NCBI GenBank assembly: GCA_021813905.1
Contig: JAKAJH010000027.1
Location: 1 to 43,094 of the forward strand
Reading direction: 5' to 3'
DNA length: 43,094 nucleotides
From: Bacteroidota bacterium
GTDB lineage: Bacteria > Bacteroidota > Ignavibacteria > UBA10030
The translations under genes were made by a program, and so were the position numbers. The notes beneath the pieces were generated by a model. That model did no database searches. It was not told the DNA's origin and worked only from the letters and a program-made list of their open reading frames with translations. Position 1 is the stretch's first letter. Each line of letters starts with the position of its first letter. This document shows, one piece after another, positions 1 through 43,094 of this stretch.

Positions 1-179
1 ACATCAAGCGGATTCTTTTCCGTCTTCTTTCCGATCTGCTCAAGCGCCCCGTACAAAATACCGCGCGCCGTCTGCTTCTTGCCGGACTTCAGAAGATTGT
101 TCACGAACCGTGAAACGAGGAGATCCCCGTACTTCGGATCGGGTTGAATGCGTCTGCGATTTGCTTTCTTTTTTCTCAT
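1..179 (-). CDS. rpsG: 30S ribosomal protein S7, partial (C-terminal part outside window)
   Basis: The first 59 codons of S7, the primary 16S rRNA 3'-domain binding protein that nucleates assembly of the small-subunit head. The lysine/arginine-rich start MRKKKANRRRIQPDPKYGD and the following VSRFVNNLLKSGKK segment are typical of bacterial S7. The ATG lies 11 nt after the rpsL stop, the standard str-operon order, so the two are surely cotranscribed. The gene runs off the left edge, and fusA and tuf, which usually follow, cannot be seen. No strong Shine-Dalgarno site precedes the ATG, so translational coupling to rpsL is likely (inference). Identity is secure. Confidence 0.96.
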   Translation of the reverse strand, partial: MRKKKANRRRIQPDPKYGDLLVSRFVNNLLKSGKKQTARGILYGALEQIGKKTEKNPLD

Positions 180-190
180 TCGTCGATCCG

Positions 191-565
191 CTACTTCTTG
201 GGCCGTTTGGCCCCGTACTTGGAACGCCCCTGCTTCCGGTCCTGCACACCCTGCGTATCAAGTGTCCCGCGGATGATGTGGTACCGGACGCCGGGCAGGT
301 CTTTGACCCTGCCGCCACGGATCAGCACGATGGAATGCTCCTGGAGATTATGCCCTTCCCCGGGAATGTAGGCCGTCACTTCAATGCCGTTCGTCAGACG
401 AACACGCGCCACCTTCCGGAGGGCCGAATTCGGCTTCTTCGGAGTCGTCGTATACACGCGTGTGCAAACGCCGCGCTTCTGCGGGCTCGAACTCAGCGCC
501 GGGGATTTGCTCTTCCAGGTAACCTTTTCTCGGCTTTTCCGGACGAGTTGATTAATCGTTGGCAA
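191..565 (-). CDS. rpsL: 30S ribosomal protein S12 (TTG start)
   Basis: S12 sits at the decoding centre of the 30S subunit and is the classic streptomycin-resistance locus. The 124-residue product is full length and carries the conserved [15 protein letters not shown] and [13 protein letters not shown] segments; both lysines linked to streptomycin sensitivity in other bacteria are present, so the gene looks wild type. The start codon is TTG: the reading frame MPTINQLVR begins at this TTG, no in-frame ATG lies nearby, and AGGAAGG sits 7 nt upstream. It follows rpoC after about 230 nt and has its own promoter, so the str genes here are joined to the rpo block but can be transcribed independently. 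Very sure of identity, quite sure of the start. Confidence 0.97.
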
Positions 566-572
566 CGGGATT

Positions 573-579
573 CCTTCCT
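573..579 (-). promoter_or_regulatory. Shine-Dalgarno site deciding the rpsL TTG start
   Basis: On the minus strand this reads AGGAAGG and is followed by a 7-nt spacer and TTG CCA ACG, the start of S12. It is a strong purine-rich site at optimal distance and is the main reason for accepting TTG as the initiator. Confidence 0.8.
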
Positions 580-622
580 GAGCCTTGAAACCGTGAATAG
601 ATCAGCATTTCAAAAGCTTTGT

Positions 623-651
623 AATATACGGCTTTTCCGAAAGATTGTCAA
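623..651 (-). promoter_or_regulatory. Sigma70-type promoter for rpsL-rpsG
   Basis: The minus strand shows a perfect -35 TTGACA (651-646), a 17-nt spacer and -10 TATATT (628-623), about 58 nt upstream of the rpsL start. The same pair of hexamers occurs before the tRNA operon (13115-13142) and, nearly, before the aldolase gene (41802-41830). Transcription would start near position 616, leaving a leader of roughly 50 nt. Confidence 0.8.
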
Positions 652-742
652 CGGTCAAAGCGCATGAAAATGCAGAATTCGCACGCGCCCCAAGGATGAC
701 ACTTACCGGTTGGATTCGACAGCGACTTCCGGCAATCCCGTC

Positions 743-773
743 CCGGGTGTACCTCTCAATCGGGTACGCCCGG
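743..773 (-). other. Stable RNA hairpin between rpoC and rpsL
   Basis: On the minus strand the RNA can fold as CCGGG-C-GTACC, a 9-nt loop, then GGTAC-A-CCCGG: ten base pairs with one C/A mismatch. No run of T follows, so it is not a canonical intrinsic terminator. It lies 25 nt past the rpoC stop and upstream of the rpsL promoter, so it may be a weak terminator, an attenuator, or a 3'-end protection or processing site for the rpoBC message (inference). Confidence 0.6.
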
Positions 774-797
774 TCGGAATATGCTCAGTGCGGCTCG

Positions 798-5075
<4,278 letters not shown>

Positions 5076-5137
5076 GACGCCTCCAGATAAGTTCAGTCTC
5101 ACATTCCTGTCGTCAACATCGTTCGGTGCGGCACCGC

Positions 5138-8100
5138 TCAGTCGATCTTCACCTCAAGACCGAGGCCTTGCAGCTCGCGCACCAGTACGTTGAACGATTC
5201 GGGGACATTCGGCTCGGGCAGATTGTCACCTTTGACGATGGCCTCGTACACTTTCGCACGGCCAAGCACGTCATCCGATTTGACCGTAAGAATCTCCTGC
5301 AGCACATTCGACGCGCCGTAGCCTTCGAGGGCCCACACTTCCATCTCACCGAACCGCTGGCCACCGAATTGCGCTTTCCCGCCAAGCGGCTGCTGTGTGA
5401 TGAGCGAGTAGGGTCCGATGGACCGCGCGTGGATCTTGTCATCCACCATGTGAGAGAGTTTCATCATGTACAGATATCCGACCGACACTTCCTGATCGAA
5501 CGGCTCGCCCGTCCGACCGTCCAACAGCACGGTCTTGGAGTTGTCGTTCAGTCCGGCTTTGCGCAAATACTCCTGCACTTCTTCCCAGGTTGCGCCGTCG
5601 AAGATCGGCGAGGCGAACGCCGTGCCGAGTTGCTTGCCGGCCCAGCCGAGCGCCACTTCGAACAGCTGCCCGATGTTCATACGGGACGGCACGCCGAGCG
5701 GGTTGAGCACGATATCCACCGGACGTCCGTCGGGCAGGAACGGCATATCCTGCACGGGGACCACAGTCGAAACGACGCCCTTGTTGCCGTGCCGTCCGGC
5801 CATCTTGTCGCCCACCGCGAGCTTGCGCTTCTTCGCCACGTACACCTTGGCGAGCTGCACGATACCCGGGGCGAGCTCATCGCCGAGCTGGATCTTGTTC
5901 TTCTCGTGGCGATACAGCTCCTCGATCTCGCTCATCTTCTGGCGATAGTTCTCGTACACCTTGACAAGCACGTTGTGCTTGCGCTTGTCGTCGATCCACT
6001 CCTGGTTGTAATCAAGCTTCTCCAGGTTCTCGAGACCTTCAAACGTATCCTCCTTGAAGGTCACACCGGCGCGGATGACCACCGCGCCGTCCGTGTCGCG
6101 GATGCCGACGGACTTTTCACCGCTCAGCAGCTGCGCCAGCTTATGCGCCAGCTTGTCGTTCAGCTCTTTGAGGTCCCGCTTCCGGGCACGCTCGAGCGCT
6201 TCGAGCCGCTTCTTGTCCTCCTTCTTGCTTTCCGTATCCTTCTTCTTGCGGCTGAACAGCTTGGTGGCGATGACGATGCCGCGCATGCCCGGGGGCGCTT
6301 TCAGCGACGCATCCTTCACGTCACCGGCTTTCTCGCCGAAGATCGCTTTGAGCAGTTTCTCTTCCGGCGTCGGATCGGTCTCGCCTTTCGGCGTGATCTT
6401 GCCGATGAGAATGTCGCCTTCGTTGACCTCCGCGCCGACGCGGACAATGCCGTTCTCATCGAGGTCCTTGGTCGCCTCCTCGCTTACGTTCGGAATCTCC
6501 CGCGTGAGCTCCTCTTCACCGCGCTTGGTGTCACGGACCTGCAGCTCGAACTCCTCGATGTGCACGGAGGTGAAGACATCTTCGGCCACAATGCGTTCGC
6601 TGACAATGATGGCATCTTCGAAGTTGTATCCGCGCCACGGCATGAACGCCACCAGGACGTTCCGGCCGAGGGCCAGTTCGCCGCCGTCCGTCGCACAGCC
6701 ATCCACCAGCACATCGCCCTTCTTGAAGCGCTGGCCTTCCTTCACGACCGGCTTCTGGTTGATCGACGTGTCCTGGTTCGTGCGGAGGAACTTGGTCAGA
6801 CGGTATTCGACGCGCCGCTTGTCGTCGAAGCTGATGATCGCTTCGGTGCTGTTCTCGTCGATGTCGTAGAGCACCACGACGCTGTCACCGTTCACGGACT
6901 CGACCATGCCGTTGCGTTCGGCGACCATGATCGAGCGCGAGTCGCGGGCGATCTTCTCCTCCAGGCCCGTGCCGACGATCGGCGATTCGGGACGCAGGAG
7001 CGGCACCGCCTGGCGCTGCATGTTCGAGCCCATCAGCGCACGGTTGGCGTCGTCATGCTCGAGGAACGGAATGAGGGCCGCGGCGGCGCTGACGATCTGA
7101 TTCGGCGCCACATCCATGTACTGCAGCTTGTCCGGCTCGGCGAGCGGATAGTCGCTCTGGAACCGGGCTTTGATCTTCTCCTCCTTGAACCGGCCGCGGT
7201 CGTCGATCGGCGCGTTCGCCTGCGCGATCGTGAGTTCGTCTTCCTGCTCCGCGGTAAGGTATTCGATCTCCTCCGTGACCTTTCCGCTCTTCACCTTCCG
7301 GTACGGAGTGACGATGAATCCGAAGTCGTTGATCCGCGCATGGATGCACAGCGACGAGATCAGACCGATGTTCGGGCCTTCCGGCGTCTCGATCGGGCAG
7401 AGTCGGCCGTAGTGCGTGTAGTGCACGTCGCGCACTTCAAAGCCGGCGCGTTCGCGCGTCAGACCGCCCGGTCCCAGCGCGGAGACGCGCCGCTTGTGCG
7501 TCATCTCCGACAGCGGGTTCGTCTGATCGAGGAACTGCGACAGCTGGTTCGTGCCGAAGAACGCGTTGATCACGCTCGTAATCGTCCGCGCGTTGACCAG
7601 GTCCTGCGGCGTGATCGTCTCGGCATCGCGCAGATTCATCCGCTCGCGGATGGTGCGCGTCATGCGGGAGAGACCGATGTTGAACTGCTGCGCGAGCTGC
7701 TCGCCGACCGTACGCACGCGGCGATTGCCGAGGTGGTCAATGTCGTCCACCTGCTTCTTGCCCTGCTGCAGGTCAATGAGGTACTTCACGATGGCGACGA
7801 TGTCATCCTTCGTGAGCGTCGTGACGTCTTCGGCGATCTTCAGGCCGAGACGGATATTCATGCGGTGCCGGCCGACGTCGCCGAGATCATAGCGCTTCGG
7901 GTTGAAGAAGAGCCGGTCGATGAGGTTCTTCGCCGTGTCAAGATCGGGCGCCTCACCGGAGCGCAACTGCTGATAGATCGCCTCGAGGGCGTCCTCCTCG
8001 GAGCGGGACGAATCCTTCAGAATCGTGTTGGCGATGACCGAAACCTCGCTGGTGTCTTCCGCCTTCAGGAAGCGGATCTTGCGCACCTCCGCCTTTTTGA

Positions 8101-8914
8101 TCTGGCGGATGTGGTCCTCGGTCAGTTTGGTGTCCTTGGAAATGAAGATCTCGCCGGTCTTCCGGTCGAACACGTCGCTGCAGACCTTCCGGTCGATGAA
8201 GTCCTTCAGATTGACCTTATGCGCGTCCACCTCTTCGACCATGCCGAACAGGTCCAGGATCTCGTCATCGGACGAGTAGCCGAGTGCGCGCAGCAGCGTG
8301 GTGACGGGGAATTTCTTCTTCCGGTCGATGTACGCGTACATCACGTTGTTGATATCCGTCGCGAACTCGACCCACGATCCGCGGAACGGGATGATGCGCG
8401 CGGAGTACATCATGGTGCCGTTCGGATGGACGGACTCGCCGAAGAACACGCCGGGGGAGCGGTGCAGCTGACTGACGACGACGCGCTCGGCCCCGTTGAT
8501 GATGAACGTACCGCGGTACGTCATCGCGGGCAGGTTGCCGAGATACACTTCCTGCTCGATCGTATCGGTGAATTCCTTGCTCCCTTCCTTCTTCGAGGAG
8601 AGCCGGAGCTTCGCCTTCAGGGGCACGGCGAACGTGAGTCCCCGCTCCTGGCACTCGACGACGGAGTACTTCGGTTTTTCGACATAGTACTCGACGAATT
8701 CGAGGAGGAAGTTCTCCCGCGCGTCGGTGATCGGGAAGTTCATCTCGAACACCTGCTGCAACCCCAGCTTCTTCCTCCGGTGCGGCGGGACGTCGGCCTG
8801 CAGGAAATTGTCGAACGAATCGATCTGAACGTTCAGCAGGTCGGGGGTCTCAATGACCGAAGGGATACGGCCGAACGAAATCCGGCCGTCGGAACCGTTG
8901 GATTGGCTCTTCAA
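5138..8914 (-). CDS. rpoB: DNA-directed RNA polymerase subunit beta (TTG start)
   Basis: The beta subunit forms the upper jaw of RNA polymerase and the rifampicin pocket. The rifampicin region [20 protein letters not shown] and the following [19 protein letters not shown] match wild-type, drug-sensitive sequences; the C-terminal [15 protein letters not shown] and [20 protein letters not shown] segments are intact. The open frame extends to 9016, but the extra N-terminal residues look non-coding. AAGGAG at 8928-8923 is 8 nt from a TTG at 8914, giving a start [15 protein letters not shown] and a 1258-residue protein of normal length. An in-frame GTG at 8920 is only 2 nt from the Shine-Dalgarno site and is less likely. 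Identity is certain, the start is a choice. Confidence 0.97.
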
Positions 8915-8922
8915 CGTCACCA

Positions 8923-8928
8923 CTCCTT
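8923..8928 (-). promoter_or_regulatory. Shine-Dalgarno site deciding the rpoB TTG start
   Basis: AAGGAG on the minus strand with an 8-nt spacer to TTG at 8914-8912. It is the only good ribosome-binding site near the conserved N-terminus and excludes the longer upstream frame. Confidence 0.7.
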
Positions 8929-9035
8929 GAATGGTTGTAAGACACTCTCGCCCGGATTTTCCGCGCCAGGCGCCGCGTTCACAGAAATTCCGCAGCCGGA
9001 CGGGGTGCGGAATCACTGTTCCTTATAGACGGCGG

Positions 9036-9080
9036 AAGCCGATGGTCCTGTTCCCGCGCGAGCGGGGGATCCATCGGCTT
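9036..9080 (-). other. Nested hairpin in the rplL-rpoB gap (attenuator or processing site candidate)
   Basis: An outer perfect 10-bp stem, AAGCCGATGG (9080-9071) with CCATCGGCTT (9045-9036), encloses an inner 5-bp stem CCCGC/GCGGG with a TCGC loop (9066-9053). No T-run follows, so full termination is unlikely. In Escherichia coli the same gap carries a partial terminator and an RNase III processing site that set the ratio of L7/L12 to polymerase. A similar role here is inferred from position and shape only. Confidence 0.65.
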
Positions 9081-9172
9081 ACCGATTGACTCGTAGTTGC
9101 CGGACGTTCGCGCTTCCGCCGCATTCAGAACACGCGGCGGGATCGGGAAGTTCGCGCCGGCACGAAAAGCCG

Positions 9173-9553
9173 TTATTTCAGCTCGACCGTTGCGCCTGCT
9201 TCCTCGAGCTCTTTCTTCAGCTTTTCGGCCTCGTCCTTCGACAGACCTTCCTTGACCGTCTTGGGGGCGCCATCGACGAGGTCTTTGGCTTCCTTCAGGC
9301 CCAGGCCGGTAGCGGCGCGGACGACCTTGATCACATTGATCTTCTGCGCGCCGGCATTCTTGAGCTCGACGTTGAATTCGGTCTTCTCTTCCGCAGCAGC
9401 GGCCGGTGCGGCACCGGCGGCCGGCATGGCGCCCATCATCATGGGGGCGGCGGCGGTGACACCGAACTTCTCTTCCAGAGCCTTCTTCAGTTCAACGGCC
9501 TCGAGGAGAGTGAGCTTCTCGATCTTTTCGACAATTTCAGCGACGACTGACAT
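9173..9553 (-). CDS. rplL: 50S ribosomal protein L7/L12
   Basis: The acidic stalk protein, present in several copies per ribosome, that recruits translation GTPases. At 126 residues it has normal length and layout: an N-terminal dimerisation domain ([21 protein letters not shown]), an Ala/Met-rich flexible hinge, and a C-terminal factor-binding domain with [26 protein letters not shown] lies 8 nt before the ATG. It follows rplJ by 37 nt, and about 260 nt with a strong hairpin separates it from rpoB. Confidence 0.98.
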
Positions 9554-9590
9554 GGATAGGTTCTCCTGATTGAATAATCAAAATTGGGGT

Positions 9591-10118
9591 TCAAGCAGCC
9601 TGTTTCTGCTGACCGATCTGATCCACAACGCTGACCAGATCGCGCATGACAGCCGCCAGCGTGCCGACGATTCCCTGTGCGGGAGACTGCAGCGAGCCGA
9701 GGACGGCCGCGATGATCTCTTCGCGCGACGGCAGACTCGACAGCTGGTCAAGGCTGGAGGCATCGTAGACGTGTTTCTCGAGGACAGCCGCCTTCAGCTT
9801 GAACTTGCCGGTCTTATCCGAAAACTTCTTGATCACCCGGGCGGGTGCCGCGGGATCGTCGTAACTGAAGGCGATACCGGTCGGTCCGACGAGGCGATCG
9901 AAGATTCGATCATAGCCGCTCAGCTGTTCGAGCGCTTTCCGGGCCAGCGTGTTCTTCACGACGGTGTATTCGACACCGGACTTCCGGAACTCGCGCCGCA
10001 GTTCGGTCTCTTCCGCGACGGTGAGTGCGGAGAAGTCTGCGAAGTACATCGCGATCGCCCGGGACGCCTTCTCAGCGACTTCGGCGATGATCGCTTCTTT
10101 CTCACTGCGTTTCATCAT
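9591..10118 (-). CDS. rplJ: 50S ribosomal protein L10
   Basis: L10 anchors the L7/L12 stalk to 23S rRNA and in many bacteria represses its own operon by binding the mRNA leader. The 175-residue product shows the family's N-terminal RNA-binding part (the segment YFADFSALTVAEETELRREF and VVKNTLARKALE) and a C-terminal helix that would bind L7/L12. Two adjacent ATG codons are possible starts; the first is given. The spacing from rplA (97 nt) is larger than elsewhere in the operon and contains hairpins that could be the L10-responsive leader. Confidence 0.97.
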   Translation of the reverse strand: MMKRSEKEAIIAEVAEKASRAIAMYFADFSALTVAEETELRREFRKSGVEYTVVKNTLARKALEQLSGYDRIFDRLVGPTGIAFSYDDPAAPARVIKKFSDKTGKFKLKAAVLEKHVYDASSLDQLSSLPSREEIIAAVLGSLQSPAQGIVGTLAAVMRDLVSVVDQIGQQKQAA

Positions 10119-10132
10119 ATGGAACCTGCGTA

Positions 10133-10173
10133 ATTCAGCCCGCTGAATGAGAAGCCCCCGCGTTTCCGCAGGG
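10133..10173 (-). promoter_or_regulatory. Possible L10 autoregulatory leader hairpins before rplJ
   Basis: On the minus strand a 7-bp stem CCCTGCG/CGCGGGG (one G-U pair) is closed by a GAAA tetraloop (10173-10156), and 7 nt further on comes the inverted repeat ATTCAGC-GG-GCTGAAT (10148-10133), ending 14 nt before rplJ. An L10-binding leader is known at this place in many bacteria. I could not match a specific kink-turn consensus, so the assignment rests on position and structure. Confidence 0.45.
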
Positions 10174-10215
10174 CATTCAACGGAGGGTTATGAGAAGCAG
10201 AGTGCGTAAATTCTG

Positions 10216-10914
10216 TCAGGCTGCGCCGGCCGCTTCGCCCCGGTCGATATGCACGCCGGGACCCATCGTGGTCGAGATCGCAATGCTCCGGACGTACGTG
10301 CCCTTGGCCGTCGAAGGTTTCAGGCGCACGATGGTCGTCAGGAATGCATGAATATTGTCCACCAGCTTTTCTTTTTCGAATCCCGCCTTGCCGACCGTCG
10401 CGTGTACGATGCCCGCCTTGTCGACGCGGAATTCGATTTTGCCGGCCTTGATTTCCTTCACCGCTTTCGCCACATCGGGCGTGACGGTGCCGCTCTTCGG
10501 GTTCGGCATCAGACCGCGGGGGCCCAGGATCTTTCCCATCTTTCCGAGCTCGCCCATGACATCCGGCGTCGCGATGATGACATCGACGTCCGCCCAACCC
10601 TGCTGGATCTTCTCCAGATAATCTTTGAAGCCGACATGATCGGCACCGGCTGCTTTCGCCTCATCGTCCTTCGGCGGCTTGGCGATCACCAGCACCCGGA
10701 CCTCTTTGCCGATCCCGTGCGGGAGGGCGACGGTGCCGCGGATGGCCTGGTCCGCCTTCTTGGGATCAACGCCCAGACGAACGGCGATGTCCACCGCCTC
10801 GCTGAATTTCGCCGAAGCGGTCTGTTTCACGATCTCGACGGCTTCTGCGACCGAATAATCTTTCGGCTGCACCTTGCCGGCCACTGCCTTGAATCGCTTG
10901 CTGCGCGTTCTCAT
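10216..10914 (-). CDS. rplA: 50S ribosomal protein L1
   Basis: L1 forms the mobile stalk at the E site and can repress the L11-L1 mRNA. The 232-residue protein is full length, with the family signature [20 protein letters not shown] and conserved flanks ([19 protein letters not shown] near the N-terminus, [18 protein letters not shown] near the C-terminus). It follows rplK by 18 nt, the usual arrangement, and a shared message is expected. Confidence 0.98.
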
Positions 10915-10932
10915 GACGTCCGACCTCTTCTC

Positions 10933-11358
10933 TTACTCTTCTACAGTGATGCCCATGCTGCGGGCGGTGCCGGCGACCATACTCATCGCCGATTCGATCG
11001 AGGCGGCATTGAGGTCCGGCATCTTCAGCTCCGCAATCTCGCGGACCTGCTTCTTCGAGACCTTGCCCACCTTGGTACGATTGGGCTCGCCCGATCCCTT
11101 TTCGAGTTTCGATGCACGAAGCAGCAGTGTCGCCGCCGGCGGGGTCTTCGTGATGAAGGTGAAGGATTTATCCGAGAAGACGGTGATCACCGCGGGGATG
11201 ATCAGGCCCTGCTGGTCCTTCGTCCGGGCGTTGAACTGCTTGCAGAACTCCATGATGTTGACGCCCTTCTGACCGAGGGCGGGACCGACCGGGGGCGCAG
11301 GATTCGCCTGGCCGGCAGGGATCTGCAGCTTGATGAAACCGACGACTTTCTTAGCCAT
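10933..11358 (-). CDS. rplK: 50S ribosomal protein L11
   Basis: L11 lies at the base of the stalk in the GTPase-associated centre and binds the thiostrepton region of 23S rRNA. The 141-residue product has the proline-rich N-terminal domain ([20 protein letters not shown]) and the C-terminal RNA-binding domain ending [14 protein letters not shown]. It is 41 nt downstream of nusG. Length and sequence are typical, nothing unusual. Confidence 0.98.
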
Positions 11359-11399
11359 GCACGTGAGCCTTCAATAGAGAGACAGTACTGAGTACGGTC

Positions 11400-11933
11400 T
11401 TACTTTTCGAGTTCGACCTGAGAAAAATCGAGTTCGACAGGTGTCTTGCGACCGAAGATGCTGACCATGACTTTCACTTTCAGCTTCTCGGGGCTGACTT
11501 CCTGGACGAACCCGTTGAAATTATTGAACGGTCCGTCGACGACCTTCACCGGGTCGCCCGCACGGAACGGGATGTCGACGATCTCCGTTTCTTCCTTCTG
11601 CTCCATCTTCCCGATCAGGCGGCGCACCTCGTCGGGCTGCAGCGGGGCCGGATTGTTCTTGTCCGGCACGAACCCCATCACCGACGGCGCCTCGATGATC
11701 AGATGCACGCTCTCCTTGTCGAGCGTAGCCTCCACGAGTACGTAGCCGGGGAAGAAATTCTTCACCTTCGACTTCTTCTTGCCATCCTTGATCTCGAACA
11801 CTTTTTCCGCCGGGATCATCACGCTGGAGATCTTCTCCTGCAGACCGAGGCGGGCCACTTCGGATTCGAGGTAGGCCTTGACTTTTGCTTCATGTCCGGA
11901 ATAGGTCCGGACCACATACCAGCGTTTTGCCAA
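11400..11933 (-). CDS. nusG: Transcription termination/antitermination protein NusG
   Basis: NusG binds RNA polymerase through its N-terminal domain and couples it to Rho or to the ribosome (S10) through a KOW domain. The 177-residue product starts MAKRWYVVRTYSGHEAKVK, contains the FFPGYVLVE segment, and ends with a KOW motif (PVKVVDGPFNNFNGFV), the standard two-domain form. It follows secE by 21 nt. No lineage-specific insert is seen between the domains. Confidence 0.98.
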   Translation of the reverse strand: MAKRWYVVRTYSGHEAKVKAYLESEVARLGLQEKISSVMIPAEKVFEIKDGKKKSKVKNFFPGYVLVEATLDKESVHLIIEAPSVMGFVPDKNNPAPLQPDEVRRLIGKMEQKEETEIVDIPFRAGDPVKVVDGPFNNFNGFVQEVSPEKLKVKVMVSIFGRKTPVELDFSQVELEK

Positions 11934-11954
11934 CGTCAGTCCTGAGTCCAGTGG

Positions 11955-12137
11955 TTAGAGGATGGCTTTCAGCGCTTCGCTGACCGCGAAGTCGACGACC
12001 CACGTGAAGACGGCGATCCCCAGCGACACGAGGATCACAATCTTCGTCGATTCCATCAGTTCTTCCTTCGACGGCCAGGTGACTTTTTCCATCTCCTTGT
12101 ACACGTCGTTGAAGAAGTTGACAATTTTTTCTTTCAT
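11955..12137 (-). CDS. secE: Preprotein translocase subunit SecE
   Basis: The small essential membrane subunit that clamps SecY in the Sec translocon. The 60-residue product has the conserved amphipathic segment FFNDVYKEMEKVTWPSKEEL followed by one transmembrane helix (KIVILVSLGIAVFTWVVDFAV), the single-span form common outside the gammaproteobacteria. The frame is open further upstream to 12209, into tRNA-Trp; ATG at 12137 is chosen because the protein then begins MKEKIVNFF. It lies between tRNA-Trp and nusG, a widely conserved order. Confidence 0.96.
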   Translation of the reverse strand: MKEKIVNFFNDVYKEMEKVTWPSKEELMESTKIVILVSLGIAVFTWVVDFAVSEALKAIL

Positions 12138-12182
12138 CGCATGCCCGAAGTCGTTGAACAGGTGATCCCAACACTCGCGTTG

Positions 12183-12255
12183 CACGTCAGGAGGGACTCG
12201 AACCCCCAACCTGCGGTTTTGGAGACCGCTGCTCTACCAATTGAGCTACTGACGT
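12183..12255 (-). tRNA. trnW: tRNA-Trp (anticodon CCA)
   Basis: A 73-nt cloverleaf with acceptor stem ACGTCAG/CTGACGT, D arm GCTC...GAGC, anticodon loop CTCCAAA, T loop TTCGAGT and discriminator G. The 3' CCA is not encoded (the genome reads CAA after the discriminator). It lies 45 nt before secE, where tRNA-Trp is found in many bacteria. Confidence 0.97.
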
Positions 12256-12291
12256 ATGGTTCCGCGGTGCGCAGCGGAGCACCACCGCCGG

Positions 12292-12441
12292 TTACTTGGT
12301 CTCCTTGTGGGGCGTTCGCTTGTGGCACCAAGGACAGTACTTCTTGTACTCGACGCGGCCGCTCTGTTTCTTCTTGTTCTTCGTGGCCGAGTAGTTGCGG
12401 CGTTTGCAGGTGGTGCATTCCAGAGTAATAATGTCTCGCAT
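12292..12441 (-). CDS. rpmG: 50S ribosomal protein L33 (zinc-binding form)
   Basis: A small basic 49-residue protein of the large subunit. Four cysteines (C9, C12, C36, C39) in two CxxC pairs, LECTTC and YCPWCH, mark the zinc-dependent form. The sequence starts [17 protein letters not shown] and is complete. It sits between tRNA-Thr(GGU) and tRNA-Trp, exactly where tuf is found in many genomes with this tRNA cluster; rpmG beside secE is itself common. Identity is very sure. Confidence 0.96.
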
Positions 12442-12478
12442 CGTTCTGTTCCTTGTGCAACACGTTCTGTCTGAGTGC

Positions 12479-12554
<76 letters not shown>

Positions 12555-12625
12555 ACGCGGCCGGGGACGAATGACATCGCTCACCGCAATCCCCGAATCG
12601 TTCACTGCTCTCACATCGCACTGCG

Positions 12626-12698
12626 AGCGGGAGACGGGACTCGAACCCGCGACCAACAGCTTGGAAGGCTGTGACTCTACCAGCTGAGTTACTCCCGC
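12626..12698 (-). tRNA. trnG: tRNA-Gly (anticodon UCC)
   Basis: Acceptor stem GCGGGAG/CTCCCGC, anticodon loop CTTCCAA between ACAGC and GCTGT, T loop TTCGAGT, discriminator T. The CCA end is not encoded (CGC follows). Part of the conserved Thr-Tyr-Gly-Thr cluster. Confidence 0.97.
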
Positions 12699-12784
12699 AT
12701 GAACCGCTCGATGCGGCGTCGCGCAATCGCGGATCAGAATCACGAGCCGTGACCGCTCGCGCACCGCTGCATTTCATTTCCCTG

Positions 12785-12867
12785 TGGGCAGGGAAGGATT
12801 CGAACCTCCGAAGGCATGAGCCGTCAGATTTACAGTCTGATGCGTTTGACCGCTTCGCTACCTGCCC
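12785..12867 (-). tRNA. trnY: tRNA-Tyr (anticodon GUA)
   Basis: An 83-nt class II tRNA with a long variable arm, acceptor stem GGGCAGG/CCTGCCC, anticodon loop CTGTAAA between CAGA and TCTG, T loop TTCGAAT and discriminator A. CCA is not encoded. Confidence 0.97.
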
Positions 12868-12895
12868 GGTGTACCGCTGCTTCTGGTGGCGGCAG

Positions 12896-12968
12896 AGCTG
12901 GCGGTCGGACTTGAACCGACGACCTGCTGATTACAAGTCAGCTGCTCTACCAACTGAGCTACGCCAGC
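12896..12968 (-). tRNA. trnT: tRNA-Thr (anticodon UGU)
   Basis: Acceptor stem GCTGGCG/CGCCAGC, anticodon loop CTTGTAA between GCTGA and TCAGC, T loop TTCAAGT, discriminator T. CCA is not encoded. It is the first gene after the operon promoter, with a leader of about 140 nt. Confidence 0.97.
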
Positions 12969-13114
12969 GCGTGTTGATCAGCGTGTCGTTTCTGCCAGCC
13001 GATAGATTCATCCGCGGCCGTACTCCGCCCCTCTGGTCTCACCGGATTTCGCGCGCGATCCGCACAACACGATTCGACCCAGAATCTCTTCGGTCCGGAA
13101 AAATCTGAGCTATA

Positions 13115-13142
13115 AATATAGGAAAAAATGCCAGAATGTCAA
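13115..13142 (-). promoter_or_regulatory. Promoter of the tRNA-ribosomal-polymerase operon
   Basis: Perfect -35 TTGACA (13142-13137), 16-nt spacer and -10 TATATT (13120-13115) on the minus strand, about 145 nt before tRNA-Thr(UGU). It is the only clear promoter I see upstream of the block running to rpoC. The surrounding interval 12969-13253 holds no gene. Confidence 0.75.
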
Positions 13143-13253
13143 CGAAAGGAGTGCAAAATCTTCAACATCCGTGCGCCCGATGCGCTTCTTTTCATCCCCC
13201 CAGAAAATCAGGCGGAATGCCCCCATACTACGGGCAAGCATCGCGCCGGCTGC

Positions 13254-15101
13254 CTACTTCGAAACCGCCAGAATGCCCCCTCCCCATCGCAGTCTCGCGG
13301 CCAATTCCTGCATTCTTTGTGATTCTTCCTTCTTGCCCTCGTGCTCCGACCAGCGTGCGAACGCCGTGCACACCTGCACCTCATAAAGCAGCAGATCTTG
13401 CGCGACGGGACCCAAACCGCGGGTCAGGCCCGCCGCAAGATGCGGATAGGACGCGATCGCCGCACTTCCGGGAGGCATCAATCGGAAGAACAGGCCCGCC
13501 GGAGTCCGCAGAAGCTGGCGGGGAAATTCCGGTTCGATGCGCACATCGGCAAACACCGGTCCATCCTTCAGCGCACCGGCAGCCAGCGCATTGAGAAATT
13601 CGTCCCACCGCAATTGGATCACCGCCGGATTGAACGGACGTCCATGCTCAAACTTGTCCAGCTCACCAAGGAATCGATCCGCCTCCACGGCACAGCGCTC
13701 CATCAGGCGAGGCGCGGTCTTCCGAAGATGCAGGAAGTACCATGACCGATTCTGAAGCAGACTCTTGTCGATCAACAGCACGTCCGGTCGCACGCGGCGT
13801 ACGGTCTGCAAGTACATCGCCGGTGAGACGAAGTAATCCCATTGTGAACTGAAGATCACCGCGTTCGGCGGAAGGTGCTGGAGGACGTCCAGCGTAAAGT
13901 CCTCCGCAACGCGATTGCGGCTTTCATCGACCCGTTCGCGATTGGCCAACAAGGGTACGATCGGCACCGCAACAAGAAGCATGAGCGCAATTCCGGAGAG
14001 AGCAGGAACCCGCCGGCTGACCCATCGCACCACTGTCGCCATCCCGACGACCAGTGCGCCACCCACCGCGACGATCGCAAGAAGGAAATATGATTCAATG
14101 TCGAAGATGTCATAGTTGGTCGCGTAGGCAAGCGTCGCCATCCAGAGCAGCAGGAGAAAGATGCCTGTTCTGCGATCACGCACCGCGAGTGTTCCGATGC
14201 CGACGAGAAGCAATGGAAACAGCAGCGCGTGGAACTCTCCCGGGAATCCCGACACATAGCGCGCAAGCTGATGACTCATGACGTCGACGCCGGAGAACAT
14301 CCACACTTGATACTGCTTGCCCGATACGTGCCAGAGGAGACGTTCCAGCGTCGCCGGATGTCCCCAGTCCATGACGGGCGATGCGGCCGAACGGATCGGC
14401 AGGAAGAGATACAACGAGAGGCCAAGCAGAAAGAACGGGACAATCCGAAGCGCGCGTTGCACGGCTACCCGCCACGGGCGAATCGTCACGAAGAAGAGCA
14501 TGATGAATCCGGGAGCGAGCAGCACGGTAGTCATGTGATTGGCGAACGCAAGGCCGAGCGCAAATGCAGCGAACGCAAGCCATCGCGCCATGTCCGCACC
14601 CGAGAGAGCACGGAGAAATGCATACAGCACGACCGACACAAGAAGCAGATGGAGCGAATACACCTCGAGCGCGGTCGACTGTGACCACACCGTCCGGCTG
14701 AGTCCGACGGATACCGCTGCCGAAAGAGCCGCAAGCCGCCTGACGATCGGGCGAAGCGCATCTCCCCGGAATGTCCGGGCGAGGATCTGCAGAAAGACAA
14801 GAAAGAGCACGCCGACGCCCAACGCCGTCCAGACGGACGCCAGGCGGTTCAGCATGCCGATCCCGGCGCCGTCCGGCACGAGCATCGACCAGAGATGACC
14901 CAGCAGCGTGAACAGCGGATAGCCGGTCGGATGGGCGATTCCCAGCGTCACGCAGACCGTCGCCAACTCGCCGGTGTCGGTGAACGCCACGGCCGGACAC
15001 AGCGTCGTCTGATAGGCGATGAACACGATCAGCGCAGCGAGAGCCGCCCATGCTCCATCGAATCCTGTCATTGCCGCGAGGACACGTTTCAGCGTTCGCA
15101 C
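13254..15101 (-). CDS. DUF2723 multi-span membrane protein, putative protein O-mannosyltransferase-like
   Basis: A 615-residue polytopic membrane protein with about ten hydrophobic segments in the first 400 residues and a soluble C-terminal part. The N-terminal loop AFTDTGELATV followed by LGIAHPTGYPLF is the hallmark of DUF2723. This family includes vertebrate TMEM260, described as a protein O-mannosyltransferase; glycosyl transfer from a lipid-linked donor is therefore plausible but not shown here. The GTG start at 15101 lies inside the 3' end of glnE (13-nt overlap), suggesting coupling; an ATG at 15071 is an alternative. No clear terminator separates it from the tRNA operon promoter downstream. 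Confidence 0.8.
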   Translation of the reverse strand: MRTLKRVLAAMTGFDGAWAALAALIVFIAYQTTLCPAVAFTDTGELATVCVTLGIAHPTGYPLFTLLGHLWSMLVPDGAGIGMLNRLASVWTALGVGVLFLVFLQILARTFRGDALRPIVRRLAALSAAVSVGLSRTVWSQSTALEVYSLHLLLVSVVLYAFLRALSGADMARWLAFAAFALGLAFANHMTTVLLAPGFIMLFFVTIRPWRVAVQRALRIVPFFLLGLSLYLFLPIRSAASPVMDWGHPATLERLLWHVSGKQYQVWMFSGVDVMSHQLARYVSGFPGEFHALLFPLLLVGIGTLAVRDRRTGIFLLLLWMATLAYATNYDIFDIESYFLLAIVAVGGALVVGMATVVRWVSRRVPALSGIALMLLVAVPIVPLLANRERVDESRNRVAEDFTLDVLQHLPPNAVIFSSQWDYFVSPAMYLQTVRRVRPDVLLIDKSLLQNRSWYFLHLRKTAPRLMERCAVEADRFLGELDKFEHGRPFNPAVIQLRWDEFLNALAAGALKDGPVFADVRIEPEFPRQLLRTPAGLFFRLMPPGSAAIASYPHLAAGLTRGLGPVAQDLLLYEVQVCTAFARWSEHEGKKEESQRMQELAARLRWGGGILAVSK

Positions 15102-17908
15102 TGCCGGAGTGTCTCCGTGAATATGGATCGATTCACTCGTCGCACCGAATTCAGTTTACGCTCGAGCTCTTCCGTGCGACGACAGTTCATCGCCGCCAGG
15201 ACGACTTCCACACCCTCTTCGGCCGGCGGCCACTGAAATTCGCGCACCGCGCCGTTCGTACGAAGCCAGAATTCCAGGGTTCGAAGCCAGAGGTAGTTTT
15301 CCCGAAGACGCCGCACGTTCGACGGCGACAGCAGTCCCCCCTCTGCGATTCGCCCGAGAGCGCGCAGGGTGTTCGCTTCGCGGACTTCGTGCCGGTCTGC
15401 GCCGTACCTCAGCTGAAGGGATTGGACCGTAAACTCGATGTCCATCAATCCCCCTTCACCCACCTTCAGATCGGTCGCGCCTTTCTTCCCTTTCGAGCGT
15501 TCACGGCCGATGCGCTGACGCATCTCCCCCATACGCTCCACCCATCCCTCCTCCAGCGGATTCTCGTACGCAAACCGCCCGATGAGCGACGCCAGCCGGG
15601 CGCGGAACCAATCGTCGCCGTACACCACACGGGCGCGCAGCAATGCCTGACGCTCCCACAGATCGGCCCGACCGGCGAAGTATTGCTCCAGGTAATCGAC
15701 CGCGGCCACTGCGGGAGCATTGTGCCCCTCCGGACGAAGACGGAGATCGACGTCGTACCGGCCACCGTCGTCCGTCTGAAGCGCATTGAGGATCTGCTTG
15801 CCCGCCCGGTCCGCCCGTACGGAAACATCTCCCGATCCCTCGCCGCGGACGAACACAAGGTCCAGATCGGAGCCGATCGTCATTTCACCGCTGCCCAGTT
15901 TTCCCAGCGCGACCACAGCGAACCTGCCCTTTGGCAGCTGCGCAGCGACCGCGTCCGCCGTCACGGTCTCCAGCATCGTTTCGGCGATCGCGCTGATCTC
16001 CATGAGCAGCCCACTGATCTCCTGCAACCCAAGAATGAATCGGGCGACTGACTTTGCCTCGTTGAAGGACCGGAATCGGAGGGGATCACTGCGGCGGAGA
16101 AATTCCCAGCCGATCTCGGATGACAGCACTTCTTCCGGCCGCGCGGCAAGCGACTCCACGAAAAGCGGCTCCCGCGCCATGAGATCGGTGAGCCATCGGC
16201 TGCGGGAACAGATGCGCACGATCATTTCACGGAACCGGTCATGCTGCATCCCATGCAAAAGTGTTCTGCGCACCCCCTCCGCGCCGGCAAGCGTCGTGAG
16301 GTTCCTGATCGCCCACTGCGGGGCGCGCCAGCGACGGATCTCGCGCACCAGAGCATCGGCGGAGCCGGAACCGACGAACGCGTCAACGACTTCCCGCGGC
16401 AACTCCGGCGTACGCGGCCGGTTTCGGCCCTTCGAATCCTGCCTCCGGCCGTACTCCACGGTGATCCCGATCGTCCTCCCGTAAATCGTTCGGACGGATG
16501 CCTGGTGCCGCTGGAGATCGGTTCGGAACGCTCGCTCGCCGCGATAGGCAAGCCGCCGGGCCAGTGCATGGATCTCTTCTGTTGTGGCCGGAAGCGAATG
16601 CGTCTGACGTCCCTCGAGCAATTGCAGCCGATGCTCCACCCGCCGCAGGAACCCGTACGCCGAGCGCAGGGCGGACCGCTCGCGCGGCTTCAGGAGTTTC
16701 GCTTCCGCGAGCCGTTCAAGCGCCGGCAACGTGCCACGCACGCGCAGCGATCGTCGTTCGCCGGCGTGGACAAGCTGAAGCCCCTGCACGATGAATTCAA
16801 TATCCCGGATCCCGCCGGCTCCCAGCTTGATGTTCTCTTCATCCTTTACTTTTTCTTCGATCCGCCGTTTGACAGCGGCGATTTCCTCCAGCGGACTGCG
16901 GAGCCGACTGCGCGGGAACACGAACGGCTCGATGTCCTTGAGGAACCGTTCGCCAACCGAGATCGCCCCGGCCGCACAACGGGCTTTGAGAAGCATCTGC
17001 CGTTCCCAGGTCTCGCCGCGCGTTTCGTAGTAACTCAGATAGGCCGCACGGGACATCGCCAACGGACCCGACTGACCGTCCGGGCGAAGCCGCAGATCCA
17101 CGCGATAGAGGTATCCCTCATCTGTATGTTCCGAAAGCATGCGCGTGACCTGCTCAGCCAGTCGAACGCACAGGGCGTGGCGCGTGTGAATGCCGTCCGC
17201 GGGGGACTCGAAGGGACCGTCGGCGTCGTAGACGAACATCAGATCGATGTCCGAGCTGAAGTTCAGTTCTTCGCCGCCAAGCTTCCCCAGGCCGATGACG
17301 GCGAGATCCGGATCGACCGGAGATCCGTGTCGCTGCTGCAGGTCCCGCAGAGCGATCTGCAGCGTCGCTTCCAGCACGGCATCGGCCAGGTGCGCAAGCT
17401 CCGCCGCCACGACGGGGCCGGGGGCTTCACCAAGGATCTCACGGGCGCCCAGCCGCAGGATTTCCCGGCGGTGGAATCTTTTGAGCGCGTTGATGCGACG
17501 GTCTTTCTGCTCAAACGGTGCGACCGCGCTTTCCGCCTCGCGGCGGTACTGTTCAGTATCTTTCATACCAGTCAGATCCGCGGTGCTCATCAGCCAGCGC
17601 AGCAGTTCCGGTTGCCGCACCAGAATGTCCGCGAGATACTGGGACTGACTGGCGAGACGAAGGAAGACGTCGAGCAGGACGGGCTGGTCGACGAAGTCGT
17701 GAAGAAGCGACGAGGTGAATCCGGCGGAGAGGAATCGCTGGCAGTTCCGGAATGCGCGCGCGGAGTCCGGAAGGGTGCGCGCGTGCTTCCTCAGCAGCAG
17801 AGCGAAGCGTGCCGGGGCGATGCCGGAAGCCGCTGCGAGCTCTTCGATCGGTTTTAAAAGAGGATCAGACGGTTCCACTCGTACGCGCGCCTTCGTGCCC
17901 ATGGCCAT
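15089..17908 (-). CDS. glnE: Glutamine synthetase adenylyltransferase
   Basis: GlnE adds and removes AMP on glutamine synthetase in response to PII and glutamine. The 939-residue product contains two nucleotidyltransferase domains, as in the known bifunctional enzyme: the first with GLGKLGGEELNFSSDIDLMF (about residues 206-224), which in the family is the deadenylylating half, and the second with ALGKLGSGEMTIGSDLDLVF (about 667-684), the adenylylating half. Both keep the paired aspartates, so both activities should be present. Length matches the family (about 950). The frame is open upstream to 17986; the ATG at 17908 (MAMGTKARV) is preferred by length, though no strong ribosome-binding site is seen, so the start is uncertain. 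Confidence 0.95.
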   Translation of the reverse strand: MAMGTKARVRVEPSDPLLKPIEELAAASGIAPARFALLLRKHARTLPDSARAFRNCQRFLSAGFTSSLLHDFVDQPVLLDVFLRLASQSQYLADILVRQPELLRWLMSTADLTGMKDTEQYRREAESAVAPFEQKDRRINALKRFHRREILRLGAREILGEAPGPVVAAELAHLADAVLEATLQIALRDLQQRHGSPVDPDLAVIGLGKLGGEELNFSSDIDLMFVYDADGPFESPADGIHTRHALCVRLAEQVTRMLSEHTDEGYLYRVDLRLRPDGQSGPLAMSRAAYLSYYETRGETWERQMLLKARCAAGAISVGERFLKDIEPFVFPRSRLRSPLEEIAAVKRRIEEKVKDEENIKLGAGGIRDIEFIVQGLQLVHAGERRSLRVRGTLPALERLAEAKLLKPRERSALRSAYGFLRRVEHRLQLLEGRQTHSLPATTEEIHALARRLAYRGERAFRTDLQRHQASVRTIYGRTIGITVEYGRRQDSKGRNRPRTPELPREVVDAFVGSGSADALVREIRRWRAPQWAIRNLTTLAGAEGVRRTLLHGMQHDRFREMIVRICSRSRWLTDLMAREPLFVESLAARPEEVLSSEIGWEFLRRSDPLRFRSFNEAKSVARFILGLQEISGLLMEISAIAETMLETVTADAVAAQLPKGRFAVVALGKLGSGEMTIGSDLDLVFVRGEGSGDVSVRADRAGKQILNALQTDDGGRYDVDLRLRPEGHNAPAVAAVDYLEQYFAGRADLWERQALLRARVVYGDDWFRARLASLIGRFAYENPLEEGWVERMGEMRQRIGRERSKGKKGATDLKVGEGGLMDIEFTVQSLQLRYGADRHEVREANTLRALGRIAEGGLLSPSNVRRLRENYLWLRTLEFWLRTNGAVREFQWPPAEEGVEVVLAAMNCRRTEELERKLNSVRRVNRSIFTETLRQCER

Positions 17909-18092
17909 TGAAGGTACCGAAAAAGTCGAAGAGTTCCATCGGACTCGGTCATCCTCCGTCGATCGGCGCCGTGCGTGGTCGCACATTCGCGCCGGGCATT
18001 CTGCGCGCCGTCCATTGCCGGGATATTTGCCCGCGCAGTCGGAACGCGACCCGCCTTCATGCTGATCGCTGTTTCATCTCTCGAAACGTCTA

Positions 18093-18121
18093 TTGAATTT
18101 GAGGGCCCATTTCGGTATGTT
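18093..18121 (+). promoter_or_regulatory. Promoter giving an apparently leaderless mRNA
   Basis: TTGAAT (18093-18098), a 17-nt spacer and TATGTT (18116-18121). Only 8 nt separate the -10 box from the ATG at 18130, so the expected start of transcription falls on or within two bases of the start codon. No Shine-Dalgarno site is present. Confidence 0.6.
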
Positions 18122-18129
18122 GGCGTGCG

Positions 18130-19017
18130 ATGTCCACATCACAGACCATTTTCAAGCACATCGGGATCGTCGGCGCGGGCAGTACCGGAGCCGCACTTGC
18201 GCAAATGGCAGCGGTCGCCGGTGCGGACGTCCTCGTTTACGATATCAATGATACGGTCCTCCGCCGGGCGTTCGAGCGGATCAAGACGGACCTGCGCCGG
18301 CAAGTGCAGCAAAACGTCCTGACCGCCGATCAGATGTCGGCAATCCTCGGCCGTCTGCGCTCGCGAACCAGCGTGGCCGATCTCTCCCCCTGCGATCTTG
18401 TCATCGAAGCTGTTGTCGAGGATCTGCGGGTCAAGCGCGATCTGATGAAGCATCTGGATGCGAACACCAAGCCCGCAGCCGTTCTGGCGACCGCCAGTTC
18501 CGCTCTCTCTGTTTCCGCAGTGGGAAGCTTTGCCCGCTTCCCGGAACGCATCATCGGAATGCATTTCTTCCATCCGATCCAGTCCTCTCCCGTCGTCGAG
18601 GTGGCCCGCGGATCACGCACCAACGATCAGACGGTGCTTGCGGCCACGGATCTCGTCACGATGCTGGGCAAGCGGTCCATTCTGGTGAACGATTCGCCGG
18701 GATTCGTCGTCAACCGGGTCTCGTACCCGTACGCCGGCGAATCGCTGCAGATCGCCGGAGAGCGCATCGCGACCCCGGAGCAGATCGACCGGATCATGAA
18801 AGTTGTGGGCGGATACGAAGCCGGACCGTTCGAGACGATCGATCAGGAAGGCATTGACACGCATCTTGCCGCTGCACGAGGTCTTTCGGATCAATTCTTC
18901 GGCGATTCCCGGTATCGGCCTCATCCCCTGCTCCAGCAGATGGTGGACGCCGGCAAGCTCGGGAAGAAATCGGGATCCGGATTCGTCACTTCCGAGGCAA
19001 ACACGTCTCCCAAATGA
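18130..19017 (+). CDS. 3-hydroxyacyl-CoA (3-hydroxybutyryl-CoA) dehydrogenase family protein
   Basis: NAD(P)-dependent oxidation of 3-hydroxyacyl-CoA to 3-ketoacyl-CoA, or the reverse, in beta-oxidation or butanoate pathways. The 295-residue product has the normal stand-alone length. An N-terminal Rossmann domain shows GIVGAGSTGAAL near residue 12; the catalytic histidine region reads HFFHPIQSSPVVEV, with HP where HFFNP is usual; NDSPGFVVNRV begins the C-terminal dimerisation domain, which ends LGKKSGSGFV. It has no Shine-Dalgarno site and its promoter sits directly upstream. The last 4 nt overlap the next gene of the same family. Exact substrate cannot be told from sequence. Confidence 0.9.
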   Translation: MSTSQTIFKHIGIVGAGSTGAALAQMAAVAGADVLVYDINDTVLRRAFERIKTDLRRQVQQNVLTADQMSAILGRLRSRTSVADLSPCDLVIEAVVEDLRVKRDLMKHLDANTKPAAVLATASSALSVSAVGSFARFPERIIGMHFFHPIQSSPVVEVARGSRTNDQTVLAATDLVTMLGKRSILVNDSPGFVVNRVSYPYAGESLQIAGERIATPEQIDRIMKVVGGYEAGPFETIDQEGIDTHLAAARGLSDQFFGDSRYRPHPLLQQMVDAGKLGKKSGSGFVTSEANTSPK

Positions 19018-19811
19018 AGTCGAAGAAACCCGAAAAGAAGCCCGAAAAGCAGTCCCCCAAAGTGCCCGGCGCACCCCGGATCATCATTGTCGGTGAACAG
19101 TCGATGGTGGACGAGTTCGCGACAGTGTGTCTCAAGCACGGATACAGCTTTCAGCTGGCCTACAATGCTCCGCCGGAAACCAGGCCCTCATTTCCGACTT
19201 TCTCGTTGAAGACCGGGACCGCAGCGCTCCGTACGGCGTCAGTGGCAGTCGAACTGACAAACACAGACCGTGTGCTGAAACAGCAGAATCTGGAGCGGAT
19301 CTCGAAGGATCTCGCCCCGACGGCTGCAATCCTCTCGACGTCCGTGACGGTCTCCGCGACCGAGCAGACGCGCTGGATCCACGGAAAGCATCGGCTGGTC
19401 GGCATCGGTTATCTGCCCGGATTAGCGGACGCCGGGCTCCTGGAAGTCGCCCCGACGGTCTTCACCCCTCCCGCAACGCTTGAAGTCGTCAGCCGGTTTG
19501 TTGCATCGATTGGCAAGGCGGCGGAGATCGTGCAGGATGGTGTCGGCCTCGTCTTCCCGCGGGTGGCGTGTCAGATGATCAATGAAGCGGCCTTCGCCAT
19601 CGCTGAAGAGGTCGCGGAGCCGAAAGCGATCGACGAAGCTCTCATGCTCGCGCTCCGGCATCCTCGCGGACCGGTGGCGTGGGCGGAACGCTTCGGGCTG
19701 AGGCAGGTCATTGCCGTGCTCGAGGCCCTTCAGCGGGAATATGGCGGAGATCGGTATCGCATCGCGCCGCTGCTGCGTCAAATGGCGTATGCGGGAGAGT
19801 GGTGGAAATAG
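19014..19811 (+). CDS. Degenerate 3-hydroxyacyl-CoA dehydrogenase-like protein
   Basis: A 265-residue protein whose C-terminal third (PRVACQMINEAAFAIAEEVA, then IDEALMLALRHPRGPVAWA and ending RQMAYAGEWW) is a clear 3HCDH C-terminal domain. The N-terminal part keeps the expected strand and the family order, but the glycine-rich dinucleotide loop is replaced by IIIVGEQSMVDEF, and the HFFNP catalytic-histidine segment is also missing (HRLVGIGYLPGLADAG stands there). It begins with a Lys/Pro/Glu-rich stretch. The ATG overlaps the stop of the preceding dehydrogenase by 4 nt, so the two are made together. I infer a non-catalytic or altered partner subunit; a divergent active enzyme is not excluded. 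Confidence 0.7.
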   Translation: MKSKKPEKKPEKQSPKVPGAPRIIIVGEQSMVDEFATVCLKHGYSFQLAYNAPPETRPSFPTFSLKTGTAALRTASVAVELTNTDRVLKQQNLERISKDLAPTAAILSTSVTVSATEQTRWIHGKHRLVGIGYLPGLADAGLLEVAPTVFTPPATLEVVSRFVASIGKAAEIVQDGVGLVFPRVACQMINEAAFAIAEEVAEPKAIDEALMLALRHPRGPVAWAERFGLRQVIAVLEALQREYGGDRYRIAPLLRQMAYAGEWWK

Positions 19812-19829
19812 CATTCGGAGGTATGTCGT

Positions 19830-20516
19830 ATGTCCAGATTCCTGACGATCGTTGCGGCCGGTCTGACGCTCGCGTCCGTCGCCGTCGCCCAGCCGAAACT
19901 TTCAATCGATCCTCTCCAATTTGACCTCGGCGTCGTGTACAGCGGTGCGATCAAAGGAGGTCGGGTCACGCTGAAGAACGTCGGCAACAAGCCGCTCCGC
20001 ATTCTGAACATCCAGCCTTCCTGCGGATGCACGACGATCAAGCAACCCAAGGATACGCTGCTCCCCAACGAGTCCGATGTCGTCGAATTCCAGTTCAACT
20101 CGCTGGGATTCCACGGCCGGGTGGAGAAGAGTCTGTTCATCGCCTCCAACGACCCCAGCCTGCAGTATTTTGATGTCAAGATCTACGCCGATGTCCGCAG
20201 CGAGCTGGAGCCGTCGAGCCATTCAACGCTCACCTGGTTCGGCAGCGTTGCCGTGAACCAGACGAGCGCCCAGAACATCGTTTTCCACAATGCGTCGGGT
20301 CGGGTATTGCGCATCAAGGGCGTCGGCGCCACGGTCCCGTCGATCACAGTGAAGCCGAACAAAGACCGGATCGGCGCATCGGACTCCGTGACGGTGGCGG
20401 TGACGGTGCGACCCACACACGTGGGATATGCCAACGAGCGGATCTGGCTCGAGATCGACAGCAAGAGTCAGCCGCACGTGGATATGCGAGTTTCGTATAT
20501 CGGGATCAAGCCGTGA
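19830..20516 (+). CDS. DUF1573 exported protein with CGC motif
   Basis: A 228-residue protein with a signal peptide (about residues 1-20, ending VAVAQ) and two immunoglobulin-like beta-sandwich repeats. The DUF1573 core is visible as FDLGVVYSGAIKGGRVTLKN followed by IQPSCGCTTI, in which C65-G66-C67 is the family's conserved pair. GGAGG lies 8 nt before the ATG. The family is widespread in Bacteroidota and of unknown biochemical role. Its 3' end overlaps a rhodanese gene, and a MauE-like gene with another CGC follows, which suggests periplasmic thiol or sulfur chemistry (inference). Confidence 0.85.
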   Translation: MSRFLTIVAAGLTLASVAVAQPKLSIDPLQFDLGVVYSGAIKGGRVTLKNVGNKPLRILNIQPSCGCTTIKQPKDTLLPNESDVVEFQFNSLGFHGRVEKSLFIASNDPSLQYFDVKIYADVRSELEPSSHSTLTWFGSVAVNQTSAQNIVFHNASGRVLRIKGVGATVPSITVKPNKDRIGASDSVTVAVTVRPTHVGYANERIWLEIDSKSQPHVDMRVSYIGIKP

Positions 20517-20977
20517 TTCGACAGTCCATACGCGAGGCGGTTATCCTCATCCTCCTCGCCGTGGTCTTCGGCACTTCGTATACCTTTGTCACTCACCGCG
20601 GGTTGTTCGCCCCGCCCGCCAACGCAAGCTCCCGCCCTTCTCCGATCTCAACGATCGACGTTGCCGCTGCCAAACGTGGCTTTGACGCCGGCGCTGCGCT
20701 CTTCATCGATGCGCGCCATTCCTTCGAGTTCTCCCGCAGACATATCCCGCATGCCGTCAACATCCCTCTGGCGGATGCGGACGCGGCTATCTCCCGACTT
20801 GACAGCGTGAGCCGTGACCGGTACCTGATCGTGTACTGTGACGGAGCCGAGTGCAACTCCAGTATGGACGTGGGCGTGCGACTAATGCAAGCCGGCTTCA
20901 CGAACGTCCACGTGTTCTTCGGCGGATGGGAGGAATGGACGGGGAAAGGATATCCGACGGAGAGATCCGCGTCGTGA
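20513..20977 (+). CDS. Membrane-anchored rhodanese-like protein
   Basis: A 154-residue protein with one N-terminal membrane segment (AVILILLAVVFGTSYTFV) and a rhodanese domain facing the periplasm: FIDARHSFEFSRRHIPHAVN, the active-site loop YCDGAECNSS (C109 as the likely persulfide cysteine, C114 nearby) and GFTNVHVFFGGWEEW. Such domains move sulfane sulfur or act as phosphatase-like or redox sensors. The GTG start overlaps the DUF1573 stop by 4 nt, and its own stop overlaps the next GTG by 4 nt, so the three genes are translationally linked. Confidence 0.85.
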   Translation: MIRQSIREAVILILLAVVFGTSYTFVTHRGLFAPPANASSRPSPISTIDVAAAKRGFDAGAALFIDARHSFEFSRRHIPHAVNIPLADADAAISRLDSVSRDRYLIVYCDGAECNSSMDVGVRLMQAGFTNVHVFFGGWEEWTGKGYPTERSAS

Positions 20978-21444
20978 GAGCGCTCCTGCGTCATCGGCTG
21001 GTCGTCTTGCTCGTGCGCGTCTTTCTGGGCGGGCTGTTCGTCATCGCGGGTCTCGACAAGATCACGGATCCGGCGGGATTCGCGCAATCGATCCTGAACT
21101 ACCGGCTTCTCTCCCCCACCCTCGCGCTCGCGGCCGCGACCGTCATTCCGTGGATGGAACTGCTGTGCGGGCTCGGGCTCCTGTTGGGATTGTATCCGCG
21201 GGGCAGCTCGCTTCTCGCCGCCGGCATGCTGCTGATCTTCACCATTCTGGTCGGCGTCGCGATGGCCCGCGGGCTCGACATCGCCTGCGGCTGTTTCTCC
21301 CAGGACCCCGAGGTCGGCCGGATCGGCTGGATGAAGATCCTGGACAACACGGGGCTGTTCCTGCTGGGACTCATTTCGCTGTATGCCCGGCCGGAGGTTT
21401 CTCTCGTTGCCTGGCTGCGCCGGGACTCCGCCTCCACCACCTGA
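20974..21444 (+). CDS. MauE/DoxX-family membrane protein
   Basis: A 156-residue protein with four hydrophobic segments. FLGGLFVIAGLDKITDPAGF followed by LNYRLL, and IPWMELLCGLGLLLGLYPRG, are typical of the MauE/DoxX superfamily. A CGCF motif (C105, C107) lies between helices three and four and would face a redox partner. The open frame continues upstream, but GTG at 20974 is chosen for the 4-nt overlap with the rhodanese stop and the family length. MauE proteins are tied to disulfide or cofactor maturation in the periplasm, DoxX to sulfur oxidation. Together with DUF1573 and rhodanese it forms a compact thiol-related set (inference). Confidence 0.8.
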   Translation: MRALLRHRLVVLLVRVFLGGLFVIAGLDKITDPAGFAQSILNYRLLSPTLALAAATVIPWMELLCGLGLLLGLYPRGSSLLAAGMLLIFTILVGVAMARGLDIACGCFSQDPEVGRIGWMKILDNTGLFLLGLISLYARPEVSLVAWLRRDSASTT

Positions 21445-21454
21445 TCGGACCGCA

Positions 21455-22072
21455 ATGCTGACACTCGCCATCGACGCCGACATCACGCTTCGCATGCTTG
21501 AGATAGAGGACGCCGATGCGCTGTTCCGGCTCATCGACGAGAATCGCCGGCACTTGCGTGAGTGGCTCCCGTGGGTCGACTCCAACGCGACCATTGAGGA
21601 CACGCGGATGTTCATTCTGAGCGCGCACGAACAGCATACCGGGAATCTCGGGTTCCAGACCGGCGTCTGGTTCCGCGGGCAGATTGCCGGCGTCATCGGC
21701 TTCCACCGGATCGACTGGCAGAACCGCAACGTCGAGATCGGCTACTGGCTCGGCGCGGAATTTCAGGGACACGGCATCGTCACGAAAGCCTGCCGCCGGC
21801 TCGTGGACTACGCCTTCGACGAGTACCGGCTCAACCGGGTACAGATCCGCTGTGCGACTGAGAACAGGAAGAGTTGCGCCATCATCGAGCGTCTGGGATT
21901 CAATCGCGAAGGGCTCAACCGACAGGCCGAGTATTTGTACGACCACTACGTGGATCTCTACGTCTACGGAATGACCGCGGAGGAATGGAGATCGCGGTCG
22001 GGCGGCAATGCCGCCGCCAGGAAGAATGGGAGCCCGCATGGAAACAATTCCTCCCCCACCGAACGATCTTGA
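21455..22072 (+). CDS. GNAT-family N-acetyltransferase, RimJ/RimL type
   Basis: Acetyl-CoA-dependent N-acetylation; the RimL-like branch modifies ribosomal protein L7/L12 and related N-termini. The 205-residue product shows the branch hallmarks: ITLRMLEIEDADALFRLIDE at the start, LREWLPWVD, EIGYWLGAEFQGHGIVTKAC with the acetyl-CoA binding loop, and NRKSCAIIERLGF. The ATG at 21455 is chosen from the homologous N-terminus. The last 30 or so residues (Gly/Asn/Ser-rich) are not conserved and overlap the next gene by 35 nt, so the end may be drifting. Substrate is unknown. Confidence 0.88.
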   Translation: MLTLAIDADITLRMLEIEDADALFRLIDENRRHLREWLPWVDSNATIEDTRMFILSAHEQHTGNLGFQTGVWFRGQIAGVIGFHRIDWQNRNVEIGYWLGAEFQGHGIVTKACRRLVDYAFDEYRLNRVQIRCATENRKSCAIIERLGFNREGLNRQAEYLYDHYVDLYVYGMTAEEWRSRSGGNAAARKNGSPHGNNSSPTERS

Positions 22073-23366
22073 CCGCCGTGCATTTCTCTCGATGGTCGGC
22101 AAAGGCCTCGGCCTCGCCACGCTGACCTCCGGCACGATCGCCGCCCTGTGGTCCGATGTGCAGGCGGCTGCCCGCCGAGTCGATCATCTCCCGCCGGAAC
22201 TCACCGCGACGGATGAGGATTTCTGGATGACAATCCAGAATGCCTTCGTCGGCAACCGCACCATCACCAACCTCAATAACGGGGGCGTTTCGCCCTCACC
22301 CCGGATGGTGACGGAAGCGCTGTGTCGCTACACATGGGAGCAGGAGGACGTCCCCCCGTACACGATGTGGCAGATCCTGGAGCCGCAATCGGAGACGATC
22401 CGGAAGGGACTGGCCGATCTGTTCGGCTGCTCTCCCGAAGAGATCGCGATTACGCGCAATGCATCCGAGTCGCTCGAAGCGCTCCTGTTCGGCATCGACC
22501 TGAAGCCGGGCGACGAGATCCTTACCACCACGCAGGATTACCCGCGGATGCTGACGACGTTGCGGCAGCGACAGCGCCGGGAGCAGGTCGTGCTGCGTCA
22601 GGTCCAGTACCCCGTCCCTCCCCGGAGCCTGGACGAGATCACCGACGCCTTTGCGCGGGCGATCACGCCGCGTACACGCGTCATGCTCGTCTCGCACATC
22701 GTGTTCCTGACGGGACAGATCTCGCCGGTGCGGGCCATCTGTGATCTGGGACGGTCGAAAGGCCTCGAGGTCATCGTGGACGGCGCACACGCGTTCGCTC
22801 ATCTCGATTTCAAGCAGGCCGATTTGAACTGCGACTACTTCGGCGCCAGCCTGCACAAGTGGCTGTTCGCACCGAAGGGCACCGGAATTCTCTACATCAA
22901 GAAGGAGAAGATCGGTTCCGTCTGGTCGCTGATGGGATCGGAGGAATCACAGAAGGACGATATCCGGAAGTTCGAGGAGATCGGCACGCATTCCGCCGCG
23001 ATCCGGCTCGCCATCGGCGAAGCGCTGCTGTTCCATCAGGGCATCGGCCCCGCGCGAAAGGAAGCGCGGCTCCGGCATCTCCGCAACTACTGGGCGGATC
23101 AGCTCCGTGATCTGCCGAACGTGCGCCTGCTCGTGAAGCGGGAACCGGAGCACTCGGCCGGCATTACCACCGTGGACATCGGCGGAGTGGATCCGGGCGC
23201 ATTGAGCAGTCATCTCTTCTCCCGACACAAAATCCTCACGACACCCATCGTTCATGAGGAATTCCGCGGCATCCGGATCACGCCGAACGTGTATACGACG
23301 CCCTGGGAACTCGACCGGTTTTGCGAGGTGGTCACAGACGTCGCGCGGCACGGCCTCCCGAAGTAG
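22038..23366 (+). CDS. Tat-exported class V aminotransferase-fold PLP enzyme (isopenicillin-N epimerase-like)
   Basis: A 442-residue pyridoxal-phosphate protein of the class V (CsdA/isopenicillin N epimerase) group. The cofactor aspartate is in VDGAHAFAH, and the Schiff-base lysine is K274 in GASLHKWLF. The N-terminus, NDLDRRAFLSMVGKGLGLAT, is a twin-arginine signal (R13, R14) followed by a hydrophobic stretch and small residues, so the enzyme should be folded in the cytoplasm and exported with its cofactor. ATG at 22038 is preferred for GGGAG 5 nt upstream and because it yields a proper signal peptide. It overlaps the acetyltransferase end by 35 nt. The substrate is not known; desulfurase or epimerase chemistry is possible. 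Confidence 0.85.
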   Translation: METIPPPPNDLDRRAFLSMVGKGLGLATLTSGTIAALWSDVQAAARRVDHLPPELTATDEDFWMTIQNAFVGNRTITNLNNGGVSPSPRMVTEALCRYTWEQEDVPPYTMWQILEPQSETIRKGLADLFGCSPEEIAITRNASESLEALLFGIDLKPGDEILTTTQDYPRMLTTLRQRQRREQVVLRQVQYPVPPRSLDEITDAFARAITPRTRVMLVSHIVFLTGQISPVRAICDLGRSKGLEVIVDGAHAFAHLDFKQADLNCDYFGASLHKWLFAPKGTGILYIKKEKIGSVWSLMGSEESQKDDIRKFEEIGTHSAAIRLAIGEALLFHQGIGPARKEARLRHLRNYWADQLRDLPNVRLLVKREPEHSAGITTVDIGGVDPGALSSHLFSRHKILTTPIVHEEFRGIRITPNVYTTPWELDRFCEVVTDVARHGLPK

Positions 23367-23393
23367 CATCACGCGGCGAGCTGGTCCGGCTAC

Positions 23394-23409
23394 CTCCGCA
23401 CGCGCGGAG
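23394..23409 (+). other. Short hairpin after the PLP enzyme gene
   Basis: CTCCGC-ACGC-GCGGAG, a perfect 6-bp stem, 27 nt after the stop codon. No T-run follows, so it can at most be a weak terminator. The rest of 23367-23497 shows nothing else clear; a TTGATT at 23414 has no good -10 partner. Confidence 0.3.
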
Positions 23410-23510
23410 CGATGTTGATTCTGTAGCCAAAAGTGCGCACTATTCATCAATTCCATCCGCGCTCCGTCGACTCATCCGCTCTTTGAAAAGTTATTCCATG
23501 AACATTCCTC

Positions 23511-23936
23511 GTGTGGTGCGTGTTTCGATGTGCGCTGTTCTCCATCATAGCCAAGTCGGAGACCACTCCGAAGGTCGATCAGTTGCCCGGCCTGGAGCTG
23601 ATGATCGTCGAGGCTGACACGGAATGCCGGACGAAGCAAAGCATATTGGCGGCGCATCTGAGCGGCGGGAGCGCGCGGTCGGGGAAGGTTCTGAAAGTCG
23701 ACGCGGACGGCACGCTGCTGATGAAGCCGGGTGCCGAGGGGAACGTCCTCCCCGGAATGGATTTCGGCGTGTACCGGAAGGGGGAAGAGATCCAAGATCC
23801 GGATACCGGACTGTTGCTGGGCTCGGAAGAAACAAAGGTCGGCACGATCACGGTGACTGAAGATGCCCTCAAAGGAAGATCGGCCAGGGCGAAGATCACG
23901 GCGGGCACCGGAATTCTCGTCGGCGACATCATTTGA
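23511..23936 (+). CDS. Surface/assembly protein with FlgT-C-like domain, start uncertain or frameshifted
   Basis: The conserved part is a small beta domain: KVLKVDADGTLLMKPGAEG, VLPGMDFGVYRKGEEIQDPD, LLLGSEETKVGTITVTE and TAGTGILVGDII. It resembles the C-terminal domain of FlgT and of CsgG-linked proteins in FCB bacteria. The frame can begin only at GTG 23511 (141 residues) and shows no ribosome-binding site. An ATG at 23498 in the next frame begins MNIPRVVRVSMCA, and joining it by one base shift near 23535 to LFSIIAKSETTPK would give an ordinary signal peptide. So either the gene starts at GTG with the weak signal MWCVFRCALFSIIA, or a one-base change has broken it. The full family protein is usually longer. 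Confidence 0.6.
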   Translation: MWCVFRCALFSIIAKSETTPKVDQLPGLELMIVEADTECRTKQSILAAHLSGGSARSGKVLKVDADGTLLMKPGAEGNVLPGMDFGVYRKGEEIQDPDTGLLLGSEETKVGTITVTEDALKGRSARAKITAGTGILVGDII

Positions 23937-23982
23937 GAGAAGTGACAGCGAACCGTACCGAATGAATCCCACGGGAGGATCC

Positions 23983-24537
23983 ATGAACAGACTCTTTGTC
24001 GTTTTGGCAGCGGTCGCCGTGGCGGCAAGTCTCCTCGGCGCTCAGGTGAAGACGGTGCATTTCAAGAAGCTGCAGGAGTGCTTCCCGAGCAAGCCGCTCG
24101 CCGGTTTCGTGCAGGAGAAGCCGACCGGCAGCACGCAGACGTCCATGGGCATGTCGACGTCCGAAGCCCGTGTAGAGTATCACGCGATCCCCAAAGACAC
24201 CGCGGCGCAGGAGCAGACCGAGCCGGTCCTTCGTATCGAGCTGAAGATCAGCGATATGGTCATGATGCCGTACGCGTTGATGCAGTTCTCGATGCAGCAG
24301 GATTACGAAAACGAGACCGAAGACAGCTATGAGAAATCTCTGAAGGTTCTGGGCAAGTATCCGGGGCGCGAGGAGATCCGTAAGGGAGACTCAAAAAGCT
24401 GCCGTCTGATGTTCGCGGTCGCCAATCGCTTTCTCGTCGAGGCTCAGGCGGATGGGACCGACGACATGCAGGTGCTCGACAACGCTCTGCGCGGAATGGA
24501 TCTCGCGAAACTGGAGAGTTGCGCAACGCCGCAATAG
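23983..24537 (+). CDS. Exported protein of unknown function
   Basis: A 184-residue protein with a clear signal peptide (MNRLFVVLAAVAVAASLLGAQ, cleavage near residue 20) and a mature part without membrane segments. Two cysteines, in LQECFPSK and KLESC near the end, could pair, and a third is in SKSCRLMF. GGGAGG lies 4 nt before the ATG at 23983; the upstream open frame is ignored. I do not recognise the family; the phrase YPGREE and the overall size resemble small periplasmic or outer-membrane-associated proteins. It lies 46 nt after the FlgT-C-like gene and ends at a terminator. Confidence 0.75.
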   Translation: MNRLFVVLAAVAVAASLLGAQVKTVHFKKLQECFPSKPLAGFVQEKPTGSTQTSMGMSTSEARVEYHAIPKDTAAQEQTEPVLRIELKISDMVMMPYALMQFSMQQDYENETEDSYEKSLKVLGKYPGREEIRKGDSKSCRLMFAVANRFLVEAQADGTDDMQVLDNALRGMDLAKLESCATPQ

Positions 24538-24551
24538 GTTATCGCGGTGGG

Positions 24552-24585
24552 AGGGCAGCCGGTGCGTGGCTCCCCTTTTGTTGTT
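24552..24585 (+). terminator. Intrinsic terminator
   Basis: Stem AGGGCAGCC / GGCTCCCCT (eight pairs and one C/C mismatch) with the 7-nt loop GGTGCGT, followed by TTTGTTGTT, 14 nt after the stop of the exported protein gene. Confidence 0.65.
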
Positions 24586-24645
24586 CCGTCCGGTCCCCGG
24601 GGGCGGAGGGCGGTTGTATGTTCAATCAGCTCTGAAAGGCACGCC

Positions 24646-25149
24646 ATGCACGGTTCGTTCAGCATTTTTCTGCATCTCATCGGCTTCGGATTCCTTTGCA
24701 CCGGTCTTCTGGGGGGATGGATCGTTGAGCGGCGGATCCGGAAGGAGTCCGATTGGGGGATCAAGCTGACTATGCTCAAGGCATCCCGGGCCCTGGGACT
24801 GTTGACGCCCGTTGCCGCGGTCATCATGCTCTTCACGGGAATCTGGAACATCCTGAATCTCTACCCGACAGAGCCTTCCCTCTGGCTCACGCAGGGATGG
24901 CTCGTGGCCAAGGTGATCCTCTTTGCGTTCCTGCTCGTGAATGGAGCGCTGTTCGGACCGATCATCAGCCGAAAGCGGGCAGCACTGATCCGGACGCTGC
25001 ATGAAGGAAACGCATCCGACGAAGCGGAGCAGACGGTCCGCATCTTCTCAAAGAATCTCACCACATTCTATCTCGTTCAAACGCTGCTGTTGCTCGTGAT
25101 CTTGTCCCTTTCCGTGTTCGGCGGAGGCATGACCCCCGGAGCCTCCTGA
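24646..25149 (+). CDS. DUF2269-like integral membrane protein
   Basis: A 167-residue protein with four hydrophobic segments: FSIFLHLIGFGFLCTGLLGG, LGLLTPVAAVIMLFTGIW, VAKVILFAFLLVNGALFGPI and a last one, VQTLLLLVILSLSVFGGGM. The early histidine (LHLIG) and the general plan match the predicted DUF2269/CopD-like group, whose role is unknown. The ATG at 24646 has AAAGG 6 nt upstream. A thioredoxin-like lipoprotein gene starts 2 nt after the stop, so the pair is an operon; a shared redox or membrane-maintenance role is a guess. Confidence 0.7.
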   Translation: MHGSFSIFLHLIGFGFLCTGLLGGWIVERRIRKESDWGIKLTMLKASRALGLLTPVAAVIMLFTGIWNILNLYPTEPSLWLTQGWLVAKVILFAFLLVNGALFGPIISRKRAALIRTLHEGNASDEAEQTVRIFSKNLTTFYLVQTLLLLVILSLSVFGGGMTPGAS

Positions 25150-25151
25150 TC

Positions 25152-26381
25152 ATGTTCTCCTCTCTGCGCACATCGGTCACTCTTCTCCTGGGCGTTGCGC
25201 TGTTCGGGTGCCAGCCGGCCATTCCCGACCGGAGCGACTGGTCGGGCACGCTTTCCCTCGAGAACGGAAAGTCGGTCCCCTTCCGATTCACTCTCGACCT
25301 CTCCGGGCATCAGCCGAGTGCCGTGTTCTACAACGGCGATGAAGCGTCGCCCGTGCCCGAGATCCATCGGACCGGAGACTCGCTGACCTTTCTCTTCTCG
25401 GAATACCAATCCGCGATGTCCGGTGTCTGGAACGGGCGCGAGTGGCAAGGCCAATACGCCCGATTCCGCAAGGATACGACATTCAATGCGTTCGTCGCGC
25501 GGCCAATCGGCGCGCCAGCAACCCAATCAGCGTCCGCAATCCCGGCGGTTGCTCTCGCCGGAACCTATCGCGTCTTCCTTTCCACGATGCACGGAACAGA
25601 CAGCTCCATGATCGCCACTTTCGGATTTCATGCGGACAGCGTGAACGGCACGCTCATCGCCGCGGATGGCGATTATGGCCTGCTGACGGGCACACAGCAC
25701 GCTGATCACGCCGTGCTCACGCGATTCACCGGGTGGCAGGCGTTCCTGCTCGAACTGGACCGGAACGGGACGGAATGGAACGGACAGCTTTCGGGCCGCA
25801 ACGGACCCGCACAGGCGATCCGACTTGAACCACGCGCCCCCGAAGGAGCGTCGCCGGTCACTGAACGCGCCACAGCGCCGAAGTACAAGCAGCAGCCCTT
25901 CCGCTTCCATGGCATCACGCCGGAGGGCGAGCTTGTCCGGAGCACGGATGAGCGCTTCCGCGGCAAGGCGGTGCTCGTGGATATCATGGGCACCTGGTGT
26001 CACAACTGCATGGACGCGGCACCGCTTCTGGAGCAGCTGTCACGGGAATTTGGCCCTCGCGGACTTATCGTCGTGGGTCTGGCATTCGAACTGAAGGAAG
26101 ACACCGCCCTCGCCCGCAGGAACCTCCGGTTCTACGCGCAGCGGTATGGGCTGACCTTTCCCCTCCTGTTCTGCGGCAGCATGAATTCCCCCGCGGTCGA
26201 CGATATTCTCCGGTCGCAGCTCGAGAACTTCTACGCCTATCCCACCACGCTTTTTCTGGACCCCCGCGGCCGGGTGCACGCTGTGCATATCGGATTCGCA
26301 GGCCCCGGGACCGGAGACGCGTATCAGCGGCTGGTACGGCAGTACTATGACGAGATCGGACAAATACTCCCTCGTCGGTGA
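25152..26381 (+). CDS. TlpA-like thioredoxin-fold lipoprotein
   Basis: A 409-residue lipoprotein: signal sequence with the lipobox LFGC (C20 to be lipidated), a middle region of about 230 residues that looks like a beta-rich domain (DWSGTLSLENGK, then WNGREWQGQYARF) and a C-terminal thioredoxin-like domain. The active site is W282-C283-H-N-C286 after VLVDIMGTWC. This fits the TlpA/ResA branch, periplasmic thiol:disulfide reductases used in cytochrome maturation or protein repair. FAYP near the usual cis-proline reads NFYAYPTTLFL, as expected. Large N-terminal domains like this are common in Bacteroidota TlpA proteins, but the domain's role is unknown. Confidence 0.88.
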   Translation: MFSSLRTSVTLLLGVALFGCQPAIPDRSDWSGTLSLENGKSVPFRFTLDLSGHQPSAVFYNGDEASPVPEIHRTGDSLTFLFSEYQSAMSGVWNGREWQGQYARFRKDTTFNAFVARPIGAPATQSASAIPAVALAGTYRVFLSTMHGTDSSMIATFGFHADSVNGTLIAADGDYGLLTGTQHADHAVLTRFTGWQAFLLELDRNGTEWNGQLSGRNGPAQAIRLEPRAPEGASPVTERATAPKYKQQPFRFHGITPEGELVRSTDERFRGKAVLVDIMGTWCHNCMDAAPLLEQLSREFGPRGLIVVGLAFELKEDTALARRNLRFYAQRYGLTFPLLFCGSMNSPAVDDILRSQLENFYAYPTTLFLDPRGRVHAVHIGFAGPGTGDAYQRLVRQYYDEIGQILPRR

Positions 26382-26399
26382 ACTCCGAAAGGCTCCTCC

Positions 26400-26732
26400 A
26401 TGGATCATGCAATGGTCACCACCAACATCCAGCTGGACGGCTACCGTGTCGTCCGGAATCTCGGCGTCGTGCGCGGCATTGTCGTCCGCTCACGCTCCCT
26501 CATCGGCAACATTGGCGCCGGCATTCAAATCCTTTTCGGCGGCAACATCAGCCTGTATTCGGAACTCTGCGAACGGACGCGCCGGGACGCGTTCGAGCTG
26601 ATGATCCGGCACGCGGAAGAACTCGGCGCGAATGCGCTCGTCGCCGTGCGCTACGACGCCACCGATATCGCGGCCGGTGTCACCGAAGTGCTGGCGTACG
26701 GCACCGCGTGCGTCGTCGAGCCGATCCGGTGA
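26400..26732 (+). CDS. YbjQ/UPF0145 family protein
   Basis: A 110-residue protein of the YbjQ (DUF74) group, small pentamer-forming proteins of unknown role once proposed to bind heavy metals. The family pattern is seen in order: VVRNLGVVRGIVVRSRS, then AGIQILFGGNISLYSELCE, ELMIRHAEELGANALVAVRY and YGTACVV at the end. It has full family length and begins 18 nt after the TlpA-like gene with GAAAGG upstream. No metal-binding residues beyond a few cysteines and histidines can be assigned. Confidence 0.9.
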   Translation: MDHAMVTTNIQLDGYRVVRNLGVVRGIVVRSRSLIGNIGAGIQILFGGNISLYSELCERTRRDAFELMIRHAEELGANALVAVRYDATDIAAGVTEVLAYGTACVVEPIR

Positions 26733-26788
26733 CGGATCGGGCGTCGCTGTTATTCCTCCACTCACCGTCATCTACCTGAGAAGATCCA

Positions 26789-28498
26789 ATGGATATCAAG
26801 AACAAGACCGTGCTTGTCATCGGCGGATGGGGATTGGTCGGTTCAGCGGTCTGCCGAAAGCTGATGGAAGAGCAACCGCGGCGCATCGTCGTCACGTCGC
26901 TTCAGCAATCGGAGGCGATGGAGGCCGTCGAGGCCCTTCGCACGGAATTCCCGAAGGCCAGTCGGAACTTTTTCATCCCGTGGTGGGGCAACATCTTCCT
27001 GCGGCACGAACTGAAGGACGTGTCCCGCGATCAGATCCTGGAGAACCCGACGCAGCGGGCGATGCTCGTGGACGATATCGTGGATGAGATGACCCAGGAG
27101 GTGCTCGAGCGCACGTCCGTGTATCAATTGATGACCAAGTACAAACCGGACATCGTTCTGGACTGCATCAATTCCGCCACGGCCATCGCGTATCAGGACA
27201 TCTTCCAGGTTTCCCGCGACGTTCGGCGGAACCTCATGGCCGCACGACGCGGAACGGCGGACGCACTGGTCGAATCCGTCGAACGGCTGCTGGTCACGCA
27301 GTACATCCCACAGCTCATCCGCCACGTGCAGGTCATGTATCGTTCCATGCGGGCCGTCGGCACGAAGCTGTACCTGAAGATCGGCACGAGCGGCACCGGC
27401 GGCATGGGCCTCAACATCCCCTACACGCACAGTGAAGAACGACCTTCATCGGTGCTGCTCAGCAAATCATCCGTGGCAGGCGCGCAAACGCTGCTGCTCT
27501 TCCTCATGGGTCGCACGCCCGATTCGCCGATCACCAAAGAGATCAAGCCGGCCGCTGCCATTGCGTGGAAGCGCATCGGTTACGGCGAGATCCGGAAGCG
27601 CGGCAAGGCGATCGAACTGGTGGACTGTCCGCCGGACCGCGGCATCACGCTGACCGACAAGCTCACGCTCAAGCCGGAGCAGCAGGTCTGGCGGTCGCTC
27701 AACCAGCCGTTGCGTTCCGTGTTCATTGACACGGGAGAGAACGGGACGTTTTCGCGGTCGGAATTCGAGGCCATTTCTTCCGCCGGACAGATGGAGTTCG
27801 TCACGCCGGAAGAAATCGCGGAGGCGGCCATCTTCGAGATCAAGGGCGGAAATACCGGGCACGACATCATCAATGCGCTTGATAATGCCGCCATGCCGCC
27901 GACGTACCGCGCCGGCTTCATTCTGGAGAATGCAGTTCGCGAGCTGCGCCGTCTCGAGGAAAAGCATCATACGAAGAGCGTGGCGTTCGAGATCCTCGGC
28001 CCGCCCCGGCTCTCCAAGCTGCTGTATGAAGCTCATCTGCTTGAGCTGGCCTATGAATCCATGACGGCGGTGCGACAGACCGCGGCGCGCGATATTGTGC
28101 GGAAGGTCGAGGCACTGATCCGGGAGAATGCGGATCTTCGCTCGCGCATCGTCTCGATCGGCATTCCGATCCTGCTGTCGGACGGGAAGACGCTGCTGCG
28201 CGGAACGGACATCAAGATCCCTCCCTACCGCGGCGAAAATGATCTGCCGATCACGAACACCTCCATCAACACCTGGGCTCAGGCGGGATGGGTGGACCTT
28301 CGGGTGAAGAACTTCGAGCTCTGGAAGAACCGCATCAAATCAATCATGCACGCGACGGAGGCCATTCCCACCACCGATACGTCGTCCCGGTACTTCCGCA
28401 CGCGTCTCTACTGGAATGAATTCAAGGAGATCGATCCCGGCAAGCTGGTGGCGTGGATCTTCAGCGAGGAGGAAAAGGGACAGCGGATGAAGGCATAG
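26789..28498 (+). CDS. Large NAD(P)-binding Rossmann-fold protein of unknown function
   Basis: A 569-residue protein. The N-terminal segment TVLVIGGWGLVGSAVCRKL is a classic GxGxxG dinucleotide-binding loop of the epimerase/short-chain dehydrogenase type, and KPDIVLDCINSATAIAY fits the next strands. A further motif, KIGTSGTGGMGLNIPYTHSE, resembles a substrate loop. No SDR-type Ser-Tyr-x3-Lys triad is clear. The second half (about 300 residues) contains mostly helical sequence I do not recognise, with WAQAGWVDLRVKNFELW near the end. It is about 250 residues larger than simple epimerases. Gene stands alone, 56 nt after ybjQ, and ends at a strong terminator. Function is not assignable from sequence. 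Confidence 0.75.
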   Translation: MDIKNKTVLVIGGWGLVGSAVCRKLMEEQPRRIVVTSLQQSEAMEAVEALRTEFPKASRNFFIPWWGNIFLRHELKDVSRDQILENPTQRAMLVDDIVDEMTQEVLERTSVYQLMTKYKPDIVLDCINSATAIAYQDIFQVSRDVRRNLMAARRGTADALVESVERLLVTQYIPQLIRHVQVMYRSMRAVGTKLYLKIGTSGTGGMGLNIPYTHSEERPSSVLLSKSSVAGAQTLLLFLMGRTPDSPITKEIKPAAAIAWKRIGYGEIRKRGKAIELVDCPPDRGITLTDKLTLKPEQQVWRSLNQPLRSVFIDTGENGTFSRSEFEAISSAGQMEFVTPEEIAEAAIFEIKGGNTGHDIINALDNAAMPPTYRAGFILENAVRELRRLEEKHHTKSVAFEILGPPRLSKLLYEAHLLELAYESMTAVRQTAARDIVRKVEALIRENADLRSRIVSIGIPILLSDGKTLLRGTDIKIPPYRGENDLPITNTSINTWAQAGWVDLRVKNFELWKNRIKSIMHATEAIPTTDTSSRYFRTRLYWNEFKEIDPGKLVAWIFSEEEKGQRMKA

Positions 28499-28525
28499 CC
28501 GAACTCCCGACGCTCACTGAAAACG

Positions 28526-28560
28526 AAAGAGGCAACCAAGTCGGTTGCCTCTTTGTTTTT
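28526..28560 (+). terminator. Strong bidirectional terminator between convergent genes
   Basis: A perfect 12-bp stem AAAGAGGCAACC / GGTTGCCTCTTT with loop AAGTC, followed by GTTTTT on the plus strand. On the minus strand the same stem is followed by CGTTTTC, so it can also end the efflux operon that converges from the right. Confidence 0.92.
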
Positions 28561-28579
28561 CCCCGAACACGCTCCGGGA

Positions 28580-29809
28580 TTACTCGTATCGCAGCGACTC
28601 GATGGGGTCCAGATTCGCGGCCTTCCAGGCCGGATACACGCCAAACACCACGCCGATGACCAGACAGAGCAGGAATCCGAGAAGCGCCCAATCGATGGGT
28701 ACCACGGGCGGGATATTGAATGCGAGCGCCGCGATGTTGCCGGAGAATATCCCCAGGAGAATCCCCACGATCCCTCCGATCTGACACAGCACGATCGCCT
28801 CGGTGATGAACTGACCGAGGATATTCATCCGTCGGGCACCCACCGCCTTCCGGATGCCGATCTCGCGTGTCCGCTCGGTTACCGACACAAGCATGATGTT
28901 CATGATGCCGACGCCGGCCGCCAGCAGCGAGATGAAGCTGATAAAGCCGATGCCGAGTTTCACATAGAATGTGAATTCATTGAACGTGCTGATGAGCGAA
29001 TCGTTCGAGAAGATATCGAAATCATCTTCCGCGCCGGGATCGACCTTGCGAGCCAGGCGCAGGAGTGTCCGTGCCTCTTCGACCGCCTCATCAAATACTT
29101 CGGGCCCTTTTGCCTTGACCATGATATGCAGGTCACGACGTTTGCCGAATTCATCCAGGAATGTGCTCAGCGGGATCGCGATGAAATTGTCCGTATTGCC
29201 CCCGAACGCCCCGCCCTTCTTTTCGAACACGCCGATCACGGTGTATCGGTGCGAACCGGCCTTGATCTGAGAACCGACGGCACCGCCGTTCGGGAACACC
29301 TTGGCGACCACATCCTGACCGATGATCGCCACCTGCGTTGAATACCGCTGGTCATTGTCGTTGATCGACCGCCCTTCGGCGACTGTCCAGTTGTTCGTCG
29401 GGATTCCTTCCGGATTCTCGCCGCAGATGCTGACGTTCGGGTTCGTCTTCAGCCGCCCCACTTCGACCGTCTGTCCTCCCTGCCATCCCTCAATGCCGAC
29501 GTACTGCGCGTAGGACATCCGTTCCGCGACAAATTCGGCCTGGTCGATCGTGATATCCTTCCGGTTCCGGAATTTGTGCCACTGATCGTGTCCCCCGACG
29601 AACAGGGCGGGGAACTTCTGGATCTGGAACGTGTGCGATCCGAGGTTGCTCAAGCCTTCTTCGATGCTGCTCTGAAGCACCCGGACGGCGGTCATCACCC
29701 CGATAATCGAGAATACGCCCACGACGATGCCCAGCAATGTCAGCGCGGAACGAAGCTTGTTCGCGCGGATCGCGTTCAACGAGATCTTGAGGAGTTCAGA
29801 AAATTCCAT
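28580..29809 (-). CDS. MacB/FtsX-type ABC transporter permease (second copy)
   Basis: A 409-residue permease with the MacB plan: an N-terminal helix (LTLLGIVVGVFSIIGVM), a large periplasmic domain (residues about 50-270), then three helices near the C-terminus, with TERTREIGIRKAVGARR between them, the coupling region that touches the ATPase. It has no ATPase domain of its own; the ATPase is encoded two genes upstream. It is the last gene of the efflux operon, 39 nt after its paralogue, and runs into the bidirectional terminator. Such mechanotransmission permeases drive TolC-type export or lipoprotein handling; substrate unknown. Confidence 0.92.
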   Translation of the reverse strand: MEFSELLKISLNAIRANKLRSALTLLGIVVGVFSIIGVMTAVRVLQSSIEEGLSNLGSHTFQIQKFPALFVGGHDQWHKFRNRKDITIDQAEFVAERMSYAQYVGIEGWQGGQTVEVGRLKTNPNVSICGENPEGIPTNNWTVAEGRSINDNDQRYSTQVAIIGQDVVAKVFPNGGAVGSQIKAGSHRYTVIGVFEKKGGAFGGNTDNFIAIPLSTFLDEFGKRRDLHIMVKAKGPEVFDEAVEEARTLLRLARKVDPGAEDDFDIFSNDSLISTFNEFTFYVKLGIGFISFISLLAAGVGIMNIMLVSVTERTREIGIRKAVGARRMNILGQFITEAIVLCQIGGIVGILLGIFSGNIAALAFNIPPVVPIDWALLGFLLCLVIGVVFGVYPAWKAANLDPIESLRYE

Positions 29810-29848
29810 AGGCCACTCGGTCGCTTGGGCCCCCCGCGGGGCGATGGA

Positions 29849-31078
29849 TCACTCGTAGCGCAGCGCGTCAACCGGATCAAGTCGGGAAGCCCGGTACGCG
29901 GGCAGGAATCCGGAAATCACTCCAACGAACACGGACACCAGCAGCGCGATGCCCACGACGCTGAGCGGCATCGCCGTCGGGAGCACCTGATCAATGATCA
30001 GACTCAACGGAAACGCGATGATAATCCCGATGATTCCGCCGATCAGGCACAATGCCGCCGACTCCAGAAGGAACTGCATCAGGATCGTCCGTCGCGGCGC
30101 CCCGATGGCTTTACGGATGCCGATTTCTCTGGTGCGCTCCGTGACAGACACGAACATGATATTCATGATCCCGATGCCTCCGACGAACAGCGCCAGGCCG
30201 GTGATGAAGAGTCCGACTGCCGCGATCACGGCACCGATCTGATTGAACGTCTGGATCAGAATATCCTGCTGGTTGATGGCGAAGTCGTCCTCCTGAGAGG
30301 GGCTGAGGTGACGAACTTTCCGGAGGATTCCGCGGACCTCTTCCTTTGTCTCGTCCAGATCGGTAATCGATTGCGCGCGGACCCAGATCTGGATCCCGCC
30401 GCGGCGCGACATGAACTCATGGAAGAACCGGTTGATCGGCACGTAGACGCGGTTATCCAGACTCTCCATGCCGAGCAGGCTTCCCTGTTTTTCCAGCACG
30501 CCCACGACGCGGTACGCACCGGCGCCGACTTTCACGGTCTTGCCGAGCGGATTCTCGTTCGGAAAGAGATTCGACGCGACGTCGGCACCCAGGACGCATA
30601 CCGGCCGACCGCCGTCCGACTCTGCTGCCGTGTAAAAGCGGCCCAGGTCCACGTTCGTGCCGGTGGTCTCGACAAAATTCGCGTTGGTGCCGACCACAAC
30701 GACATTCTGCACAACCTGGCGGCCGTACTTCACCGGACGCTGCGTCCCGATGACCGGTGAAACCGAGCGGGTCGTCGTCGCCTGCCGTTCAATCGCACGC
30801 GCCTGTTGAATGATCAGGTCCCGGCGATTCCGGATCTTCCACCAGTCCTGCCCCCCGCCCCACGGCCACTTCTGCACATACAGCACATCGGCGCCGATGG
30901 CCGCAATGCTCTTGTTGAATGCTCTGTTCAGACCCTCAATAGCGGTACCCATGAGGGTGACGGACACAATGCCGATGACAATGCCCAATGTCGTCAGCAC
31001 CGAGCGCATCTTGTTCGCGCGGATCGCCGCAAACGCGATGAGCATGCCTTCCTTGAATTCCGCAAATGCAAATCGCAT
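29849..31078 (-). CDS. MacB/FtsX-type ABC transporter permease (first copy)
   Basis: A 409-residue protein with the same plan and the same length as the next gene: first helix near NKMRSVLTTLGIVIGIVSVT, periplasmic domain, and TERTREIGIRKAIGAPRR between the C-terminal helices. Sequence is clearly related to but distinct from the second copy, so the pair may make a heterodimer (inference). GAGGAG precedes the ATG and the ATPase gene ends 8 nt upstream, so ATPase and permease are tightly linked. The two copies likely arose by tandem duplication. Confidence 0.92.
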   Translation of the reverse strand: MRFAFAEFKEGMLIAFAAIRANKMRSVLTTLGIVIGIVSVTLMGTAIEGLNRAFNKSIAAIGADVLYVQKWPWGGGQDWWKIRNRRDLIIQQARAIERQATTTRSVSPVIGTQRPVKYGRQVVQNVVVVGTNANFVETTGTNVDLGRFYTAAESDGGRPVCVLGADVASNLFPNENPLGKTVKVGAGAYRVVGVLEKQGSLLGMESLDNRVYVPINRFFHEFMSRRGGIQIWVRAQSITDLDETKEEVRGILRKVRHLSPSQEDDFAINQQDILIQTFNQIGAVIAAVGLFITGLALFVGGIGIMNIMFVSVTERTREIGIRKAIGAPRRTILMQFLLESAALCLIGGIIGIIIAFPLSLIIDQVLPTAMPLSVVGIALLVSVFVGVISGFLPAYRASRLDPVDALRYE

Positions 31079-31086
31079 ACGACTCC

Positions 31087-31815
31087 TCAGGCAGAGGCGG
31101 CCACGGATGATGCTCCGTACGTCCGCCGGTTCATCACGGGTTCATCCCGCTCAACCCGGCCGTCCCGAAGACGGATCATCCGGTGTGCGTGCGCTGCGAT
31201 ATCCTCTTCGTGCGTCACCAGGATGATCGTATTCCCCTCCCGGTGCAGGGCATCGAACAGCTGCATGATCTCCTCGCCGGTCTTCGTATCCAGGTTTCCC
31301 GTCGGTTCATCGGCCAGCAGGATCGAGGGACGCGTCACGAGCGCGCGGGCGACGGCCACACGCTGGCGCTGACCGCCGGACAGTTCGTTCGGCTTATGGT
31401 GCATCCGTTCCGAGAGTCCGACGCGTTCGATCGATTCCATCGCCATCCGCCGCCGCTCGGTGACATTGATGCCACCGTAGATCAGCGGGAGTTCCACATT
31501 GTGGAGCACATCCGAACGCGCCAGAAGATTGAATGTCTGAAAGACGAATCCGATCTCCTTGTTGCGGATCCGCGCGAGCTGATTGTCGTTCATCTCGCTC
31601 ACGTTCGTGTTGTTCAGCTCATACAGGCCTGACGTGGGTGTATCCAGGCATCCGATGATATTCATCATCGTCGATTTTCCGGAGCCGGAGGGTCCCATGA
31701 TGGCGACGTACTCATTCTGCATGATCTCCAGCGACACGCCCTGGAGGGCATGCACCTGCTCCTCACCCATCTGATACAGTTTGGTGATGTTCGCCAGTCT
31801 GATGATCGTCGACAT
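31087..31815 (-). CDS. ABC transporter ATP-binding protein, MacB/LolD type
   Basis: A 242-residue ATPase that would power the two permeases encoded directly downstream. Walker A is GPSGSGKST, the Q-loop region is [21 protein letters not shown], the signature is [15 protein letters not shown], and Walker B is [19 protein letters not shown], with the switch histidine in LVTHEEDIA. The DEPTGNLD phrase and the preceding NLLARSDVL are typical of the LolD/MacB/FtsE branch. A 16-residue C-terminal tail is extra. No fused permease domain, unlike E. coli MacB. Confidence 0.95.
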
Positions 31816-31871
31816 ACGCGTATTCCGTTCTTCGTTGGTCGAGGTTTCCGATGCGCGCCCGCACGCCGCGT

Positions 31872-33125
31872 CTAGTTGGCCGCCGCGGCGATATGACGTG
31901 CCGGCTTTGATTCGACCTTCACTTTCGCGCCGTTCTCCAGCTCGCGGTTGATCGCCTTGAAGGGACCGGAGACGACATCTGCGCCTTCGAGATCCTTTCC
32001 GCTCACTTCCACGTACGAATCGTCGCTGATCCCGCGCTTGACGATAGCGGTCGTGGCGACCCCATCCTTCACGAGGAAGACCACTTCATCCGGTTTGTCT
32101 TCCACCTTCTTCTTTGTGGCGTCGAGCTGCGCCGCGTCCTGCGGCTCCGGTGCGGGCATGTCCTTTTTGGGCATGCGGACCGTGACCGACTGGATCGGCA
32201 CCGCGAGGACGTTCGGTTTCGTTTCGGTCTCAATGTCCGCCGTCAACGACATCCCGGGGCGGAAGCTCACGCCCGGGGGCGTGTGCACCAGGATGCGCAC
32301 TTCGAAGTTGGTCACTTCGTTCTGCGTACCGAGCCCCGTGGATTTGGCGGTGTTCGCAATCTGCGTCACCGTGCCGACGAATTTGCGGTCGGGGTACGCA
32401 TCCACGGCCACACGGGCGGTGTCGCCGACGGCGACGAGCACGACGTCAAAGCCGCCGACATCCACACGCGCCTCCATCCGGGACAGGTCCGCGATCGTCA
32501 TGATCTCGGTGCCCTGCGTGAAGGTGCTCCCGCTCACCCGTTCGCCCAGCTCGCAATTCAACTGGCTGACCACACCATCCATCGGTGAATAGATGGTCGT
32601 CTTGGCCAATGTTTCGCGCGCTTCCTTCACCGATGCCCGCGACTGGTCGTAGGCCGCCTTGGCGCTTTCGTAACCGGCCCGCGCGATGTCCATATCGGCA
32701 TCCGCCACAAGCTTCTTGGCATAAAGCTCCTTGACGCGTGTGAATTCCGCCTCGGACTTCATCAGCGCCGCCTGATTCATCGCCAGGGCGGCCTGGGCGC
32801 GTTCGAACTGCGCCTGGTACGCATCCGGCTTGATACGACAGAGCAACTGTCCCCGCACGACCCGTTCACCTTCGGCGATCGGGAGGCTGATGATCTCACC
32901 GCTGACCTCCGCGTTCATCTTGACCTGGGTCTCCGGCTGCATCTTGCCGGTCGCGGAAACGATCTGGGTGATCGTGCGCCGCTGGACCTTCTCCGTTTGC
33001 ACGGCGATGATCGTTTCCCGTCGGCTGCCCAGGAAGACCAGCGCGACCAAAACGATGACGAGCAGTCCGATCACTGAGAAGACGATGATCTTCTTCTTGT
33101 TCTTCTTACCGTTTCCGTTTGCCAT
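31872..33125 (-). CDS. Periplasmic adaptor (HlyD/MacA family) of an efflux system
   Basis: A 417-residue membrane-fusion protein that would bridge the inner-membrane transporter and TolC. Order of parts: Lys-rich N-terminus, one membrane anchor ([20 protein letters not shown]), half-lipoyl motif ([20 protein letters not shown]), alpha-helical hairpin (residues about 100-165), second lipoyl half ([19 protein letters not shown]) and beta-barrel domain with [13 protein letters not shown] linker of about 30 charged and Pro-rich residues (near 320-350) is inserted before the membrane-proximal domain. AGGAG precedes the ATG. It sits between TolC and the ATPase in one operon. Confidence 0.94.
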
Positions 33126-33170
33126 GAAGAGGGCTCCTATATGCGGCGTGTCTGCGTGTTGAGTGCAGAA

Positions 33171-34523
33171 CTAGTACGTCTTCTCGCCGATGACGTAGTC
33201 GAGATTTCGTTTGGCCGTGATGAAATTGTATGTGGCATTCACTTTATTGGCCTGCGCGTTGACCAGCGTGGCGTTCGCCGTCAGCAGATCGAGCAGCGTT
33301 CCGGCGCCGAGGTTGTACCGCTCCTCCGCCACCTTCGCGTCCTGCTCTGCCGAGATCACACTTCGCACGCTGGCGTCATACTGCTTCTGCGCGGCATCGA
33401 GGTCCAAGAGCGCCTTCTTCACGTCGACGCTCACATTCCGTTCCGTCTGCTGAAGCGTCAGTTCCGCATTGCGCTTCTGCACTGCGGCCGCCTGGATGCT
33501 CTGGTTCGTTGCGAAGCCGTCGAACAGCGTCCAGCGGATGTTCAGCCCCCAGTTCAGGCCGCGGTTGTTCGACAGGGACGAGATCTCGGTGGACTGGAGG
33601 CCATACCCGGCCGAGGCGCTGATCGTCGGGAAGTACCGGCTCCAAGCCGAAGTCACACCGTATTCCGCCGATTTGAAACTTTCGTTCGCACTCTTGTAGT
33701 CGGGACGGGATGCCAGCGCACGGGTGCGGTATTCGCCGAAGCGTGAGGCAACATCCCTGGCCGTCCGCGATTCCGTGCTGTCGATCGCGGACGGGATCGA
33801 TGCGTCTGCGATCGTGTAGTCATTCGCCAGATCGAGCCCCAGCAAGGAAAGCAGGTCGGCCTTTGACTTGTCATACGTATTCTGCGCGTTGATCAGACTT
33901 ACCTCATCCAGGGCAACCTGCGACTGCTGACGGTACACGTCACCGATCGAGAGCGAGCCGACGCGATTGGATTCTTCGATCCGCTCCAGTTGACGCTGAT
34001 CACGCTTGAGATTCTCCTCGTTCACTTTCACCAGTTGCTCGTTGCGCAGAACGCCGAGATACGAGGATTGAACCTGGTAGACAATGGCCTGGCGCGTGCG
34101 GGAAGCGATTTCTTCCGACTGAACGGCCGATGAAACCGACTTCTTGAAGTTGGATTCCCGGTTGAACGAATCGAAGATGGTGTATCCGAGATTGACGCCG
34201 GCAGAGTAGTTGGTCGTGGTGGAGCTTGACGCCGCAAGAGGGATGACGTTTCCGTTCACAATGGTGGTGGACGCACCGCGATCCGTCTGCTGGCGCTGCC
34301 ATCCGGCGTTGGCCGACAACGTCGGCAGGTACGTGCCATAGGCGGCCAAGACGCCGCTTTGCGCCGCTTCGACGTTATTCTGGGCCTGAAGGACGTTCAG
34401 ATTCTGGTCCAGCGCGAGGCGGACGGCATCGCTCAGAGTAAGCACCTTCACGTCCTGAGCCCGTGCGGACAAAACTCCCACCATGGTTACCAGGACCATT
34501 CCATACATCAACTTGTTCAGCAT
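33171..34523 (-). CDS. TolC-family outer-membrane efflux protein
   Basis: A 450-residue outer-membrane channel protein that would be the exit duct of the efflux system. Signal peptide about residues 1-23 (ending LSARAQ), followed by the first repeat's [20 protein letters not shown] and [15 protein letters not shown], and the second's helices after [18 protein letters not shown]. Two TolC repeats give the expected length. The frame is open to 34580, but ATG at 34523 has AAGGAG 8 nt upstream and starts the signal peptide. The adaptor gene follows after 45 nt. No clear promoter is found in the 128 nt upstream. Confidence 0.94.
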
Positions 34524-34651
34524 AAATACATCTCCTTTTGCTACGCCTGCTGGTGTAAGAGGGCGGTCAAACAGACACAAACATACGTAATAGACGAAGC
34601 GGAATGGCGAAAGTTTCAGCGAAACCGCAATAAACCGCTTGAATGAAGAAC

Positions 34652-36121
34652 TTAGCGGGGTTCGGTCGATCCCAATATGCCGAGATCGTTCCGTCGGGGG
34701 CGTTTCTCCGGCGAGTTCGAGGTCACTTCATTCTTGATCCGGAGCAAATACGCGAGGGCCGCATCGTGTTCGTTGGGAATCACACCATCCAGGATCGCAT
34801 CCGTCACCGCATCCTTCAGTACGCCAACCATCGGCCCTTCGGTGAGGCCGCAGACCGCCATGATCTCCTCGCCGCGCAACGGCGGCTGCCAGTTCCGAAT
34901 CCGGTCTTTTGCCTCCACTTCCTCCATCTTCGCCGCAACCAGATCATAGTTGCGACGGACCTGGTCCACCAAACGCATGTTCTTGGAAGTGATATCGGCG
35001 CGGCAGAGCAGCATCAGATCATCCACGTCGTTGCCCGCATCGAAAAGCAGGCGGCGCACGGCGGAGTCCGTCACTCCCTCATCCACGAGCGCCATCGGTC
35101 GCAAATGGAGCTGCACCAGCTTCTCCACATACTTGACGGGCTCGACCGGAAGCCGCAGGCGCCGAAAGATCGGCTTCACCATGCGCGCTCCAAGCTCTTC
35201 GTGGCCGTGGAATGTCCAGCCGGTTCCCTCTTTGAACTGCTTCGTGCGAGGTTTCGCGATGTCGTGCAGCAGTGCCGCCATGCGCAGCCACACGTTTTCC
35301 GTCCCCGCGCTGACCTTGTCCACCACCTGAAACGTATGCCGCAGGACATCCTTGTGATGAAAGTCCTTTCGTTGATCCACCCCGCCCATCTGCGCTGCCT
35401 CGGGGAGGACCACCGCCAGCACGCCGGTCGTGTGCATCAGCGCAAGGCCGACAGAGGGAGCCGGCGCACGCATGATCTTCATGAATTCATCCGTGATGCG
35501 TTCCTGTGAAACGATGGAGAGCCGCGACGCCATCTCCGTCGCCGCCGCCAGCACAGGAGCATCCACGGTGAAACCGAGTTGCGCCGCAAACCGCATCGCA
35601 CGGAGAATGCGCAGCGGATCGTCGTCGAACGTCGCACGAGGCTCGAGAGGCGTGCGCAGCAGACGGCGCTCCAGGTCGGCTTGGCCGTCGAAGGGATCCT
35701 CGACTTTTCCCCAGGAGGCCGCGTTGAGTGATGCCGCCATAGCATTCACGGTGAAGTCGCGCCGGGAGAGATCATCCGCCAGCGTGCCTTCCGCGACGAC
35801 CGGTTTCCGCGAATCCTTGCGGTAGCTCTCGCGGCGGGCGCCGACAAATTCGATCGTCCGGTCTTCAAGCGGCAGCATGGCCGTTCCGAAGTTCTCATAC
35901 ACCACCAGGTTCTTCCGGCCGAACTCCTTCGCCACGCGCCGCGCAAAGTCGATCCCCTGTCCGAGGACGACGATATCGATGTCGGTTACGGGGCGATTCA
36001 GGAACCGATCGCGGACATATCCCCCCACAACAGACGCCGCAATGCCGGCACTGTCGGCGACAGCTCCGATCCGGCGGAGGACCGGTTCCTCAATGGCGAT
36101 ATGGTTCGCGTGCCCCATCAT
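34652..36121 (-). CDS. cca: CCA-adding-type tRNA nucleotidyltransferase with HD domain
   Basis: A 489-residue class II nucleotidyltransferase that adds CCA (or poly(A)) to RNA 3' ends. The catalytic head shows [20 protein letters not shown] with the metal-binding aspartates, and [11 protein letters not shown]; the HD phosphohydrolase domain shows [15 protein letters not shown]-containing forms are usually full CCA enzymes, but A-adding enzymes and poly(A) polymerases look alike, so the exact activity is inferred. Four of the five tRNA genes in this window lack an encoded CCA, so such an enzyme is needed. The ATG at 36121 overlaps the preceding stop in the arrangement TGATG; one further ATG follows. 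Confidence 0.9.
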
Positions 36122-37116
36122 CACGCCATGGACACCGTTTGCTGCTCGATCTTCTGAAGGATTTCCTGCGCGACCTCCAGTGCCTGCAATCCCTCCCGTC
36201 CCGGGACGGGAGGCTCCGTGTTCTGCAGCACGGCGCGGATGAACGCCTCGAGCTCGAACTTCAGCGCATTGACGTCCTTCACGTCGGGCTGCTCGTAGAC
36301 GATGACCCGCTTGCGCTGTCCCTGGTCAATCTTCCCGAGGAGCATCGTCGGTTTCAGTCCGGGGGTCTGTTCATCCACCAGACGGAACACTTCGGCGAGG
36401 CCCTGGGCAAAATCGATGGAAATATAGGCATCCTTCTGGAAAAGGCGCATCTTGCGCATCTTGTTCTGCGAGATCCGGCTCGCGGTCACGTTGGCCACGC
36501 ACCCGTTCCGGAACTGGAGACGCGCGTTCGCGATGTCCGGACTCGGTGAGACGACTGCGACGCCATTGGCATCGATGCGCTCCACCGGCGAACGCACCAG
36601 GCTGAGGATCAGGTCGATATCATGGATCATCAGATCGAGCACGACCGCGACGTCGGAACCCCGCGGATTGAACTGCGCGAGGCGATGCGATTCGATGAAC
36701 AGCGGGGCAATCCGGTACGGCTCGAGAGCCAGGATGGCCGGATTGAAACGCTCGATATGACCGACCTGTACTTTGCAGCCGCGCGCCTCCGCCTCCTGAA
36801 GCAGGGTGCGCGCTTCGTCGATCGTGGCCGTGATCGGCTTTTCGATAAACAGGTGCACTCCGGCCGCGACCGCCCTGCGCCCGACGTCGAAGTGGTTGCG
36901 GGTCACGGTGGCAATGCTGAGGGCCTGAATCTTTCCCAACAGATCATCGAGAGATTCGAAAGCCTTTGTGCGGTGTTCCGCCGCAACGCTCCGCGCCCGC
37001 TCATGGTCCAGATCATAGACGCCCACAAAGTCCGCCGTCGGGATCTGCGCCAGCATTTTGGCATGCAGATTCCCAAGGTGTCCGACACCTGCAATACCGA
37101 TCCGAAGTCGATCCAT
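36121..37116 (-). CDS. Gfo/Idh/MocA-family oxidoreductase
   Basis: A 331-residue NAD(P)-dependent sugar-type dehydrogenase. The N-terminal Rossmann loop is IGIAGVGHLGNLHAK, the family's EKP motif is LFIEKPITATIDEA (catalytic lysine), and VGHIERFNPAI and LDLMIHDIDLILSL match the C-terminal domain, with the usual catalytic DxxxH. ATG at 37116 starts MDRLRIGIAGVG; the longer upstream frame is rejected because it overlaps the end of the T9SS gene. AGGAG is 12 nt upstream, a little far. Members of this shape in FCB bacteria act on UDP-sugars of the cell surface, but no substrate can be named here. Confidence 0.9.
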   Translation of the reverse strand: MDRLRIGIAGVGHLGNLHAKMLAQIPTADFVGVYDLDHERARSVAAEHRTKAFESLDDLLGKIQALSIATVTRNHFDVGRRAVAAGVHLFIEKPITATIDEARTLLQEAEARGCKVQVGHIERFNPAILALEPYRIAPLFIESHRLAQFNPRGSDVAVVLDLMIHDIDLILSLVRSPVERIDANGVAVVSPSPDIANARLQFRNGCVANVTASRISQNKMRKMRLFQKDAYISIDFAQGLAEVFRLVDEQTPGLKPTMLLGKIDQGQRKRVIVYEQPDVKDVNALKFELEAFIRAVLQNTEPPVPGREGLQALEVAQEILQKIEQQTVSMA

Positions 37117-37154
37117 GGATTGTCTGTACTCCTGAGTCGTTGTTTGCCACGCCG

Positions 37155-38393
37155 TCAGGGCGTAGTTGCCTCGGTCCCACCGGGACTCCGGCCCTGGGCC
37201 ACCGCCAGCACCCGGTCGAATCCCCCGAATCGGGGATCCCGATAGTACAGCACCGCCGTGTAGACATTTGTCGTCCGCCAGTCGTTCCCTTCCAGCGCCG
37301 TCCAATCGACGCCGTCGGCGACGTACTGATAATCGTACTGACCGCGGCGGAACCGGCCCTGGCCGGTGAACCGCTGAGATGCCACGTCCCACACCAGGCG
37401 CCATGGCTCCGATGGCGTCCATCCGTTGAAATCGCCGACGACGAACACCGAATCGGGTCGTTGATCCGGGGGCACCAGAAGCTCGAACCGGTACTGCACA
37501 TCATCGGCGTACTGGCCGGTGTTGACCTGCGTCGAGGTGCCGTCGTGATCGCGCGGTCCCGGCTTGAGCCACCGGCTGACATCGGCGCCGTCCCGCCGGT
37601 GCAGGAGCGTGCCGGGCGGATAGAGGTCCGTGCTCCGCACATCGAGCGAACGGTATTCATTTCCGCACGGAATATTGTCGATGGAGAACTGCAGTGCATC
37701 CGTCCCCCATCCTTCCACGAAGGTATCCGGATCACGGTCATCGACGTCGATCCGGTACGGCCGGCTGCATTCCCGGTTGCGATAGACATCCACCGTGCGG
37801 ATGAACTGCGCGTACACCGGCGCATCATTCCGCGGATCCTGCGGCGGCACCGTGTACGAAAGGAGCACTTTGTGCACCTGATACATCGGTGCAACAGCAG
37901 ACGGATCCTGCCGATTCCACACGCGGGCACCGCCGGCAAGCAGGGATTCCGCGACAATGAATCGGGCCGAGCCGAGGCGCTGCTCCTCCCGTGAATCCCA
38001 GATCTCGAGGACGTAGTTCCCCGAAAACGCAAACTGTTCCCAGTCCGTCGTTCCCGGCAACCGGAGGGCGTACGAATAGCGGTACCCCTGCACCCCCTGC
38101 GGGGCGCGCGTGTACGGAATCTGTGTGCGGATCGCATTCCGTGACGCATCATTGAGGAAGATGCTTTCAGTCCGCTGCCAGTCGCGGTCACAATGCCAGA
38201 TCCGGATCACGAAACGTTCCGGGTCGGCGTCGCTTCCGTCAAACGACACCGTCAGTGGTCGCGACGACTTCAGCGCAACCGGGAACCGGGCTTCGAGGGT
38301 TCCCTGGACGCGGAGATTGCTGATGCGGTCGGACGTCACTTCCTGGGCGGCCGCGAGCGAACTCATCAGAAGCAGAGCGGCAACGAATTTCAT
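37155..38393 (-). CDS. Type IX secretion system plug protein (DUF5103)
   Basis: A 412-residue exported protein with a signal peptide (about residues 1-16, MKFVAALLLMSSLAAA). The body shows the DUF5103 pattern: RIWHCDRDWQRTESIFLND, then GYRYSYALRLPGTTDWEQFA and FSGNYVLEIWD, and the C-terminal SVFVVGDFNGWTPSEPWRLV, a small CBM48-like sheet. In Flavobacterium this family (PlugP-like) blocks the SprA channel of T9SS. Its presence is the strongest hint that the organism belongs to the FCB group. Its ATG overlaps the upstream glycosyltransferase stop by 4 nt (ATGA). Confidence 0.88.
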   Translation of the reverse strand: MKFVAALLLMSSLAAAQEVTSDRISNLRVQGTLEARFPVALKSSRPLTVSFDGSDADPERFVIRIWHCDRDWQRTESIFLNDASRNAIRTQIPYTRAPQGVQGYRYSYALRLPGTTDWEQFAFSGNYVLEIWDSREEQRLGSARFIVAESLLAGGARVWNRQDPSAVAPMYQVHKVLLSYTVPPQDPRNDAPVYAQFIRTVDVYRNRECSRPYRIDVDDRDPDTFVEGWGTDALQFSIDNIPCGNEYRSLDVRSTDLYPPGTLLHRRDGADVSRWLKPGPRDHDGTSTQVNTGQYADDVQYRFELLVPPDQRPDSVFVVGDFNGWTPSEPWRLVWDVASQRFTGQGRFRRGQYDYQYVADGVDWTALEGNDWRTTNVYTAVLYYRDPRFGGFDRVLAVAQGRSPGGTEATTP

Positions 38394-39898
38394 CCGATGA
38401 CCCGATACAATGTGTAGTAGACCGGCTCGGGAGCACCGATGCCGAGACCGGGAAATTCAAGCGTCATGATCGGTTCGAGGAACGACAGCGGCAACGTCTC
38501 GCGCGTGGGCGCCCGAAGCACGATGTACTGCGGATGCACCACCGGCTCATACGCGCGAGCGGCGACCGCTTCCGCGTCAGTTCTGCCGGCGAATGCCTGA
38601 CGCAGTGTCGGCGAGACAAGGCCGGGCGTGTCGTAGATGGTCCGTCCGGAGACATACCCGAGGAGGCCCACATCCCGCGCGAGGACCACCGCGCCCGGCT
38701 CGGCGTTGTTCTGCAGCCAGTACGCGATGGGACGGAAGCATCCTTCCATACCGCGCGTGAAGTTCACCATATGCGGGATCGCCCGCACGGCGAACACCAC
38801 CGCATTTTGCACCGTCGTGATCAGTCCCGCCACCGCCAGAATGACGACGGTCCTTCGGAACGGGATACGGAAGTACTCTTCGATCCGCTGGAAGCCCCAC
38901 AGGCCGTACACGATCACCAGCGGCGTCAGCAGCAGAATGTACCGGGAGATCATCTTGGTGCCGAGGATGGTATAACCCGCCAGCACGGCAATAACCACCG
39001 CGACCGGGGCGACATCCCGCCAGACGGCACGCAGTCCCTCCCGACGCACCGCGAGCCCCACGCCCGCAATCAGGAACAGCGTCGCAAGCAACTGGCTCGC
39101 TCCCAGCGTTTCGGCCGAACGCACGACCGCGCGCCAGGAATCGACGAGACTCGAGGCTTCGAAGGTTTTCGCGCCCAGCGTATTCGGGAGTACCGACCCG
39201 AAGGTGGCGAGAGCGTACGCGAACCACGGCAGCACGACGACTCCAAAGAACAGCGCGGCATATGAAAGCGTGCGAGCCGTCGCTCCCCGCTCCCGACCGT
39301 ATTCCCACGCCTTTGCGAGCACCACCACCGCATATAGCGCTCCTTCGGGCCGCACCAGTGTCAGCAGTCCGGCCGTGAACGCGGCGAGGGCCGTGTCCCG
39401 TTTCTGCAGATTCCACGTGGTCATCAGCACGAGGAAGACGGCCAGCGAGGTCTCCATGCCGGACCCGGCCCAGCGAAGGAACCAGGCGTCGAAACCAAGC
39501 AATACCGCGGCAAAGAATGACACAAACCGGTTCCGCGTCACGTGCAGCGCCACGAGCTGGATGAGAATGATAGACAGGCTCGCGAAGAGCACATCGAACG
39601 TCTTGGCCACGACGTACGGATCGAGTCCCACGCGGGTACCGGCAGCGATCAGGAGGACCCACGCCGGGCCGGTGATCCCGTCGCTCGGCGAACCGGCATT
39701 AAATGCGAAACCATCGCCCTGCGCGATGTTGCGCGCATACTGGAGATAGATGTACGTGTCATCCGGCGTGTACTGATAATGCAGTGTCACCGTCAGGTAG
39801 AACACCATGAGGACGCCGGCAATGCCGAACCGCAGCACCGGGATCCAGAACGGGGACTCGGGAATATCCTCCGACAGCACGCGCGGCTGCTCAGTCAA
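38390..39898 (-). CDS. Polytopic membrane glycosyltransferase-like protein (TTG start)
   Basis: A 502-residue membrane protein with about ten to eleven hydrophobic segments, the first near FGIAGVLMVFYLTVTLHYQY, followed by the loop YTPDDTYIYLQYARNIAQGD with paired aspartates, typical of GT-C type mannosyl- or arabinosyltransferases that use lipid-linked sugars. The C-terminal 100 residues are soluble (FRPIAYWLQNNAEPGAVVLA, GLLGYVSGRTIYDTPGL). The start is TTG at 39898, supported by GAGG 7 nt upstream; it overlaps the HAD gene by 8 nt. Donor and acceptor unknown; cell-surface glycan work is likely given the neighbours (inference). Confidence 0.8.
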   Translation of the reverse strand: MTEQPRVLSEDIPESPFWIPVLRFGIAGVLMVFYLTVTLHYQYTPDDTYIYLQYARNIAQGDGFAFNAGSPSDGITGPAWVLLIAAGTRVGLDPYVVAKTFDVLFASLSIILIQLVALHVTRNRFVSFFAAVLLGFDAWFLRWAGSGMETSLAVFLVLMTTWNLQKRDTALAAFTAGLLTLVRPEGALYAVVVLAKAWEYGRERGATARTLSYAALFFGVVVLPWFAYALATFGSVLPNTLGAKTFEASSLVDSWRAVVRSAETLGASQLLATLFLIAGVGLAVRREGLRAVWRDVAPVAVVIAVLAGYTILGTKMISRYILLLTPLVIVYGLWGFQRIEEYFRIPFRRTVVILAVAGLITTVQNAVVFAVRAIPHMVNFTRGMEGCFRPIAYWLQNNAEPGAVVLARDVGLLGYVSGRTIYDTPGLVSPTLRQAFAGRTDAEAVAARAYEPVVHPQYIVLRAPTRETLPLSFLEPIMTLEFPGLGIGAPEPVYYTLYRVIG

Positions 39899-40553
39899 GT
39901 TCGGTCCTCACCCATCGATGGAATTCGCTCACGTCATGAAATACAAAGTCGGCGTTCATCTGAAGCACGCGCTCTTTCCCGTAGGAATCCCACAGCACGG
40001 CCACCACCGGCACGCCGGCACCGCGCGCCGCCTTCACGTCCGACACCGCGTCACCGATCATCAGCGCATCGTCCGGATGAAGGGAGAACCGCTCCAGCAC
40101 CCGGCGGATCCCTTCGGGAGACGGCTTGTGATTCTCCACGTCATTTCCCGTCACCACCGCATCGAAGTACGCGTTGAGACCGAACTCCTCGAGCGTGATG
40201 GCCGTCGTGCGCGAGCCCTTCCCTGTAAAGAGGGCGATCGTGCGTCCGCGCTCCTTCAGAAACCGGAGGGTCTCTTCAATGCCCGGGTACAGGCGCGCCA
40301 GCCGGCTATGGTTCGCGCGGTAGAACGAAAGGTAATCCTCCATCACCGCGTCGATCTCGCCGGGCTCAACGATCGAGAGCAGCGCATCCTCTTCCGGCGG
40401 ACCGAACATCGCTGTAATCTCGGGAATCGTATACGTCCGATCGCGGTACTTCCGGGCGATGTAGTTGAACGAGTCGTAGATCAGCTGATTCGTCTGCGTC
40501 AGAGTGCCGTCCATGTCGAAGATGAAGCAGCGGCACATGCGAATACTTTTCAT
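39891..40553 (-). CDS. HAD-superfamily hydrolase, phosphoglycolate phosphatase-like
   Basis: A 220-residue HAD phosphatase. Motif I is FIFDMDGTLTQTN (D13 nucleophile, D15 acid), motif II is IALFTGKGS, and motif III/IV are HKPSPEGIRRVLERF and ALMIGDAVSDVKAARGAG. A helical cap of 60-70 residues (C1 type) lies between, as in Gph and beta-phosphoglucomutase. The substrate is not evident; phosphoglycolate or a sugar phosphate is likely. It begins the T9SS/CCA gene run; no promoter is seen in the 114 nt upstream, which contains the aldolase terminator. Confidence 0.9.
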   Translation of the reverse strand: MKSIRMCRCFIFDMDGTLTQTNQLIYDSFNYIARKYRDRTYTIPEITAMFGPPEEDALLSIVEPGEIDAVMEDYLSFYRANHSRLARLYPGIEETLRFLKERGRTIALFTGKGSRTTAITLEEFGLNAYFDAVVTGNDVENHKPSPEGIRRVLERFSLHPDDALMIGDAVSDVKAARGAGVPVVAVLWDSYGKERVLQMNADFVFHDVSEFHRWVRTELD

Positions 40554-40570
40554 TCATGATCCCAAAGGAA

Positions 40571-40602
40571 ATACAAAGGCGCCGAGCCAATGTCTCAGCG
40601 CC
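40571..40602 (-). terminator. Intrinsic terminator of the aldolase gene
   Basis: Minus-strand stem GGCGC-T-GAG / CTC-G-GCGCC with a 7-nt loop (eight pairs, one mismatch), followed by TTTGTAT, 66 nt past the aldolase stop. The T-tract is broken, so it may be partial and allow some readthrough into the HAD gene. Confidence 0.55.
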
Positions 40603-40667
40603 TCGCGGGTAGATCGGATCGTGTGACCGCCGGGGCCGGCTAGTACCGCGAGACCCGGGCTCCCGCG

Positions 40668-41732
40668 TCACGCGACGGTGACGTCCTTTGAAAGATAGAC
40701 ATCCTGGATCGCGTTGAGGATCTGGATGCCGTCCTTCATCGGTTTTTGAAACGCCTTCCGGCCCGAGATGAGACCCATGCCGCCCGCCCGCTTGTTGATC
40801 ACGGCGGTGCGGACCGCTTCGGCAATGTCGTTCTCACCCGAGGCGCCGCCGGAATTGATGAGGCCGGCCCGACCCATGTAACTGTTGACGACCTGGTACC
40901 GTGTGAGATCGATCGGATGGTCGGTCGTCAATTGTTCATACACCTTCCTGCTCGTCTTGCCGTACGGATTCTCTTTGGTGTTGAGCGCGAGGAAGCCGCC
41001 GTTGTTCTCCGGCAGCTTCTGCTTCACGATGTCCGCTTCGATGGTCACGCCGAGGTGGTTCGCCTGACCGGTCAGATCGGCCGATACGTGATAATCCTTC
41101 TCCTTCGTCTTGAAGGCCGGATTCCTCGTGTAGCACCACAGGATCGTCGCCATGCCGAGCTCATGCGCCCGGTGGAATGCCTGGCTGACCTCCCAGAGCT
41201 GGCGCCGCGATTCGGGCGATCCAAAATACACCGTCGCTCCGACCGCGACCGCTCCCATATTGAACGCCTGATCAACGCTGGCGAAGAGCGTCTGGTCGTA
41301 CGTATTCGGATAGGAGAGGAATTCGTTGTGATTGAACTTGAGAATGAACGGGATTGCCGGCGCGTACTTCCGAGCAACGGCTCCGAGGACGCCGAGCGTG
41401 GACGCGACAGCGTTGCATCCCCCTTCAATCGCCAGCTTCACGATATTCTCCGGGTCGAAATACGCCGGATTGGGGGCAAAGGAGGCGCCGGCCGAGTGTT
41501 CGATCCCCTGATCCACGGGGAGGATGGACAGATAGCCGGTTCCCGCCAGACGTCCCGCCCCAAAGAGCTGCTGCAAACTCCTCAACACCGGCGTCGGCCG
41601 GTCGGACGGGGCGAACACCCGTTGCACGAAGTCCGGTCCCGGAAGATGCAACTGGTCCTTCGGGATCGTTTTGCACTGATGGTCCAGCAGTGAACGCGCA
41701 TCGGCACCGAGGTACTGTTCAATATTGATCAT
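40668..41732 (-). CDS. fbaB: Class I fructose-bisphosphate aldolase, DhnA type
   Basis: A 354-residue aldolase that interconverts fructose 1,6-bisphosphate with two triose phosphates in glycolysis and gluconeogenesis by a Schiff-base mechanism. [20 protein letters not shown], then [40 protein letters not shown] and [16 protein letters not shown] are characteristic of the DhnA/FbaB group common in Bacteroidota. The frame opens at 41759, but ATG at 41732 ([12 protein letters not shown]) is chosen because homologues begin there; GGAGG lies 11 nt before it. It is monocistronic with its own promoter and terminator. Confidence 0.94.
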
Positions 41733-41801
41733 CGCGCTTCGTCCCTCCAGGTCATTCATCTCTCCGTCCGGAACATCACGCTCCGGCGATCAATCGTATT
41801 C

Positions 41802-41830
41802 AATATACCATTCGGTTGCCTGTCGGTCAA
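41802..41830 (-). promoter_or_regulatory. Sigma70-type promoter for the aldolase gene
   Basis: TTGACC (41830-41825), 17-nt spacer, TATATT (41807-41802) on the minus strand, about 70 nt before the aldolase start. It matches the rpsL and tRNA-operon promoters in five or six of six bases in each box. Confidence 0.8.
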
Positions 41831-41843
41831 TTCAGACGGAACT

Positions 41844-42668
41844 TCAGCGAACGCGCAGACGGATCGCCCCGATACTTTTCGTCGTCTGCCGAACGACGGG
41901 CACATCGAGGATGGACGTATCCCGGTAGGCGGGATCGGCAGGCGTGACACGGATCGCGTATGTCGCCTCCGGGATATCCGCCAGCATGAAGGAGCCGTTA
42001 TTCCCCGTCGTATCATTTTCTGTCGAGATCGAGTCGCCTCCGACTGTGGTGGAAATCGTCGCAAGCGCCGCCATGCCATCCGGCCCGAGAACGGATCCGG
42101 CGATCGAGCCGGAGAGCGACGTGGCCTGAACACGGAAGACCGGCGTCAGATCGTACTCGCCCGGCGTCGGACTTTTGATGGAGCGACCCGGATCGACGTC
42201 AAAGGTCAGCTGGAAGAGCTTTCCTTGCTCGACGACGAATTCGTAGTTCAGCATGAAGCCGTTCGCGATGGCGGCCGGGATCGCAACCTGCTGCGTGGCA
42301 CCGTTCACGTTGACCTCGCACGGGCCGAAGATGATCCTGACCTGATCGTAGGTGCCGACGGGAACATCTGTATCGACCAGGATCGCGTTGACACCGTTGT
42401 GCAGCAGCAGCACATCGTAGCGGCTGATCTGCTGCGTCACGACGCGCCAATCGAGATCGGCGGCCGAGCCCTTCTTGTGGATCTCCAGGCGCATGAATGT
42501 GAGCACGACGGAGTGGTACGATGCTGCCGCGTCGATGAGCTTCATCCGCAGGTGCCCCGTGTAATCGGCATTGGATCCATTTGCCGAGTCGGAGCAGCCA
42601 TCGGAGAGGAGCACAAGGAACAGCAGAGCGATCGTCAGTGAAGGAACCGCGAGCCGGAAACGACGCAT
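41844..42668 (-). CDS. DUF4382 lipoprotein with C-terminal carboxypeptidase-regulatory-like domain
   Basis: A 274-residue exported lipoprotein. After a hydrophobic signal (LAVPSLTIALLFLVLLS) the lipobox SDGC gives C25 as the lipidated residue, an imperfect box but acceptable. Residues about 35-180 are the DUF4382 domain (GHLRMKLIDAAASYHSVVLT, VNAILVDTDVPVGTYDQVR, FQLTFDVDPGRS), and the last 90 (LSGSIAGSVLGPDGMAALAT, FMLADIPEATYAIRV) form a beta-sandwich of the carboxypeptidase regulatory type. GGGAGG is 7 nt upstream. Surface or periplasmic binding role likely, function unknown. The reading frame is open to 42959 but has no support upstream of the ATG. Confidence 0.85.
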   Translation of the reverse strand: MRRFRLAVPSLTIALLFLVLLSDGCSDSANGSNADYTGHLRMKLIDAAASYHSVVLTFMRLEIHKKGSAADLDWRVVTQQISRYDVLLLHNGVNAILVDTDVPVGTYDQVRIIFGPCEVNVNGATQQVAIPAAIANGFMLNYEFVVEQGKLFQLTFDVDPGRSIKSPTPGEYDLTPVFRVQATSLSGSIAGSVLGPDGMAALATISTTVGGDSISTENDTTGNNGSFMLADIPEATYAIRVTPADPAYRDTSILDVPVVRQTTKSIGAIRLRVR

Positions 42669-42705
42669 GAAGGAACCTCCCGAGTGGTGAGCGACGCAAC
42701 GCGAG

Positions 42706-42734
42706 AATATAGACCGAAATCCCGCAAGAACAAA
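42706..42734 (-). promoter_or_regulatory. Possible promoter for the DUF4382 gene
   Basis: TATATT (42711-42706) matches the other -10 boxes here, but the -35 region at 17-nt spacing reads only TTTGTT. It would place the transcript start about 30 nt before the ATG. Confidence 0.4.
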
Positions 42735-42750
42735 GACGGAGACCGTTTTC

Positions 42751-42779
42751 TTGATTCTCGTACCAAATCTGTCTACTTT
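42751..42779 (+). promoter_or_regulatory. Promoter of the RlmI-like gene, apparently leaderless
   Basis: TTGATT (42751-42756), a 17-nt spacer and TACTTT (42774-42779). Only 6 nt separate the -10 box from the GTG at 42786, so transcription should begin on the start codon. The sequence after the -10 box, GGCGT, is the same as at 18122. Confidence 0.55.
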
Positions 42780-42785
42780 GGCGTC

Positions 42786-43094
42786 GTGAAAAAGCAGATC
42801 CTCCTTCGCAAACATGAAGACGGCCGCATCCTGCAGGGACACCAGTGGGTGTTCAGCAACGAGATCGCGTCCGTACGGGGCACTCCCGAAGCCGGCGACG
42901 TCGTGGAGATCCTTCGTTCGGACGAGCGGTTCCTCGGCATCGGCTTCTACCACCCGCATTCCCTGATCGCGGTGCGCGTACTTTCCACCGCAGACGACGT
43001 GGTGGATCAGGCATTCTTCGAGCGGCGGATCAGCATTGCGGAGCGAATGCGCCGCCGGATCTACCCGGGATTCGAATCATTCCGTCTCGTCCAC
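42786..43094 (+). CDS. RlmI-like class I SAM-dependent rRNA methyltransferase, partial (5' end)
   Basis: The first 103 residues of a PUA-domain methyltransferase. MKKQILLRKHEDGRILQGHQ then WVFSNEIASV match the PUA start of RlmI/YccW (23S rRNA m5C1962), and GDVVEILRSDERFLGIGFYH and SLIAVRVL follow as usual; the catalytic domain lies beyond the window. The start codon is GTG. It has no Shine-Dalgarno site and a promoter immediately upstream, so translation probably starts on a leaderless message. Which rRNA base it modifies cannot be told from the fragment. Confidence 0.82.
   Translation, partial: MKKQILLRKHEDGRILQGHQWVFSNEIASVRGTPEAGDVVEILRSDERFLGIGFYHPHSLIAVRVLSTADDVVDQAFFERRISIAERMRRRIYPGFESFRLVH

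Follow-up and report, generated by a model that had tools for sequence, protein, structure and literature searches.

A probable two-gene form of a PaaH-type 3-hydroxyacyl-CoA dehydrogenase with a non-catalytic partner in Ignavibacteria

Two overlapping genes of the 3HCDH family

The window analysed here, the whole 43,094-nucleotide stretch of contig JAKAJH010000027.1 from a Bacteroidota bacterium, carries two adjacent genes for 3-hydroxyacyl-CoA dehydrogenase (3HCDH) family proteins, which we call P1 and P2 (Table 1). The original prediction singled out the second frame and the homologous frame adjoining it; both are present and overlap by four bases, and their products are 25% identical across 201 residues. 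Of the translational coupling that was also proposed, the ATGA overlap itself is there, and it makes coupling of P2 to P1 likely. A scan for promoters and terminators around the pair gave nothing above shuffled sequences. Downstream of the pair (19830-22069) lie genes for DUF1573, rhodanese, MauE/DoxX and GNAT proteins, and related genes likewise follow the pair in many of the stretches compared. Since they do so also in stretches with paa-like genes, the DUF1573, rhodanese and MauE/DoxX genes give no clue to function. Elsewhere in the window, five tRNA genes are clustered on the minus strand (12183-12968).

Table 1. Features of the gene pair and its candidate neighbour, in window coordinates
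Feature	Coordinates	Strand	Description
P1	18130..19017	+	295 aa, presumed catalytic partner; corresponds to PaaH N-half; loop GAGSTG
P2	19014..19811	+	265 aa, non-catalytic partner; corresponds to PaaH C-half
ATGA start-stop overlap P2/P1	19014..19017	+	4 bases; P2 ATG 19014-19016, P1 TGA 19015-19017
DUF1573 gene	19830..20516	+	similarity cluster in 27/46 stretches; candidate neighbour

Both Pfam domains, 3HCDH_N and 3HCDH, match P1 almost over their full length (E 3.1e-49 and 2.6e-26). We number active-site positions on the human enzyme, for which Ser137, Glu170 and Asn208 are named in the titles of mutant structures; His158, and the exact residue counting, are what we take to be correct for that enzyme. 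As in the N-terminal half of PaaH, the window's P1 has the GxGxxG loop and all four catalytic residues, Ser, His, Glu and Asn, so that the earlier description of it as an intact homologue holds for the catalytic residues and the NAD loop. The description does not extend to the HFFNP motif, which reads HFFHP (the Asn161 position is His), nor to two further pocket positions, with Asn135 replaced by Ala and Lys167 by Pro. P1 ends in a GKKSGSGF tail that P2 lacks. In PaaH itself, the active-site residues are named as His142 and Glu154 in the available part of the structural report (PMC4498308).

P2 retains the 3HCDH C-terminal domain that was ascribed to it (residues 178-262, E 8.4e-15), while 3HCDH_N is matched in part only (residues 63-173, E 1.3e-6) within a degenerate Rossmann domain that spans approximately residues 21-173. 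In good agreement with the original prediction, the GxGxxG region reads VGEQSMVDEF and the HFFNP motif is absent, its position being occupied by GYLPG. These changes are shared by relatives. Among 41 aligned P2 sequences (the window's included, one truncated by its contig), none has the third loop glycine and 38 lack the second; the catalytic His position is G, A, C or S in 41/41, and Asn is replaced by P in 39 and by A in 2, whereas the active-site Glu is retained in every one. These counts cover 38 P1 and 41 P2 sequences, after removal of the duplicates L028, L032 and L033, a canonical Hbd (L045) and a frame-broken P1 (L013). Because the same positions are changed in 41/41 P2, the loss of the motifs does not reflect chance or decay, and a P2 with an intact cofactor loop, which would have spoken against a dead partner, was not seen among the 41. 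P2 also has a conserved signature of its own, roughly GESPMVEEY, SSSVTVTATEQ, ALPTL and VQDRVGMVLPRI, and residues including G7, E60, K69, Q98 and E124 are invariant in 31 P2 sequences.

Relationship to the two halves of PaaH

The best NCBIfam model for P1 is NF006124, that of the long, two-half PaaH-like family (305 bits, positions 5-287 of 507), ahead of the single-domain model PRK05808 (256 bits). P2 aligns to the C-terminal half of the same model (positions 328-500, 101.9 bits), where it is tied with PRK05808 (101.7 bits). As separate proteins both fall below the curated cut-offs of NF006124 (508, against 305 bits for P1 and 102 for P2) and of TIGR02279 (669, against 227 and 82 bits). In place of a single polypeptide of about 475-507 residues there are two open reading frames, of 295 and 265 residues, and the composition of the second half of PaaH, a dead Rossmann domain followed by a second 3HCDH C-terminal domain, is found in P2 as a separate chain. 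PF18321, which E. coli PaaH matches (E 7.2e-12), gave no match to P2 at E up to 1. It likewise matched none of 296 genomes of the phylum, but as it matched none of 14 control genomes either, this wider search is uninformative. When a profile built from P2 was aligned with nine natural fusions, it matched their C-terminal half (E 8.9e-49).

In a tree of 53 rows, one branch (SH-aLRT 100) sets apart the 25 rows of P2 and fused C-halves, the 25 rows of P1 and fused N-halves group together (SH-aLRT 99), and the three Hbd rows form a group of their own apart from P1 (SH-aLRT 98); P1 thus does not group with canonical single-domain Hbd. The 53 rows were taken from 124; near-copies are among those omitted, as are the long or gappy sequences of the Aminobacter pair and of both halves of fusions L182, L221 and L222. 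In a FastTree of all 124 rows, a branch with support 93 has 57 of the 58 P2 and fused-C rows on the same side, and 28/29 tandem P1, 18/18 unlinked candidates and 11/11 fused N-halves share one branch. One row labelled Hbd beforehand (L215 at 1432) falls inside the P1 clade, and another, L214, groups neither with Hbd nor with P1. The one row on the wrong side is the candidate P2 of Aminobacter, which has the longest end branch (3.16) and sits with P1; for this second gene of the adjacent Aminobacter pair the P1 profile gives 65 bits and the P2 profile 45 bits. As an observation in its own right, Aminobacter aminovorans plasmid pAA02 carries these two adjacent 3HCDH-family genes (L220:308-1833) within an acyl-CoA cluster, and approximately 2 kb onward another 3HCDH gene, annotated in two pieces that jointly match PaaH.

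P1 and P2 thus descend from the two halves of a PaaH-type enzyme. This bears on the simplest alternative, that P2 is a recent, decaying tandem duplicate of P1, as adjacency, homology and the loss of catalytic motifs in P2 might suggest. We consider this highly improbable: P2 frames stay open among genomes in which P2 is 32-55% identical to that of the window, and in ten close pairs dN/dS (YN00/NG86, where computable; one NG86 dS is undefined and some pairs have no YN00 value) is 0.03-0.24 for both genes and 0.06-0.23 for P2. A lineage-specific duplication was rejected in the tree as well, under the model used. Forcing Ignavibacteria P1 and P2 together costs 263 lnL units in the 53-row tree (p-AU 6e-52), and P2 groups with the C-halves of other phyla.

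The predicted structure of P2 (pLDDT 91.5, pTM 0.89) is a complete HAD fold, matching the human enzyme (1m75) over 245 residues with Z 26.0 at 2.4 A. Taken alone, P2 is no nearer to PaaH than to single-domain Hbd, in sequence as well as in fold: 9fbd scores 91.6 bits versus 89.9 bits for 3mog, the E. coli PaaH structure, and 3mog ranks 39th for the P2 model in Foldseek and is absent from the 50 structural matches listed. For L159, in which P1 and P2 are naturally fused, the model (pTM 0.82, with weak stretches at residues 79-97 and 372-420) matches E. coli PaaH over 458 residues with Z 38.5 at 2.0 A, and 1wdk over 378 residues with Z 34.1. Since the fusion matches PaaH end to end, the separate P1 and P2 would most likely form the same pseudo-dimer.

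Occurrence and genomic context of the pair

We searched 61 genomes, the window's own and 60 relatives. P2 is present in 41 (weakest E 3.6e-37); in the remaining 20 the best match is 1.8e-26 or weaker, and that of one P2-less genome, G050, when fetched proved to be a canonical Hbd. Co-occurrence had been set beforehand as the check on the predicted partnership, and it is complete: all 41 P2 genomes have P1, which in 39 lies on the same stretch as P2. In 38 of these P1 is an open frame (truncated by the contig end in L009), and in G026 it adjoins P2 with a broken frame; in G034 and G039 the two genes are on different contigs. The G026 P1 (L013 / L115) is split into two overlapping ORFs while its P2 is open, which may be assembly error or early loss. 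Two less complete genomes show parts of the arrangement: in G044 (62% complete) P1 adjoins a paaA-like gene and P2 was not found, and G019 (72% complete) has fragments only.

A frame change near the junction, of the kind seen within P1 of G026, could make a single fused gene look like two, and the split could then be an artefact of sequencing or assembly. We regard this as negligible in probability and rejected it: 38 genomes have two frames with P1 ahead of P2, a gap of 1.3-1.6 kb separates them in two (L047 and L048), and two more genomes have P1 and P2 on different contigs. In L136, on a contig as long as that of L048, a gene for an M1-family peptidase (L136:4169-5971), whose similarity cluster occurs in five stretches, stands between P1 and P2.

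Within the order, a P2 without P1, which would argue against a partnership, was not found with certainty; elsewhere the picture is less uniform. Unlinked P2 genes, 2/41 in the order, also occur in other classes and phyla; for loci L090-L109, which span about 1.5 kb on each side, 'unlinked' refers to the position of P1 in a genome search. Among 27 genomes inspected for a P1-type gene, 25 have one by tree or score: 18 have candidates placed on the tree, G076 and G130 carry tandem P1 rows, G252 contributes the mislabelled row, G347 duplicates G101, and G239, G200 and G318 were assigned by score alone. No clear P1 was found in the other two, the Chloroflexi-type MAGs G343 and G344. Among the best 80 of 532 loci in named genomes there are fusions in Chloroflexi and Actinobacteria, unlinked P2 genes, and tandem pairs outside the phylum in Methylomirabilota (L156), Deltaproteobacteria (L157), Anaerolineae (L161) and a 'bacterium' (L166); these genomes are partly the same as those of the 61-genome set, and the two sets of counts are not additive. 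The P2 profile matched 214 of 296 genomes of the phylum at E <= 1e-20, many of the matches being canonical Hbd, and we therefore make no claim about distribution from this search.

In relatives the pair has a paa-like context. Of 46 stretches compared, 18 have enoyl-CoA hydratase genes, 15 have a thiolase cluster and 4 have a PaaA_PaaC cluster. The neighbours sampled comprise PaaG-like hydratases (TIGR02280 being the best model for two), PaaF-like hydratases (PRK05862 fitting best and the PaaF model third) and one other hydratase, a thiolase whose best model is 3-oxoadipyl-CoA thiolase, and one PF05138 protein; their scores exceed the Pfam general cut-offs but not those of the equivalog models. 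In a paa-like operon of G053 (L224:4849-6015), a 389-residue fusion joins P1 directly to a second 3HCDH C-terminal domain and has no second Rossmann domain at all. That Rossmann domain is therefore dispensable there, which points to the second C-terminal domain as the needed part.

This observation has to be weighed against the possibility that P2 is a regulatory subunit, binding acyl-CoA or a nucleotide in its remaining cleft and tuning P1. A Rossmann domain that is nearly complete in the window's lineage, a signature conserved within P2 itself and an active-site Glu that has not been lost are more than bare dimerisation would need. Nevertheless, the domain that would do the regulating is absent from the G053 fusion and reduced in E. 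coli PaaH, and we consider regulation by P2 unlikely. A catalytically dead 3HCDH partner, the first of the two roles originally suggested, is the best reading, and the complete co-occurrence speaks in its favour.

The pair in genomes without detected PaaA/PaaC

Of the 61 genomes, 27 have PF05138 (PaaA/PaaC) matches; there is none in the window's genome, which is 100% complete. The 38 genomes with a readable P1 divide into 20 Paa-plus (15 with two PF05138 matches and five with one, that of G008 being a fragment) and 18 Paa-minus. Three changes of this label are needed on the tree, and a single clade (SH-aLRT 94) holds 16 of the 18 Paa-minus genomes, so that Paa-minus counts and pairs, here and below, are not independent. 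Asn135, Ser137, His158, Asn161, Glu170 and Asn208 are kept in 20/20 Paa-plus P1, whereas among the 18 Paa-minus P1 Asn135 is altered in 15 and Asn161 in 10; Lys167 is altered in 15/18 versus 2/20. Ser137, His158 or Asn208 is lost in 6/18 Paa-minus P1 (G002, G004, G005, G012, G028 and G049) versus 0/20 Paa-plus, all four catalytic residues being intact in the other 12, the window's among them. In P1 of L029 (G002), His is replaced by Arg and Asn by Glu, and in that of L044 (G049) His by Arg; both keep the NAD loop. The loop glycines and the following Asp are invariant across 33 aligned P1 sequences, including two without the catalytic His, which suggests that NAD binding by P1 is probably retained.

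The two genes also differ in how strongly they are conserved relative to each other: P1 is the more conserved partner in 169/171 Paa-plus pairs versus 58/136 Paa-minus pairs (36 of the 38 genomes; the truncated L009 and L035 were omitted). In the six Paa-minus pairs tried, dN/dS is 0.04-0.24 where computed, with many high dS values, which places both genes under purifying selection. Allowing for the fact that the relatives are MAGs, in which genes can be missed, the clade seems to have lost PaaA/PaaC and yet keeps the pair under purifying selection.

The best 3-oxoadipyl-CoA thiolase match in the window's genome reaches 346 bits, versus 508-625 bits in most Paa-plus relatives, which together with the lack of PaaA/PaaC matches makes a PaaH function unlikely in this genome. 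It has one clear thiolase, one Hbd (G000:C85) and two hydratases. Eight other Paa-minus genomes (94-99% complete), G002, G005 and six of the g9 genus (G009, G021, G024, G026, G028 and G030), have the pair as their only 3HCDH genes, with two matches each. In these eight the 3-oxoadipyl-CoA thiolase model is unmatched at E 1e-40, and Thiolase_N reaches at best E 7.3e-8, with no match in G021. The matches in the other seven exceed the Pfam cut-off of 26.4 bits where shown and cover less than half of the domain; because they are short and resemble a weak extra match seen in many other genomes, we read them as ketoacyl synthases. Each of the eight has one hydratase, for which, in three of them, general crotonase and gamma-carboxygeranoyl-CoA hydratase models are best, below cut-off.

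Might the Paa-minus pair, then, no longer be a beta-oxidation dehydrogenase, having kept NAD binding, and perhaps CoA binding, for another role? The loss of catalytic residues confined to Paa-minus P1, the relaxed conservation of P1 relative to P2, continued purifying selection on both genes, the invariant NAD loop and the eight genomes lacking a clear thiolase or any further 3HCDH gene would all fit such a change. However, two thirds of the Paa-minus P1, that of the window included, retain the full catalytic set, the counts come largely from a single clade of MAGs, and in seven of the eight genomes the weak thiolase matches exceed the general cut-off of Pfam. We hold a new role to be possible but lean against it. 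The more specific course of events, in which a two-subunit PaaH is becoming a double pseudoenzyme after loss of the pathway, with P1 giving up its active site as the NAD loop and P2 remain conserved, perhaps to serve as an NAD- and acyl-CoA-binding regulator, in some genomes lacking a clear thiolase and any other 3HCDH enzyme, we consider rather doubtful.

Proposed mechanism and relation to known systems

We propose that P1 and P2 are probably a PaaH-type dehydrogenase encoded by two overlapping genes, with P1 as the catalytic subunit and P2 as a pseudo-subunit in a heterodimer. P1 would bind NAD+ and the 3-hydroxyacyl-CoA and perform the oxidation, whereas P2, of the same fold but without the cofactor loop and the catalytic His and Asn, would contribute its 3HCDH C-terminal domain, packing against that of P1 as the halves of E. 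coli PaaH do. Judging from the fusions, the P1:P2 heterodimer would stand in for a single PaaH chain or for an Hbd homodimer. Where relatives have phenylacetate genes, 3-hydroxyadipyl-CoA is the probable substrate; the pair of the window's clade probably uses a different acyl-CoA, because PaaA/PaaC are gone and the P1 pocket is altered.

The original prediction held a dead partner of this kind to be undescribed, which is correct in part. A dead half is already known in fused form: according to the available parts of PMC4498308, neither the catalytic residues nor the NAD cleft are present in the second Rossmann domain of PaaH, and the chain mimics an HAD dimer, with the same domain picture in those of PMC9493321. 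What appears to be new is the two-gene form. The two-gene form was not found in the literature searched, which mostly excludes subscription journals, and it does not appear in the accessible portions of three papers that mention PaaH or paa genes (PMC9012183, PMC4782131 and PMC6157337). Separate genes make it possible to ask what the dead half of PaaH does, a question that is hard to address with the fused enzyme. Most worth following, and unexpected, is that the pair has been kept where its usual pathway is missing: the orphaned pairs, which in eight genomes are all the 3HCDH proteins found, raise a testable question about the role of a beta-oxidation fold.

Among known systems, E. coli PaaH (3MOG; TIGR02279, NF006124/PRK08268) is the closest in plan, sharing with the pair an active N-half, a dead C-half and two 3HCDH C-terminal domains. 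It differs in being one 475-residue chain instead of the product of two genes, in having a reduced second Rossmann domain (PF18321) where that of P2 is nearly complete, and in belonging to a family of the phenylacetate pathway, whereas PaaA/PaaC were not found in the window's genome. Single-domain Hbd/HAD enzymes (PRK05808; human HADH), homodimers of two active chains, resemble P1 in fold and catalytic residues but form a separate clade. FadB/FadJ and the MFE-1 alpha chains carry a second 3HCDH-like C-terminal part on the same chain, fused to a hydratase/isomerase, and match most of the L159 fusion model, as the 1wdk comparison indicates; they are not known to have a second Rossmann domain. 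Finally, inactive pseudoenzyme subunits in a beta-oxidation-like pathway have a precedent in BbsCD, the (alpha-hydroxybenzyl)succinyl-CoA dehydrogenase, going by a title cited in PMC10818641. BbsCD belongs to the short-chain dehydrogenase family and not to 3HCDH, and is thus a parallel to the P1-P2 pair rather than a relative of it.
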